This document shows, piece by piece, positions 1-53,177 of a stretch of 53,177 bases of DNA. This DNA is from a virus, in IMG/VR virus record IMGVR_UViG_3300020185_000063, positions 1-53,177 of that record; one strand, given 5' to 3'. The notes below the pieces were generated by a model that was not told where the DNA came from, did not search any database, and saw only the letters and a program-made list of their open reading frames with translations. Positions within the stretch are counted from its first letter, which is position 1; the number at the start of each line of letters is the position of its first letter. The position numbers and the translations under genes are program-made.

Positions 1-20
1 AGTTGGTAGTTTAGATTGAT

Positions 21-64
21 GGGTAATACCCGTAATCTATCATTACGGTTAATCGAATATTAAC
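21..64. other. Cluster of short inverted repeats at the left edge
   Basis: Three inverted repeats lie back to back: GGGT-AAT-ACCC (21-31), CCGTAAT-CTATC-ATTACGG (30-48, 7 bp perfect) and GTTAAT-CGAAT-ATTAAC (48-64, 6 bp perfect). The first two share two bases and would exclude each other. No T-tract follows, so this does not look like a simple intrinsic terminator. Positions 1-157 hold no convincing gene on either strand. The stretch could be the 3' end of a structured element cut by the window edge or a leader for the gene at 158. Confidence 0.3.
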
Positions 65-157
65 ACCATACAGCTATAATACGTAATAGGAATAGACACA
101 ACGATTTTGTACATTTAACCTCTTACAATAGTATATTACAATTAAAAATAATGGTCA

Positions 158-784
158 ATGGAGATAGGAAGTACAATAATAGGAATTATTTCTGCGATAG
201 CAGGAGGAGGTCTTGGTTCTTTTTTTACTTATAAAACAAACGCAAGTAAACAAAACTCAAGTGAGTTTGAAATTTTAGTGCAAGAATACAAAGATATAGT
301 ATCTGCTTTAAAGATAGAAGTGACTGCCTTAAGAACTGAGGTTGATGATGTGAAACTAATACTTGAGCATAGGAATAAGGAGATTGTTAATTTGAGAAAT
401 CAGCTTATCATATTTGAATCATCTCACTCAGACGTACCAGTTCCTATCTGGTTAAAAGACACTAATGGTAAGATGCTATTTCTTAACCCTGATTACGAAC
501 AAAAAATTCTTGTTCCATTAGCAAAGACTTCTGAAGATTATATAGGCAAGACTGATTATGAAGTTTGGGACAAGAAAACATCTGACCAATTTAAAAGACA
601 CGACAGGGAAGTAATGCGTAAGAAAGTTCCCGTAAGATTCATAGAAAGATGGAAAGGCCAAAACGGAGTTGTATTAGAAGGAGAATTAATAAAATATCCT
701 CGCTTCTTAAACAAAACAATCGTTGGTATAGGTGGAATAATAATAGATGTGAAGATAATATTAGATGCTACAAACCAACAGTAA
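158..784 (+). CDS. Membrane-anchored PAS-domain protein
   Basis: The 208-aa product has an N-terminal hydrophobic segment (about residues 4-24, rich in Ile, Gly and Ala). A charged heptad-like stretch (about 30-90) suggests a coiled coil, and a C-terminal PAS-like domain follows (about 95-200). The PAS reading rests on the ordered motifs PIWLKDTNGKMLFLNPDYE, then EDYIGKTDYEVW, a central D..VM helix, and GIGGIIIDV near the end, which is the usual PAS pattern for small-molecule sensors. No kinase, cyclase or DNA-binding output domain is present. It is followed after about 50 bp by the DUF5675-type gene and then by another membrane-anchored protein, so it may belong to a lysis or envelope group. 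A holin-like or sensor role is inference. The ligand is unknown and no haem- or flavin-binding residue can be assigned. Confidence 0.72.
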   Translation: MEIGSTIIGIISAIAGGGLGSFFTYKTNASKQNSSEFEILVQEYKDIVSALKIEVTALRTEVDDVKLILEHRNKEIVNLRNQLIIFESSHSDVPVPIWLKDTNGKMLFLNPDYEQKILVPLAKTSEDYIGKTDYEVWDKKTSDQFKRHDREVMRKKVPVRFIERWKGQNGVVLEGELIKYPRFLNKTIVGIGGIIIDVKIILDATNQQ

Positions 785-834
785 AACAGGAAGAGTTTAC
801 AAACTTTGACAAAAAAGAAGTAAATGATACAGCT

Positions 835-1257
835 ATGACTAAAATGAAAATAGAACTAATTAGGTTCTTTGAGAATGACATTCAAACTTTAGGAAAGTTT
901 CGAGTGTTAGACAAAATAGGTACGGAATTATTTCAAGGATTCATGTTGGAATTAGCTGACAAAGGCAATCAAAATTCAATATCAAGAATACCTGAAGGTA
1001 TTTACGATGTGGTCAAAAGAAATTCTCCTAAATATGGAGATCACTTTCATTTAATTAATGTACCTGGTAGATCTTACATACTTATACATGTTGGAAACTA
1101 CTATACAAATACTCGCGGATGCTTACTTCCTGGAGAAGGAATATACGACATCAATGGAGATGGACTTAAAGATATCACAAATAGTGCAAACACCATGAAG
1201 AAACTTAATAAAATCATGGATGATGAATTCACTATTGAGATTAAAGATCAGATATAA
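835..1257 (+). CDS. DUF5675-type protein, candidate cell-wall-acting factor
   Basis: With ATG at 835 the product is 140 aa; ATG at 844 is equally possible. The longer frame opening at 649 overlaps the PAS gene, and its N-terminus has no domain character, so it was rejected. The sequence shows the DUF5675 pattern: TLGKFRVLDKIG, then SRIPEGIYDV, then VPGRSYILIHVGNYYTNTRG followed by CLLPG. The H-x-GN...GC arrangement recalls L,D-transpeptidase-like catalytic centres, but catalysis is not established for this family as far as I know. The stop overlaps the next start as TAATG, so the two are probably translationally coupled. The family is common in phage lysis regions, which fits the two membrane-anchored neighbours. 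The lysis role is inference. Confidence 0.62.
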   Translation: MTKMKIELIRFFENDIQTLGKFRVLDKIGTELFQGFMLELADKGNQNSISRIPEGIYDVVKRNSPKYGDHFHLINVPGRSYILIHVGNYYTNTRGCLLPGEGIYDINGDGLKDITNSANTMKKLNKIMDDEFTIEIKDQI

Positions 1258-1913
1258 TGAAACTAGGATTTAAAGACTACACTATTGCAATACTTACTGC
1301 ATTAGTAATTTTACTTACATACATGAACTGGAATGGTTCAGATGAGCCAATTGAAGATGTGACAATAGTAACACAAGATCAAAGTGGTAGTGTTACTAAT
1401 GATGTGGAGGAAGTAGTGAAAGATACCGTGACTATTGAGATAGAAGTTCCGGGTAATCCACTGCCTGCAATAAAAGAAATTGTAGTTGACTCAACTTATA
1501 AAGCACAATACGAAACAGCTATGAAAGAGAATGATTCTCTTAAAGCAAAAAATTTATTCCTAGAAAGCATTTCCCTTAATACTTGGAAAGGCACTATTGT
1601 AGATGATGATGATATTAGAATAGATGGATCATTTAGGACTAGAGGAACATTACTAGGATATGATATAGATTACACAATAAAAGGAGACACAATAACATAT
1701 ACTCCTGAAGTAGTTACTAGATTCCCAAAGCTATCAATAGTTGGAGGGGTTAAAGCTCATTTACCATCAGTACAAGGATCTCAAGCAGATCCAATGGTTT
1801 CTGCACACATAGGTATTAGAGGAAAGAAAGGTAATACATTCTCTGTTGGATATGATTCTTTTAAAAATGTAACTTTTGGTTACGAGTGGACAATATTTAG
1901 AAGTAAAAAGTAA
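1257..1913 (+). CDS. Membrane-anchored protein, candidate spanin-like
   Basis: The 218-aa product starts with a short basic N-terminus and one hydrophobic helix (about residues 8-24, TIAILTALVILLTYM). A long acidic Thr/Val-rich linker follows, then a short coiled region near 85-105 (YETAMKENDSLKAKN). The C-terminal half alternates polar and hydrophobic residues like beta strands and ends in an aromatic residue and basic residues (FGYEWTIFRSKK). Signal-anchor topology with an extracytoplasmic domain is likely. It shares one base with the upstream stop codon. Bacteroidota phages often have such a protein in their lysis region, so a spanin-like or other envelope role is possible, but no lipobox or known motif supports it. 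Confidence 0.5.
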   Translation: MKLGFKDYTIAILTALVILLTYMNWNGSDEPIEDVTIVTQDQSGSVTNDVEEVVKDTVTIEIEVPGNPLPAIKEIVVDSTYKAQYETAMKENDSLKAKNLFLESISLNTWKGTIVDDDDIRIDGSFRTRGTLLGYDIDYTIKGDTITYTPEVVTRFPKLSIVGGVKAHLPSVQGSQADPMVSAHIGIRGKKGNTFSVGYDSFKNVTFGYEWTIFRSKK

Positions 1914-1934
1914 ACTATTTAGCTATAATAGTTA

Positions 1935-1966
1935 TTGGCGTTAGGAGCAGTAATTAATTACATTTG
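1935..1966 (+). promoter_or_regulatory. Bacteroidota-type promoter before the head genes
   Basis: TTG at 1935-1937 and TACATTTG at 1959-1966 are separated by 21 bp and match the Bacteroidota primary-sigma consensus TTG-N(19-21)-TAnnTTTG. Transcription would start near 1973, about 26 bases before the ATG at 1999. The AAGGAG at 1972-1977 is too far from that ATG to be a normal Shine-Dalgarno sequence. Confidence 0.5.
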
Positions 1967-1998
1967 TAGTTAAGGAGAATAAATAACTTATATTTAAT

Positions 1999-3141
1999 AT
2001 GGAAGAATTAAATTTAGGTGATCTTAGTTTTGATACAGACTCATTAGGTTTATTTGATGAGAATGGTAATCAGGAAACAAAGGCACCAGCAGGTGATAAA
2101 CCTGCAGCAGATGGTACACCACCAGCATCAGACAATGATGGAAAAGGTATAGACGATAATACAAATTCTGACGGTGAGGGCGATCCAAAAGATAGCTCAG
2201 AGAGCGTAGCTGGACAGGATAAAGATAAAAACAATCAAGTTCAGGCAGGTAAGACTGCTGATAGTGATGAAGGCGGTAATTCTTCCTCTCCTAAACTGAA
2301 TGAGACTGAACAGCTTTATTCTAACTTAGCCGCTGAGTTCATTGCTAAAGGAGTTTTACCTGAGCTTGATGTTACAAAAATTAAATCACTGAAGGATATT
2401 GAAGATGCTATCCAACAGAAGATTAATGATAGTCTTACTGACAAACAGAAAGCTATTGATGAAGCAGTAAAAGCTGGAGCACCAGTAAATCAAGTTACTC
2501 AAATGCATAACACTATTGAGAAGCTTGAAAAGGTGACACCAGAGTTTATTGGAAATGAAAATAATATTGAGTTTAGGCGTACAGCTATTGCTCAAGATTT
2601 TATAGATAAAGGCTACGATGTAGATAGAGCTAAGTCTCTAGCACAACGTAGTATTGATGCAGGAACAGATGTAGAAGATGCAGAGTTTGCTTTAAAGAAT
2701 TTAATTGCTTCAGAGAGGACTAAATTGAAATCTACTATTGATGCTGCAAAAGAAAAGGAAACAAGGTCTTTAAATGACATTAAAGATTATATTTCCTCAA
2801 CCCCGGAAGTACTTCCTGGTATTGCTTTAACTGATTCTCAAAAAGATCAGTTGTATAACCAGATTACTACCGAAGTTGACAATAAAGAAAATGCTTTTAT
2901 TAAAGCTCAAAAAGCTGATCCTATTGGATCTCGAATTAAGCTAGAAGCAATCTTTATGTTAACGGATGGACTTAAAGATCTTAGCGTATTTGGAAACAAA
3001 GCTGAGACAAAGGCATCCAACAAAATAGAAAATTTATTAAGAGGTACAAAGTTTACTGAGGATGGAAAAGTTGACACTAATGTTGCTGATCCTGAATCTA
3101 ATTTTAAACTTTCAGATCTTAAGGATTTAGAAATAGAATAA
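1999..3141 (+). CDS. Acidic protein before the capsid gene, probable head scaffold
   Basis: The 380-aa product has a disordered, very acidic N-terminal third (about residues 1-100, rich in Asp, Gly, Asn and Ser). A mostly helical remainder follows, with charged heptads (about 105-330) and an acidic tail ending in LKDLEIE. It lies 26 bp upstream of the major capsid gene. This composition and position are typical of capsid scaffolding proteins, which are helical, soluble and encoded just before the shell protein. No protease motif is visible, so if the scaffold is cleaved the enzyme lies elsewhere. The scaffold function is inferred from context and composition. Confidence 0.6.
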   Translation: MEELNLGDLSFDTDSLGLFDENGNQETKAPAGDKPAADGTPPASDNDGKGIDDNTNSDGEGDPKDSSESVAGQDKDKNNQVQAGKTADSDEGGNSSSPKLNETEQLYSNLAAEFIAKGVLPELDVTKIKSLKDIEDAIQQKINDSLTDKQKAIDEAVKAGAPVNQVTQMHNTIEKLEKVTPEFIGNENNIEFRRTAIAQDFIDKGYDVDRAKSLAQRSIDAGTDVEDAEFALKNLIASERTKLKSTIDAAKEKETRSLNDIKDYISSTPEVLPGIALTDSQKDQLYNQITTEVDNKENAFIKAQKADPIGSRIKLEAIFMLTDGLKDLSVFGNKAETKASNKIENLLRGTKFTEDGKVDTNVADPESNFKLSDLKDLEIE

Positions 3142-3151
3142 TAACAACTTT

Positions 3152-3164
3152 TTAAAACAATTTA
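3152..3164 (+). promoter_or_regulatory. Shared A-rich leader before the capsid gene
   Basis: TTAAAACAATTTA lies directly before ATTATG of the capsid gene and recurs exactly at 6570-6582 before the 320-aa virion gene, again 5-7 bases from the ATG. There is no Shine-Dalgarno sequence. A-rich, unstructured leaders are the usual strong initiation regions in Bacteroidota, so this probably marks high translation of both proteins. Confidence 0.35.
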
Positions 3165-3167
3165 ATT

Positions 3168-4667
3168 ATGCAATTAGGTAGGTTCCAAGTAACTGACGCA
3201 AAAGCCTTTGCTGGTATGATTAATCCAGAGAACACTTTAGGTGCAATTTGGAAGACAGCTCCAACAAAGATTAATGATGCTATGATTAAACTTTTGGCAA
3301 TCAATAGAGGTAAGTCTCTTGAGAACATGCTATCAAAGTTTGATACTAAGCTAGTAGACAACGATAATGAGTACTTCTGGGAACTCATTGGTAGTTCTCG
3401 TAGAAACATTCCATTAGTAGAAGCAACTTTTAAAGGTGCTACTGTAACATCTGGTGACAACAACATCGGAGAAGGTGGACAAGAATTCCAACTAACATTT
3501 GGTGAACAATGGTTCTTCAAAGGAGAAATCATAGTTGGTGAAAGAAATGAAGCGTATCCAATCCGAGTATTAGATGATGGTTATCCATCAGGATCTCAAT
3601 GGATACATACTTGTGAGATCGCAGGTTCAGATAGATCAGGTATTCCTGGTTCTGAATTAACTTCAGGTAAGAGATTTAAGGAAGAGTTTGCTCCAGTAGG
3701 AAAAGGTCTTTCGAGAGAAGTAGGTGGTGTTCGTAGAGTAACTCCAGTTTCTATGAGAGGTGAGTTAACTACAATACGTATTGACCACAAACTTCCAGGT
3801 GACGCAACTAACAAGCAAGTTGTAATGGGTATTCCTGTTATCGACAAAGCTGGTAACAAGAAAGTATTTGGTGCATTAGCATTATACGAAGATTGGTTAG
3901 TTGAGCAAGAATTTTCTTTATACAAGAATAAATTCTTAATGTACGGTAAAACAAACAGAACTGCTGATGGTCAGTACCACAACAAAGATGTTTCAGGTCG
4001 TGCAATCAAAATTGGATCTGGTATCCGTGAGCAAATGGAGCAATCTAACACATTCTTCTACAACGAGTTCTCTATTGAGATGCTTGAGGAAATCCTTTTC
4101 GGATTATCAGAAGGTAAGTTAGGATTTGACCAACGTGTGTTTATCTTACGTACTGGTGAAAGAGGTGCTGCTGAATTCCACAAAGCTGTATTAACTACAA
4201 CTTCAGGATGGTCTGCAAATATATCTACTCCAGGAACTAATCCTGCAACAGTGAAGAATACAAACTCAGAATTACATAGCAATGCTATGGCGGCTGGATT
4301 CCAGTTTACTGAGTATATGGCACCAAATGGTGTAACAGTAAAATTAGAAGTTGATGACTTCTATGATGACAAGGTACGTAACACAATTAGAATCCCTGGT
4401 TCTAACGGTGTAGCTGAATCTTATCGTTATGACATCTTTTACATGGGTACAACTGAATCTCCAAACATTCAGAAGGTACAAGTTAAAGGTGCTGATGAGA
4501 TCAGAGGTTACCAATGGGGTTTCAGAAATCCATTTACTGGAGCTGTAAACAACGGTAACATGGGAACTTTAGAGGATAGTGGTACTATCACTAAATGGTG
4601 TCAATTAGGAGTTGTGGTTTATGACCCATCTCGTACAGCATCAATCATCCCTTACGTATTAGCGTAG
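3168..4667 (+). CDS. Major capsid protein (crAss-type, HK97 fold)
   Basis: The 499-aa product has the length and feel of crAss-like major capsid proteins. Recognisable family features run in order: an N-terminal MQLGRFQVTDAKAFAG, the PLVEATFKGATVTSGD segment, LTFGEQWFFKGEIIVGERNE, the YPIRVLDDGYP turn, and a long E-loop-like and spine-like middle with LYEDWLVEQEFSLYKNKFL. The C-terminal half is typical A-domain material, with LEEILFGLSEGKLGF and VFILRTGERGAAEFHKA. It follows the acidic scaffold-like gene and is followed at once by a strong hairpin terminator, consistent with very high expression. The coding region ends in four consecutive in-frame stops (TAG TGA TAA TAA). Its codons use C-ending and frequently used forms more than neighbouring genes do, also as expected for a highly expressed protein. 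Confidence 0.88.
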   Translation: MQLGRFQVTDAKAFAGMINPENTLGAIWKTAPTKINDAMIKLLAINRGKSLENMLSKFDTKLVDNDNEYFWELIGSSRRNIPLVEATFKGATVTSGDNNIGEGGQEFQLTFGEQWFFKGEIIVGERNEAYPIRVLDDGYPSGSQWIHTCEIAGSDRSGIPGSELTSGKRFKEEFAPVGKGLSREVGGVRRVTPVSMRGELTTIRIDHKLPGDATNKQVVMGIPVIDKAGNKKVFGALALYEDWLVEQEFSLYKNKFLMYGKTNRTADGQYHNKDVSGRAIKIGSGIREQMEQSNTFFYNEFSIEMLEEILFGLSEGKLGFDQRVFILRTGERGAAEFHKAVLTTTSGWSANISTPGTNPATVKNTNSELHSNAMAAGFQFTEYMAPNGVTVKLEVDDFYDDKVRNTIRIPGSNGVAESYRYDIFYMGTTESPNIQKVQVKGADEIRGYQWGFRNPFTGAVNNGNMGTLEDSGTITKWCQLGVVVYDPSRTASIIPYVLA

Positions 4668-4680
4668 TGATAATAAACTT

Positions 4681-4713
4681 ATTCTCCTCAGTTGTTCGCT
4701 GAGGAGAATATTT
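4681..4713 (+). terminator. Hairpin terminator after the capsid gene
   Basis: ATTCTCCTCAG at 4681-4691 pairs perfectly with CTGAGGAGAAT at 4699-4709 (11 bp) around the 7-base loop TTGTTCG, and ATTTT follows. The T-tract is short, so termination may be partial, or the hairpin may protect the 3' end of the capsid mRNA. Confidence 0.7.
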
Positions 4714-4837
4714 TAAAATAACAGTACTTTGAACGCTACCCTTAAGAACAGCGTCCCAGTCGAAGTCTTTTAAACAGTTGGCAGATCTGAAAACACTGCC
4801 ACAAATAAGGAAGGAAGAATATTAAATAAGTAAACAA
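4710..4837 (+). other. Non-coding leader between capsid gene and next virion gene
   Basis: No reading frame of note is present. Two small inverted repeats are visible: ACGCT/AGCGT around 4735-4755, and TGGCAG (4779-4784) with CTGCCA (4796-4801). AAGGAAGG occurs at about 4808-4815 but is more than 20 bases from the ATG at 4838. No Bacteroidota-type promoter was recognised here, so the downstream gene may depend on readthrough of the terminator. Confidence 0.3.
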
Positions 4838-5755
4838 ATGGCTAAAAAGCAAACTGCTTCAAAGGGAGCAACAGAAGAAACAGTGCGTACTGATTTCTTG
4901 GTGAATAAAAAAGTAACTGTTAAGTATGTCCCAAATGAAAAAAATGGGATTAAAGATGTAAAGCATGTTGCTTACGGTGGACTATTAAATGGAGCTGAAA
5001 TCTCCATACCTGCACCAACTTTAGATAACAACAAGATGAAGAATCTGTTAACTAATGTGGAGAAAGCAGGACTAGAAAGTATCCTGAACGGTGTAGATCT
5101 TTCAATATATGGAGACTTTTGGAAAGAGCATGATAAGAATGGAAATAAAGGAGAAGCATATAATATGGGAATCCTTCCAATCTTTTTAGGCAAAGATGAT
5201 GTTATCTTAGATCTATCTGATCCTTATGATTACATTAAATTTAAAGTATTAAAATCATGTCCTATTGTAGCAAACTCATTAGATGAGGTTAAACATAGGG
5301 CTACCAATAAATTTGTACTTACTTCGGCATCAGAAGAGATGGCTAAGCAAATTGAAAAAGGAAGTTATAAAGTAACTGCTTACAAGTTGTTTGTTAAGTA
5401 TGAAGACGATAAAGAGATCTTAAGATATACTCTAAGAGGATTAGGTAGAAATACCAATAGATCTCACCAACTAGATTTCTTGCAAGCAGAAATGCATAAG
5501 GAATTAGAAAAGAACCCAAGTTTAGTTTGTTCTATAATGGGTGATGAATACCTTAAGACTAAGGTATTGCTAGAATCATGTTGGGAATTTGGTGCAGTTA
5601 ACAAGAGAGATAAGAATTTTTATACTCTTGAAGATGAACCAATCTCTGACGGAGACGTACCAACATTGACTGTTGCTTCTGAATATTTAGCAAGTAACTT
5701 AGGTCAGGAAATGAGGCTGGCACTAGAAGCAAGATTAAAGAACGCGTTAAAATAG
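4838..5755 (+). CDS. Conserved crAss-like virion protein, function unknown
   Basis: The 305-aa product is soluble, with a Lys/Thr-rich N-terminus (about residues 1-20), a predicted mixed alpha/beta core and a helical C-terminus (LGQEMRLALEARLKNALK). No catalytic motif or membrane segment is visible. It sits between the capsid gene and a ring-type protein, where crAss-like phages encode head-auxiliary or head-completion proteins. A gap of only five bases precedes the next ATG, so it is co-transcribed with the 245-aa gene. A structural role is inferred from position. Confidence 0.55.
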   Translation: MAKKQTASKGATEETVRTDFLVNKKVTVKYVPNEKNGIKDVKHVAYGGLLNGAEISIPAPTLDNNKMKNLLTNVEKAGLESILNGVDLSIYGDFWKEHDKNGNKGEAYNMGILPIFLGKDDVILDLSDPYDYIKFKVLKSCPIVANSLDEVKHRATNKFVLTSASEEMAKQIEKGSYKVTAYKLFVKYEDDKEILRYTLRGLGRNTNRSHQLDFLQAEMHKELEKNPSLVCSIMGDEYLKTKVLLESCWEFGAVNKRDKNFYTLEDEPISDGDVPTLTVASEYLASNLGQEMRLALEARLKNALK

Positions 5756-5760
5756 AATAA

Positions 5761-6498
5761 ATGACGGCAATAGAGTTGAAAGAAGAGTTTAATTTAAGAT
5801 ACAATAATGCTCTCGAAGGAGCACCTGGATTAGACACTTTCGAAATAAGTTCTTATTTATCAGTTGCTCAAGAGCAATATGTTAAGATGAACTATGACAT
5901 CTCTAAAGATCAGAATTCATCTTTCGAATTAAATGAAAGAACGCGAAGAATATTGAATGAATTAGTTCAAGATGAAAAGATAACATCTCCAATCTCTTCT
6001 ACGAGGGGATTGGTTGATGAATCAAAATTTTACGAACTAAGTAATGAAGCGATGTATTTAGTTGCTGAAACAGTAACATTAAATAGTATAGATCCAATCT
6101 ACAAAGGAAAGATTGTTAGAGTTCACCCAATTACTCATGATGAGTTTATGGTGAGTTATAGAAATCCTTTCAGAAAGCCTAATAAAAATAAGGCTTGGAG
6201 AGTGGATGTATCTAAAGAGAATTCAAAGACAACTGTTGAGATTGTATCAGCAGAGCCTATTTCTCGATACAACGTTAGATATATAAAGTATCCAGACCCT
6301 ATTATAGTAGGAGATTTGACCTCAGCACCAGATGTGGCAGGATTAGGATTTACTATACAAGGCAAGACTGCAATAGCAACGTGCAAACTAGCACCAATGA
6401 CACATAGAGATATTGTCAATATAGCTGTCCAGAATGCTGTATTAGATTACAGGGATGGAACTTTAAAATCAAGAATGACATTAGACTCAAGAGTTTAA
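5761..6498 (+). CDS. Ring/neck-type structural protein (crAss-like)
   Basis: The 245-aa product matches a pattern I associate with crAss-like neck proteins. It has an N-terminal ELKEEFNLRYNNALEGAPGL and then a helix ending in YLSVAQEQYVKMNYD, followed by an RTRRILNELV segment. Next come VRVHPITHDEFMVSYRNPFRKP and a tail with the motif APMTHRDIVNIAVQNAVLDYRD. These features resemble adaptor proteins that form dodecameric rings under the portal. No enzyme motif is present. Neighbours on both sides are virion proteins. The exact ring (first, second or other) cannot be told from sequence alone. Confidence 0.6.
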   Translation: MTAIELKEEFNLRYNNALEGAPGLDTFEISSYLSVAQEQYVKMNYDISKDQNSSFELNERTRRILNELVQDEKITSPISSTRGLVDESKFYELSNEAMYLVAETVTLNSIDPIYKGKIVRVHPITHDEFMVSYRNPFRKPNKNKAWRVDVSKENSKTTVEIVSAEPISRYNVRYIKYPDPIIVGDLTSAPDVAGLGFTIQGKTAIATCKLAPMTHRDIVNIAVQNAVLDYRDGTLKSRMTLDSRV

Positions 6499-6569
6499 AA
6501 TAAAAAATATAGGATTATTGATACTTAATCCATATATTGCAACATAAAGTATCACAAATTATTTATTAA

Positions 6570-6582
6570 TTAAAACAATTTA
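6570..6582 (+). promoter_or_regulatory. Second copy of the shared A-rich leader
   Basis: TTAAAACAATTTA is identical to the leader of the capsid gene (3152-3164) and ends 5 bases before the ATG at 6588. The 90-bp gap before this gene is AT-rich and holds no convincing promoter; a TATATTGC at about 6534 lacks the TTTG and the right spacing. Confidence 0.35.
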
Positions 6583-6587
6583 GAATT

Positions 6588-7550
6588 ATGGGATTAGCCG
6601 GACAAAATCAGGTTAGACACATGTACGTAGGTACAGCAGACGTAGCAGACTTTGCAGCTTTAAAAGCTGGATCTGCAAACAGTTTAGTAATCTTAGGAGC
6701 TAACGGTGCTGCCGTGGCTGCTGGTGAAGATTTCAAGCTATTTCAAAAGGATGCACTAGGAAACATTATCTCTAGTGATACCATCAAAGCAGATAATGTA
6801 TTAGATGTACGCTCAGTAGCTTATACTGCAGCAGTAAATAAATTGGTAACTATCTCTGCGTTGACAGTTGATGCTAATTCATTATACACTGTTGAGATCT
6901 TGATTAATGGACATGGTTCATTATCTCCAGAAGATACATACTTAAAGCAAGGTTTTTACAAAGCTGTAACAGGTGATGATCAAGAAGCTGTTGTTGATGG
7001 TCTTATCGCATCATTAAATCGTAATTTCTCAAGAGAAGTAGGTGCAACTGCAACTACAAATCCTTACTTTACTTTTGCTAAAACTGGATCAGGTGCATCA
7101 GCAGCTCTTACAGTAGAAGGTAAACTTTACGGAGTAGGTTTTGATGGAGACAAGAGAACTAGAATTTACAATGACTTTACAGTAGATATTTCTGCTGATA
7201 CTTATCCAACTGTTACTGTTACTAACGAGCAGTTTGATGGAGTTGGTACTGGATACCAGGTTGTTGAAATGGAGTACTTCTTGCTAGGTGAAAGAGGAGA
7301 TACTTATCGTGAGATGGGTTACCCACACAACATCAACGGGCCAGCATTGGTTTCAACTGTTGGTGGAACTTATGACCTAATTGAAATTTCTTACTTCGAT
7401 GAAGGAAGAGATGAAGCAAAGAAGTCTAAGAAGAACTTAACGATTGCTATGCCAACTGCAGCAGTACCAAATGCTAATGTTAACTCTGTAATTACAGATT
7501 TAAACACTATCTTAGGTGCAGGTTCAGTAGACACGATTAAAGCAGCGTAG
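6588..7550 (+). CDS. Abundant virion protein, possibly head or tail decoration
   Basis: The 320-aa product is Gly/Ala/Thr/Val-rich and predicted mostly beta, without membrane segments or enzyme motifs. Segments such as GYQVVEMEYFLLGERGDTYREMGYP and TYDLIEISYFDEGRDEAKKS look like packed strands of a structural subunit. Three signs suggest abundant synthesis: the same leader element as the capsid gene, a GCGTAG ending as in the capsid gene, and a strong terminator 24 bases after the stop. Tail-tube-like, auxiliary capsid or ring protein are all possible. I do not recognise a defined family. Confidence 0.55.
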   Translation: MGLAGQNQVRHMYVGTADVADFAALKAGSANSLVILGANGAAVAAGEDFKLFQKDALGNIISSDTIKADNVLDVRSVAYTAAVNKLVTISALTVDANSLYTVEILINGHGSLSPEDTYLKQGFYKAVTGDDQEAVVDGLIASLNRNFSREVGATATTNPYFTFAKTGSGASAALTVEGKLYGVGFDGDKRTRIYNDFTVDISADTYPTVTVTNEQFDGVGTGYQVVEMEYFLLGERGDTYREMGYPHNINGPALVSTVGGTYDLIEISYFDEGRDEAKKSKKNLTIAMPTAAVPNANVNSVITDLNTILGAGSVDTIKAA

Positions 7551-7573
7551 TCTTAACCTAAGACACAAACCAT

Positions 7574-7608
7574 AAAGGGACATGGAAATTATTCCTTGTC
7601 CCTTTTTT
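7574..7608 (+). terminator. Strong intrinsic terminator
   Basis: AAAGGGACA (7574-7582) pairs with TGTCCCTTT (7597-7605), extended inside the loop by GGAA/TTCC after a single T-T mismatch, and the arm runs into six Ts (7603-7608). This is the best textbook Rho-independent terminator in the late block. It closes the transcript of the 320-aa virion gene. Confidence 0.85.
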
Positions 7609-7633
7609 ATTAACTCAATAATTTATAATAACA

Positions 7634-8212
7634 ATGGCAATTAACGTAACAAAATTTGTAGTGTCTAACGACTTAAGCACTCTTGACCTAGAAGTTAATG
7701 TAACATCTGGACAAACAGTTACAGAGATTCTTTTGTGGAATGAGGATACATACAAAGATCCTTCTCAGGCTAAAGACTTATCTTCATTACTAGTGGGAAC
7801 TACTAACTCAGAAGATATTACAATAACTGCTGAAGATGCAGATTTAAGCAGTTTCTCAGGAATGTATTTTCTACAAATCACAACTAGTGAACCTGAAGCT
7901 GTAATAGTAGCAACTGTCAATCTTACTCAATATTATATTACCCAAGCCAAACTAATAGCTAATGTTGATTTATCATGTCTCAACTGTAACGCTAATTTTC
8001 AGAATGCATTATTATTCGATATGTACCTGGAGGCTACAAAGAACTCACTTATTCTTGGAAGATACCGAGATGCAATAGACAATTTAAATAAATTAATAAT
8101 TACGATCGATACATCTGATTGTGACTCTTGTAAGGACATACCTGCATTAGTTTCAACTGCAGGTAACATAGTTTCTGTTGGTGTACTTGATTGTGAGTTA
8201 ACACAAGTATAA
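7634..8212 (+). CDS. Predicted virion protein with Cys-rich C-terminal half
   Basis: The 192-aa product has a beta-rich, Thr/Ser-rich N-terminal half (about residues 1-100). The helical C-terminal half carries four cysteines in two CxxC pairs: SCLNCN near residues 114-118 and DCDSCKD near 167-172. A lone Cys lies near the end. The paired cysteines could bind a metal or form disulphides. The stop TAA is followed directly by the ATG of the next gene, and both lie upstream of the adhesin-like genes, so they may build the base of a fibre. I do not recognise the family. Confidence 0.5.
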   Translation: MAINVTKFVVSNDLSTLDLEVNVTSGQTVTEILLWNEDTYKDPSQAKDLSSLLVGTTNSEDITITAEDADLSSFSGMYFLQITTSEPEAVIVATVNLTQYYITQAKLIANVDLSCLNCNANFQNALLFDMYLEATKNSLILGRYRDAIDNLNKLIITIDTSDCDSCKDIPALVSTAGNIVSVGVLDCELTQV

Positions 8213-8440
8213 ATGAAAACTAAGGATGCTAGAGTATTTACTGAATCAGTTAAACTTGCTTCAGGTAGATTAGAAAATTATGGCGATGCTAGACTAAGTG
8301 GTATTCACCTTTTAAAGCTGATATATAAATACGCTTCTTACTCAACCACATACAATCAATTAAAAAGATTTGATTCAATGGTAAGCACATTACAACTTAC
8401 AGATCCATTAAAAGCACATTACAACTTACAGATCCATTAA
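8213..8440 (+). CDS. Small virion-region protein with frameshifted C-terminus
   Basis: The 75-aa product is basic and helical. Its last nine residues (KAHYNLQIH) are read from the second copy of a 28-bp tandem repeat (period 29) in a shifted frame. With a single repeat copy the frame would continue through DPLICVEKM into the gene at 8455, giving one fused protein. The N-terminal 66 residues therefore look like the genuine part. It directly abuts the preceding gene. The function is unknown; a tail or fibre partner is likely from position. Confidence 0.5.
   Translation: MKTKDARVFTESVKLASGRLENYGDARLSGIHLLKLIYKYASYSTTYNQLKRFDSMVSTLQLTDPLKAHYNLQIH
8383..8439. repeat. Tandem duplication of 28 bp, period 29
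   Basis: Two exact copies beginning AAGCACATTACAACTTACAG and ending GATCCATTA lie at 8383-8410 and 8412-8439, separated by one A. The period of 29 is not a multiple of three, so the duplication changes the reading frame and ends the gene at 8440. Either replication slippage in the phage or an assembly artefact could produce it. Confidence 0.95.
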
Positions 8441-8454
8441 TATGTGTTGAGAAG

Positions 8455-9198
8455 ATGGCTAGTAATACATCAGAGTATATTCAACCAGTAGGAACTGTAA
8501 CTGTTGGAGTTGATAATAATCAGGCTCCAGTATTAACTGATTCTGCGATAACAGTAGTTGATGGTGCGGAATTATACACATTCTCTTATAATGATTTATT
8601 CTCAGGGTATTCAGATCCAGATGGAAATGCATTCTCAGGATTTGTAATTAAGACACTTCCTGTAAATGGAGAATTAAAATACAATGGAGAAGCAGTAGTA
8701 GTGGGAAACTTCTATACAGATCCAACTTTACTAGTTTATAGTAAAGATTCTGACTCAGCTTATGTGACAGGCTTTACATATACAGCCTTTGATAATGACC
8801 CTCAACTGCCATTAGAATCTAATTTAGCAGCTTGTGAAGTAACAGTAGAAGCATTAGCAACAACAAATGAACCAGCAACCATCGGAGATAGAGCACAATA
8901 CGCAGGAAACAGAGTAACAACAGTATTTACTGTTGCAGACTTTACGACAGAAACAATAGCACCTTATTTTGATCCAGAAAACAATGACTTGGATGCAATT
9001 AGAATAGATGAAGTATCAACAGCTAACACAGGAGTGTATTATTATTATGCTAACCCTGTAACTGCTGGACAGGTTATTACCGCAGCAGAATTAAACTCTG
9101 GTGCTTTCTATCACATTGCTCCAGATGCCAATGGTGTTTCAACTGACTCCTTTAATGCGAGTGTTCGAGATACAGGGTCAATGATATGGGTAGATTAA
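8455..9198 (+). CDS. Cadherin-like repeat protein, probable fibre/adhesin part
   Basis: The 247-aa product has a short Thr/Ser-rich start and then two beta-sandwich repeats of about 100 residues. Repeat 1 runs from about residue 23 (NQAPVLTD... YSDPDGNAFSGFVIKTLP ... GELKYNGEAV). Repeat 2 runs from about 138 (VFTVADFTTETIAPYFDPEN ... TAGQVITAAELNSGAFYHIAP). These follow the Bacteroidota pattern 'DPdgd...i.i.tLP..G.L..nG..v..g..i....' seen in large surface adhesins. The frame is open upstream through to 8213 if one copy of the tandem repeat is removed, and two stops (TAA TAA) separate it from an in-frame open stretch downstream. The ATG at 8455 is therefore either a real separate start or an internal Met of a broken gene. 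Host-surface binding is inferred. Confidence 0.6.
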   Translation: MASNTSEYIQPVGTVTVGVDNNQAPVLTDSAITVVDGAELYTFSYNDLFSGYSDPDGNAFSGFVIKTLPVNGELKYNGEAVVVGNFYTDPTLLVYSKDSDSAYVTGFTYTAFDNDPQLPLESNLAACEVTVEALATTNEPATIGDRAQYAGNRVTTVFTVADFTTETIAPYFDPENNDLDAIRIDEVSTANTGVYYYYANPVTAGQVITAAELNSGAFYHIAPDANGVSTDSFNASVRDTGSMIWVD

Positions 9199-9203
9199 TA
9201 ACT

Positions 9204-9220
9204 GTTCAGTGATACTGAAC
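9204..9220 (+). other. Perfect 7-bp hairpin just after a double stop
   Basis: GTTCAGT (9204-9210) and ACTGAAC (9214-9220) flank the triloop GAT, starting two bases after the second of two in-frame stops (9196-9201). No T-tract follows. Because the reading frame beyond it stays open into the next repeat gene, it could be a weak terminator or a readthrough-stimulating structure. Confidence 0.45.
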
Positions 9221-9243
9221 ATAATAAAAATAATGAACAAACA

Positions 9244-9987
9244 ATGTTATACACGGTAACTAATAGTGGCTTACAGAATGGTAGGCCAACACAAATAGGT
9301 CAGAATACAATACCTAATATTGATTTAGGTGCAACTCATGTATTCACAATAGCTAATTTCACGACTGAAACAACTCCTCAGTATTCCGATCCTGAAGGAG
9401 ATGCTATGGCTTACATTGAAATATTAACTCTTCCTTCAGATGGAACTCTTAAATTAAATGGAGTAGCTGTAACGTTGAATCAACAAATATTTGCTGGTCA
9501 AATTACAACAGGAAACTTTGTATATGAAGCTCCTGCTACTGGAACTGCACAAGGGTATTCAGTTAATTTTCAATTCGACGCGGCCGATGTAGGATCTAAT
9601 TCATTAAGTGGATTAAATACAGGTTTTATGTTTATTGGAGTAGATGGTGTTGAGAATTTACCTCCTGATGTTATAGGTGACAAAACTATAAGTGTTCCTT
9701 TTGGAGATACTTATGTTTACTCTATGGCTGATTTTACAACAGGTACTACACCAGCTTATAATGATCCAGAAGGGGATCCACCATCTAAGTTAAAGATATT
9801 GGATTTACCAGATAGAGGCACTCTTGTATTTAATGGAACAAATGTTTCTGTTAATCAAGAGATTAATGCATCTGAAGTTAATGCAGGTTATTTAACATGG
9901 GTTCCAGACTTGATTGATAATCTAGCCGTAAATACAACGTTTAATTTTGCTGTCTCTGACACAGGCAGTGGGCAATTCAGTTCATAG
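9244..9987 (+). CDS. Cadherin-like repeat protein, second copy
   Basis: The 247-aa product has two repeats of the same kind as the preceding gene. The first spans about residues 15-130 (VFTIANFTTETTPQYSDPEG, LPSDGTLKLNGVAVTLNQQI). The second spans about 137-247 (YSMADFTTGTTPAYNDPEGD, LPDRGTLVFNGTNVSVNQEI). The repeats here are closer to each other than to those in the preceding gene. It is in frame with the gene at 8455, with only two stops and a 45-bp linker between. Its TAG stop (9985-9987) is followed one base later by the ATG of the next gene. A role as tail-fibre or appendage stalk that binds host surface glycan or protein is inference. Confidence 0.62.
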   Translation: MLYTVTNSGLQNGRPTQIGQNTIPNIDLGATHVFTIANFTTETTPQYSDPEGDAMAYIEILTLPSDGTLKLNGVAVTLNQQIFAGQITTGNFVYEAPATGTAQGYSVNFQFDAADVGSNSLSGLNTGFMFIGVDGVENLPPDVIGDKTISVPFGDTYVYSMADFTTGTTPAYNDPEGDPPSKLKILDLPDRGTLVFNGTNVSVNQEINASEVNAGYLTWVPDLIDNLAVNTTFNFAVSDTGSGQFSS

Positions 9988-9988
9988 T

Positions 9989-10378
9989 ATGGGGCAGATA
10001 ACAATGAGAAGTAGAGGGCAATTAATTGAAAATCCACCAGTCACTAATGGTAATATAGGATCTTTAATAGTATCAGATAATCCATGTCAATCTCAGTTTA
10101 GTTTTTCTGTAATAGTTGAAACTAATGTTTGGGTTGAATTTGATGTACCACTGTCATCTACTATTACAAAGATTGGCGGAGGAGCTTTTGTTAATGGAGA
10201 AACACTGGCAGCAAACCAAGGGTACTTATTAACCATGAATGGATATGTGTCTCCAATACCTTCTCAGAACACTTTAACTGACGCGTTTAGGATTAGAACT
10301 AAAGTTTCTAATGGTGGATCATTGTTGGATTCTGCAGAAGTAGTTCGAGATCATAATGGGGATTTATGTAGTCCTTAA
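9989..10378 (+). CDS. Small beta-rich protein, probable fibre tip or cap
   Basis: With ATG at 9989 the product is 129 aa. The frame is open back to 9947, but that start lies inside the preceding gene and adds no domain character. The sequence is predicted beta with paired Cys residues near the N-terminus and at the very end (SDNPCQSQF, GDLCSP), which could form a disulphide. The segment GGGAFVNGETLAANQGYLLTMNGY looks like a compact beta domain. It closes the adhesin group and is followed by an 85-bp gap with a clear promoter. Being last in the group, it may cap the fibre or provide the receptor-binding domain. This is inference from order only. Confidence 0.48.
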   Translation: MGQITMRSRGQLIENPPVTNGNIGSLIVSDNPCQSQFSFSVIVETNVWVEFDVPLSSTITKIGGGAFVNGETLAANQGYLLTMNGYVSPIPSQNTLTDAFRIRTKVSNGGSLLDSAEVVRDHNGDLCSP

Positions 10379-10410
10379 AAAAAATATACCTATTATTAGT
10401 GATAGAGATA

Positions 10411-10442
10411 TTTGACTTATATAATAAAAAAAACTATATTTG
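10411..10442 (+). promoter_or_regulatory. Bacteroidota-type promoter before the phosphoesterase gene
   Basis: TTTGAC at 10411-10416 and TATATTTG at 10435-10442 lie with 20 bp between TTG and TATATTTG, an exact match to TTG-N(19-21)-TAnnTTTG. Transcription would start near 10449, about 15 bases before the ATG at 10464. The same two boxes with the same spacing recur at 17612-17642. Confidence 0.75.
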
Positions 10443-10463
10443 CCTGTAACTTAAAATAAATCT

Positions 10464-11591
10464 ATGTCAAACGATAAAGAATTAACTGCTAAAGAAAACA
10501 ACGAGTTAGATACAGTTAAGAAGTTTCTTCGAGAAAAAAGAGGATACTTAAAAAAAGGAAACGGAGCATGTGCTTACGCATTAATGAGAAAGTACAATGA
10601 GGCACATTCATTTAAAATTATCAAAAGAGCAAAGAAAGAAGTAAAGAAAGAGATTAAAGAAAGCAATACTGAAAGGATTTCAAGTAATTTAAACACAGGT
10701 GATGTAAAAATTACTAGAAGTATTGCAGAAGATTTTAGAGATCATTGCGTTGAGAATAGACAAAAACTAGAGAACACACCATTTGCTCCTACATTAGTTA
10801 AGAGGAAAAATCCAAAACTAGTACCTACTCCATCAATTGCAGATCAGGAAGGAATGCACATTCTATTAGGGTGTAATCACGTTCCATTCCACAACAAAAG
10901 ATTACATGCGGGCATTAGAAGATTAATGCGTGATTATAAATACAACATAAAAGGATTTCACTTAATGGGTGATTTTGCTGATATAAATACTTTATCTTCA
11001 CATGATAAAGGAAAATTCACAGCAGTGCCTGGATTAACTTTAGATATGGAATATGATGCTTGTAATGAAGAGTTAGATCTCTTTGAAGCAGAATTACCTT
11101 CTGGAGTTTGGAAGACTTACTTATATGGCAACCATGAAGACAGACACAATAGGTGGATGAATAATATGGATAATGCCAAAACACCTTTACTTTCTCCAAT
11201 GGACGGAATGCTATTAGAGGATAGAGGTTATCATGTAAAGAATAAATGGTCACAAGATTTCTTTAAGCTTGGGAATGATTTTGAAATATTCCACGGAATA
11301 TACTTCAGTATTCACAATGCTAAAGCTCACTTAGATAAGTTGAGAACATCTTGTGCATACGTACACACACATCGTATCCAGAACTATCGTGAAGGAACTA
11401 TGTCTGCGTATAATATTGGATCTTGTGCAGACTTCTGGTCAGCAGCATTTGGTTATGCTACTCGTCCAATGAAAGCACAATGGGCTAATGGGTTTGCAAT
11501 TAATATGATTGATGCTCAAGGAAGAAGTAATGTAACACAAATCTATGTTAATCCAGATGGAACATTCTGGTTTGGTGGTAGATTATATTAA
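10464..11591 (+). CDS. Calcineurin-like metallophosphoesterase with altered first motif
   Basis: The 375-aa product has a charged helical N-terminal extension (about residues 1-110, rich in Lys and Glu) and a metallophosphoesterase core (about 128-360). Metal-binding motifs are in order: HLMGDFAD (Gly169, Asp170, Asp173), GNHEDR (222-227), His278 in FHGIY, and HTHR (301-304). The first motif, normally D-x-H, reads C137-N138-H139 (GCNHVPFHN), so the aspartate that bridges metal 1 is replaced by cysteine. The enzyme may be weakened, use a different metal or be structural. It has its own promoter and sits between the fibre genes and the ring/muzzle genes, so it may be carried in the virion. Phosphodiesterase activity on nucleic acid, nucleotide or host surface phosphate is possible; the substrate is unknown. 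Confidence 0.72.
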   Translation: MSNDKELTAKENNELDTVKKFLREKRGYLKKGNGACAYALMRKYNEAHSFKIIKRAKKEVKKEIKESNTERISSNLNTGDVKITRSIAEDFRDHCVENRQKLENTPFAPTLVKRKNPKLVPTPSIADQEGMHILLGCNHVPFHNKRLHAGIRRLMRDYKYNIKGFHLMGDFADINTLSSHDKGKFTAVPGLTLDMEYDACNEELDLFEAELPSGVWKTYLYGNHEDRHNRWMNNMDNAKTPLLSPMDGMLLEDRGYHVKNKWSQDFFKLGNDFEIFHGIYFSIHNAKAHLDKLRTSCAYVHTHRIQNYREGTMSAYNIGSCADFWSAAFGYATRPMKAQWANGFAINMIDAQGRSNVTQIYVNPDGTFWFGGRLY

Positions 11592-11599
11592 AATACACA

Positions 11600-12268
11600 A
11601 TGACAAAGAAAGAGATAATTTATACTATCTATGAGAAACTAGGGATTGCTACTGATGACACTCACATGTCTGAAGAGTTAATCTCTTCTCTTATTGATAC
11701 CAAGAGAGCAATGCTTCTTAAACAACAGTATGCTAAGAATGGGTGGCACATGCCAACAGAAATTAAGCAAGAGCTATGTATGGATGTTTCTTTAGTCGAG
11801 AAAGTTTCGGGATATACATGTGCTGGTAAAATACTCAGTACTTCCATTCCTCTACCCCGGAGCATAAAAATAAAAGGAAAAGAAGGCCCACTGATGGTTA
11901 GAAAGTCTGACAGTACAGTAATTGCCTTAAATATTATTCCTGTTGAAAGAGTTCCATTCTTATTTTCTAATCGATTCACACAGCACTTAAATTATTGTGC
12001 AGTAGACATGGATGGTAAGTTGATTTTAATCTCAAACAATAATGAGTTCAGGTTTTTAAAAAGTATCAAAGTTACTGATATATTTGAACAGCCTGATACT
12101 GTTCATTCTCTTGCATGTGATACACCAAATGTAGAACCATGGGATTTAGACTATCCAGTTGAGGTTGCAATGGTTGACGTAATAACTGACTTGGTTGTAA
12201 AAGAATTAACTAGAAGTCTAGGTATTCCAGAGGATAGAGTAAATGATGCAACTGATGAAAGAAAATAA
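11600..12268 (+). CDS. Ring/neck-type structural protein (crAss-like)
   Basis: The 222-aa product begins with TKKEIIYTIYEKLG and continues with ELISSLIDTKRAMLLKQQYA, a pattern I recognise from a crAss-like ring protein placed before the muzzle gene. A small beta-rich middle with PLPRSIKIKGKEGPLMVRKS and a C-terminal helix follow. There is no enzyme motif. It overlaps the next gene by up to 26 bp, in the order ring, small basic protein, ring, muzzle that is characteristic of this phage group. It probably forms part of the tail neck through which DNA and cargo proteins leave the head. Confidence 0.66.
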   Translation: MTKKEIIYTIYEKLGIATDDTHMSEELISSLIDTKRAMLLKQQYAKNGWHMPTEIKQELCMDVSLVEKVSGYTCAGKILSTSIPLPRSIKIKGKEGPLMVRKSDSTVIALNIIPVERVPFLFSNRFTQHLNYCAVDMDGKLILISNNNEFRFLKSIKVTDIFEQPDTVHSLACDTPNVEPWDLDYPVEVAMVDVITDLVVKELTRSLGIPEDRVNDATDERK

Positions 12269-12776
12269 CGAGGAAGATATTAGAAATCATAGAGTTAAGT
12301 CAGACTATGGTAACTTTGATTACTTTAAACATTACAAGAGAGATTCTGATGGTAAACATACAGTAAATAGAGGTACTTTTTCCGATATACTTATGGAGTT
12401 TAATTCTCATGTTAGAGACAGGATTTCTAAAAAAGGAGCTGAATATATTATGCCAAGAAGAATTGGTAAGATACAGCTCAGGAAACTTAAAACTGAAATC
12501 AAGATTGATGATGATGGTAAAATTATAAATGAATTACCAACTAATTGGAAAGCAACAAAGGAATTGTGGGCTGAGAATAAGAAAGCTAAGGAAAATAAAA
12601 TAAGAATTAGATATACTAACGAGCATACTGGAGGTTATACTTTTAGAATATTCTACAAGAAATATAAAGCAAACTATAAAAACAAGAGTATCTATAAGAT
12701 GCAGTTTAATAGAGATATGAAACGAGAGTTATCAAAATCTATATTTGCAGGAAAGATAGATGCATTTTTAAGATAA
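12243..12776 (+). CDS. Small basic neck-region protein conserved in crAss-like phages
   Basis: The longest reading gives 177 aa. ATG at 12255 (MKENNEEDIRNHR, 173 aa) is an equally plausible start, and either overlaps the preceding gene. The protein is strongly basic. It contains SKKGAEYIMPRRIGKIQLRK, then a TNWKATKELW stretch and NEHTGGYTFRIFYKKYKANY, features I recall from a conserved small protein in the crAss neck cluster. Its high Lys content and position between two ring proteins suggest contact with DNA or a tail collar role. No enzymatic motif is seen. Confidence 0.6.
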   Translation: MMQLMKENNEEDIRNHRVKSDYGNFDYFKHYKRDSDGKHTVNRGTFSDILMEFNSHVRDRISKKGAEYIMPRRIGKIQLRKLKTEIKIDDDGKIINELPTNWKATKELWAENKKAKENKIRIRYTNEHTGGYTFRIFYKKYKANYKNKSIYKMQFNRDMKRELSKSIFAGKIDAFLR

Positions 12777-12779
12777 GAC

Positions 12780-13490
12780 ATGGCAGATACACAAAACTTA
12801 GTAAGCATCAAACTAGTCGCTGATAGACTAATGCAAAACCCTTTAATGAAGGATCTGAATTATGAATTCATAGTTGACAATGCTATTGAAGTTCTAAGAA
12901 TACTTGGTGCACCAGCATTATATGTCACGCGAAGAGAGGGATTAAATGTTGAAAATTATAGAGCACTTAAGCCTATTGATATGTTAAAGATTGAAGGGAT
13001 TGCTAGAGTTGATGGAGTCGACAGACCTATTCCACTTACAGCAAGTGAAGATATTGCACAAGATTTTTTTCATGTCGGCAATTCTTTACCAACTAGAAAA
13101 GACCCTACATATTCACTTAACAGTAAGTACATAAATGTTAATTTCAAAAAAGGTAAGATTAATGTAATTTACAAAGCAGTAGCAACTGATGAAGAATGCT
13201 ACCCTTTAATACTTGATGATGCGATACTTTTAAGATGTGTACAATCTTACATTAAATGGAAATGGTTTGATATACTAAATGACATGGATATGATTAGTGA
13301 CAGAAAGCTAAGTAAGGCTGAGACTGATTATATGTTCAATGCAGGTCAAGCTGATGTAAGTCTTAAAATACCATCTGCAGATGAAATGGAAACATTAGTC
13401 AACACGATAACTCAATTAATTCCTAGCCGTACTTCCTTCTCAAGAAGATTTGAGTATTTAGGTCAGCAGGAACAATTAAGAATACACTAA
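12780..13490 (+). CDS. Ring/neck-type structural protein next to the muzzle gene
   Basis: The 236-aa product is mixed alpha/beta. It has an N-terminal helix region (VADRLMQNPLMKDLNYEFIV), an LRILGAPALYVTR turn, a beta middle (YINVNFKKGKINVIYKA) and a helical C-terminus with LLRCVQSYIKWKWFDIL. This resembles the crAss ring protein that directly precedes the muzzle gene and is related in plan to podovirus adaptor proteins. It is separated from the 5' neighbour by three bases and from the muzzle gene by one base, so they form one translational unit. Confidence 0.65.
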   Translation: MADTQNLVSIKLVADRLMQNPLMKDLNYEFIVDNAIEVLRILGAPALYVTRREGLNVENYRALKPIDMLKIEGIARVDGVDRPIPLTASEDIAQDFFHVGNSLPTRKDPTYSLNSKYINVNFKKGKINVIYKAVATDEECYPLILDDAILLRCVQSYIKWKWFDILNDMDMISDRKLSKAETDYMFNAGQADVSLKIPSADEMETLVNTITQLIPSRTSFSRRFEYLGQQEQLRIH

Positions 13491-13491
13491 T

Positions 13492-16400
13492 ATGATCAAG
13501 AAACACATATCATCATACAAAGGTATGAGCAAGGATCTCGCGAGAGATTTACAGTCTGATAAATACTTCGACGCAAAGAACATTAGAATAATGGCAACTG
13601 ATCAAAAAAGTTCATTTGCTGTAACTAATGAAGCTGGTAATGAGCTTGTGTTTCAAATCCCTACACCTATATTTGATTTTAATAATACAAGAATTACTTA
13701 TGACGTAAACGGAGTAACAAAAGAGTTGAAATATACAACAAATTCTTCAGTAATACCTAGATGTAGACTGGAAGAAGATTATGTTGATACTTCAGCTATT
13801 CCTGTTGCTAAAACTTCTTTAGATCAAATAATTATAGGAGTAAAGGAGCTTAGAGATTCAGCGATATTTATAACCACAGATAATTTTGGATTTGATTGCT
13901 TTTGGGAACTGACTGGATTAGATAATGGAAATTACGATTTGAATTTACTTTATATGGGTAACTTAGGATTAAGTACCTCTAACCTAGTTCAAATTATTTA
14001 TAATTACGAAAACTCTGTTATTCAAAAAATATATTTTGTTGATGGTAAACACCAATTAAGGTATTTTAATATTAAACAAAGTGTTGAGAATGGAGATCTT
14101 GTTAACTTAATAGATCTTAATCCAGACGCTATAGATACAGTAAGTACATTTACATTATCACAACCAGAGCCAGACCAAGTAATTAGTGGTGGTAGTCACA
14201 CATCTGGTATGATTCAATATGCTTATGGGCTATACATACTTAATGGTGCACAAACAACTATCTCTCCAGTATCAGAATTGATACCTATTGACAAGGGCCC
14301 AAACTTAGGTGGAGGAGAGGTGAATGAAGTTTTAGGTCGTTCAGTAGTTGTAAATATACCATCGATCGATACGCAATTTACAAACATAAAAATATACTCA
14401 ATAAAATATACAGCTTTTAATGAAATCCCTGAGATTAAAATTATAGCTGATAGAGAGATTGACAACTTTGACAACTTTAGTGTTATTGATGATGGTACGT
14501 CAACAGAAACAATATCATTAGAAGCGTTTACATTCTTAGGATCTGCACCAATCATACCTCAACATATTATTACAAAAGATAATAGATTATTTCCAATCAA
14601 TGTTAAGCAACAAAGATTTATAGTTGACTTAGATATGAGAGCTTATTCTTATAGCTCAGGTGGATCTGCAGTAGTAATGGAAAATGTTTCAGTAGATGAT
14701 GCAAGTAATATTCAAGGAACTACTAGAACTGTTCCTGGTGATTTTAATATTCCGCCAAAACATGATTCTATTAATGCAGATTACGAAACATATAAATTTC
14801 AATCTAACGGAACAACTGTTGGAGCTGAAGGTAAGTATGTTAAATTAGAAATATTCCAAGCATCATTGTCTGACTCAGAAGCAAGAAACTATCAATTTTT
14901 AAAAGATAGAGAGCTTTATAGATTCGGACTTAAGTTCTATAATAGAAGAGGTCAGACTTCAGATCCTAAATGGATAGCTGATTTAAAAACACCTTCTGGA
15001 AATTTAGAAGGAGACTACAATCAATTAAGAGTCACTCTTACTGCTGACTTCTATGTATGGCTGAATGATAGCAGCAACTTTGAATCTGATGATGACAAGC
15101 CAATAGGATACAAAATATTAAGAGCTGATAGAACATTGTTAGATCAAACAATATATGCTCAAGGATTTATAAATCCAACAATAGCAAATTACAAGTCTAG
15201 GTCTAAAAATGTAAGCTATGCTGAGAGAGTAAGAAGAGTTAATAGCAATGAATCTGACATACTACCTAGTATGGTTAGAATGTTTGAGAGTCAGAAACCT
15301 ATGGTTAAATGTAAAGACTATCATTGCTTATCATGGATTTACGAAGATAGCAATTGTTTTTCATGCTGGGAAGGTGGTGTTCCTGGAATTGGAAGATATT
15401 TAGGATTATCAAGACAAAGATCTACTGAAGGGTTTAAGTCTTCAGATAGTCAAGACTTTGTTGCACAAAATTATCAGCACAGTCGACTAATGCAATTCTT
15501 TAGTCCAGAAGTATTATTTAGAAATGCTCAAATTGATGCTAGTTATAAATTAAGAGTTGTTGGTCTTGCAGAGCAAGATGATATAGCTAACTGGAGTGCT
15601 GAAGTAAATCCAGTAAATGCTAATAAAGATCAAGAAACAATATTTAAAGGTGGATTAACAACATCAACTTTAGGAGTTACTTATCAGATTATTTCTGGAT
15701 CACCAAGTAGCTTGTCAGATCAAGGTTTCTTTGGGCCAACTAATTCAGAAGGAAGAAGAGCAGAGCATCAGGTTTATAGAAGTTTTAATGGGACATATTA
15801 TCCTGCACCAAATGTAGATGAGTATGAAATATATGGAACTCCTGAGATTACTGAACACGCAGCAGATTTTAAAAGATATAATAATGACGGAGCTTTAAGA
15901 TATGCAAATAGCTTGAAGACAATGATTATGGATAATTGGAATTACTCTGCTGATGTGCATAAGGATGCAAATGTTCAAATACTTGGATGTAACACAAACG
16001 GAGCAAGATGTATTACATTTGCTCAAGGTCCAGACGATCCTACATTCCCATTAGAAAGTAGGATGACAATAGAAAGAATGCATGAACTTTCTAACATATC
16101 AGAAACTAAAGGTGTATTGATTGCTGAGTTCGTAAAAGATAATTCGGTGTTATACACAAGTAATATATATGGAGGAATGTCATTTGAAGCAAAAGCTAAT
16201 GCAACATATATTGAAATAGGTAAATTTCAAACTATCAACAATAGTACAATATTAATTGAATCTCCAGGAGATACTTTTGTCGACGTATTCACTTTCACAA
16301 AACTCGTTAAGGATGATTTAGAAATTAACTCTGAAAATTACAACTTATTATCTGAGATTGTATCAGTGAGAGTTGAGACTACTGTTGACCTTAAGAATAG

Positions 16401-17592
16401 AAATGATTTATCATTAGATGAATGGAATAACAGATACCAACCAAGATATGAGGAGTACACTAAGTATAATACTGTATATTCTCAACAACCTACACTAGTT
16501 AAATCTGTTGGATTAGGAAGCAAGATAAAGAAGGTTCAGGAGTTTGATACTCGAATCATGGCTTCAAAAGAAAAGATACCTGGAGAGTTTGTTGACTCAT
16601 GGACAGATTTCTTAGAGAATGAGACACTGGATCTTGATGGACAATATGGCCCAATCAACGCGGTAGTAAATATGCGTGACCAGGTATTCTGTTTACAAGA
16701 CACTGCGGTAGCACAAATTAGTATTAATCCTAGAGTTCAAATTAATCCAGAAGATGGAATTGGACTAGAGTTAGGTACTGGTGGAATACTTCAGGAATAT
16801 AGTTACAAAAGTACAGTGGCAGGATGCCTGAATAGATGGGGTGTAGTTAAGTCAGAAAATGCATTTTACTTTATAGATGCAATCAACAAAGGTATTATAT
16901 CATTTGACGGTAATGTAGGTAGATTATCTGATGCTAAAGGATTCCACCACGAATTACTTAATAGAATGAAATTAGAAGACTTGAGATTTGACAATCCTGT
17001 ATTAGGAAAAGGTGTTCAAGTAGGATACAATCCTGTAAACTCAGATGTTTACTTTTCATTTTTACAGTCAACAGATAGTTTTACATTAGGATTCAATGAA
17101 GTTTTAGGAGAATTTATCAGCTACTATGATTATGTACCAGCGTGGTATGTAAACAAAGGATCTGTTATGATGACTACTAATCCAAATAACAAACAGATAT
17201 GGGAGCACTTTAAAGGTGTGCCTAATAATTTTTATGGAACAAACTATAAGAGTGCTATTACATTACATGTCGCACCACAAGGTGACGAGATTATACTTAA
17301 TGGTGCTACTTACAAACTGGAGCTTACTAACCAAAATGGTGTTGAAGTCCCAAACAAAGGGTTAACTGGAGTTAGAGTCTATAACGAATATCAAGACTCT
17401 GGAGAAGTAGAATTAATATTAAGAACAAATGTTTGGAAGAAGTTTAGGAACTGGAAACTCAATTTCCCAAGACAGTCTGGCTCACGAGACAGAGTTAGGA
17501 GTGCTTGGGGATTTGCTGAGTTCTCATTTGATAATGCAGATGGCAACAAACTTATCCTGCATGACATAACAATTTTCTATACACAACACTAA
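13492..17592 (+). CDS. Tail muzzle / stabilisation protein (crAss-like)
   Basis: The 1366-aa product has the size (about 1350 aa) and N-terminal signature of the crAss-like muzzle protein, often annotated as stabilisation protein: YKGMSKDLARDL then KYFDAKNIRIMATD. The body is predicted beta-rich and extends to a C-terminal jelly-roll-like region (KLELTNQNGVEVPNKG, NVWKKFRNWKLNFPRQSG). No membrane segment or enzymatic motif is visible. It lies right after the ring cluster and before the cargo genes, as expected for the distal tail tube that closes the virion before infection. A promoter for the cargo genes follows within 50 bp. Confidence 0.85.
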   Translation: MIKKHISSYKGMSKDLARDLQSDKYFDAKNIRIMATDQKSSFAVTNEAGNELVFQIPTPIFDFNNTRITYDVNGVTKELKYTTNSSVIPRCRLEEDYVDTSAIPVAKTSLDQIIIGVKELRDSAIFITTDNFGFDCFWELTGLDNGNYDLNLLYMGNLGLSTSNLVQIIYNYENSVIQKIYFVDGKHQLRYFNIKQSVENGDLVNLIDLNPDAIDTVSTFTLSQPEPDQVISGGSHTSGMIQYAYGLYILNGAQTTISPVSELIPIDKGPNLGGGEVNEVLGRSVVVNIPSIDTQFTNIKIYSIKYTAFNEIPEIKIIADREIDNFDNFSVIDDGTSTETISLEAFTFLGSAPIIPQHIITKDNRLFPINVKQQRFIVDLDMRAYSYSSGGSAVVMENVSVDDASNIQGTTRTVPGDFNIPPKHDSINADYETYKFQSNGTTVGAEGKYVKLEIFQASLSDSEARNYQFLKDRELYRFGLKFYNRRGQTSDPKWIADLKTPSGNLEGDYNQLRVTLTADFYVWLNDSSNFESDDDKPIGYKILRADRTLLDQTIYAQGFINPTIANYKSRSKNVSYAERVRRVNSNESDILPSMVRMFESQKPMVKCKDYHCLSWIYEDSNCFSCWEGGVPGIGRYLGLSRQRSTEGFKSSDSQDFVAQNYQHSRLMQFFSPEVLFRNAQIDASYKLRVVGLAEQDDIANWSAEVNPVNANKDQETIFKGGLTTSTLGVTYQIISGSPSSLSDQGFFGPTNSEGRRAEHQVYRSFNGTYYPAPNVDEYEIYGTPEITEHAADFKRYNNDGALRYANSLKTMIMDNWNYSADVHKDANVQILGCNTNGARCITFAQGPDDPTFPLESRMTIERMHELSNISETKGVLIAEFVKDNSVLYTSNIYGGMSFEAKANATYIEIGKFQTINNSTILIESPGDTFVDVFTFTKLVKDDLEINSENYNLLSEIVSVRVETTVDLKNRNDLSLDEWNNRYQPRYEEYTKYNTVYSQQPTLVKSVGLGSKIKKVQEFDTRIMASKEKIPGEFVDSWTDFLENETLDLDGQYGPINAVVNMRDQVFCLQDTAVAQISINPRVQINPEDGIGLELGTGGILQEYSYKSTVAGCLNRWGVVKSENAFYFIDAINKGIISFDGNVGRLSDAKGFHHELLNRMKLEDLRFDNPVLGKGVQVGYNPVNSDVYFSFLQSTDSFTLGFNEVLGEFISYYDYVPAWYVNKGSVMMTTNPNNKQIWEHFKGVPNNFYGTNYKSAITLHVAPQGDEIILNGATYKLELTNQNGVEVPNKGLTGVRVYNEYQDSGEVELILRTNVWKKFRNWKLNFPRQSGSRDRVRSAWGFAEFSFDNADGNKLILHDITIFYTQH

Positions 17593-17611
17593 GTTTGTGT
17601 GATATAGAATA

Positions 17612-17642
17612 TTGACAAAAGATTCTTAATTTCATATATTTG
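17612..17642 (+). promoter_or_regulatory. Bacteroidota-type promoter before the cargo genes
   Basis: TTG at 17612-17614 and TATATTTG at 17635-17642 are 20 bp apart, identical in both boxes and in spacing to the promoter at 10411-10442. The predicted start site (about 17647-17650) falls at or next to the ATG of the 35-aa frame at 17647, so that frame would be leaderless or not translated. Confidence 0.75.
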
Positions 17643-17646
17643 TGAT

Positions 17647-17754
17647 ATGCGTCATAACAAGGAACAATTTAAAAGTATATTAAAACTGCTAGGAGGCTCT
17701 GTATTTGTCGGAGCTTTCGGCTTTGCAACAGCATGGTCAAATCGCATGTATTAA
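17647..17754 (+). CDS. Possible 35-aa membrane peptide
   Basis: ATG at 17647 opens a 35-aa frame with a basic N-terminus (MRHNKEQFK) and one hydrophobic segment of about 20 residues containing LLGGSVFVGAFGFATAW, then SNRMY and TAA. It fills most of the 187-bp gap between the muzzle gene and the first cargo gene. It could be a small holin-like or accessory membrane protein. However, it has no Shine-Dalgarno sequence, and the predicted transcription start coincides with its ATG, so it may instead be part of the leader for the cargo operon. Confidence 0.4.
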   Translation: MRHNKEQFKSILKLLGGSVFVGAFGFATAWSNRMY

Positions 17755-17779
17755 CAGTTAAGCATCAAAAAATTAAACC

Positions 17780-20272
17780 TTGGAAATAAATAATAATCCA
17801 AATAAAAAATCTAAAGAAACAGCCTCTCTGAATAGGGAGGCTTTCAAGCATGCAATAGGTATGTTGGAGTCTAGTGGTGGAAAAAAATTAGATAACCCAA
17901 CATCATCTGCAGCAGGTAAGTATCATTTCTTATATAGTTTGATAAAGAAAGATCCTGATATGAAAGGTATTTCGAAACGTCAGTTTATAGGTGATCCAGA
18001 ACTGCAAGAGAAAATTATGGATAAAGCTCTCGATGGAAAATTGGAGGGATTTACATACGGTGAAGGATATGCAAAGAAGCTAATAAATAAATATCAGTCT
18101 GATGCTGACGTTAATGATGTATCAGCTCTTATTCACTTCCTCGGCCCACAAGGGACTGATGATTATCTTAGTAACCCAGATAGCTACGTAGTTCCCGGAA
18201 CAAATTTATCTGGTCAAGAATATGTATCTAAGTTTAGAAAACATTTTGATTCATTTACACCACCTGAGTCTAAGCCTGAACCTATACCTGAACCAAAGAG
18301 ATCTTTGTTTTCAGATAATATGAAAAAGAATTTACCAGTAAGAGAAATGGTAGCAGAGAGTACTTCTATTGCTCAACCTCAAATGAAACAAATACCAAAT
18401 ATTAATCAGTTTCTTGAAGGTGGTCAAATTAGTGGTCAAGTAGGTAGTAAAATAACTGGAGATGCTAGTGATTTGGTTACTATGTTTGAGAATGGTGGTA
18501 GCCACGAACAAAATTCATTAGGTGGTATTCCTCAAGGAACAGGATCTAATGGCAAGCCTAATCTTGTAGAAGAGGGTGAGACTAAATGGAATGATTATAT
18601 CTTCTCTAATGCAATATCACTTGACGGAAGTTACGATATTAGTGGACAAAAAGGAAATGTCTTTAAGGACGGGGGAAAGCTTGGTGGTAAAAAGAAAGGT
18701 AAAACAACATCTGAAAGTAATGAAATTGGACAGTCAAAACCAATGACTAGTGCACTAAGAAACATGCTTCCTTTACCACAGAATGGAGCTCAATTACTTG
18801 CATCACTTGCAAATGAAGATAGCACATATACTACTAAAGATGGTGGTTCAAAGGCAAATGAACACTTATATAGAAGTGTGAGGAATGCAGTAAAGAGAAC
18901 TGGAAAAAATAAAGGTGGAACTGAGTATAAGGATTATAGTCCACAAATAGACAATGATTTAAACTCATTAAGAATGAATGCTGCAGATATGGCATTAGGT
19001 AGTGTATTATCTCCTGAGCTAGAAGCTGCTACAACATACGGAAGAGTATCTTATGATTTTGATCCAAAAACCGGCAATGTAAAAATATACGATACTTATG
19101 ACTTTAATAAGACTCCAGGCGGTAAAGGTGTTTACTCTAATATAAGATCTGCTGCAGGTAATGCAAGTAAGGGAAAATTAGATTCAACTCCAAAGCTAAT
19201 TGGAGAATTCAATATGAATGACGATCCAGATGATGTTAAATTTATGGATGTAGTAAATAATGTGCTTAACCCTATTGACGCATTGGACATTGATTATAGT
19301 TCAATAAAAAAAGCCACTAACAAAGCAAGTGAAGTAGGTAATAAGATATATGATGGAGCGAGTAAGGTGGGTAATGAACTTTATAAAAAAGGTAATAAAC
19401 TTTATAGAAAGGGAAAAGAATTCATCAACTCGTTTGAAGATGGAGGTGAACTGATGACAGGCGGCAAGGATAAGAAAAAAAATACTTCTTCTGAAATGGG
19501 CCCTATAGAACCTGAGTCTGCAAAGTATCCATTAAAGTTTACAAAGACTCAATCTAAGTTTCACAAAAAAGGTAGTGATATGTATGTTGATGATATCCGC
19601 GATAAATACATGGGTTCTACAATTCCGTTCCAGAACACAGTTCCAGAAGGAGAAGTTGATTTTCAAGGAGCAGTTCAAGATGAAAGTGCTAAGGCATTTT
19701 TAGAAAGATATAATAATACTTGGACTCGCAATAAAATGAAGGAGCAAGCAGGATTAACTGATTATGATATTGACAATATGATATTAAGAGGATTGAATGC
19801 TACTAAACAAGTTGGAGGTAATGTGCCAGGATCTAAAGGATCTTATGATTCTAAAGAAAATGTAGTAAAAATGGATCCAGAACATGAACACAATAAAGAT
19901 GCTGAGACTCACGAAAGAGTACATGCTTCAGGATTTGATGCAGCTCAAGGATTGAATTTACTCAATGTGTTAGGTAATTCATTCCAGCAAGGTGATAGTA
20001 GAAACTTTTTAAAGAAATTCTCTCCTGAAACTTTAAGGTATTTAAATATGCCTCACGAAGCATACGGAAACTTTGTTGAGTTTAGAGAGAAGTTGGGATT
20101 AAAACCTGGTCAAAAAATAACTCCAAAAAAGTTAAAGAAATTAGTAAAAGAAAAAGATGCTACTATGGAAAATTTCTATCGAGCATTTAATGATGAAAAT
20201 ATAACAGAAGCACTAAACACTATTGCTATGCAAGACAATGGCAATAGTATTAACGATTATAAAATAGCATAA
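17780..20272 (+). CDS. Virion cargo protein with lytic transglycosylase-like and zincin-like motifs
   Basis: The 830-aa product starts at TTG. The first in-frame ATG is codon 28 and would remove the front of the catalytic helix, and a stop lies two codons upstream of the TTG. Residues 18-150 resemble a soluble lytic transglycosylase: Glu30 in IGMLESSGG, then SSAAGKYHFLYSL. The middle contains FENGGSHEQNSLGG followed by NLVEEGETKWNDYIFS, a motif I associate with crAss-like cargo proteins, and long disordered Lys/Gly stretches. Residues 711-715 read HERVH inside ETHERVHASGFD, the zinc metallopeptidase signature HExxH. It probably digests peptidoglycan during entry and may process itself or other cargo. 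A hairpin (17821-17842) lies just inside the coding region. Confidence 0.7.
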   Translation: MEINNNPNKKSKETASLNREAFKHAIGMLESSGGKKLDNPTSSAAGKYHFLYSLIKKDPDMKGISKRQFIGDPELQEKIMDKALDGKLEGFTYGEGYAKKLINKYQSDADVNDVSALIHFLGPQGTDDYLSNPDSYVVPGTNLSGQEYVSKFRKHFDSFTPPESKPEPIPEPKRSLFSDNMKKNLPVREMVAESTSIAQPQMKQIPNINQFLEGGQISGQVGSKITGDASDLVTMFENGGSHEQNSLGGIPQGTGSNGKPNLVEEGETKWNDYIFSNAISLDGSYDISGQKGNVFKDGGKLGGKKKGKTTSESNEIGQSKPMTSALRNMLPLPQNGAQLLASLANEDSTYTTKDGGSKANEHLYRSVRNAVKRTGKNKGGTEYKDYSPQIDNDLNSLRMNAADMALGSVLSPELEAATTYGRVSYDFDPKTGNVKIYDTYDFNKTPGGKGVYSNIRSAAGNASKGKLDSTPKLIGEFNMNDDPDDVKFMDVVNNVLNPIDALDIDYSSIKKATNKASEVGNKIYDGASKVGNELYKKGNKLYRKGKEFINSFEDGGELMTGGKDKKKNTSSEMGPIEPESAKYPLKFTKTQSKFHKKGSDMYVDDIRDKYMGSTIPFQNTVPEGEVDFQGAVQDESAKAFLERYNNTWTRNKMKEQAGLTDYDIDNMILRGLNATKQVGGNVPGSKGSYDSKENVVKMDPEHEHNKDAETHERVHASGFDAAQGLNLLNVLGNSFQQGDSRNFLKKFSPETLRYLNMPHEAYGNFVEFREKLGLKPGQKITPKKLKKLVKEKDATMENFYRAFNDENITEALNTIAMQDNGNSINDYKIA

Positions 20273-20273
20273 C

Positions 20274-22970
20274 ATGGATATTATATCTAAATTTAATCTA
20301 CCTAAATATATTAAAGGAAAATCCTTTGCAGAAGCTAGTTCTGTAATAGCTAAGAAATTTGAAAATAGGAATAGTCCAGAGGATGTTGCTACTTTAAATG
20401 AACTTCAGTCAAGATTACAGCAGGCTCAAGAATATGTTAAGGCAGAACAAGAGAAAAAGACTAAACCTAGTAAGGCGGCACAGAGCATTTCTTCCCCCGA
20501 AGGAATGGGAGGTGCAGAGCCGTCAGGCTCTGAGCTTGCGTCCAACCCTAACAATCAATATGCTTTAGGTGGATTACTTGGTATGTTAGGAGGAGCTGGA
20601 GCTGGAGCAGGTGCGGCTGCTGGAGCTGCTGGAGCAGGAGCTGCAGGAGCTATATCTGGAGGTGCTGGTGCGGCTGGTGCAGCAGGTGCGGCTAGTAAAA
20701 TACCAGGTATAGGAAGCGTTATAGGTGCGGCTGGTACTGCATTAGACCTAGCTAATACTGCATTTGGCAAACCAAACGTTGATACTACTGGTGCGACTCC
20801 ACCACCAGAGATGCCATCTCAAGGAGCTATGGCTGCTCAAGGTGCTATGAAAGGCATGTCTGCAGGAGCAAGTTTTGGTCCTATCGGTGCAGGTGTAGGT
20901 GCCATTGTAGGAGGTGCAGCCGGATTAATAGGTGGTAAAAAAGGAAAAGATGCTGAAGCTAAAGCTAGTTATGAATACACATCTAAGTTACACAATGACG
21001 CTAGTAATAGTTATAGAACAGGTGGTCCATTAGGATCAGGCATTGGATCTCTTGTAAATATGTTTGTTGAATCTCAAGAAGGAGATGTCCCTGATTTATC
21101 AGCAGTAATGGATAACAAGACAAACTTAATGAGAGATACTGAAGGTATAGATGTTACTGGGATAAGAAAGAAGAACCAACAGTTTGAAGAGATGGGATTA
21201 GATAGTGATTCTATTGATGCCATGGAGCTTGAAGATGAGACTGCTGAATTAACTGAGTTTGCTGATTCACTTGATGATGGAAGCAAAAGTGCAAATACTA
21301 ATACATCTAAAAATACAAATACAAAAAAAGGTGGATTTAATCCTGCTGAACTTTTAAGATACGCACCTGCGGCTATGAATATAGGTCAACTTGCAGGTTT
21401 AAAGAAACCAGAGCAAATAGCATTAGCTAGACTTGGAAACAAGTATGAGAAGCAATTGGTTGATGAGAAAGGATTACAGAACACTGTTCAAGGATCTGTA
21501 AACAATATGAGAGATGCTATTACAAATGCTTCTGGTGGAGATGCTGGTGGAACTAGAGCTAGTTTACTTGCTTCTCAATTACAAGGAACTAAAGCATTAT
21601 CTAGTGCTTATCAACAAGCAACAGAAGCTAACAGAAATGAGAGTAGAAGAGAACAAGAATTTGACTTAGGTGTAGATAGACAAAATTTACAGCAAGGTAA
21701 CCTTGAAACTAATTTAAACTTAGAGCAAGAGGCTGCTTATCAAACTAACAAATCAAAATTATTATCTCAGATAGGTGATAATCTAGGTGATGTTGGTAGA
21801 GAAGAGATGTTTAAGAAGTATCCTGAACTGATAGGTCTTGGTTATGATTCAAAAGGTAATCCAATAAACAGAAGACCTGCTTCTCAAAGAAGTGCAAATA
21901 CTAGTGCTGACACTCCAAATCAAATAGATCCTAATCAAAACAATGAAGATGTTTCATTTAATGAAGTTGTTGACGAGAATTATAATGATATGATTAATAC
22001 TATCGATGAATTCTACTCTGACGGAACTCTTAAAAAAAAAAAAGAAAATCCGGAACTAGAAGGAATTAATCAACCTGAAACAACTAATGAGGGAAGTCCA
22101 AATGATAACACTATCACTTTGACTCAAGAAGAATTAGATGGGCCTGATACAGAAACAGCAGGTGAGTTTCAAGAAATAGGAGGAGATGATTCAGCTCAAA
22201 ACACGCTGTATGATGACATGCTTAAAACACTTGAAAGTGATGTAAATAAAGCAACTGTGGGTGGAGTAAAAGCAGAACCAGTTGAGGCAGTAGTTTCAAA
22301 TGAAGCATCACCTAAAGAAAAAATAAAAGCTAAAGAGATTGTACAAAAAGAATTAGACAATCCAGAAAAAGCTAAAGAAACTATTGACAATATAGTAGAG
22401 AAAGAAGATGACACAATCTCGAAAAATCCTCTTAACATTGCCAATAAGTATTTAGGATTTGATGAAACTAATATTGAGCATCAGAATACAATCAAAGGAT
22501 TCTTGGATCAAGCTGTTCCTGGATTTGTTAAAAATAAATCTGATGTAGCAAAAGACTCAAGTGCTTGGTGTGCAGCCTTTGTTAATAGCATAATTAAAGA
22601 AGGTAGTTTCGAAGACTTGAATGATGAAGGTGACAAGTACAATTTAATTAGAGCTAAGGCTTATCAAAAGATAGGTAGTGATGTAGGAGGAATAGATGTA
22701 GCAAAGCCTGGTGATGTGGTTGTAGTTAGAAGTAAAGATTCTATGGGATACCATGTTGCTTTTTACTCAGGAAGAAAAAATGGAAGACACCTAATGTTAG
22801 GTGGAAACCAAAACAATAGAGTTAGTGTAAAAGAGATAGATGAAGATTTACTCGACATTGTTTCTGTAAGAAGATTGAATGGTATTCAGGACATCAAAAC
22901 AGCTAACTTAGAAAAAATAATTAATACAGAATTTTATGATACTGCTGATAAAGAAGCAGTAATTAGATAA
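20274..22970 (+). CDS. Virion cargo protein with C-terminal CHAP-like endopeptidase
   Basis: The 898-aa product has a Gly/Ala-rich region (about residues 95-225, hydrophobic enough to insert in membrane) and a disordered acidic middle. A C-terminal domain of about 150 residues resembles TIGR02594/CHAP cysteine hydrolases. Its probable catalytic residues are Cys766 (SSAWCAAFVNSII) and His827 (MGYHVAFYSGRKNG), followed by MLGGNQNNRVSV. The motif YRTGGPLGSGIGSLVNMF matches crAss-like cargo proteins. A run of 12 A (codons 587-590) lies between the N-terminal part and the enzyme domain; slippage there by one base either way gives an early stop. Its start lies one base after the preceding stop, so the two cell-wall-active proteins are coupled. 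A role in peptidoglycan opening during DNA ejection is likely. Confidence 0.72.
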   Translation: MDIISKFNLPKYIKGKSFAEASSVIAKKFENRNSPEDVATLNELQSRLQQAQEYVKAEQEKKTKPSKAAQSISSPEGMGGAEPSGSELASNPNNQYALGGLLGMLGGAGAGAGAAAGAAGAGAAGAISGGAGAAGAAGAASKIPGIGSVIGAAGTALDLANTAFGKPNVDTTGATPPPEMPSQGAMAAQGAMKGMSAGASFGPIGAGVGAIVGGAAGLIGGKKGKDAEAKASYEYTSKLHNDASNSYRTGGPLGSGIGSLVNMFVESQEGDVPDLSAVMDNKTNLMRDTEGIDVTGIRKKNQQFEEMGLDSDSIDAMELEDETAELTEFADSLDDGSKSANTNTSKNTNTKKGGFNPAELLRYAPAAMNIGQLAGLKKPEQIALARLGNKYEKQLVDEKGLQNTVQGSVNNMRDAITNASGGDAGGTRASLLASQLQGTKALSSAYQQATEANRNESRREQEFDLGVDRQNLQQGNLETNLNLEQEAAYQTNKSKLLSQIGDNLGDVGREEMFKKYPELIGLGYDSKGNPINRRPASQRSANTSADTPNQIDPNQNNEDVSFNEVVDENYNDMINTIDEFYSDGTLKKKKENPELEGINQPETTNEGSPNDNTITLTQEELDGPDTETAGEFQEIGGDDSAQNTLYDDMLKTLESDVNKATVGGVKAEPVEAVVSNEASPKEKIKAKEIVQKELDNPEKAKETIDNIVEKEDDTISKNPLNIANKYLGFDETNIEHQNTIKGFLDQAVPGFVKNKSDVAKDSSAWCAAFVNSIIKEGSFEDLNDEGDKYNLIRAKAYQKIGSDVGGIDVAKPGDVVVVRSKDSMGYHVAFYSGRKNGRHLMLGGNQNNRVSVKEIDEDLLDIVSVRRLNGIQDIKTANLEKIINTEFYDTADKEAVIR
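22032..22043 (+). repeat. A12 homopolymer inside the cargo/endopeptidase gene
   Basis: Twelve consecutive A residues encode four lysines at residues 587-590 of the 898-aa cargo protein. One extra A leads to a stop after RKSGTRRN, and one missing A leads to a stop after IRN. RNA polymerase or ribosome slippage would therefore make a shorter form without the C-terminal CHAP-like domain. Confidence 0.85.
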
Positions 22971-22992
22971 AAATTTATATATTTACAATATT

Positions 22993-25266
22993 ATGGCAGG
23001 ACGTACAGCAGACATATCAACATCATCATTTAAACCACTATCTCTCGATGAGATTATGATGGTTCCTTTAGCTAAGCAAAAGCAAGAGGATCAGCTATTG
23101 GCAGATGCAGACAAGTTTAATCAATTGCAAGCTGATGTCTTATCTGGAGATAAGGAAAAAGCTGAGGGTATAATTAATCAATATAAGAGCCAAGCATCTA
23201 GCTTAGCTGATGAGATTATATCCAAAGGTGTTGATAGAGAACAATTTCATAAGCTAAGAGGATTGAAATCTAAATTAGCTAATGAATACTCTACTGGATT
23301 TTTAGGAGTTGCTGGTGCAAACAAAAAATCAGCAGCAGAGTACTTGAAAAGAATGAAAACTCAAGATGGTCGTCAAGGATGGTCTGCACAAGAAGCAAAT
23401 GATTTTGTTAACAAGCAGATTTCAGGATTCTCAAGCATGGATGAAAATGGAGATTTCAAATCATTTAATGGAAGAGAATTAGCTAAGTGGCAAGATGAAG
23501 ATAAATTCATTGATGCCGCGGCTGACAGAGTTAAAGGTAGTATTTCAAGTAAATCATATCAAGCTATTAAGGTTGGTGGTCTTCCTGAATTTTATAATGC
23601 TGTAAGAGATAATGAAATTAGTGGAGCTGATTTTAACACAGTGATGGCATCTATAAAGTCATCAACTGAAACAAGCCCTGAAATGCTTGCACACTTGAAA
23701 CAACGTGCAGAATTTACTGAGGAAGAAAACTGGAATGACTTTGGTGAGTTTAGAAATGTCGACATCAAACAACCTGATGGAACTACTAAAAAAGTATATA
23801 CATACGTACCTGGTAAATCAAGGTACGCTCAAAAAATGCTAGGTATCGGTAAAGCTAAGTCATCTAAGACATTAAAAATTAGTGACAAGTTTGTCAAAAA
23901 TGATGTCATGTTTCAAATGTGGAAAAATAATTTTGATGAGCAACAACTTGTTAAAATGTATAAGATTCAAACTGGAGAATACTTAGACTTAAAGCCTAAA
24001 GATTTAGTTGAGATGAGAGACCTTAATGCTAGTCTTAGTGTTGGGGTAACTGAGTATGAAGGAAGGATGAAAGAGTTAGAAACACAGCTACTTAACGAAG
24101 GTGTTGATCCGGAAAATATAAAATCACATCCACAGTACTTACCAATGCTTAATGATTACACTCAAGCAAAAACTGACTTAACTAATTCTCAAAATTATAT
24201 TAAACAACTAGAAACTAGTGCTTATGAAAGACTAGATGATAACGGAAAGTCTTGGATCAATGCTAAGAAAATATATGACCAATATAACGGAGATGCAGTA
24301 GAGGCTGTTCACGCTGAATATGGAATAGATCCATCGACACTTGTAGAAGGTTATAATTTCCCTAATACCGAAAGAGGTGAGGCTAGCAAACAAGAAATGA
24401 TTAGAGAAAGGTCTGAAAGATATTTAGCTAAGGAAAATGGTGTAGAAATTCCAACAAACATCTCTGTATTTGATTTTGACAGTAAATATGAGAATACTGC
24501 TGAGAAAATGGATGATCTTATCATGGAAGATATGGAAGCTAACAAAAAAGGTGTTGCTTATACGAAAGTAAACATGCCTAAGACTGGTAAATACTCAAGC
24601 TCTAAGTATAGAACATTTACAGATTTAAGCGAAGAGTTTTTAGACCCAAAAACTGTTACTGTATTAGGGCAGGATAAAATGTCTATAAATGAATACATTG
24701 AAACTGGTGAATTTAAAGATGCTATTGGCGGTTCTGTAAATGCAAAAGAAGGTTTTGAATTTAAAAAATCATTTACTATTGATGGATTCACTGACAAAGG
24801 TGTTCCTTTCGATGAAGTTATTATAAGGAGTAAAGTTGATCCAACAAAACAAGTTATAATTCAAGTTCGTTCTGAAGATTATTCAATGAAAAAAGAACTA
24901 TTTGAATCACTAGTTGCTTCAGGAGATCCAAAACAAAGAATGGAAGGTGAGAAAGGATTGGCGAGCCAATTGTTTATGTCATCTATCAAACAGTCAAACA
25001 TGAGGTATCAAAATGAGGGAACAATGTATGTATCTCTTCCGGGAATGGGAAAAGATGGAGGTACACTCAAAACAAATGAAGTTACATATACAAGAAACAA
25101 AAATAAAGATGGTTCGATTGATTACAGCGTGTCATTGTTTGGAGAGCCTGTTGATTATAAAGGTGTTTATAATTTAAAAGGAGAAGCAGAAGTTGCATAC
25201 GCTTTAAAAGAAAAATACGAAGAGATACTTGAAGAAGTTTCTAATATTGAAGACACTGAAGAATAA
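22993..25266 (+). CDS. Virion cargo protein, helical, activity unknown
   Basis: The 757-aa product begins ADISTSSFKPLSLDEIMMVP, an N-terminal pattern (short Pro/Leu-containing segment followed by charged helices) that I recall from crAss-like cargo proteins. Residues about 30-140 and 340-480 look like long amphipathic helices rich in Lys, Glu and Gln. The C-terminal third is more beta-like. No signal peptide, membrane helix or catalytic motif is visible. Its TAA overlaps the ATG of the following giant gene as TAATG. It is probably packaged in the head or tail and ejected with the polymerase. The function is unknown. Confidence 0.6.
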   Translation: MAGRTADISTSSFKPLSLDEIMMVPLAKQKQEDQLLADADKFNQLQADVLSGDKEKAEGIINQYKSQASSLADEIISKGVDREQFHKLRGLKSKLANEYSTGFLGVAGANKKSAAEYLKRMKTQDGRQGWSAQEANDFVNKQISGFSSMDENGDFKSFNGRELAKWQDEDKFIDAAADRVKGSISSKSYQAIKVGGLPEFYNAVRDNEISGADFNTVMASIKSSTETSPEMLAHLKQRAEFTEEENWNDFGEFRNVDIKQPDGTTKKVYTYVPGKSRYAQKMLGIGKAKSSKTLKISDKFVKNDVMFQMWKNNFDEQQLVKMYKIQTGEYLDLKPKDLVEMRDLNASLSVGVTEYEGRMKELETQLLNEGVDPENIKSHPQYLPMLNDYTQAKTDLTNSQNYIKQLETSAYERLDDNGKSWINAKKIYDQYNGDAVEAVHAEYGIDPSTLVEGYNFPNTERGEASKQEMIRERSERYLAKENGVEIPTNISVFDFDSKYENTAEKMDDLIMEDMEANKKGVAYTKVNMPKTGKYSSSKYRTFTDLSEEFLDPKTVTVLGQDKMSINEYIETGEFKDAIGGSVNAKEGFEFKKSFTIDGFTDKGVPFDEVIIRSKVDPTKQVIIQVRSEDYSMKKELFESLVASGDPKQRMEGEKGLASQLFMSSIKQSNMRYQNEGTMYVSLPGMGKDGGTLKTNEVTYTRNKNKDGSIDYSVSLFGEPVDYKGVYNLKGEAEVAYALKEKYEEILEEVSNIEDTEE

Positions 25267-28200
25267 TGGAAGGAGAAAACGATATAAATTTAGTTGACAG
25301 TCAAGGTGCAGAAGACACAAAAACTGTATCTACTGAAGCAGAAGGTAACACATTAGGTAATTCTGTACCTACTACTGAGACAGAAGATAAGCCTGTTTCT
25401 AGGTGGAGAGATGTAGCTAAGAAGATTAAAAATGGAGAAATAGGAAACGAAGCTCCAATTGAAAGAATCTATGATAAAGTTATTGATGTTAATCTTGATG
25501 ATTATAGGGATTACTTAGGTCCGGATATTTTAAAACCAGACGATCAAGGGGTAGAATTCCTTAACAAAAGAAGAGCTGATGCTCAGTCAATTTACGAGCA
25601 AGCTGGTAACTTTTTAGGTCAAGCTGTTGTAGGGGAAATTATTGGTGGTACTATCGAAGGATTAGGATATATGTTAGATTTAGGATCTATCGTAGATTTG
25701 ATGAAAGGTGAAGAAGTAGAATGGGGTAACTTTATGACTGAATTTGGTCAGAGTATTCGCGAAGGAACTGAAGAAAAATTAAGAATTTATGAAGATCCAT
25801 CAGCAACAGGTTGGGGAAAGATGGCTGATTCTGGATGGTGGTTCTCAAATGGTGTATCCGTAGCCTCTACTTTATCTATGCTCATTCCCACAGCAGGAGC
25901 AATGCGAGCAGCATCTTTTGTTGGAAAAGGTATTGGCTTCAGTAAAGGAGCTAAAGCTGTAAGGAAAGCAGTAGGATTAGCTGAGGAGATGGGAACTAAA
26001 GGTAGATGGATGCAGAATGGTATCTCTCAAGCTGTATTATCTAGGAACATTGAGAACTGGATGGAAGCTCATGGCACATTTGAGGATCAGAGAGAATCTA
26101 TGATGCAACAAACTAATCCTGAAACTGGAGAAAAATTTACAGAAGAAGAAGCAACTAGATTTGCTTCTGAGGCTGCTTCTGAGAACTGGAAAAATGGTTG
26201 GGCAATGTTATTGCAGGATATACCACAATACTTGGCGATAGGTAAGGTATTCAATCCTATAACAAGGAAAATGGAGAATGCGTTAGATGTAGCTTCAAAG
26301 AAAGGAGTGTCAGCTAATTTAAAGCCATGGCAACAAAAAGTAGCAGCATCAGGAAAGACTTTTGTGGGAGAAGGAGCAGAAGAAAGTTATCAGTTCTTAA
26401 TCTCGGAAAGAGCAAAGTTAAAAGCAGACCTGGACGCTGGTTTAATTAACCAAGAACAATACGATAAAAAATTATCAGATGCATTCGGAAGTGAGGATAT
26501 GTTAACCTCAGCTTTCTTTGGTGGTCTTGGTGGTAATGTCTTTCAAGGAGCAGGTAAACTAGTTAATAAGTTATTTGAATCTAAGAGTGATAAAGAATAT
26601 CAGCAAGGTTTATCTGAAATGTATAATAAGATGGTAACTGATGATGCCAAGCAAGTGTCTCTTATGTTTAACCATTTGGCTGAAGTTGATCAGAATGGTA
26701 GCCCTATGATGAGAAAAGCTATCATAAATGAAATGATGCTTAACATGACAGGTAAGGCACTAGAGTCTGATAAGTTTTCTCAGTTTTACGAAGCTCTTCA
26801 GAACATTGGTGAAATGTCTGAAGAAGATATTCAAACACTTAACGAGTCTTCTGACAATGAGTTTAGTGCAGATCTAGCAAAAGCATACTTACCAGAAATA
26901 TTAAAGTCTGCAGAAAAGATGCGTGGCATGTACTTAGGTTTTAGAAATAAGTACAATCCAACGACATCTAATAGACTTGCTAGATTAACATTAGAAAATG
27001 AACAATTATCTGAGATCTCAAATAAAAAATCAGATCAAGTCAGCAGTATAAGAAGTAGTATTCCAAATTTAACACTAATAAATAATTATGAGACTCTTGA
27101 ACTACAAGAAACTCAGGATGTTTTATTAGCTAGAAATAGTAGACTTAAAGAACAAATAAAATCTGAAGAGTCTGATACTAAAAAGAAGTTTTTACAATCT
27201 GTATTAGACTTAAACGAAGAGGAATTAAAAGATGCACAGAAAGCGTTAGATCTCGATAAGAAAGCTAGAAGTAAAAAGCAAAAGAGTGCTAAACAATTAG
27301 ATGCATTTGAAGATGCTAATGCAACTGCAACTAAACCACAAAAGATATTATCTAGTACTGAGGAAAAGAAAGCTAAGATACAATACCTAGCTGCCAAAGA
27401 AGATATTATAGAGGCAAGAATTATTCAGGCTGAAGCTGAAGATAGAAAGCTACTTAACAATGAGGATATGGCTTATGCCAAAACTCCTGAAGGTGCAAGA
27501 AAAGCTGAAGAGGTTCAGCTAAATACAATGCTTGATAAAATAGAAAGTATTGAAGACTTAGAGAGTTTAAGTAAGACTATCGAGAATAATACTACACTTA
27601 GTTCTGAAACTAAGAATTCTATTCAGACTAGAGTGAATGAAAAAATTAAAGCAGCAAAAGCTAAAAAAGCTAAAGAGGATCTTGAAGCAAAGCAAGCTAA
27701 GATTAAAGCTGAAAAGAAAAAGGCTGCCAAGAATAAAGCATCTAATCCTAAAGTAGCTCCCAACACGGTAGTTAAGACTCCTGTGGAAGAAGCAGTAGAA
27801 GATGAGAATGCTGGTGAAGAAATTGATTTCGAAGAAAAGAGATTAGAAAAAGATGACGTTGCTATTGAAGTTAAAACTGGTAACGGCAAAACTATTCCTT
27901 TATTTAACTTAGGAAATAAACTGTATAAGAATTGGATTCTTAATGGTAAGAAGAAAACTGGAATGAAAGGAACATACGATGTTTCTAATGAAGGCCCTTG
28001 GAAGAAAGACAAGAACAGTCTTACATCTAAAGCAGTAGCAGATTTTGCTAAAGCTAAAGCTGGTCAAATGGAAATACCACAATCAGTTTATGACAACTTG
28101 CCAATAAAAATTAGTTTTGATGAGAAAGGTAAACTAAATGCATTCTTGCCATCTAAACCAAGTAATAACTCATCTGCAGAATACAAAGAAAGATATGAAA

Positions 28201-30641
28201 ATAACTATGCTGAGCAGAGAAAAATAATCATAGACGCTTTGTATAGAGGAGAAAAGCCTCAAAGTGAAATATTATTTACTAGTGGTGGACAGCTTCAAAC
28301 TCAAGTTGATGAGAATGATGTAGTTGCAGAAAACAATATTAAAGATTTAAAGCAGGTTAAGGATAGTGGAAAAGTCCCTAACATTGCATACTCTGATATT
28401 AATGGAGAATTATATAACGCTACTAAGATTGGTGGTAAAGCAAAGAGAACTGAAGGATTTGAAAGTACACAATTAGATGTTGGTGAAGATGAGAATGGTG
28501 TAAAGAAACCTTATAAAGGTGGGCTATTTGCTATTATTAGTAAAGCTGATGGCACTCCATTTCCTGTTAGATTAAACTTTCTTAGAAATACAAATGAGCA
28601 GGCTGAAGCATTATCAGATCTACTTATAGGTATCACAGTTCCAGATAAAGCAGGTAAAGGTGCTAAGAGAAAATACAAAATGAGCAGTCCTTTATCTACA
28701 ATAGATAAAGCTACTCAGGATAAAATAAAAGCAGCAATGCCTAATGAAGTTGATTTCCTACCGGGAGATCCTACATTAAATGATTTAATTAACATGTTTG
28801 TTTACGTAAGTGAAAAGACTGAAGGATTAACATCAGGGTTGTATATGTCAGGACATAGATTATACTTCGGAAATGAAGGTAAGTATATTGGTCCTGATAA
28901 AAAGTCTGCAAGCAAAGAAGAGTTGGTTACTTTCTTACGTGATGTAAAGAGAAGACAGCTTAGTTTGAAAATGTGGAATGATACTAAGAACTATCCAGGT
29001 TATAGAGATTTTGTTATGGATAACAGAATTATCAATACCAATGTAGTAGTTGGTGAACCTGAGTTTAATGACAGTGATGAAAGAAAGGTTAAGCTGTATA
29101 TGGCTCCGCTTGTAACTAATGAAGTTCAAGAGTCTCCAGAAGTTGTAACATCTACCAATGATATTGAAGTTGGCGATCAAGGTGTTGCTAACACTATTGT
29201 AGAACAAGATAGGCCAAGTGATACTGAAATTAATGCAGCAATAGCTCAGGAGTTTCCTGGTAAGATGTATAATTATGGAATAAATAGGTTTGATGATGGA
29301 ACTGCTACAACTAAAGTTGGTGATAAACCTATTCCTCTTAATGACTTGCAAAGAATAGATGAAATTATTGACGAAGTAAATAAATTGTATTCTAAGCCTT
29401 CAGTTAATTCAAGTGAAGTTATTCAAGATGGTGATGACATTAAATCTAAAAAAGATGATATAGCTGATATAGCTGATATAGAAAGAAGAAGACAAGAAGA
29501 GTTAGATAAAACAGGTTTGTATGAGTATGACAAAAAGTTTAAAGAATTTCAAACTTATGGTAATACCATAAAAGAAGCTTTTGACAATTTATTTGAACAA
29601 GTAAAAAATAACCCAGCCAATAAAGAACTTAGTAATTTACTTGATTATATTAATGAAAGATTAGTTGCAGAAGATATACAAAAAGGTTCTGGTAAAAATC
29701 CTTTGGTTCAGGAATATATAGATGAAAATCAACAAAATATTGAAAAAGCATCTAAGTCAACTAAAAGTAGAATAAATAAAATCAACGCTAAATATGATGC
29801 TGAATTAGCTGCTCTACAACCAACACAAGCTAGTGAGGTGATTCAGGATTCTGAATGGAAAAATTTTGTAGAAAATGGTCGAGTAACAAATGGAAGCTTA
29901 CAATCAATAGCAATAGCTATTAAGAATGGCAAAACTTTAAGTCCAAGACAAACTGCTATTTTTACAGATAAAACTAGTGAAGTTGAAGAGATCCTAAAAT
30001 CATATCAACCAAAACCACAAACTAGTGATATTGAAATAAAGTATTCTCCAGTAGATATGAAGAACTACGGAAAATCTTATAAACAAGAAGATATATCTGA
30101 AGGAGGAAAAAGTATAGTGTTTAACCCGTATAGGCAAGCCTTTAAAATAAAAAATAGTGTTTTAACTGCCAATATAAATGACATTGATGGTAAAACTTTT
30201 TACCCAATATCTATAGACCTAAGCAACAATCCTGAGTACTTAGATTATCAAGAGAAAAAAGATGCACTTACTGCTGAAAGAACAAGACTAAGAGAAGCTG
30301 GAGAGAAAGGTATTGAAGATATGATTAAAGGAGTTGGAACTGTTATGAGTATGGCTCAAAAAAGAATGCTAGATTCAATAAAAAAAGAGCTTGGAAAGAA
30401 AAATAGTATTGCTTCATTTAAAGGAGGTGATCTATCTCAACCAACACAACAAAGTAGTGATACTCAAAATAGGAATAGTGATAAAAAATCATTAACTTCA
30501 CAACCATCTAAGAAATACACTAGAAAGAAAAGAAGATTAAAAGGTAAAGCTCCTAAAAAGAGTGCACCTACAAAACAAGTAGATAATAAGATTAAACCAA
30601 AAGATGAGAATGGTAAAATAGATACAGATTGCCCATTCTAA
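25266..30641 (+). CDS. Giant virion cargo protein, activity unknown
   Basis: The 1791-aa product has an acidic start. Hydrophobic glycine-rich segments lie at about residues 110-145 (NFLGQAVVGEIIGGTIEGLG) and 200-220 (VASTLSMLIPTAGAMRAASF), which may contact membrane during ejection. Long Lys/Glu/Ala coiled-coil stretches follow (about 540-860). A mixed domain contains the repeated word SEVIQD (about residues 1380 and 1522) with DIADIADIERRRQEEL. The tail is very basic and rich in Lys, Arg and Pro. No catalytic motif was found. It lies immediately upstream of the polymerase gene, where crAss-like phages encode their large cargo proteins. It may form the ejection channel or carry nucleic-acid-binding ends. 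Confidence 0.62.
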   Translation: MEGENDINLVDSQGAEDTKTVSTEAEGNTLGNSVPTTETEDKPVSRWRDVAKKIKNGEIGNEAPIERIYDKVIDVNLDDYRDYLGPDILKPDDQGVEFLNKRRADAQSIYEQAGNFLGQAVVGEIIGGTIEGLGYMLDLGSIVDLMKGEEVEWGNFMTEFGQSIREGTEEKLRIYEDPSATGWGKMADSGWWFSNGVSVASTLSMLIPTAGAMRAASFVGKGIGFSKGAKAVRKAVGLAEEMGTKGRWMQNGISQAVLSRNIENWMEAHGTFEDQRESMMQQTNPETGEKFTEEEATRFASEAASENWKNGWAMLLQDIPQYLAIGKVFNPITRKMENALDVASKKGVSANLKPWQQKVAASGKTFVGEGAEESYQFLISERAKLKADLDAGLINQEQYDKKLSDAFGSEDMLTSAFFGGLGGNVFQGAGKLVNKLFESKSDKEYQQGLSEMYNKMVTDDAKQVSLMFNHLAEVDQNGSPMMRKAIINEMMLNMTGKALESDKFSQFYEALQNIGEMSEEDIQTLNESSDNEFSADLAKAYLPEILKSAEKMRGMYLGFRNKYNPTTSNRLARLTLENEQLSEISNKKSDQVSSIRSSIPNLTLINNYETLELQETQDVLLARNSRLKEQIKSEESDTKKKFLQSVLDLNEEELKDAQKALDLDKKARSKKQKSAKQLDAFEDANATATKPQKILSSTEEKKAKIQYLAAKEDIIEARIIQAEAEDRKLLNNEDMAYAKTPEGARKAEEVQLNTMLDKIESIEDLESLSKTIENNTTLSSETKNSIQTRVNEKIKAAKAKKAKEDLEAKQAKIKAEKKKAAKNKASNPKVAPNTVVKTPVEEAVEDENAGEEIDFEEKRLEKDDVAIEVKTGNGKTIPLFNLGNKLYKNWILNGKKKTGMKGTYDVSNEGPWKKDKNSLTSKAVADFAKAKAGQMEIPQSVYDNLPIKISFDEKGKLNAFLPSKPSNNSSAEYKERYENNYAEQRKIIIDALYRGEKPQSEILFTSGGQLQTQVDENDVVAENNIKDLKQVKDSGKVPNIAYSDINGELYNATKIGGKAKRTEGFESTQLDVGEDENGVKKPYKGGLFAIISKADGTPFPVRLNFLRNTNEQAEALSDLLIGITVPDKAGKGAKRKYKMSSPLSTIDKATQDKIKAAMPNEVDFLPGDPTLNDLINMFVYVSEKTEGLTSGLYMSGHRLYFGNEGKYIGPDKKSASKEELVTFLRDVKRRQLSLKMWNDTKNYPGYRDFVMDNRIINTNVVVGEPEFNDSDERKVKLYMAPLVTNEVQESPEVVTSTNDIEVGDQGVANTIVEQDRPSDTEINAAIAQEFPGKMYNYGINRFDDGTATTKVGDKPIPLNDLQRIDEIIDEVNKLYSKPSVNSSEVIQDGDDIKSKKDDIADIADIERRRQEELDKTGLYEYDKKFKEFQTYGNTIKEAFDNLFEQVKNNPANKELSNLLDYINERLVAEDIQKGSGKNPLVQEYIDENQQNIEKASKSTKSRINKINAKYDAELAALQPTQASEVIQDSEWKNFVENGRVTNGSLQSIAIAIKNGKTLSPRQTAIFTDKTSEVEEILKSYQPKPQTSDIEIKYSPVDMKNYGKSYKQEDISEGGKSIVFNPYRQAFKIKNSVLTANINDIDGKTFYPISIDLSNNPEYLDYQEKKDALTAERTRLREAGEKGIEDMIKGVGTVMSMAQKRMLDSIKKELGKKNSIASFKGGDLSQPTQQSSDTQNRNSDKKSLTSQPSKKYTRKKRRLKGKAPKKSAPTKQVDNKIKPKDENGKIDTDCPF

Positions 30642-30655
30642 ACTAAAATAACATT

Positions 30656-33600
30656 ATGAGTTGTAATATTTTGAATCCTGCAAATGGGAAGAAGTCCGAA
30701 TTGCATACCAAATTTCAAGAGATATTTCAAGACGATCAGGCTGCAGAAATTGCTTATGCAAAAGTTGTGGGCCCAAGTTTTAAAAGAAGGTTTGGAGATT
30801 GGGTGTATAACTACAAGAACCCAACAGATGAGAACCTAGAAAAAATAGGTGAGGTTAACGCCATGACTGGTGAACCTAAATTATTTAAAGATCCTGCCAC
30901 AAACCTTTGGTATTTCAAAGATAAGAATGGTGACAGAGACTACATTGATAAAATGAAGTTCTCTCAGTTTGAGGCACAAGAAGTCGAGCAGGTTACAAAT
31001 CACTTTCTACACAGATTTGTATTAGAAGGAGGTAAGAAATCATTTAATGAATACACTCCAGATGAACTAGAGAAGGGTAGAATTACGGCTTCTATAAACA
31101 GAAGTATTACTGCTTATGAAAAAGCTATTCAAAGCAAACCTAATAAGGATGTACTTCAAGAAAGAATAAATCTAGTTAAACAGAATAAAGAAGATTTTAA
31201 GAATGAACTTATATCATCTATCGAAAGATTAGGTGTTAAGGTACGTCAAAGAATAACTGATGCTCAAGGTAATCCTGTTACTGAAGTTGCTGAAGAAGAC
31301 AAGGGTGGTGGACTGAACATGAAAGATTCTTTTGAGACAAATTCAAAAGAGAATGCCACGGTGAATACTAAAATAATGCTTCACCAGATTGAAAACTTAG
31401 AAGAAAATGAAGATGGAGATTTAGTTCCAATTAAAGATGGTTTTTTAGAAGTAGAATCATTTGCAAACTTTGATGACGTATGGAATACTTTAAATAAAAT
31501 ACTAGTCGACACAGTAGGTTATTCTCAAGAAGAAGCTGTATTCGATGTATTCAATTTAATGCTTGATAAATTAAAAGCATACGATGAAATAAAGTTCTGG
31601 ATCAAGCCACTTGTAAACAAGTTAGAGCATTTTAGAAACTCAGGGCAGAATGAAAAGATTAATGAGTTCGTACAGGCTTTCACAAAGACACACTTAAATT
31701 TCTTAGTAACAGAAGTTAACAAAGGAAACTACACTGTAATTAATGCTACATCCACAAATAGTAGAGAATCTCAATTGACTAATCGATGGAGTAATAACTT
31801 TTACGATAAATTTACATCTGAGAATGAATTAACCGATGCAGCCAGAGGGGTCTTGAATTCTATCTACAAAGATATGGCTGCTTCTAAAAAGAAGTTTAAT
31901 GAGAAGCTGACAAAATTAAGAAGAGAATCTACCAATGTAAAATCAGAATATTTCCAAGAAGAATTATTTGAATTTTATGAAGACGCGGCAATTGAAATAA
32001 CTGACATCCTAAAAAGAATGGGTGTTACTGATGTTTACCCGCAGGATATTGACAACTTAGTTGTTATGAATGGTGGTGAAGTTAAAAAGATTGACACTAT
32101 TGATTTGCTTTATACTAGTCTTGAATGGACTATGAAAAGATTAGCTGACAAAAATGCATCATTAGAAGACAATGGAGAGAGGTTTAATATGTTTAAATAC
32201 CAAACAGGTATATTTTCATTTGCCAAAGCTGTTGCTATGAGAGAAGTCGATATGGCTGATGCTTCAGTTTTATTAAGTAATGGTAAGACGGGGTATTCAT
32301 TTTCTAATCCCACATACGTCTCTAATAAAATAAATGAATGGAAGTCTGATGGTGGCGAGCAATTAGAGAAAATGTTGTCAAAGGCAAACAAGCAAAATTC
32401 TCTTTGGATTAGACACTTACTTGCAAAGGATAAACCTAAGGGAGAAGAAAGAGAAATGGAGATGGCTAACAGGTTAGATAAATTTCAGGCAGGTTTAGAT
32501 TCATCTTTCAAATCAAAAGGTAAGAATGATGGTGTTGAGAATACTAAAATAACAATGAATGACCAAGTTAATGCTAATATTTCTCAATTACTGAATGAAG
32601 CATTAGGAGGTGGTAATAAATCTTACTTCCCAACAATCATTGCTGCAGATAAATCACGAAGAATATTATTCGAAGGATTTAATATGGAAACTTTTAATTT
32701 TTCTACATTAGATGACGGTAGCTTATACATTGATGAGAAAGCTGTTGACATTGCATTAGGATACTTTGAAGATGAGTACAGAAGAATGCAAGAGGTTTTA
32801 CGTGAGAATGAAGATGATAATATTGCAAAAGTAGTGCACTACCATGGTGAAGATGGTAATGGATTAAAATCTCAAATATTTCCTGAGTTTAGTGTGGATG
32901 GAAAAGATCCTAAATACAAAACTCTAAGAGGATTACTTTACGGAAAAGAATTTAAGGAATCAAAAGATAAATATGAAGGGCTTACTGATATTCAAAAAGA
33001 TGAATTAAGAAAGCACATCAAAGAAAATATTAAAGACAGAGTAACTGAACATACTCAAGCTGTAAGTAAATTAGCAGGATTAAACAAGAAATTGTTAAAA
33101 CACTATGAAAGCTATTCTAATCTAGCAGGTAACTATTTTATGAATGGATTAATATCCTCGGTAGAATATACAAAGTTATTTTCTGGAGATCCAGCATATT
33201 ACAAGAACACGGCAGATTTAATCAAAAGAATTCCTGCCACATATACGGATGGATTACAATTAAGATTAAAGAAAGAAGATGATTTAATTTTTAACCAGGC
33301 AACTGTTGAAGGAGTTGAGGTAGCTTCGCGATATGTTGAGAAAATTAGAGAGTCTGTAACTGACAAATCTATTGCTGATGCTTATGACAGAGTAAATACT
33401 ACTGATGCTCAAGCATGGATTACTCCTCGTCGATGGAGATTTATCAAACAAAGATTAGGTCAATGGAGTCCAATGCACGATAATGTGTATAAGAAAATGA
33501 TGACTGGAGAGACTCTAAAGGATAGAGAAATGAAATTGGTAGCTCAGCCATTAAAAGGAGTTTACTTTGAGATTAATGACAACAGGCCAGTGTATTTGAA

Positions 33601-36600
33601 ATACTCTCAAGCTGTTCTTATTCCATCTATGGTAAAAGGAACTCCAATGGAAGCACTTTATAATAAAATGGTTAATAATCCTGAGACTGGGAAGCCATAT
33701 AAAGATGGTGAGGCACACAAAGAAATACACGAAGTAATAACTATCGATGGGATTAAAGCTGGTGCTGTAACGCCTACTCCAATAAATAAAGCAGGTACAA
33801 CAGAGATGCTTCCTGAATCAGATATTGAGCTAAATGTTGTTAAGTTAAACAATAGAGGTTGGAAACTTCAACAAGATTTGCCTACTAAATTAATGCACGA
33901 CACTAATGTAGGATCTCAAATTCAAAAGAATATTCTCGAAGGTTTAGACATGAACTATGAGTATGATTTTGAAGGAGGTATGGAAGGTAGAGATTTATTA
34001 GACTCAATACATGCAACAGTATCCAAGCTGTCTAATCTTGGTGTACAAGAAATTAAAGATGAATTTAAGATTGATGAGAATGATAAGATGACTGATAAAT
34101 CTTTCATCTACAAAACACTAATCGATGAATTCAAAGACAGAGGTGGAAATGAAAACATAGTAGAAGCACTTCAAAAAGGATTGCCATTTGACTCTATACC
34201 ACAAATTAGAGGTAAAGTTGAAAGTATATTCATGTCTATAATGAATAAAAGAATAACCAAAATATCTACTTATGGTGGTTCATTTATTCAGGTATCTCCA
34301 TTTGGATTAGAAACAGTAAAAAAAGATAGTGGAATTATACCATTATCTGAAGATTTTGTAAAAGAAGGTGCATTATTACCTCCTCGTATTGAAAATGGAA
34401 AAGTACTTCCGGGACAGGCAATGATACCACATTCACAGGCTGTAAAACTGCTTAAAGAAAATGGGATTAAATTAGCTGGTAAAGATATGAAGTCTGCTAT
34501 GGCCTTATTAGATCCTAGTGCATTAGAAATGATCACATATCGTATTCCTAACCAAGGGATGTCATCTAATGATTACTTACAAATTGTTGGTGTTCTTCCT
34601 CCTGGAGCTGGAGATAGTATTGTGGTTTATGATGGACTACCTGCTAAGACTGGTAGTGACTTTGATATTGATAAGTTATTTGCTATGCAGAACCATGCCA
34701 TATACGATCCTGAAACTGGTAAAGTGACAAAACTTACAGAAGCTAATAAACATTTAGCTGTAAAGAAAAAAGGAAGAAGAGCTTATACAAATAAAGAAGG
34801 TAAAAAAATAACAGCAGTTCCAGACACAATGTATTCTGAAGCTGAGTTAAATAAAATGCTTACAGAGAATAAACTTGTAGCACAATATAAAGCTGTGTTA
34901 AATTCTCCAGCAACCTATGATGCAATGATGAGATCTATTGATGGTTCTCAATTGAAAGATGATATTGCTGGAGACAAAAAGAAAGGTATAAAAGGACTAT
35001 TCCCTGCTCCTGAAATGAGCAATATGGAATTATTCTCACCACTTACTCAGTTAAAAATCAAGAGTGAATATTTATCTGGTAAGACTGGTGTTGGTTTAAC
35101 AGCTAATCAGTTAGTTGACCACGTAATGAATCAGACACAAAATGTAAGAATGCAAAAATGGTTAGGTATTGGTAACTCTCGAATGGAAGATGTCAATGGT
35201 AAGCAAAAGAAAATAACATTCTTTGATACTGAAACAACAGACAAGCATTCAATAGCTGACAACTTATCTGCATTCCTTAACGCGTATGTTGATATTGCTA
35301 AGGATCCATATATTTCAAGAGGTAATCATAATTCAATAACAGCTAATACTACATTTATGTTATTGAGAGCTGGTGCAGATCTTAAATGGGTAAATAGATT
35401 TATAGGTCAGCCAATACTTAGGGAGCTTGCTGAATTAACATTAGAGCAACAGAGTATTACTAAAGATAGTATTATGCTAGAGGGTGATGACGGAGAGAAA
35501 TTCAAAGGTGCTCCAATAGATGAGTTGTTAGCAAAATATGCATTACCAAAGATACCGAGTAATACATCTGGAACTACTGTTGCTAATCTTAGTTCTAGTG
35601 AATTAGAGAATAACATCAAGTCTGATGGAAGCAATCGAAACTTAAACTATGAAGTATTGAAAGCATGGAGCTTTTTATCTGAGCAGGCAAAATTCTTCGG
35701 AGAAGGAGTTATAGCAGCTAAGTCAGATACAGCAGGCCCAGGAGGTAGTAATATAGACAGATTAGTTAATGACAATAAGATTAAGAAGGTTAAGAATGAA
35801 GGTGTATTAGTAGGATACATGGATAAGTTTGATGGCACAATGCTCGGAACTTATAAAAGTAATTCTCTTGATTGGGTTAAAAGTGTAATCAGAAATAGTG
35901 AGCTATTCATATCTGGTACTGCAGATGCAGAAATTGCATACAATAAAATATCATTTCAAACTGGTAATGGTAAGTTATTGACAAATGCAAAATTAGGTAA
36001 AGCGATAGATAACAATTACTATTCTTATATGATGTCAGGAACTTCATTGTTTAAAAATAGTTATAGGAACTATAAATCTATCATGGAAAATACTCCATTG
36101 AAAGTTATGAAGATGCAACAGGATATGGCTGATGATCCAAATATTAATTCCTTAATCAATGCACTTGAAATAGAAGAAAGAAATGGAATTAATTACATTG
36201 GTATCAATAACAGAAATAAACCAACGGATTATCAGAATAAAATTTACAGAGCTTGGGCTAGTCTGTATGAGACATATTATAAAAATGAAGATGGATCTGT
36301 AAACAGAGAAGATATTCATCCGGATAAGAAACTAGCTATCGACTTAGTAAGGTACGCGTATTTAAGTTCTGGATTCCAGAATAACCTTGCTCAATTCTTT
36401 ACCCACATTCCTCACCAAATACTTAAAGACTTTAATTTAAGTGGTGAGATAAGAGATGCAATTAGAAATCAAACAATGTCATCTGATGATATATTTGTTG
36501 ACCAATTTCAGAGACATAGTAAAGAAGATTCTAAGATAGTTAAGATGCTTGATGTAAAAAAAATGGAAGGTAATTCATTTGGATTTGTTTATAGGCCTGC

Positions 36601-37102
36601 ACGTAATAAGAGTCAAGAGTTTGGAACAGTAGATCCAACTACAAAAGGAAAAAACAATAGATACTTCCCTAAGTTTGTAAATGGAAAGGTATCTAACTTT
36701 AATCCACAAACACGTTGGACTTCAGTTAAAAATTACCTTTATGAAAAGAAAGGATTTGTGGAAAGAGAAGATGCAGAAGGTAAGATGATTAAGGTTCCAG
36801 TTTATGTCAGAACATTCGAACTTGGATCAAAGGATGGAAAATATCGTACATTTGAGTACAGTAAAGATACTCCATTAACAAAATCTAATGTTGATGCAAA
36901 TAACCTGACACCATGGGTTCAAAAGAAAATTGATGATTTCTTGGATAATATTAAATTAGAAAGTACCTTTAGTGACTTAAATGGGCTTGATGTAAATCAG
37001 GCGATGATTGATGCTGTTGAAACTCAAAGGGCTTCAAACAAAACAGTAGTAAGAGAAAATTTAACACAAATAATAGAGGATTATAAAATCCCTTGTAAAT
37101 AA
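30656..37102 (+). CDS. Virion-packaged RNA polymerase (crAss-like)
   Basis: The 2148-aa product carries GSDFDIDKLFA with Asp1335, Asp1337 and Asp1339. This is the DxDxD loop that holds the catalytic magnesium in the crAss-like polymerase studied as phi14:2 gp66 (about 2180 aa). The segment before it (PGAGDSIVVYDGLPAKTGS) fits a double-psi beta-barrel. The N-terminus (SCNILNPANGKKSE, then FKRRFGDWVYN) also matches the family pattern. From work on phi14:2, the enzyme is known to enter the cell with the DNA and transcribe early genes; it is a single chain related to multisubunit and RNA-interference polymerases. It lies in the cargo array with 14 bp upstream and 5 bp downstream spacing. The second barrel could not be located by eye. 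In this window the early-type genes are the minus-strand block, probably its target. Confidence 0.85.
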   Translation: MSCNILNPANGKKSELHTKFQEIFQDDQAAEIAYAKVVGPSFKRRFGDWVYNYKNPTDENLEKIGEVNAMTGEPKLFKDPATNLWYFKDKNGDRDYIDKMKFSQFEAQEVEQVTNHFLHRFVLEGGKKSFNEYTPDELEKGRITASINRSITAYEKAIQSKPNKDVLQERINLVKQNKEDFKNELISSIERLGVKVRQRITDAQGNPVTEVAEEDKGGGLNMKDSFETNSKENATVNTKIMLHQIENLEENEDGDLVPIKDGFLEVESFANFDDVWNTLNKILVDTVGYSQEEAVFDVFNLMLDKLKAYDEIKFWIKPLVNKLEHFRNSGQNEKINEFVQAFTKTHLNFLVTEVNKGNYTVINATSTNSRESQLTNRWSNNFYDKFTSENELTDAARGVLNSIYKDMAASKKKFNEKLTKLRRESTNVKSEYFQEELFEFYEDAAIEITDILKRMGVTDVYPQDIDNLVVMNGGEVKKIDTIDLLYTSLEWTMKRLADKNASLEDNGERFNMFKYQTGIFSFAKAVAMREVDMADASVLLSNGKTGYSFSNPTYVSNKINEWKSDGGEQLEKMLSKANKQNSLWIRHLLAKDKPKGEEREMEMANRLDKFQAGLDSSFKSKGKNDGVENTKITMNDQVNANISQLLNEALGGGNKSYFPTIIAADKSRRILFEGFNMETFNFSTLDDGSLYIDEKAVDIALGYFEDEYRRMQEVLRENEDDNIAKVVHYHGEDGNGLKSQIFPEFSVDGKDPKYKTLRGLLYGKEFKESKDKYEGLTDIQKDELRKHIKENIKDRVTEHTQAVSKLAGLNKKLLKHYESYSNLAGNYFMNGLISSVEYTKLFSGDPAYYKNTADLIKRIPATYTDGLQLRLKKEDDLIFNQATVEGVEVASRYVEKIRESVTDKSIADAYDRVNTTDAQAWITPRRWRFIKQRLGQWSPMHDNVYKKMMTGETLKDREMKLVAQPLKGVYFEINDNRPVYLKYSQAVLIPSMVKGTPMEALYNKMVNNPETGKPYKDGEAHKEIHEVITIDGIKAGAVTPTPINKAGTTEMLPESDIELNVVKLNNRGWKLQQDLPTKLMHDTNVGSQIQKNILEGLDMNYEYDFEGGMEGRDLLDSIHATVSKLSNLGVQEIKDEFKIDENDKMTDKSFIYKTLIDEFKDRGGNENIVEALQKGLPFDSIPQIRGKVESIFMSIMNKRITKISTYGGSFIQVSPFGLETVKKDSGIIPLSEDFVKEGALLPPRIENGKVLPGQAMIPHSQAVKLLKENGIKLAGKDMKSAMALLDPSALEMITYRIPNQGMSSNDYLQIVGVLPPGAGDSIVVYDGLPAKTGSDFDIDKLFAMQNHAIYDPETGKVTKLTEANKHLAVKKKGRRAYTNKEGKKITAVPDTMYSEAELNKMLTENKLVAQYKAVLNSPATYDAMMRSIDGSQLKDDIAGDKKKGIKGLFPAPEMSNMELFSPLTQLKIKSEYLSGKTGVGLTANQLVDHVMNQTQNVRMQKWLGIGNSRMEDVNGKQKKITFFDTETTDKHSIADNLSAFLNAYVDIAKDPYISRGNHNSITANTTFMLLRAGADLKWVNRFIGQPILRELAELTLEQQSITKDSIMLEGDDGEKFKGAPIDELLAKYALPKIPSNTSGTTVANLSSSELENNIKSDGSNRNLNYEVLKAWSFLSEQAKFFGEGVIAAKSDTAGPGGSNIDRLVNDNKIKKVKNEGVLVGYMDKFDGTMLGTYKSNSLDWVKSVIRNSELFISGTADAEIAYNKISFQTGNGKLLTNAKLGKAIDNNYYSYMMSGTSLFKNSYRNYKSIMENTPLKVMKMQQDMADDPNINSLINALEIEERNGINYIGINNRNKPTDYQNKIYRAWASLYETYYKNEDGSVNREDIHPDKKLAIDLVRYAYLSSGFQNNLAQFFTHIPHQILKDFNLSGEIRDAIRNQTMSSDDIFVDQFQRHSKEDSKIVKMLDVKKMEGNSFGFVYRPARNKSQEFGTVDPTTKGKNNRYFPKFVNGKVSNFNPQTRWTSVKNYLYEKKGFVEREDAEGKMIKVPVYVRTFELGSKDGKYRTFEYSKDTPLTKSNVDANNLTPWVQKKIDDFLDNIKLESTFSDLNGLDVNQAMIDAVETQRASNKTVVRENLTQIIEDYKIPCK

Positions 37103-37107
37103 AAGTT

Positions 37108-40100
37108 ATGAGTTGTAAGTACCAATTTAAAGGAGAAATGTACACTGAAGATCAGTTAATAGAAATATTGGCTAGAGACTCAAAAATAATTGATAAGTAC
37201 AAATCTCAAGAAGAAAGATTAACTTCAGATGATTTTGCTAAAGAAGACTTAGCTACATTCGAAGAGAAAGTGGCTGCGTTAAAACAAACAATGAATGTTG
37301 AGGTTATAATGGATGAAACTGTTGAGACTTCAAGAGTTTTGGGTAGAGGAGATAAAAGGGTTAAGGAAGCAGGAAAGCCTGTAATTCTTATTAACCCTAA
37401 TTCCATATTCAAGACTACGGCAATACATGAGTTTGGGCATATATTTATCGATGCATTTCCAAAAGGAATTGATAATCCAAGAATACAACGTGCACTAAAA
37501 GAATTAGAAGGAACTGAATTAGCAGCTCAGGTAACTGAAGCATATCCAGACCTATCACCAGAAATGTTACAAAAAGAGATTCTTGTAACTGCAATTGGTC
37601 AGAAAGGATCTGAATTATGGGACGCGGGAAAGAAAAGTAAATGGGAAACATTTATGGCGTGGTTCTCTGACTACATCAAGAGAACCTTTGGACTAGAGAG
37701 AAGTGAAGTAGAAGCACTATCAAGAGATTTGTTGAGCAATAAGGTGAAACAGACAGGTGTTACACGCTTGAATAAAATAGCTCAAGAGCAAAAAAGGGTG
37801 AAAGTTGAAGAAGATAAAACTGAGACTGAAGAGAAGTTTGATAAGGTTGTAACTTCAATAGAAAAAACACACGCTAGAGTATTAGGTACTGCACAAAAAT
37901 TACTTGCAAGACAAAAGGATAAGCAGAAGTCTAAAGATGCTAGACGTAGAGAAAATAGAAGAGTAAAAGCAGGTAAGACTACCAGACTGTCCTCTATTAC
38001 TGAACTGCAGGAAGCACTTACTAAGTATGAAGATGCTGATAAGATGTTAGGTATTGTAAAGTACACTGAATGGGCTGCAAAAGAGCTTTCATTTATGAAG
38101 AGTGAAATCGAACGCAGAAAAGAAGAAAATAAAGTAACAAGTAATAACCTTGATAAATCATTTGACTGGGCGAAATCTTTTAGAGTTGTTGAAGATATTC
38201 AGGATCTATTAGCAAAAACTTCTGAAGAAGAGATTTTAGAATACATGACTGAGGAACAATTAGATTCTTTAAAGGCAATGGTTAGTTATATTTCATCTGC
38301 AAGAAATGACGTTCAGGCAGAGCTTTTAAACTTATCCAGAATTGAATACGCTAAGATATTAGCAGATAATGACATTCAGACAGAGGAAAGGTATAAAACT
38401 GAATATAGAGAGGAATGGGACGCTTTAAATGAAGCAGGAGGCACATCTTTACAAGAAGGTGAATACATTATTCAAAAGATGCAGGAGAATAAAGAAGCAA
38501 TTGAAGAAGAGAAATTGCTTATAGCTGAGGAAAGAGCTCGTAGAGGTCAAGGTCAGTTAAGTATGTTATCTATGCAAATATTATCTGAGAAGCAAATGAA
38601 GTCGAGAGATATTCAAGCTGTATCTGCAATGTTAGATCAGGCTTCTGCAAGAGTAGAAAGATTTGCAACTGAAGAAGCAACTGTAGTTCTTGAAGAATTT
38701 AATGAATTTCAAAAGTCTAGAGCTGCTAATGTAAAAAGTAGAGACATGCGTAAGAGATATAAAGGAATGTTTGTATTCTCTGAAGGTGGTCAAGGATACT
38801 TTACATCTGAATATGTTCCTGAATTTTTAGAGGAGAAAAAAGATATGCTTGCTAGAATGTATGAAAAAGAAAGTCAGGACGAATTATTCGAAGATACTGA
38901 AGTAAGAATTGTAACTGGACAGAAAAGAGACCAGACAGGTGATCTGGTAAATACAAAAACTTATGAATATGATTCTCAAGTAATATCTACAAAGACTGGC
39001 AAACCTATGAAAGGTGTGTTAAGATTCGGTGGAGCAAAAAATATTAAGTTAGAGGGAGAAGGAACACTAAAGAAAGGTGAGAGAGCAACACATGTATTGT
39101 ATGAGAACTCTGCTGGAAAAGAAGTTAGAATCACACTTAATGAAGCTATTGCTCGAAGTGAATATACAGCATGGAAAAAGACTAATACCAAGACTACAAT
39201 AACAATGGAGTATGGTATGAAGACTAAGTCTGTTACACCTGTTGATAAATGGAAATCTAAAGAATGGGAAGAGCTCAAGAAAGATCCAGTTAGATTTAAA
39301 GAACTCGAAAGATTAAAGGAAAGAGTAAGAGAAGGAAATATGGATTATGACAATAGAGATTCATTAATATCCAAGGAAGGAACTATTGACTTTATTAGAC
39401 TTCCAGGTGTAATGAAATCTACTGTATCAAGAGCTGTGCAAAAGCAAAGTGCCAAAACATTAGGTGAGCATTTATTAAGTACAATGGTTGAGACTCAAGC
39501 TGATGATTTCGATACACAATCAATGAAGTCATATACTAACTTCTCTGAAGGTGAAACTTTAAGAATACCTATCCCATACAGAACTCAATTAAAAGAGTCT
39601 GACCAGTCGTTAGATCTTCACCAGTTAGTTACTATGGATAGAATAATGGCTAAGAATTATAGAGAGAAAAAAGCTATTGAAAGCTCACTAAAAGTTATTC
39701 AGGAAGTGCTCAAGGAAAAAAGATTTCCTGTATTAGATCCTATTACTGGTCGTCAAAAAGAAGATGCACAGTCAGGAGAATTGCTATGGAAGACAAGCAA
39801 AAACTCTACAATACAAGAGTACGAGAAAATACAGAGTATGATTGAAAATAGATTATACGGTATTACTGCCAAGCAAGCTGGTGGATTCCAAGTTACTAGA
39901 AACAAGGGTAAAGAAAATGAGAAAAATTATACTGTCGAGTATCAACAATTAGGTCAGACACTAACTAAATATTTTGGTAGTGTATCACTTGTATTCAACT
40001 ATATGAACAGTATTGTGAATGCTGGTACTGGTACACTTTCTAATTTAATAGAAGCTGTCGGTGGTGATGTTTACAATTTGAGAGATTATAAGAAAGCTCA

Positions 40101-41256
40101 AGCTGAATACAATAAGGATCTGAAAAATATAATGAGTGACTGGGGTTCTCCAGTAGCAACATCAAAAACAAACTTATTACTTAACGCGTTTAATGTAATG
40201 GGACCGGATTATATTCAAAAGAATTTTGAGAAGAGTGGTAAAGCTGAAGGATTACTTAGTCAGAGTACATTAAGACCTGTTGCAAAAATGGGTGAACACA
40301 TGATGCAATCTAAAGTAATGTATGCAATACTTAGCAGTATCAAGGTTCAGAACAATAAAGGACAATGGATTGGTAAGGACGGAAAGAAAGTTTCTAGTAA
40401 GAAACAAGCAGCAAGTATGTCTGATATGGTTTCATTTAAGAAAACTGCTAATGGTAGAATGGAAATGGCTTTACACGAAGCTGTTGAAAATACTTCATTT
40501 ACTACAGGTGGGAAAGAACGAATATTATTAGAAACTAGAAATCTAATCAGAGCTAAAGTTGATGAGTTACATGGTCAATATACAACAGATATTCAGGCAC
40601 ATGCTCAGAGAACTATGATTGGTAAATTAGGTTTCTTTTTAAGAAAATGGATGATACCTGGATACTTACGTAGGTTTAGAGGTGTTAATAACTCAATAAA
40701 AGCATCTAATACAGAATTAGCTGAAGCTGATGAATTCTTTTCTGCAGATCAAAAAGACAATATAGAAGGATATTATGTAACTGCATTCAGGTTTATGTCA
40801 CAAGTAGTCAAGGATGCTAGAGAAGATTCTATTAGTATTACTAAGAGTTGGAAAAATTTAACTCCAAAGCAACAAGCTGGAGTTAGAAAGAGCTTAATGG
40901 ATCTATCATTGATAGCTATTGTTTATGCTTTATCTGCTGGATTAGACGCTGGAGATGATGATGATGAACTGATTCACATGAGGTATTTAGTTAGAAGACA
41001 ACTATCAGAGCTTGCTAACTTTGTTAACCCTGCAGAAGCATTTAAAATTGCATCTACACCAACGGCTGCTACAGGTAATTTAAAACAGATACTAAAAACT
41101 ATGTATCAATTATTTAATCCTGCTGAAGCATATAAGGTTGGCCCATACAAAGGAGAATTAAAACTTAAGCACAAGGCTAAGAAATTATTGCCTAGATTTA
41201 AAAATGAAGAAGACTTTAAACAAGCGTTAGAGTTCTTGAACAATATGAGCATGTAG
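37108..41256 (+). CDS. Giant virion cargo protein with N-terminal zinc metallopeptidase motif
   Basis: The 1382-aa product contains KTTAIHEFGHIFIDAF with His107, Glu108 and His111, the HExxH zinc site. Glu157 in QKEILVTAIGQKG is a good candidate for the third ligand, giving a gluzincin-like domain over about residues 60-200. A very long charged coiled-coil region follows (about 230-560), then a mixed region. The C-terminus has one hydrophobic helix near residue 1270 (LSLIAIVYALSAGLD) and ends in the repeated word FNPAEAYK-like/FVNPAEAFK. It follows the polymerase directly and ends the late block before a bidirectional terminator. It could mature or release packaged proteins after entry, or attack a host target. 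Protease activity is inferred from the motif. Confidence 0.68.
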   Translation: MSCKYQFKGEMYTEDQLIEILARDSKIIDKYKSQEERLTSDDFAKEDLATFEEKVAALKQTMNVEVIMDETVETSRVLGRGDKRVKEAGKPVILINPNSIFKTTAIHEFGHIFIDAFPKGIDNPRIQRALKELEGTELAAQVTEAYPDLSPEMLQKEILVTAIGQKGSELWDAGKKSKWETFMAWFSDYIKRTFGLERSEVEALSRDLLSNKVKQTGVTRLNKIAQEQKRVKVEEDKTETEEKFDKVVTSIEKTHARVLGTAQKLLARQKDKQKSKDARRRENRRVKAGKTTRLSSITELQEALTKYEDADKMLGIVKYTEWAAKELSFMKSEIERRKEENKVTSNNLDKSFDWAKSFRVVEDIQDLLAKTSEEEILEYMTEEQLDSLKAMVSYISSARNDVQAELLNLSRIEYAKILADNDIQTEERYKTEYREEWDALNEAGGTSLQEGEYIIQKMQENKEAIEEEKLLIAEERARRGQGQLSMLSMQILSEKQMKSRDIQAVSAMLDQASARVERFATEEATVVLEEFNEFQKSRAANVKSRDMRKRYKGMFVFSEGGQGYFTSEYVPEFLEEKKDMLARMYEKESQDELFEDTEVRIVTGQKRDQTGDLVNTKTYEYDSQVISTKTGKPMKGVLRFGGAKNIKLEGEGTLKKGERATHVLYENSAGKEVRITLNEAIARSEYTAWKKTNTKTTITMEYGMKTKSVTPVDKWKSKEWEELKKDPVRFKELERLKERVREGNMDYDNRDSLISKEGTIDFIRLPGVMKSTVSRAVQKQSAKTLGEHLLSTMVETQADDFDTQSMKSYTNFSEGETLRIPIPYRTQLKESDQSLDLHQLVTMDRIMAKNYREKKAIESSLKVIQEVLKEKRFPVLDPITGRQKEDAQSGELLWKTSKNSTIQEYEKIQSMIENRLYGITAKQAGGFQVTRNKGKENEKNYTVEYQQLGQTLTKYFGSVSLVFNYMNSIVNAGTGTLSNLIEAVGGDVYNLRDYKKAQAEYNKDLKNIMSDWGSPVATSKTNLLLNAFNVMGPDYIQKNFEKSGKAEGLLSQSTLRPVAKMGEHMMQSKVMYAILSSIKVQNNKGQWIGKDGKKVSSKKQAASMSDMVSFKKTANGRMEMALHEAVENTSFTTGGKERILLETRNLIRAKVDELHGQYTTDIQAHAQRTMIGKLGFFLRKWMIPGYLRRFRGVNNSIKASNTELAEADEFFSADQKDNIEGYYVTAFRFMSQVVKDAREDSISITKSWKNLTPKQQAGVRKSLMDLSLIAIVYALSAGLDAGDDDDELIHMRYLVRRQLSELANFVNPAEAFKIASTPTAATGNLKQILKTMYQLFNPAEAYKVGPYKGELKLKHKAKKLLPRFKNEEDFKQALEFLNNMSM

Positions 41257-41259
41257 AAT

Positions 41260-41300
41260 AAAAAAAAGTCTGCACCATATTTAGTAAAAAAAAGTCTGCA
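41260..41300. repeat. Two copies of a 15-bp word before the terminator
   Basis: AAAAAAAAGTCTGCA occurs at 41260-41274 and again at 41286-41300, with an 11-bp spacer, directly after the last late gene and before the bidirectional terminator. It may be a remnant of slippage or a binding site. Confidence 0.7.
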
Positions 41301-41341
41301 AAAAATGTCCTGATAGTAAATTTTACCATCAGGACTTTTTG
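41301..41341. terminator. Bidirectional terminator between the two convergent gene blocks
   Basis: GTCCTGAT (41307-41314) pairs with ATCAGGAC (41328-41335); after one A-C mismatch the stem continues with GTA/TAC around AATTT. On the plus strand TTTTT follows (41336-41340), and on the minus strand the A-tract at 41301-41305 supplies T residues. It lies between a plus-strand stop at 41256 and a minus-strand stop at 41403, so it can serve both transcripts. Confidence 0.82.
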
Positions 41342-41402
41342 CATAACATAACATATTAATCCAATCACAAATCAATATATTTTTTAGATTTTACCTTACA
41401 CC

Positions 41403-41714
41403 TTACACTTTATCTTTCATCTTAGTGTAGAGTAATTCGTATCTTTCATCAATATCAGCAATGTACTCCATTACCTGTTGTGGATCCGTCTGATCATACA
41501 ACTTATCATTGAGAGGTTTAAAAGGAACACCTTTTTGAACAAACAATTTAACCATATTAGAATTAAAGGCTTGTGAAGCAGCATAGATAATTAAGCCTTG
41601 ATTGTTGCACCATCTCTGAGCTTCAATATTTCTTTCAAGAAATCTTCTCTTGATTTCTTCCTGCCTCTTTTTCTTCTTTAATTTCTCCTGTCTTGTTCTT
41701 ACTGCTTTGTTCAT
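41403..41714 (-). CDS. Small basic hypothetical protein
   Basis: The 103-aa product has an extremely basic N-terminal third (RTRQEKLKKKKRQEEIKRRF) that would form a charged helix. A central hydrophobic piece (GLIIYAASQAF) and a C-terminal acidic helix (VMEYIADIDERYELLYTKM) follow. It is the last gene of the minus block, 30 bp after the preceding stop. I do not recognise the family. Nucleic-acid contact is possible from the basic helix, but no known motif supports it. Confidence 0.45.
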   Translation of the reverse strand: MNKAVRTRQEKLKKKKRQEEIKRRFLERNIEAQRWCNNQGLIIYAASQAFNSNMVKLFVQKGVPFKPLNDKLYDQTDPQQVMEYIADIDERYELLYTKMKDKV

Positions 41715-41744
41715 TCTCGCATTCTTTTATCATCTCTTCTAGGG

Positions 41745-42218
41745 TTACCTGCCTTCCCATGTAAATTTATTATTAGTGCTCTCTAGCAAGATTCCATTAA
41801 TTATATTTTTTACACCTTCAGTGTAATGAAGAAGAGTACTTTGTGCACTTTCAGAACTAACATAATTTAATGAATCTACTCTCATTAAGAAAGGTCTTTT
41901 CTTCTTTCTTTTAAGTATATCTATTATTCCATCTCCATAACGTGAATCTCTTTTTATTGATAATGGTTGTACTTCAACTATATTTTCAAACGGAGTTTCT
42001 CTGGATACGAATAGTAAATCTGCATCATTTATAAGCACTTTTGCTTTTTCATGTTTAATTTTGCGTCTAGTTATCTCCATACCTTCTAGTTCACAAAGAT
42101 AAGAAAGTGAATTTTCTAAATAACTATCTTTAGTAGAAAAATTATTTAATGCATTTGGAGTGATTGTTGCAAAAGTACCGACCGATGCTGGTTTTGTTTT
42201 TTTTCTTTTGAATTTCAT
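41745..42218 (-). CDS. Hypothetical protein, basic N-terminus
   Basis: The 157-aa product starts MKFKRKKTKPASVG, then contains a helical part with ENSLSYLCELEGMEITRRKI and a beta-like part with GDGIIDILKRKKKRPFLMRV. No domain is recognised. It follows the 168-aa gene after a 52-bp gap containing a GC-richer hairpin (42243-42264), so it may be transcribed at a reduced level compared with the genes upstream. Confidence 0.45.
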   Translation of the reverse strand: MKFKRKKTKPASVGTFATITPNALNNFSTKDSYLENSLSYLCELEGMEITRRKIKHEKAKVLINDADLLFVSRETPFENIVEVQPLSIKRDSRYGDGIIDILKRKKKRPFLMRVDSLNYVSSESAQSTLLHYTEGVKNIINGILLESTNNKFTWEGR

Positions 42219-42242
42219 AATTTTATATTGTTATGTTAATAA

Positions 42243-42264
42243 GAGAGGGTTGTTACACCCTCTC
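42243..42264 (-). terminator. Hairpin between two minus-strand genes, weak terminator
   Basis: GAGAGGGT (42243-42250) and ACCCTCTC (42257-42264) form a perfect 8-bp stem around a 6-base loop, just after the stop of the gene ending at 42271. On the minus strand it is followed by TTATTAAC, a poor T-tract, so it probably attenuates rather than fully stops transcription. Confidence 0.55.
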
Positions 42265-42270
42265 ATTAAT

Positions 42271-42777
42271 TTAAAAGCTATCAGGGCCTCCCTGAATAAC
42301 TAACTCTTTGACATTATTACTCAATGTCTCCTTGCCTATTTCGGGTTGAGTAGAAGATAACTCTTCATTTTTACTCAAAATCTGTTTTATTCTAGCACCA
42401 TTCTTAAAGCCTTTCTTTTTCATATAGTTGTTAATGGCATTTTTGTGGTCCTCAGAAAATTCAACATATTCTCCTTTAATAAACAATTCTCTAGCCTTTT
42501 GTAAAGGTAGAGGTAACTTGAACTTGTAGGCAACTCTATTGCCATAATCTACATGTCCTTCAAATAATGGATGTTTCATAACCTTTCCTTCAAATTTTAA
42601 GAAGTCTGGATTACTAGCCCATTTATAAAGCAAGCAGAACTCATCATTCTTATCAAAGAATGCATAAGTATTCAATAATCCCGTGGAAACATCAAAGTCA
42701 AAGTATGTTAGAAAGTAAGGTAAAAGGTATGTGATACTTTTATTCTTAACTACATTAATCTTATACGTTGGATTCAT
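42271..42777 (-). CDS. Hypothetical phage protein of the replication block
   Basis: The 168-aa product has an aromatic N-terminal half (YLLPYFLTYFDFDV, then FCLLYKWASNPDFLKFEG and a HPLFEGHVDYGNRVAYKF segment) and a charged, probably disordered C-terminus (about residues 120-168) ending GGPDSF. The pattern is familiar from small conserved proteins of unknown function in phage replication regions. Its ATG directly follows the TAA of the nuclease gene (TAAATG), so translation is probably coupled to that gene. No catalytic residues are evident. Confidence 0.5.
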   Translation of the reverse strand: MNPTYKINVVKNKSITYLLPYFLTYFDFDVSTGLLNTYAFFDKNDEFCLLYKWASNPDFLKFEGKVMKHPLFEGHVDYGNRVAYKFKLPLPLQKARELFIKGEYVEFSEDHKNAINNYMKKKGFKNGARIKQILSKNEELSSTQPEIGKETLSNNVKELVIQGGPDSF

Positions 42778-43869
42778 TTATTTTCCTAGAATTAATTTGC
42801 TGTCCATCTCAACTAAACCTTTATTATTGGCTTCTTCTAGCGAGTATTCAGCGTTATTATTATTTTTACTGTAATAATAGTCTTCTAACAAAGGAAATAC
42901 TCCTTCGTAATAAAAACCATGTCTATCAGTAAATCCTCTTAATGCTTCTTCATGCATATCATCCGTTACTAAAAACCTCATTGGCTTATTAGGATTCAGT
43001 TTTGATATGTACACAAATTCAAATGGTCTAACATCATATCCCATTAATTCGAAATCATTAGAAACTATTGTCTTTAATGCTTCTCTATACAATCCACCTT
43101 GTATGTAATACTTGTGACTTGTGTACAAGAAAGGAAATGATTTGCACGGCTCTTCACCAGTTTTAAGATCTACTGGAAATATTAGTTTTGCATTATGGTT
43201 TACAACCAAGCAATCTAACATCCCTTTACATCTTTTACCATCTACAATAGTATCAAACTTATACTGATAAATTATATCTACATCAGGTATTCCTGTTGCA
43301 AAGTATTTTGCAGTATAAGGATGTTGTATTAATGTAGCGGCAGTGTGAGCAGCTTGTTGCCACATCTCAGGCTTAATTAATATCTTGCCTCGTGATGTCA
43401 TTCTATCTTTAAAATATTTCTTACCTGCAGATACAACTGTATTAATAGTTTTATCGTCAGAATAATTCTTATAGACTTTCAGTTTAATGGCAGCCTGAAG
43501 TATCTCTTTATGATAGTGATCGAGATTGTTGCTAATCTTCATTTTCTTTCTCCTTCCTAAAGGTGATGTAATTTCTGCTTCGTCACCCACATTGCCATCT
43601 AATTCTTGCATTATTAGATCGCATATATTCTTTACATTAGTAGTAGGCGGCTTCTGTGAAGTACCTTGATAGAATGTATCATCTACCTTATGTGGTTCGA
43701 AACACATCATATCTACTAAACTTCCAAACTTAAAGTTGAAGCTTTGTTTTACTCCTCCCACAACATCTAAACCCTGGCTTTGAATGGCCGATAGCATAGA
43801 ATATGATGGTAAATCTAAGTCTCTGTACTGTTGTTCCGTCAACTTAAGATTGTGATCTTGTATTGCCAT
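42778..43869 (-). CDS. PD-(D/E)XK nuclease (RecB/Cas4-type fold)
   Basis: The 363-aa product contains FKFGSLVDMMCFEP (about 47-59), where RecB-like phage exonucleases carry G-x-hhD/H. The nuclease motif follows: Asp219 in GMLDCLVV, then Asp234-x-Lys236 in FPVDLKTGE, and YYIQGGLYREA (about 254-264) giving the motif IV Q/Y. No iron-sulphur cysteine cluster or helicase part is seen. It probably trims DNA ends during recombination or packaging and lies in one operon with a RusA-like resolvase and a Sak4-like ATPase. Crassvirales genomes commonly encode such a nuclease. Cleavage polarity cannot be told. Confidence 0.78.
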   Translation of the reverse strand: MAIQDHNLKLTEQQYRDLDLPSYSMLSAIQSQGLDVVGGVKQSFNFKFGSLVDMMCFEPHKVDDTFYQGTSQKPPTTNVKNICDLIMQELDGNVGDEAEITSPLGRRKKMKISNNLDHYHKEILQAAIKLKVYKNYSDDKTINTVVSAGKKYFKDRMTSRGKILIKPEMWQQAAHTAATLIQHPYTAKYFATGIPDVDIIYQYKFDTIVDGKRCKGMLDCLVVNHNAKLIFPVDLKTGEEPCKSFPFLYTSHKYYIQGGLYREALKTIVSNDFELMGYDVRPFEFVYISKLNPNKPMRFLVTDDMHEEALRGFTDRHGFYYEGVFPLLEDYYYSKNNNNAEYSLEEANNKGLVEMDSKLILGK

Positions 43870-43872
43870 TTA

Positions 43873-44079
43873 TTATTTCATTTCTTTAAATTTTTGTTCA
43901 ATTTTCGTTAAAGCAAGATTGTATCCAAAATTAATAGACAATTGCATTAACAAAAAATCATTAGAACCATAATTAGCACTTGCAAAACCTTCTAAATACT
44001 CTCTTGATGGAGTTGCAACAATTGCTCTATCAAGCATTGTTATTTCTTTTTCTATAAATTTTTTTATATCCTTACTCAT
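43873..44079 (-). CDS. Small hypothetical protein
   Basis: The 68-aa product is helical and charged (MSKDIKKFIEKEITMLDRAI), with a central segment YLEGFASANYGSNDFLLMQL and a basic end KIEQKFKEMK. It lies three bases upstream of the nuclease gene and 12 bp after the radical-SAM gene. No family is recognised. The tight spacing supports a real gene. Confidence 0.42.
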   Translation of the reverse strand: MSKDIKKFIEKEITMLDRAIVATPSREYLEGFASANYGSNDFLLMQLSINFGYNLALTKIEQKFKEMK

Positions 44080-44091
44080 TTTATTTAGCTT

Positions 44092-44925
44092 TTAAAATAT
44101 GTATCTAATTGTATTTACGTCAAAGAACTCAGAATATTCATCTTTAAATATTTGAATTGCTTTTGACTTGTATTCTAAAGGGTATCTCATAACACCCATT
44201 TTATTTTTAACTTGATTAGATTTAAACATCATTTCTGATGCCAATCCATCTACTCTTTCCATTTGATTTGGATGATTAGTTAAAAATATTACCTCACATT
44301 TATTTATTCCTGCTATTTCTTTTACTTGACTGAATAAGTTTCTATACTCTTTCCTAAAGTCTTTGTAAATAATAACTGGTGAATAATTTATGTGCACTTC
44401 CCAACCTAATTTTTTAAGCCTGTTTATGTCGTGTATTCTTGACTCTATACTCTGCATCTTAGGCTCTAAAATTGTAGAGTATGATTGAGGCATAATACTA
44501 ACTCTAACTCTTGGTTTTTTATTAAAATGACTAACATCTAGTTTCAATAAACCAGGATACTTTGTAGCCATAGTTGTATTAATTTCAGGATGATCGTCAT
44601 ACATTTTAAGATAATCTACAAGTGGTATTGGACAATGTTTTTGCATAAGAACTAAATCTGTATTGCAAGCAACATCAACCATTTTGTAAACAGGGTCTTG
44701 TTGGTCAGGAACTTTGTCATAAAACCTAGCCCACTCATATACAGAGCTAACAATATCAAGTACATTTGTATTTACAAATATTCTTTTACCGTTATATCTA
44801 GACATATAACAATAAGTACTAACACAGCCTCCAAAACATCCGTAGATTAAATTTGGAGCAATTGCGTTAGCACTATTATTGTTAGGTTTAGTTATTAAGC
44901 TTTTAGTTATTTGATACTTAATCAT
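44092..44925 (-). CDS. Radical-SAM protein related to spore photoproduct lyase
   Basis: The 277-aa product has an N-terminal cysteine cluster NLIYGCFGGCVSTYCYMSRY: Cys30, Cys34 and Cys39, followed by Tyr40 and Met41. Spore photoproduct lyase-like enzymes have YGC...C..CY at this place, but with the standard spacing CX3CX2C. Here it is CX3CX4C. The rest fits a TIM-barrel radical-SAM core: KRIFVNTNVLDIV, LGWEVHINYSPVIIY, CEVIFLTNHPNQ. An iron-sulphur cluster and S-adenosylmethionine are expected cofactors. The overlap with the next upstream gene (ATGA) indicates coupling. DNA repair or nucleic-acid modification would fit the replication block, but the substrate is unknown. Confidence 0.65.
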   Translation of the reverse strand: MIKYQITKSLITKPNNNSANAIAPNLIYGCFGGCVSTYCYMSRYNGKRIFVNTNVLDIVSSVYEWARFYDKVPDQQDPVYKMVDVACNTDLVLMQKHCPIPLVDYLKMYDDHPEINTTMATKYPGLLKLDVSHFNKKPRVRVSIMPQSYSTILEPKMQSIESRIHDINRLKKLGWEVHINYSPVIIYKDFRKEYRNLFSQVKEIAGINKCEVIFLTNHPNQMERVDGLASEMMFKSNQVKNKMGVMRYPLEYKSKAIQIFKDEYSEFFDVNTIRYIF

Positions 44926-45230
44926 TCAAAAAATATGTGAGTTTGACTTGGATCTCTATCTAAATAATTGCCATCTTCATCACATTCATTTCCATCTTCA
45001 TCTTCATATCCAATTAAATATGACTCTGTACTAGCCATTACTGGACAGTCATCACACTCAACTTCAGATATTAAATCAACATGACCATTAAACTTCTCAT
45101 TTTCTTCCTTAGTAATTACAACATCACTAAATCCAAGTCTAACAAAAACTTTACCAGCTTTCTTAGGAGTTTCTGGAAACATTTGCTTCTGCTCCATCAT
45201 CTCATTGTATTTCTTAACACTATCACTCAT
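44922..45230 (-). CDS. Small acidic hypothetical protein
   Basis: The 102-aa product is acidic, with a Glu/Lys helix at the start (about 1-25), a middle around VFVRLGFSDVVITKEENEKF, one CxxC-like pair (VECDDCPVM), and a strongly acidic end (YEDEDGNECDEDGNYLDRD). The CDDC pair may bind a metal but no complete zinc ribbon is visible. It overlaps the radical-SAM gene by four bases (ATGA), so the two are probably made together. The function is unknown. Confidence 0.45.
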   Translation of the reverse strand: MSDSVKKYNEMMEQKQMFPETPKKAGKVFVRLGFSDVVITKEENEKFNGHVDLISEVECDDCPVMASTESYLIGYEDEDGNECDEDGNYLDRDPSQTHIFFE

Positions 45231-45231
45231 A

Positions 45232-45456
45232 TTAAAATATTGTTACAACGTTATTTATTATTTTATACCCAGTGGCCCAGCCTCTCATAACTAAATTTGG
45301 TTGAGTCTTATTCCACTTTGTCTCACAAGGTACAGTGCAAATTACATCATCAACAACATGACAAGGCTCACTTTTAAAGTGAAAACTCATTTTACCATAT
45401 TGCCTATAATAATGAAAAAAGAATCTGTATTGTCCTTTTTTTTTATGTAAAGCCAT
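45232..45456 (-). CDS. Small conserved phage protein, function unknown
   Basis: The 74-aa product is basic and aromatic (KKGQYRFFFHYYRQYGKMSF), then contains EPCHVVDDVICTVPCETKWN and QPNLVMRGWATGYKII. I recall this arrangement from small uncharacterised proteins of Bacteroidota phages. Three cysteines are present (residues 32, 40 and 44). It is adjacent, without a gap, to the RusA-like gene upstream. No function can be assigned. Confidence 0.48.
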   Translation of the reverse strand: MALHKKKGQYRFFFHYYRQYGKMSFHFKSEPCHVVDDVICTVPCETKWNKTQPNLVMRGWATGYKIINNVVTIF

Positions 45457-45954
45457 TTAGAATAATTTAATCCAAACTCCAGGATTCTCCTTATCTACTG
45501 AGTAGAGAGGAAATGCTCTTGGATCTGCTTCGTTAATTAATTCTCCTGTTATACTCATAGGAACAGGGAAGACATATTTTACATTATCATCTTCAATGAA
45601 ATCATGTGATGTCATTAAATCTTGTAAAATCTCTACACTGTTACTAAAGTCAAAGAGCCTCTTGCTATTACGCACATGATGATATCCTATAATTAAGGGA
45701 TCACCTTTTCCTTTTTTCATTTCCATGAAAGTTTTCCTGAAAGCTTCAAATTGATTAGGTCTTGAGGCATCCACATAGCCTTTAACTTCTTTTTTACGAG
45801 AGTTAAATTTTTGGATACCCAAAGCTCTAATATATTTGTTAACAGTAGGAGATGAGAAGATTCCTCTACTTGTCTTTACCTTACTGTTCTTTAAGCTTGG
45901 AACGTTCCCTTTGATAAATATCATATCAACTGCTTTCTTCCTTTCGTCTAACAT
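45457..45954 (-). CDS. RusA-like Holliday junction resolvase
   Basis: With ATG at 45954 the product is 165 aa. The longest frame starts at a TTG at 45999, which lies inside a hairpin and codes for residues without family character; a second ATG at 45924 (MIFIKGNVPS) is also possible. The core shows the RusA pattern: FIKGNVPSLKNSK, a SSPTVNKY loop, then RLFDFSNSVEILQDLM and FIEDDNVKYVFPV, whose acidic residues would bind the metal. It resolves branched DNA in recombination or packaging. It follows the VWA gene after a hairpin. Confidence 0.7.
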   Translation of the reverse strand: MLDERKKAVDMIFIKGNVPSLKNSKVKTSRGIFSSPTVNKYIRALGIQKFNSRKKEVKGYVDASRPNQFEAFRKTFMEMKKGKGDPLIIGYHHVRNSKRLFDFSNSVEILQDLMTSHDFIEDDNVKYVFPVPMSITGELINEADPRAFPLYSVDKENPGVWIKLF

Positions 45955-45970
45955 ACTTTTGTTTTTAAGA

Positions 45971-46003
45971 TAATTTGCCGGCAAATAAATCACCGGCAAA
46001 TTA
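45971..46003 (-). promoter_or_regulatory. Perfect 11-bp hairpin between VWA gene and resolvase gene
   Basis: TAATTTGCCGG (45971-45981) pairs with CCGGCAAATTA (45993-46003) around an 11-base loop, just after the stop of the gene ending at 46009. On the minus strand it is followed by TCTTAAAAAC, so there is no T-tract. It may stabilise or process the upstream mRNA, or control entry to the resolvase start at 45954. Confidence 0.65.
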
Positions 46004-46008
46004 CTAGA

Positions 46009-47454
46009 TTACACACAATAATCAAATTTACTTGTATCTGGATTATAAGATACGCATTGTCTATTCTTACGATATGTAACAAATTGGTCACCAGTGTTAC
46101 TAAACTGTGTACCACCAATACCAATCCAAAACGCACCTGCAGAATACTCTGTGCATGAATCATAACCATCAGTAACTATAACTGAATTGTTACCATTCTC
46201 ACGTATTTTCTGAACCACTTTATTAAAGTTAGTTCCACCAGATTTAGAGAAACTCAATATTGAGATTTCATTAACATTATTAATCTCATACAGAGATCCA
46301 TCAAAGAAATAAAGGTTTTCAATCATTCCCATTCTGTAAAGTATCATAGCAATACCTTTGGCAAGGTCAATCATTCTTAATGACTCTCCTTCAAATGTTG
46401 CATTAGAACTCATAGAACCAGAACAATCTAGGTATAGGTCTAACTTACCTTTGTATATTCTACTTTCATTACCAACGTTCATTAATTCTGTGTGTCTGAA
46501 CGCAGGGTGAAGTAAATGAAGATTAAATAAATCTTCACACTCTTCACAATCGAATATACTTTCCTCTATTGTTTTGAATTTTGCAGAAAAATAGTTCATA
46601 GATTCGTTAAGAATTTTCTCCAATACTATCTTGATGCTTTCTTTACTAATTGAAACAGATTTTAATCTATCTTTCAACTCATCAATTTGCTCAAGAAATT
46701 CTGGATCATTACTCATTAGGTCTTTCATTGCTTCTTTACCCAACTGATTCTCTAAATCTTTGATTCTATCATCTGCATTAGACTTAGCCTTCTCAATATT
46801 ATCTTCCGCATTGTCTAACGCTTTGTCAATAATATCTTGTAGGCTTTGTCTGTTGGAGCTACCAGATTCTTTTGATGCTCCTTTATCAGGTTCACCATCT
46901 TCACCTTTTTCAGGTTCTCCATCTCCATCACCATCTTCATCACCATCTCCAGGCATAACAGATTCTAATCCTCCCTCTTCACCTTCATCTCCATCTCCTT
47001 CATTATTTTGTTTCCTTTGCTCTTCTTTAATCTCGTCATCAACTTTCTGCAATGCTAACGCAAGTTCTCTAGTTAATATGTTAGTATAAAGTGGCGAGTC
47101 AACTGTAACAATCTTGGTTAAAGAGTCATATACTTTGTCCAACACTTGATGCCTAATAGTGTTGTTATCATTCTCAGGTCTTCTTTTAACATTTTCATTA
47201 ACGTAAATACTATATACGTCATTGATTAATTCCTGAGACAATGTAGACGGCTTACCCGTCTCTTTCTCTACATAGTCTAATACACCTTTGAGTCTATTTT
47301 CTTCATATTTAGTAACTCCAGGCATAACAACATGTTTATCTTTCCTAAATCCAAATATACCATTACCGGTATTTTTAAATCTACCATAAGGATCATAAGA
47401 AGGAGCTTTAATAGCTCCTCCTTTAGATCCAGACTTTCTAGAAAATAAACTCAT
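46009..47454 (-). CDS. VWA-domain protein, CobT-like partner of the MoxR ATPase
   Basis: The 481-aa product has a helical N-terminal half and an extremely acidic Glu/Asp/Gly/Pro linker (about residues 140-200). The C-terminal von Willebrand factor A domain has a complete metal-dependent adhesion site: LYLDCSGSMSS (DxSxS near residue 345), SGGTNFNK (Thr near 405) and VIVTDGYDS (Asp near 425). This layout (helical domain, acidic linker, VWA) is that of CobT-like proteins that pair with CobS/MoxR ATPases. The ATPase gene lies one base upstream. The pair probably remodels a protein or complex, possibly of the replication or host machinery. Literal cobalamin synthesis is unlikely, as no other such gene is near. 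Confidence 0.78.
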   Translation of the reverse strand: MSLFSRKSGSKGGAIKAPSYDPYGRFKNTGNGIFGFRKDKHVVMPGVTKYEENRLKGVLDYVEKETGKPSTLSQELINDVYSIYVNENVKRRPENDNNTIRHQVLDKVYDSLTKIVTVDSPLYTNILTRELALALQKVDDEIKEEQRKQNNEGDGDEGEEGGLESVMPGDGDEDGDGDGEPEKGEDGEPDKGASKESGSSNRQSLQDIIDKALDNAEDNIEKAKSNADDRIKDLENQLGKEAMKDLMSNDPEFLEQIDELKDRLKSVSISKESIKIVLEKILNESMNYFSAKFKTIEESIFDCEECEDLFNLHLLHPAFRHTELMNVGNESRIYKGKLDLYLDCSGSMSSNATFEGESLRMIDLAKGIAMILYRMGMIENLYFFDGSLYEINNVNEISILSFSKSGGTNFNKVVQKIRENGNNSVIVTDGYDSCTEYSAGAFWIGIGGTQFSNTGDQFVTYRKNRQCVSYNPDTSKFDYCV

Positions 47455-47455
47455 A

Positions 47456-48493
47456 TTAATTGAAAGTATTTAAAACTTCTGCTTCATCAATTTGCAAGAA
47501 ATCAAGTTTAGCCTCTTCTTCTGCTATACGCTTCTGAAGATCTTCTTCGTCAGCTTCAGTTAAGTGTCCAGATTTGCTTGCTTCATTATAAGCAAATTCA
47601 AGCTTATCGTACTTTTTGTTGTACTCATCGTTAGACACACACTCACCAATAGCATCAATTATGTCATAAAGATCACGAACTTCTTTTGGTACTAAGTTCT
47701 TAGCTAATTCCTTAGCTGAACTCTTATCGACTAAAAGTTCAGTAGTTTTTACTAAAGCTCTGTCTTCATTCATTTCCCATACTATCATCACATTCTTTAC
47801 CATTGTAGGCAAGAATGATAATGCTCTATCTGATAGTGTGGAGTGACAAATATCCAAAACTTTACGCAATTTGTCAGGATTAAGACTTATAGCCGCAATA
47901 TCTGCTTCTTCAGGTAAAGTTATATTGTGGTCTTGTTTAAATGATTTACCACCTTTTGCATAATAATTTAACATGTCAGAAGGACTTAATCTATTTACTT
48001 CGTGAGTAATTAAGAATCTATCCCAAAATGGTGAATCCACCTCATCTTCTGGAATGCTATTACATGTTGCGATAAAGTTTGTCCATTGGCAAGGTACTTT
48101 CTGCTTACCATTAAACAATACTCTTTCATTCATAATACCTAGCAAACTGTTTCTTAATGAAGCTGACGCTTTATCAATCTCATTAATCACAACAACCTTA
48201 GCAGTTGTTACTGGAGAGTCTAATTGGTATTTGTTATTAGTTACCAACTCTTCCATATCAATATTTCCTTTAACAGCAGTACTTTTAGTACCTTCATCTG
48301 TTTCTAATAGAAATAAGTCATCACCCTTTAATCTACCTAACGATGCTTTAGCAAAGTCAATTACTGCAGCAGTCTTAGCTACACCAGGAGGGCCAATTAA
48401 AAGAATAGGCGTGTTAATAGCCTCACCAAGAGCCATTACTTTGAATGTCTCTAGTTTTTTCATCAAATTTGTGTTGATTGTTCTTGTTATCAT
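47456..48493 (-). CDS. MoxR/CobS-type AAA+ ATPase
   Basis: The 345-aa product shows the Walker A GPPGVAKT (residues 34-41), a Walker B-like VVVINEIDKAS (about 101-110) and sensor 1 IATCNSIPEDE (Asn145). A candidate arginine finger is Arg159 in PFWDRFLI. The Walker B aspartate is Asn (NE instead of DE), while the catalytic glutamate is kept. A C-terminal helical lid follows (about 190-300), ending in an acidic coiled coil. It lies directly before the VWA partner, and such pairs act as chaperone-like ATPases. It is 22 bp from the primase gene, so its expression is tied to replication. The target is not known. Confidence 0.8.
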   Translation of the reverse strand: MITRTINTNLMKKLETFKVMALGEAINTPILLIGPPGVAKTAAVIDFAKASLGRLKGDDLFLLETDEGTKSTAVKGNIDMEELVTNNKYQLDSPVTTAKVVVINEIDKASASLRNSLLGIMNERVLFNGKQKVPCQWTNFIATCNSIPEDEVDSPFWDRFLITHEVNRLSPSDMLNYYAKGGKSFKQDHNITLPEEADIAAISLNPDKLRKVLDICHSTLSDRALSFLPTMVKNVMIVWEMNEDRALVKTTELLVDKSSAKELAKNLVPKEVRDLYDIIDAIGECVSNDEYNKKYDKLEFAYNEASKSGHLTEADEEDLQKRIAEEEAKLDFLQIDEAEVLNTFN

Positions 48494-48515
48494 TTTCGAT
48501 TTAATTTAAAATATG

Positions 48516-49595
48516 TTATTGTTTTTGTTCTTGTTTTTGGATGTTACTCCGTTTTTCTTCTATAAGTCTCTTTATCAACCTTGCTAAAGAGTCTCTATCA
48601 AATTCTTCAATATAATCTGAAGGATCTTTAACTTGGCACCCATCGGGTATTTCAATCTGACGAAAGCCTGTCATTTCTGATAATTTTTGACCAGCTATCC
48701 TACCGTGATTAGTACTTTTATTAAAATCATTGTCATAAAGAATATATATTTCTTTAAACCTATTCCTAAGTTCATCAACTACACTTTCTTTAGGATTAAC
48801 ATGCTCACTTTGAAGTGAACAAGCTGTCAATAATTCAGATGGAAATAAACTTTTAATCACCATAGCATCTTTCCTGCTACTGCAAATTACAAGTATATTG
48901 CCTGTGTTAGGCATCTGAGTCCATAACTCCCAAGTAGAATAATCATTATTGTTTATCCATTTATCTTCCTTTTCAGCATAAGGCTGATAGATTTTAAATG
49001 TTTGTAAACCATCTTTTTCTTCTACAAAAGCATAAGCCTTTGAATGTGCTTCAGTACAATAGCCATTGACAAAATAATGAGATATTGGATATACATTACA
49101 GTACTCCAATTGCTCTTTATTTAATCCATATTTTTTGTACCAAAAGTTTTTATCTCTAAGTTTCCATTCTCTTCTTCTAACGCTAATTCTTAATCTCTCG
49201 TTAGGTTTTATTCTAGGTGTTTTTCTTTCAGGTATTTTTAATTTTGTGGAAGGAGCAGAAATAGAACCGGATGGTAATCTAAATTGATTTAATCCGAAAT
49301 CACCTGCTACTTTATTAAATGCATCTGTCTTTGTCGCGAGGTTAAATAACCTTTTAACAAATATGAAACAATCTCCAACTTCGCCTGTTGAAAAATCCTT
49401 GTAAAATAATTGACTATATTTATCACTTAAAAATAAACTAAATGAAGGATTAATGTCTTCTCTCAAAGGACTGCTTATGGGGTTAGTTGGCAAAAATCCT
49501 AAATAATATTCGAATACATCAACTTCAGAAATAATTCTCAAAATTTCATCACCTGTTGGCAATCTTTTATTAGGTTGTGCTTTTCCAAAACCCAT
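48516..49595 (-). CDS. DnaG-type phage primase without zinc-finger cysteines
   Basis: The 359-aa product begins with a CHC2-like pattern in which the metal-binding Cys residues are absent: SSPLREDINPSFSLF (about 41-55) followed by FYKDFSTGEVGDCFIFV. The Toprim part is visible as ILVICSSRKDAMVIK (about 234-248), where the usual E-G-x-x-D has become S-S-R-K-D, then IYILYDND (Asp288, Asp290) and KDPSDYIEEF (about 324-332). The same Glu loss is known in T4-type primases. It makes primers for lagging-strand synthesis. No helicase domain is fused. The gene follows a strong terminator after the acidic-tailed gene, so it depends on readthrough or an unseen promoter. Confidence 0.78.
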   Translation of the reverse strand: MGFGKAQPNKRLPTGDEILRIISEVDVFEYYLGFLPTNPISSPLREDINPSFSLFLSDKYSQLFYKDFSTGEVGDCFIFVKRLFNLATKTDAFNKVAGDFGLNQFRLPSGSISAPSTKLKIPERKTPRIKPNERLRISVRRREWKLRDKNFWYKKYGLNKEQLEYCNVYPISHYFVNGYCTEAHSKAYAFVEEKDGLQTFKIYQPYAEKEDKWINNNDYSTWELWTQMPNTGNILVICSSRKDAMVIKSLFPSELLTACSLQSEHVNPKESVVDELRNRFKEIYILYDNDFNKSTNHGRIAGQKLSEMTGFRQIEIPDGCQVKDPSDYIEEFDRDSLARLIKRLIEEKRSNIQKQEQKQ

Positions 49596-49612
49596 ATTGT
49601 TGTGTTTTTAAT

Positions 49613-49648
49613 TAATAAAAAAAGAGGGCTGAAATTAACAGCCCTCTT
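49613..49648 (-). terminator. Strong intrinsic terminator inside the replication block
   Basis: On the minus strand AAGAGGGCTG (49648-49639) pairs with CAGCCCTCTT (49631-49622), 10 bp with a 7-base loop, followed by seven T residues (49623-49617). It lies 25 bases after the stop of the gene ending at 49674 and just before the primase start at 49595, so it should limit primase, ATPase and VWA expression relative to the gene upstream. Confidence 0.85.
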
Positions 49649-49673
49649 ATTATCTATCTATCTGTGCTGAATA

Positions 49674-50612
49674 CTACTCAGCGTTTAACCAATCGTCATC
49701 TCCTGCTACAACTGCATCTCCAGATTCCTCTACTTGTGCAAAGATGTCTGTTTGATTAGTGTTGTCACTTGAAATAGCTGTTGGTGTAATTTGGTGCTCA
49801 CGAAAAGATAAATCTCTTGGCCCAAAGTCAACATTACCAAATGCACCTGCTGCTACTGCTTCATCTAAATCCTTAAGGATATATTTGAATTTAGTTGCTT
49901 TTGTGCTTGGTATAGAATACTGACGTAAAGTATGACGATTAAATGTAGCTTGCACTAATTTACCATCTCCTTTAGTTTTAACGCCTAAAAGGACTCCTAC
50001 TTTATTATTAGTAGAGCCTGTTACGTTACGCAATAAAGTTACATCTCCAGCAAAGATTTTAACCCACTCCTCTTTAGAGATTTTAGCATAACACTCTGAA
50101 GGATCATCAACCTTATCTAAGTTAAATGGAAGGTTTAATAAGTTCACTAAGAATGAGATTAATTCAACCTCACCTCTTTTAGCTACTTTTAATCCATCGG
50201 CATTATACCAGCTCATATTGTCTGGAATGTTCTTACTTTTAATAACTTCTTGAGTTAACCAAGTATCCTTACCGAAAGAATTAATAACTTTATACTTCCC
50301 TGTTTGAGATTTGTGATGTGTATCTGCTACATAGAACTGAATCTTTGTAGTTACCAAATCTTGTTCATTCTCAGCCTCATTAGATAAGAAGAAATCTAAT
50401 CTAATTTGTGGAACTTCACGCTCACCATCTCCATCAGAAACTTTAGTAGTTCCAATGTACTCTGGAGTGTAATTCAAATCTCTTCCATACATTGCTTCTA
50501 ACTCCTCTTTAGTAGGGTTAACACCTACTACTTTGAAGTTCTCTGCACCTGTGTACAATTTTCTTTGAGGTGAATCACCTACTTCTTGTCCTGCTCCGAA
50601 TCCGTTGCTCAT
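49674..50612 (-). CDS. Candidate ssDNA-binding protein with acidic tail
   Basis: The 312-aa product contains KLYTGAENFKVVGVNPTKEE (about 18-37), a conserved start I associate with a crAss-like replication protein. A predominantly beta middle follows, with VPQIRLDFFLSN and TTKIQFYVAD. The C-terminus is acidic and ends VVAGDDDWLNAE, in the manner of SSB tails that recruit replication proteins. It is separated from the primase gene by a strong terminator, which suggests it is the most abundant product of the block, as expected for an SSB. No classical OB-fold signature can be confirmed by eye. Binding to ssDNA is inference. Confidence 0.5.
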   Translation of the reverse strand: MSNGFGAGQEVGDSPQRKLYTGAENFKVVGVNPTKEELEAMYGRDLNYTPEYIGTTKVSDGDGEREVPQIRLDFFLSNEAENEQDLVTTKIQFYVADTHHKSQTGKYKVINSFGKDTWLTQEVIKSKNIPDNMSWYNADGLKVAKRGEVELISFLVNLLNLPFNLDKVDDPSECYAKISKEEWVKIFAGDVTLLRNVTGSTNNKVGVLLGVKTKGDGKLVQATFNRHTLRQYSIPSTKATKFKYILKDLDEAVAAGAFGNVDFGPRDLSFREHQITPTAISSDNTNQTDIFAQVEESGDAVVAGDDDWLNAE

Positions 50613-50675
50613 AATTTTAATTAATTTTTAATTTGTTACTTTAATTTTTTTTGTTTTTACTCAATTTAATGATTT

Positions 50676-51383
50676 CTACATCCAATCACTTTCAACTGCT
50701 AATGGTTGCTCTTTCTCAGCATATTCATTAGTTTCTGATTGTAATACTGGATTTTCTTCTTCAGCTCTAAGAACTTCATCTTTTACAGAATCATATAGTT
50801 CTTCTCCTGTCATAGTTCCCGCGTTGGTTTCTATCACTTCTTCATCCACAACTTCTGTTGCTGCTGCAACATCTGGTGTAGATAAGTCATCAGCACCTTG
50901 AGTTTCCTCAGTTAATGATCTTAATGCATAAGACTCAATAGATGTTGCTGGATCGAAAGATACTAATGCAAATTCTAAATTATCTGAATCGTCTCCTCCT
51001 AAGAAAGAAAAGATTTCTGTACACATGTGAGATGAAGTTACTGCCTTACCACGCTCTGATGTATCTTCTCCATAAGATACCTTATTTTTCGATGTCTTGT
51101 AAGTAACCATCTCGTCTGTTGCTCCTTGAATAGTAGCAACGTTTGCAATCAATACTTCTGCATCTACGTCAGCTCCTGGCTCTACGAATCCAAATACTAG
51201 ATTCTGTACATTTTTCTCCTCAAGAGATAATAGTTCAGCCGCAGCTGTATTGAAAAGGATTCTACGAGACTTTTTAGGGCCTTTCTGTCCTTCTACTGTT
51301 ACTACTGCTCTGCCTGGATGCTTCTCTGATGAAGTGTTTGATTGTGTTCCTCCTAATCTTTTTGTTCCAAATACAATGTTCAT
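50676..51383 (-). CDS. Hypothetical acidic-tailed protein of the replication block
   Basis: The 235-aa product has a basic Ser/Gly-rich N-terminal part (about 1-45, with KKSRRILFNTAAAELL) and a small beta-rich core. The long acidic C-terminal half (about 150-235) ends PLAVESDWM. The acidic end with a terminal aromatic residue resembles that of the gene downstream (DDDWLNAE). Both might bind the same partner. No catalytic motif is present. The gene lies between the Sak4-like ATPase and the SSB-like gene. The function is unknown. Confidence 0.45.
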   Translation of the reverse strand: MNIVFGTKRLGGTQSNTSSEKHPGRAVVTVEGQKGPKKSRRILFNTAAAELLSLEEKNVQNLVFGFVEPGADVDAEVLIANVATIQGATDEMVTYKTSKNKVSYGEDTSERGKAVTSSHMCTEIFSFLGGDDSDNLEFALVSFDPATSIESYALRSLTEETQGADDLSTPDVAAATEVVDEEVIETNAGTMTGEELYDSVKDEVLRAEEENPVLQSETNEYAEKEQPLAVESDWM

Positions 51384-51430
51384 TTTTACTCTGTTTTAAT
51401 TATTAATGTTTGAATTATTTTAACCTTTTA

Positions 51431-52126
51431 CTATCCTTCTTCATACTTGGTGATAGCATCCAAGACTGCCTGCATGTCATTATCAATGACAGGTGCATTA
51501 AACATTTCTGCTGGACTCTTTGCCATATTAGTTGTATTGTTCTGAGTCATAAACCCATAAGAAATGTCATTACCTTTCTTCTCAACAATAGTTTCTAATA
51601 TAACAGCAAACATTCCTTCTGGCTTAACTACATCCTGAACTAGCTTACCTCCCGGTACGCCAAATACAGTTCTGTCAACTCCATTGAATTGTTTAACTTC
51701 TGTGTGAGCCATAACTATTACAGTAAGATCCTCGCGTAATCCATCAATAGATTTCAATGTCTTGTAAACATTATCACCCATCTCAGTAAATTTAGTGTAA
51801 CCAACTGTTTTAGCTTTTTCCATGAATTCACCAATCATTGCATAAGTAATCGTATCGATTACAATTACATCAATGTCAGCTCTGTTCTTGCTAACAAAGT
51901 TCATAGCTCCTTTAATTTTCTCCCAATTAGTTGTCTTGAGATAATTACACGTATTAGGATCAAACATCCCTTTGTCATTCTTCATTATGTAATTCTTTCT
52001 CCATCCTCTAAAAGGTGGTGCTTTCTCATCTGGACAGATAATAAAAGTCTTTTTCGGGTCCAAAGTTCTTAATGAATAAGTTTTACCCGTTCCACTGTAA
52101 CCAGTGACTAATAGTTTGTTTGCCAT
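51431..52126 (-). CDS. Sak4-like recombination ATPase (AAA_24/RecA fold)
   Basis: The 231-aa product shows a Walker A GYSGTGKT (residues 9-16), Walker B DVIVIDTITYA (Asp91) and a later segment VIVMAHTEVKQFNG (about 136-149), typical of small RecA-like ATPases of the Sak4 group. The conserved FGVPGGKLVQD follows. There is no helicase or DNA-binding extension. Phage Sak4 proteins anneal or exchange DNA strands together with an SSB. Here an SSB-like gene, a RusA-like resolvase and a RecB-type nuclease lie in the same block, which supports a recombination role. Confidence 0.75.
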   Translation of the reverse strand: MANKLLVTGYSGTGKTYSLRTLDPKKTFIICPDEKAPPFRGWRKNYIMKNDKGMFDPNTCNYLKTTNWEKIKGAMNFVSKNRADIDVIVIDTITYAMIGEFMEKAKTVGYTKFTEMGDNVYKTLKSIDGLREDLTVIVMAHTEVKQFNGVDRTVFGVPGGKLVQDVVKPEGMFAVILETIVEKKGNDISYGFMTQNNTTNMAKSPAEMFNAPVIDNDMQAVLDAITKYEEG

Positions 52127-52128
52127 TC

Positions 52129-52437
52129 TTAATTGTTGTTTAAATTGTTTATAGTTTGTTGATAAGCTTCCTGAAGAATATCCTTAGACATTAGAAAAGC
52201 TAGTTCTCTCATTGAGAAAGATTCTTCTAACTTCTTAGCTAATGTTGCTACTGGATTTTCTTGATCTGAATCTACAATCAGATTACTGAATAATTCCTCA
52301 TGTCTTTTTGCAAATCCCTCTTGGTCTGTAATACCACATGCCTCAAGGTCATTATCAAAATTCTTAGGATCGTAATCTGCTGTTTCAGATATTACATTCT
52401 GCTTACCTTCTTTTCTGTTGAAAAAATCTTTAGCCAT
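52129..52437 (-). CDS. Small acidic hypothetical protein
   Basis: The 102-aa product is acidic and helical. It starts AKDFFNRKEGKQNVISETAD and contains PVATLAKKLEESFSMRELAF and a Gln/Asn-rich end (EAYQQTINNLNNN). It overlaps the upstream 66-aa gene by eight bases and precedes the Sak4-like gene by two bases. The tight overlap suggests stoichiometric production with the neighbours. No family is recognised. Confidence 0.45.
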   Translation of the reverse strand: MAKDFFNRKEGKQNVISETADYDPKNFDNDLEACGITDQEGFAKRHEELFSNLIVDSDQENPVATLAKKLEESFSMRELAFLMSKDILQEAYQQTINNLNNN

Positions 52438-52630
52438 TTAATAGTTTTTTAATTTTTAATACCGTACTAGTTCTGTTAAAGATATTACTCCTGTTGACTA
52501 GAAGATTGATAGTAAATATTTTCCCTCTAAGTGATCCTACTTGATCATTTAAGATAGAATTAATATGCTCCAATTCTCCAACTCTCTGAAGTAATTCACT
52601 TTTGGTTTTACCTTTGCCTTTTTTTGCCAT
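52430..52630 (-). CDS. Small coiled-coil protein, paralogue of its neighbour
   Basis: The 66-aa product is basic at the start (AKKGKGKTKSELLQRV), followed by a heptad helix and the end SNIFNRTSTVLKIKKLLNG. Compared with the 106-aa protein encoded just upstream, it shares KGKG at the start, a LRGKIFTINLLV / LQGKMSKIYLLV segment and an IFNR...KIKKLL / IFNR...NIKKIL end. The longer copy has about 40 extra coiled-coil residues. A recent tandem duplication with an internal deletion explains this best. The function is unknown. Confidence 0.5.
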   Translation of the reverse strand: MAKKGKGKTKSELLQRVGELEHINSILNDQVGSLRGKIFTINLLVNRSNIFNRTSTVLKIKKLLNG

Positions 52631-52634
52631 TTTC

Positions 52635-52955
52635 TTATAAAATTTTTTTAATGTTTTTAATGATTCTTCGCCTGTTAAAGATAGTGTTTTCTTCTGAAAC
52701 TAACAAATAAATCTTAGACATTTTACCCTGTAAATCAACAAGTTCCGTAGAGCATTTAGCTGCTTTTCCAGTAATAGAATTATTCAATTCTAACGTCTCA
52801 ACTTGTAAATCCATAAGGTCACTAATACATTTATTTTTCTCAGCAATAGATTCTTCTAATTTAATTGTTTTCTCTTTAAGTTCTTCAACTTTATTTAATA
52901 AGAAAGTTTTACTCATTCCTTTACCTTTATTAGAGGATTTTTCTTGTTTATTCAT
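52635..52955 (-). CDS. Small coiled-coil protein, longer paralogue
   Basis: The 106-aa product is a predicted long coiled coil (about residues 15-85) with a basic start (NKQEKSSNKGKGMSKTFLL) and the end EENTIFNRRRIIKNIKKIL. It shares start and end words with the 66-aa protein downstream. It overlaps the truncated HAD-like gene upstream by eight bases. Oligomerisation is likely. The role is unknown, but the position in the recombination block suggests an accessory factor. Confidence 0.5.
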   Translation of the reverse strand: MNKQEKSSNKGKGMSKTFLLNKVEELKEKTIKLEESIAEKNKCISDLMDLQVETLELNNSITGKAAKCSTELVDLQGKMSKIYLLVSEENTIFNRRRIIKNIKKIL

Positions 52956-53177
52956 ACTTATTGTTTATTATTTTATAAATCTCATCCCATTCCGGTAATT
53001 CGGTAAGGCACTTATCATCGATGTATAGATCAGCAGATATCTTACGACAATCTGCACCATATTGCTCTATTATGTGAGGAAAATTGCAATTTATATAATG
53101 ATAAGGCACGTTGTTATTGTGTAACCAATTAATGGCTGTAGCTAAAGCTAAACCTTCTCTACATGTATTAATAACTA
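52948..53177 (-). CDS. HAD-like 5'-nucleotidase-type protein, cut by the window edge
   Basis: The frame runs from the right edge (first complete codon at 53175) to TAA at 52950-52948 and gives about 75 residues of a C-terminal part. It contains NTCREGLALATAINWLHNNN, NCNFPHIIEQYGADCRKIS and ADLYIDDKCLTELPEW. This is the pattern of small Bacteroidota HAD-like proteins (BT_0820 type): T/S-C-R-x-G, then a cap-less core with K-I-x-A-D-h-Y-I-D-D. The N-terminal nucleophile Asp lies outside the window. A nucleotide-phosphate hydrolase role in precursor supply is plausible. It overlaps the next gene by eight bases. Confidence 0.65.
   Translation of the reverse strand, partial: VINTCREGLALATAINWLHNNNVPYHYINCNFPHIIEQYGADCRKISADLYIDDKCLTELPEWDEIYKIINNKYE

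Follow-up and report, generated by a model that had tools for sequence, protein, structure and literature searches.

A 29-bp tandem duplication breaks a conserved virion-protein gene in a single record of a crAss-like phage

The sequence analyzed here (the window) is a single IMG/VR virus record of 53,177 bases, derived from environmental DNA, in which a perfect 29-bp tandem duplication lies inside a gene for a virion protein. We consider it very probable that this duplication is a one-off accidental lesion of what is normally a single open reading frame (ORF) of about 320 aa, and not an evolved device. Intact, the gene encodes a predicted three-helix base, which has the position of tail hub protein B, and then two cadherin/Ig-like domains. 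At codon 67 the duplication shifts the reading frame, and translation stops nine codons on, severing the base from the rest of the protein. If the duplication is real, the phage would make a shortened base peptide, together at most with a 247-aa fragment whose translation starts inefficiently; reversion by slippage would then be possible, as for any tandem duplication, without a regulated switch. The features of the locus are collected in Table 1.

Table 1. Features at and around the duplication site (window coordinates)
Feature	Position	Strand	Basis
Crassvirus auxiliary capsid protein	6588..7550	+	PF25650, E 3e-35
192-aa protein homologous to crAss001 tail hub protein A (gp38); immediately precedes the broken gene	7634..8212	+	Profile-profile comparison, synteny
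5' fragment of the broken gene, 75-aa ORF	8213..8440	+	ORF; 42-71% identity to the N terminus of 14 relatives; helices predicted
Duplication copy 1, 29 bp, exact	8383..8411	+	Sequence AAGCACATTACAACTTACAGATCCATTAA
Duplication copy 2, 29/29 identical	8412..8440	+	Upstream frame stops at its final three bases
3' fragment of the broken gene: conserved ICVEK junction and 247-aa ORF with linker and two cadherin/Ig-like domains	8440..9198	+	ORF, phrog_22884 (1e-29), structure model
Next gene, intact: cadherin/Ig-like paralogue of 247 aa, a virion protein; relatives likewise have it as a gene of its own	9244..9987	+	phrog_22884

The two adjacent units are identical at 29 of 29 bases (Tandem Repeats Finder score, 116). 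They had been described preliminarily as two exact 28-bp copies with a period of 29; the duplication is indeed exact, but the unit is 29 bases long and the extra A belongs to it. The self-match of the window at a shift of 29 is exactly 29 long, so flanking microhomology is absent on both sides. No other exact tandem repeat in the window comes near it in length. Because 20 first-order Markov simulations of the window, scanned at shifts of 10 to 99 bases, reach a longest exact repeat of only 11 to 13 bases, the duplication is not due to chance. No further exact tandem duplication with a period of at least 10 was found in the 53-kb window, and relatives, over about 322 kb of their locus sequence, have none with a period above 13. 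A search for slippage-promoting DNA structure near the repeat gave an unremarkable local fold (z, -0.19). As the preliminary description held, the event is recent, because the copies are 100% identical and both gene pieces otherwise retain their coding character, third codon positions being the most variable in each. Elsewhere in the window, a short degenerate AAAGAAAG-type repeat (10631-10679) lies in the 5' part of a metallophosphoesterase gene (10464-11591), in a region that is variable among relatives.

Since 29 is not a multiple of three, the number of copies inside the ORF sets the reading frame. The stop codon of the upstream frame, TAA at 8438-8440, lies within copy 2, confirming the earlier statement that the duplication shifts the frame and ends the gene at 8440. 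The first 66 aa of the resulting 75-aa ORF constitute the conserved three-helix N-terminal domain, and the closing 9 aa (KAHYNLQIH), which the frameshift produces, are not conserved. No stop interrupts the downstream frame within copy 2; it reads ..STLQLTDPLICVEKM.. / ..STLQLTDPLICVEKMASN.., and carries the 247-aa ORF, which spans 8455-9198 from its first ATG at 8455. Removal of one copy joins the two frames, as had been noted before (8455 - 8213 - 29 = 213 = 3 x 71). The duplicated segment occupies codons 57 to 66, that is, the end of the third helix; therefore, the frameshift parts the base from the Ig-like portion. The run of four A residues at 8410-8413 (A-AAA-G at the junction) arises only through the duplication.

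We searched for homologues with the two gene pieces separately and with the intact genes of relatives. A single ORF of 317 to 327 aa runs across the site in all 14 distinct relatives (viral contigs) that have both parts. Around the break point, residues L60, Q61, I67, and C68 are invariant in the alignment of the relatives, and an “ICxE” motif is conserved at the junction both in these and in g083 of phi14:2, a cultured Cellulophaga phage. The g083 protein (YP_008242307.1, 348 aa) is annotated as a virion structural protein and as detected by MS/MS in virions. It is colinear with the family of single-ORF relatives end to end (308 columns; E, 4.5e-33) and has a helical N terminus ending in ..DIC.., whereas its gene is intact, without the duplication, and is separated from the hub A homologue g087 by g084-g086. 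The repeat at the duplication site is absent from all 14 distinct relatives and from g083. Because all of these keep one uninterrupted protein (317 to 348 aa) without the repeat, the split is derived, recent, and private to this record, and the one-ORF state is ancestral. Thus, the comparison with homologous genes of related phages that the preliminary description called for found no relative with two genes, and an arrangement of two native genes was ruled out. Position 8400 is the only site at which the ORF of a relative maps onto two adjacent frames of the window (seven relatives), in a frame-jump test that covered the 41.8 kb of the window lying under ORFs of relatives and that detects only breaks whose halves are close together. 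Searches of viral_contigs, from which records very close to the window may be missing, for a second record with the exact two-copy junction or with a degenerate one-copy junction pattern gave no matches. The one match in genome_contigs, a MAG contig (L046), begins inside the gene and stops short of the site.

Judged from its gene content, the phage is crAss-like (Crassvirales), because a crassvirus auxiliary capsid protein (PF25650) is encoded at 6588..7550. The major head protein is encoded at 3168-4667, a match at the muzzle position was also found, and the syntenic order MCP-ring-AUX-hub A-...-ring-muzzle, compared with crAss001 and phi14:2, is present. The profile of the 192-aa protein and its relatives aligned along 154 columns with the gp38 proteins from ten crassviruses (hhalign E, 8e-7; probability, 91.7). 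Across 8871-9987, the family phrog_22884 is matched twice, by the broken gene's second Ig-like domain and by the gene after it (9244-9987), which suggests that an Ig-like virion gene may have been duplicated in this lineage.

The broken gene comes directly after hub A, where crAss001 and related phages have tail hub protein B (gp39). The locus thereby resembles that of crAss001: its upstream gene corresponds to gp38, and the N-terminal domain encoded by the broken gene stands where gp39 does in the genome. The difference is that gp39 has 114 aa and no Ig-like domains. In profile-profile comparison (hhalign), the match between the base domain and the gp39 family was not significant (E, 0.41 to 0.96). 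The mean global-alignment score of the two was about 5.6 standard deviations over shuffled sequences, a score that the helical pattern alone could give. A cysteine in the base domain stands at a place similar to that in gp39, near the end of the helical part. Fold searches with the model of the three-helix base gave no significant match, and gp39 (7QOJ) was absent from the Foldseek and VIA matches. The cysteine register and the alignment score are no more than suggestive of a link to gp39, so that the domain is best described as having the tail-hub-B position. The gene following the hub A homologue in a distant crassvirus contig (L030, 4079-4462) has an N-terminal domain that resembles the base (hhalign E, 0.0017, ending in ..DDIC..), a different C terminus, and no Ig-like domains, hinting that the base domain may carry exchangeable C-terminal modules. 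In another contig (L062, 751-1404; cr106_1), the gp39 homologue has 218 aa, about twice the usual length, with a C-terminal extension; the closely related cr112_1 encodes one of 90 aa.

For the protein of an intact relative (L006), AlphaFold2 predicts, with a mean pLDDT of 76, three helices at residues 3 to 63, a disordered linker at residues 73 to 90, and two beta-rich domains. Foldseek relates the beta-rich domains to cadherin repeats and to phi14:2 structural proteins, and VIA-align gave middling Z values (7 to 8) to cadherins and phage collar proteins. Ig/cadherin matches of the 3' fragment in Pfam were sub-threshold only, and a PDB sequence search with the fused family returned only weak, unrelated matches. 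The gene product is a virion base or hub protein and not a demonstrated host-range adhesin. The earlier “fibre” or adhesin reading is not upheld, since the gene lies at the crassvirus tail-hub-B position and the lesion strikes the base domain and not the tip. Hub protein B of crAss001 extends its C-terminal residues 67 to 107 into the adjacent hub and thereby locks the collar together (PMC10172136). Should the analogy with this protein hold, the lesion would be a structural rather than a receptor-binding change. A short N-terminal anchor followed by an Ig-like part also occurs in the dimeric head fibre protein of crAss001, gp29 (PMC10172136); the broken gene shares this layout but has another gene position and two Ig-like domains against one in gp29. 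Single-sequence hhalign found no similarity between the broken gene and gp29, including its N-terminal capsid-binding segment.

We put at about even the chance that the duplication is a library or assembly artefact and that the phage itself has one copy, a 29-base overlap of reads or contig ends having been joined untrimmed or a chimeric read having been retained at thin coverage. Exact copies with zero flanking homology are the trace expected from an untrimmed overlap, unlike slippage between short repeats, and the lesion is found in no relative and sits in a conserved virion-protein gene that is whole in all of them. However, the entire repeat is only 58 bp, for which read-spanning k-mers usually avoid such errors, and neither ambiguous bases nor other signs of a join were noticed. 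The closest relative also varies gene by gene without a lasting switch at the site, on which ground a chimeric join there was rejected. A literature search on false short duplications in metagenome assemblies found nothing directly useful.

Somewhat less probable, but still a serious candidate, is a real and recent frameshift duplication, in which the dominant genotype, or a single amplified one, carried a loss-of-function allele of the hub gene. This would agree with the perfect copies and the otherwise intact coding sequence, and spontaneous tandem duplications within ORFs are documented in bacteria, as cited via PMC4022640 (references 28 and 33). A different lesion in the same record, the remnant of a gene with an internal deletion at 17647-17791 (+), which was found by means other than the frame-jump test, shows that the lineage does lose genes through indels and speaks to some degree for a real mutation. 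On the other hand, every relative retains the gene and the phi14:2 homologue is a virion component, so that a broken allele would be expected to be unfit and rarely the majority. The gene represented by the remnant encodes 238 to 241 aa in two relatives (L049 and L051). In the window only a few bases separate its first ~30 codons (MRHNKEQFKSILKLLGGSVFVGAFGFATAW) from its last ~12 codons, which lie in another frame (VLTVKHQKIKPWK, stop), and about 195 codons are missing; two further relatives (L053 and L055) do not have the gene at all (55-bp gap).

That the duplication is a phase-variation device for host range, as the preliminary description proposed, with slippage between one and two copies toggling the full-length protein, we regard as improbable. 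Copy number does change the reading frame, and reversible tandem duplications work in this way in pneumococcal capsule genes, as cited via PMC4022640 (references 28 and 33). For cap8E, tts, and the type 3 locus, spontaneous tandem duplications with phase variation have been reported (Waite et al. 2001, 2003, via PMC4022640). The phage duplication resembles these in being a perfect tandem duplication within an ORF that shifts the frame and is reversible in principle; however, phase variation is reported there, whereas the phage duplication is known from one record and in one form. Moreover, the site has no repeat in the 14 relatives, hence no conserved contingency tract; there are only two copies, with unmatched flanks; and the junction searches in viral_contigs found no second allele. 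From its genome position and conserved base domain, the protein looks like a structural hub (PMC10172136), and one would expect its loss to harm the virion, not to alter host range. A literature search on slippage duplications in phage tail genes found nothing directly useful. We give a marginally lower chance still to a real, reversible genotype that toggles the tail-hub protein between a full-length form, its two Ig-like domains included, and the helical base alone and so yields mixed virions.

Least likely of all, and by our estimate very improbable, is translation of both the 75-aa and the 247-aa ORFs, by re-initiation at 8455 or by -1 frameshifting at the run of four A residues: the frame of the 247-aa ORF extends without a stop back across copy 2, the stop at 8440 lies 14 bases from the ATG, and the junction reads A-AAA-G, but GAGAAG abuts the start codon without proper spacing, the final nine residues of the 75-aa ORF are unconserved, no relative has two separate genes, and the four-A run was made only by the duplication itself.

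The accidental lesion thus remains our preferred reading, and for annotation it means that such records should not be taken as having two genes at this site. If a two-state population were true, it would be the first sign, in the material examined, of slippage-driven switching of a virion protein in a very abundant phage group. Even then, such a finding would add one more case to a known phenomenon, the phase variation by tandem duplication reported for pneumococcal capsule genes (via PMC4022640). The fused protein is a conserved crassvirus virion component at the tail-hub-B position.
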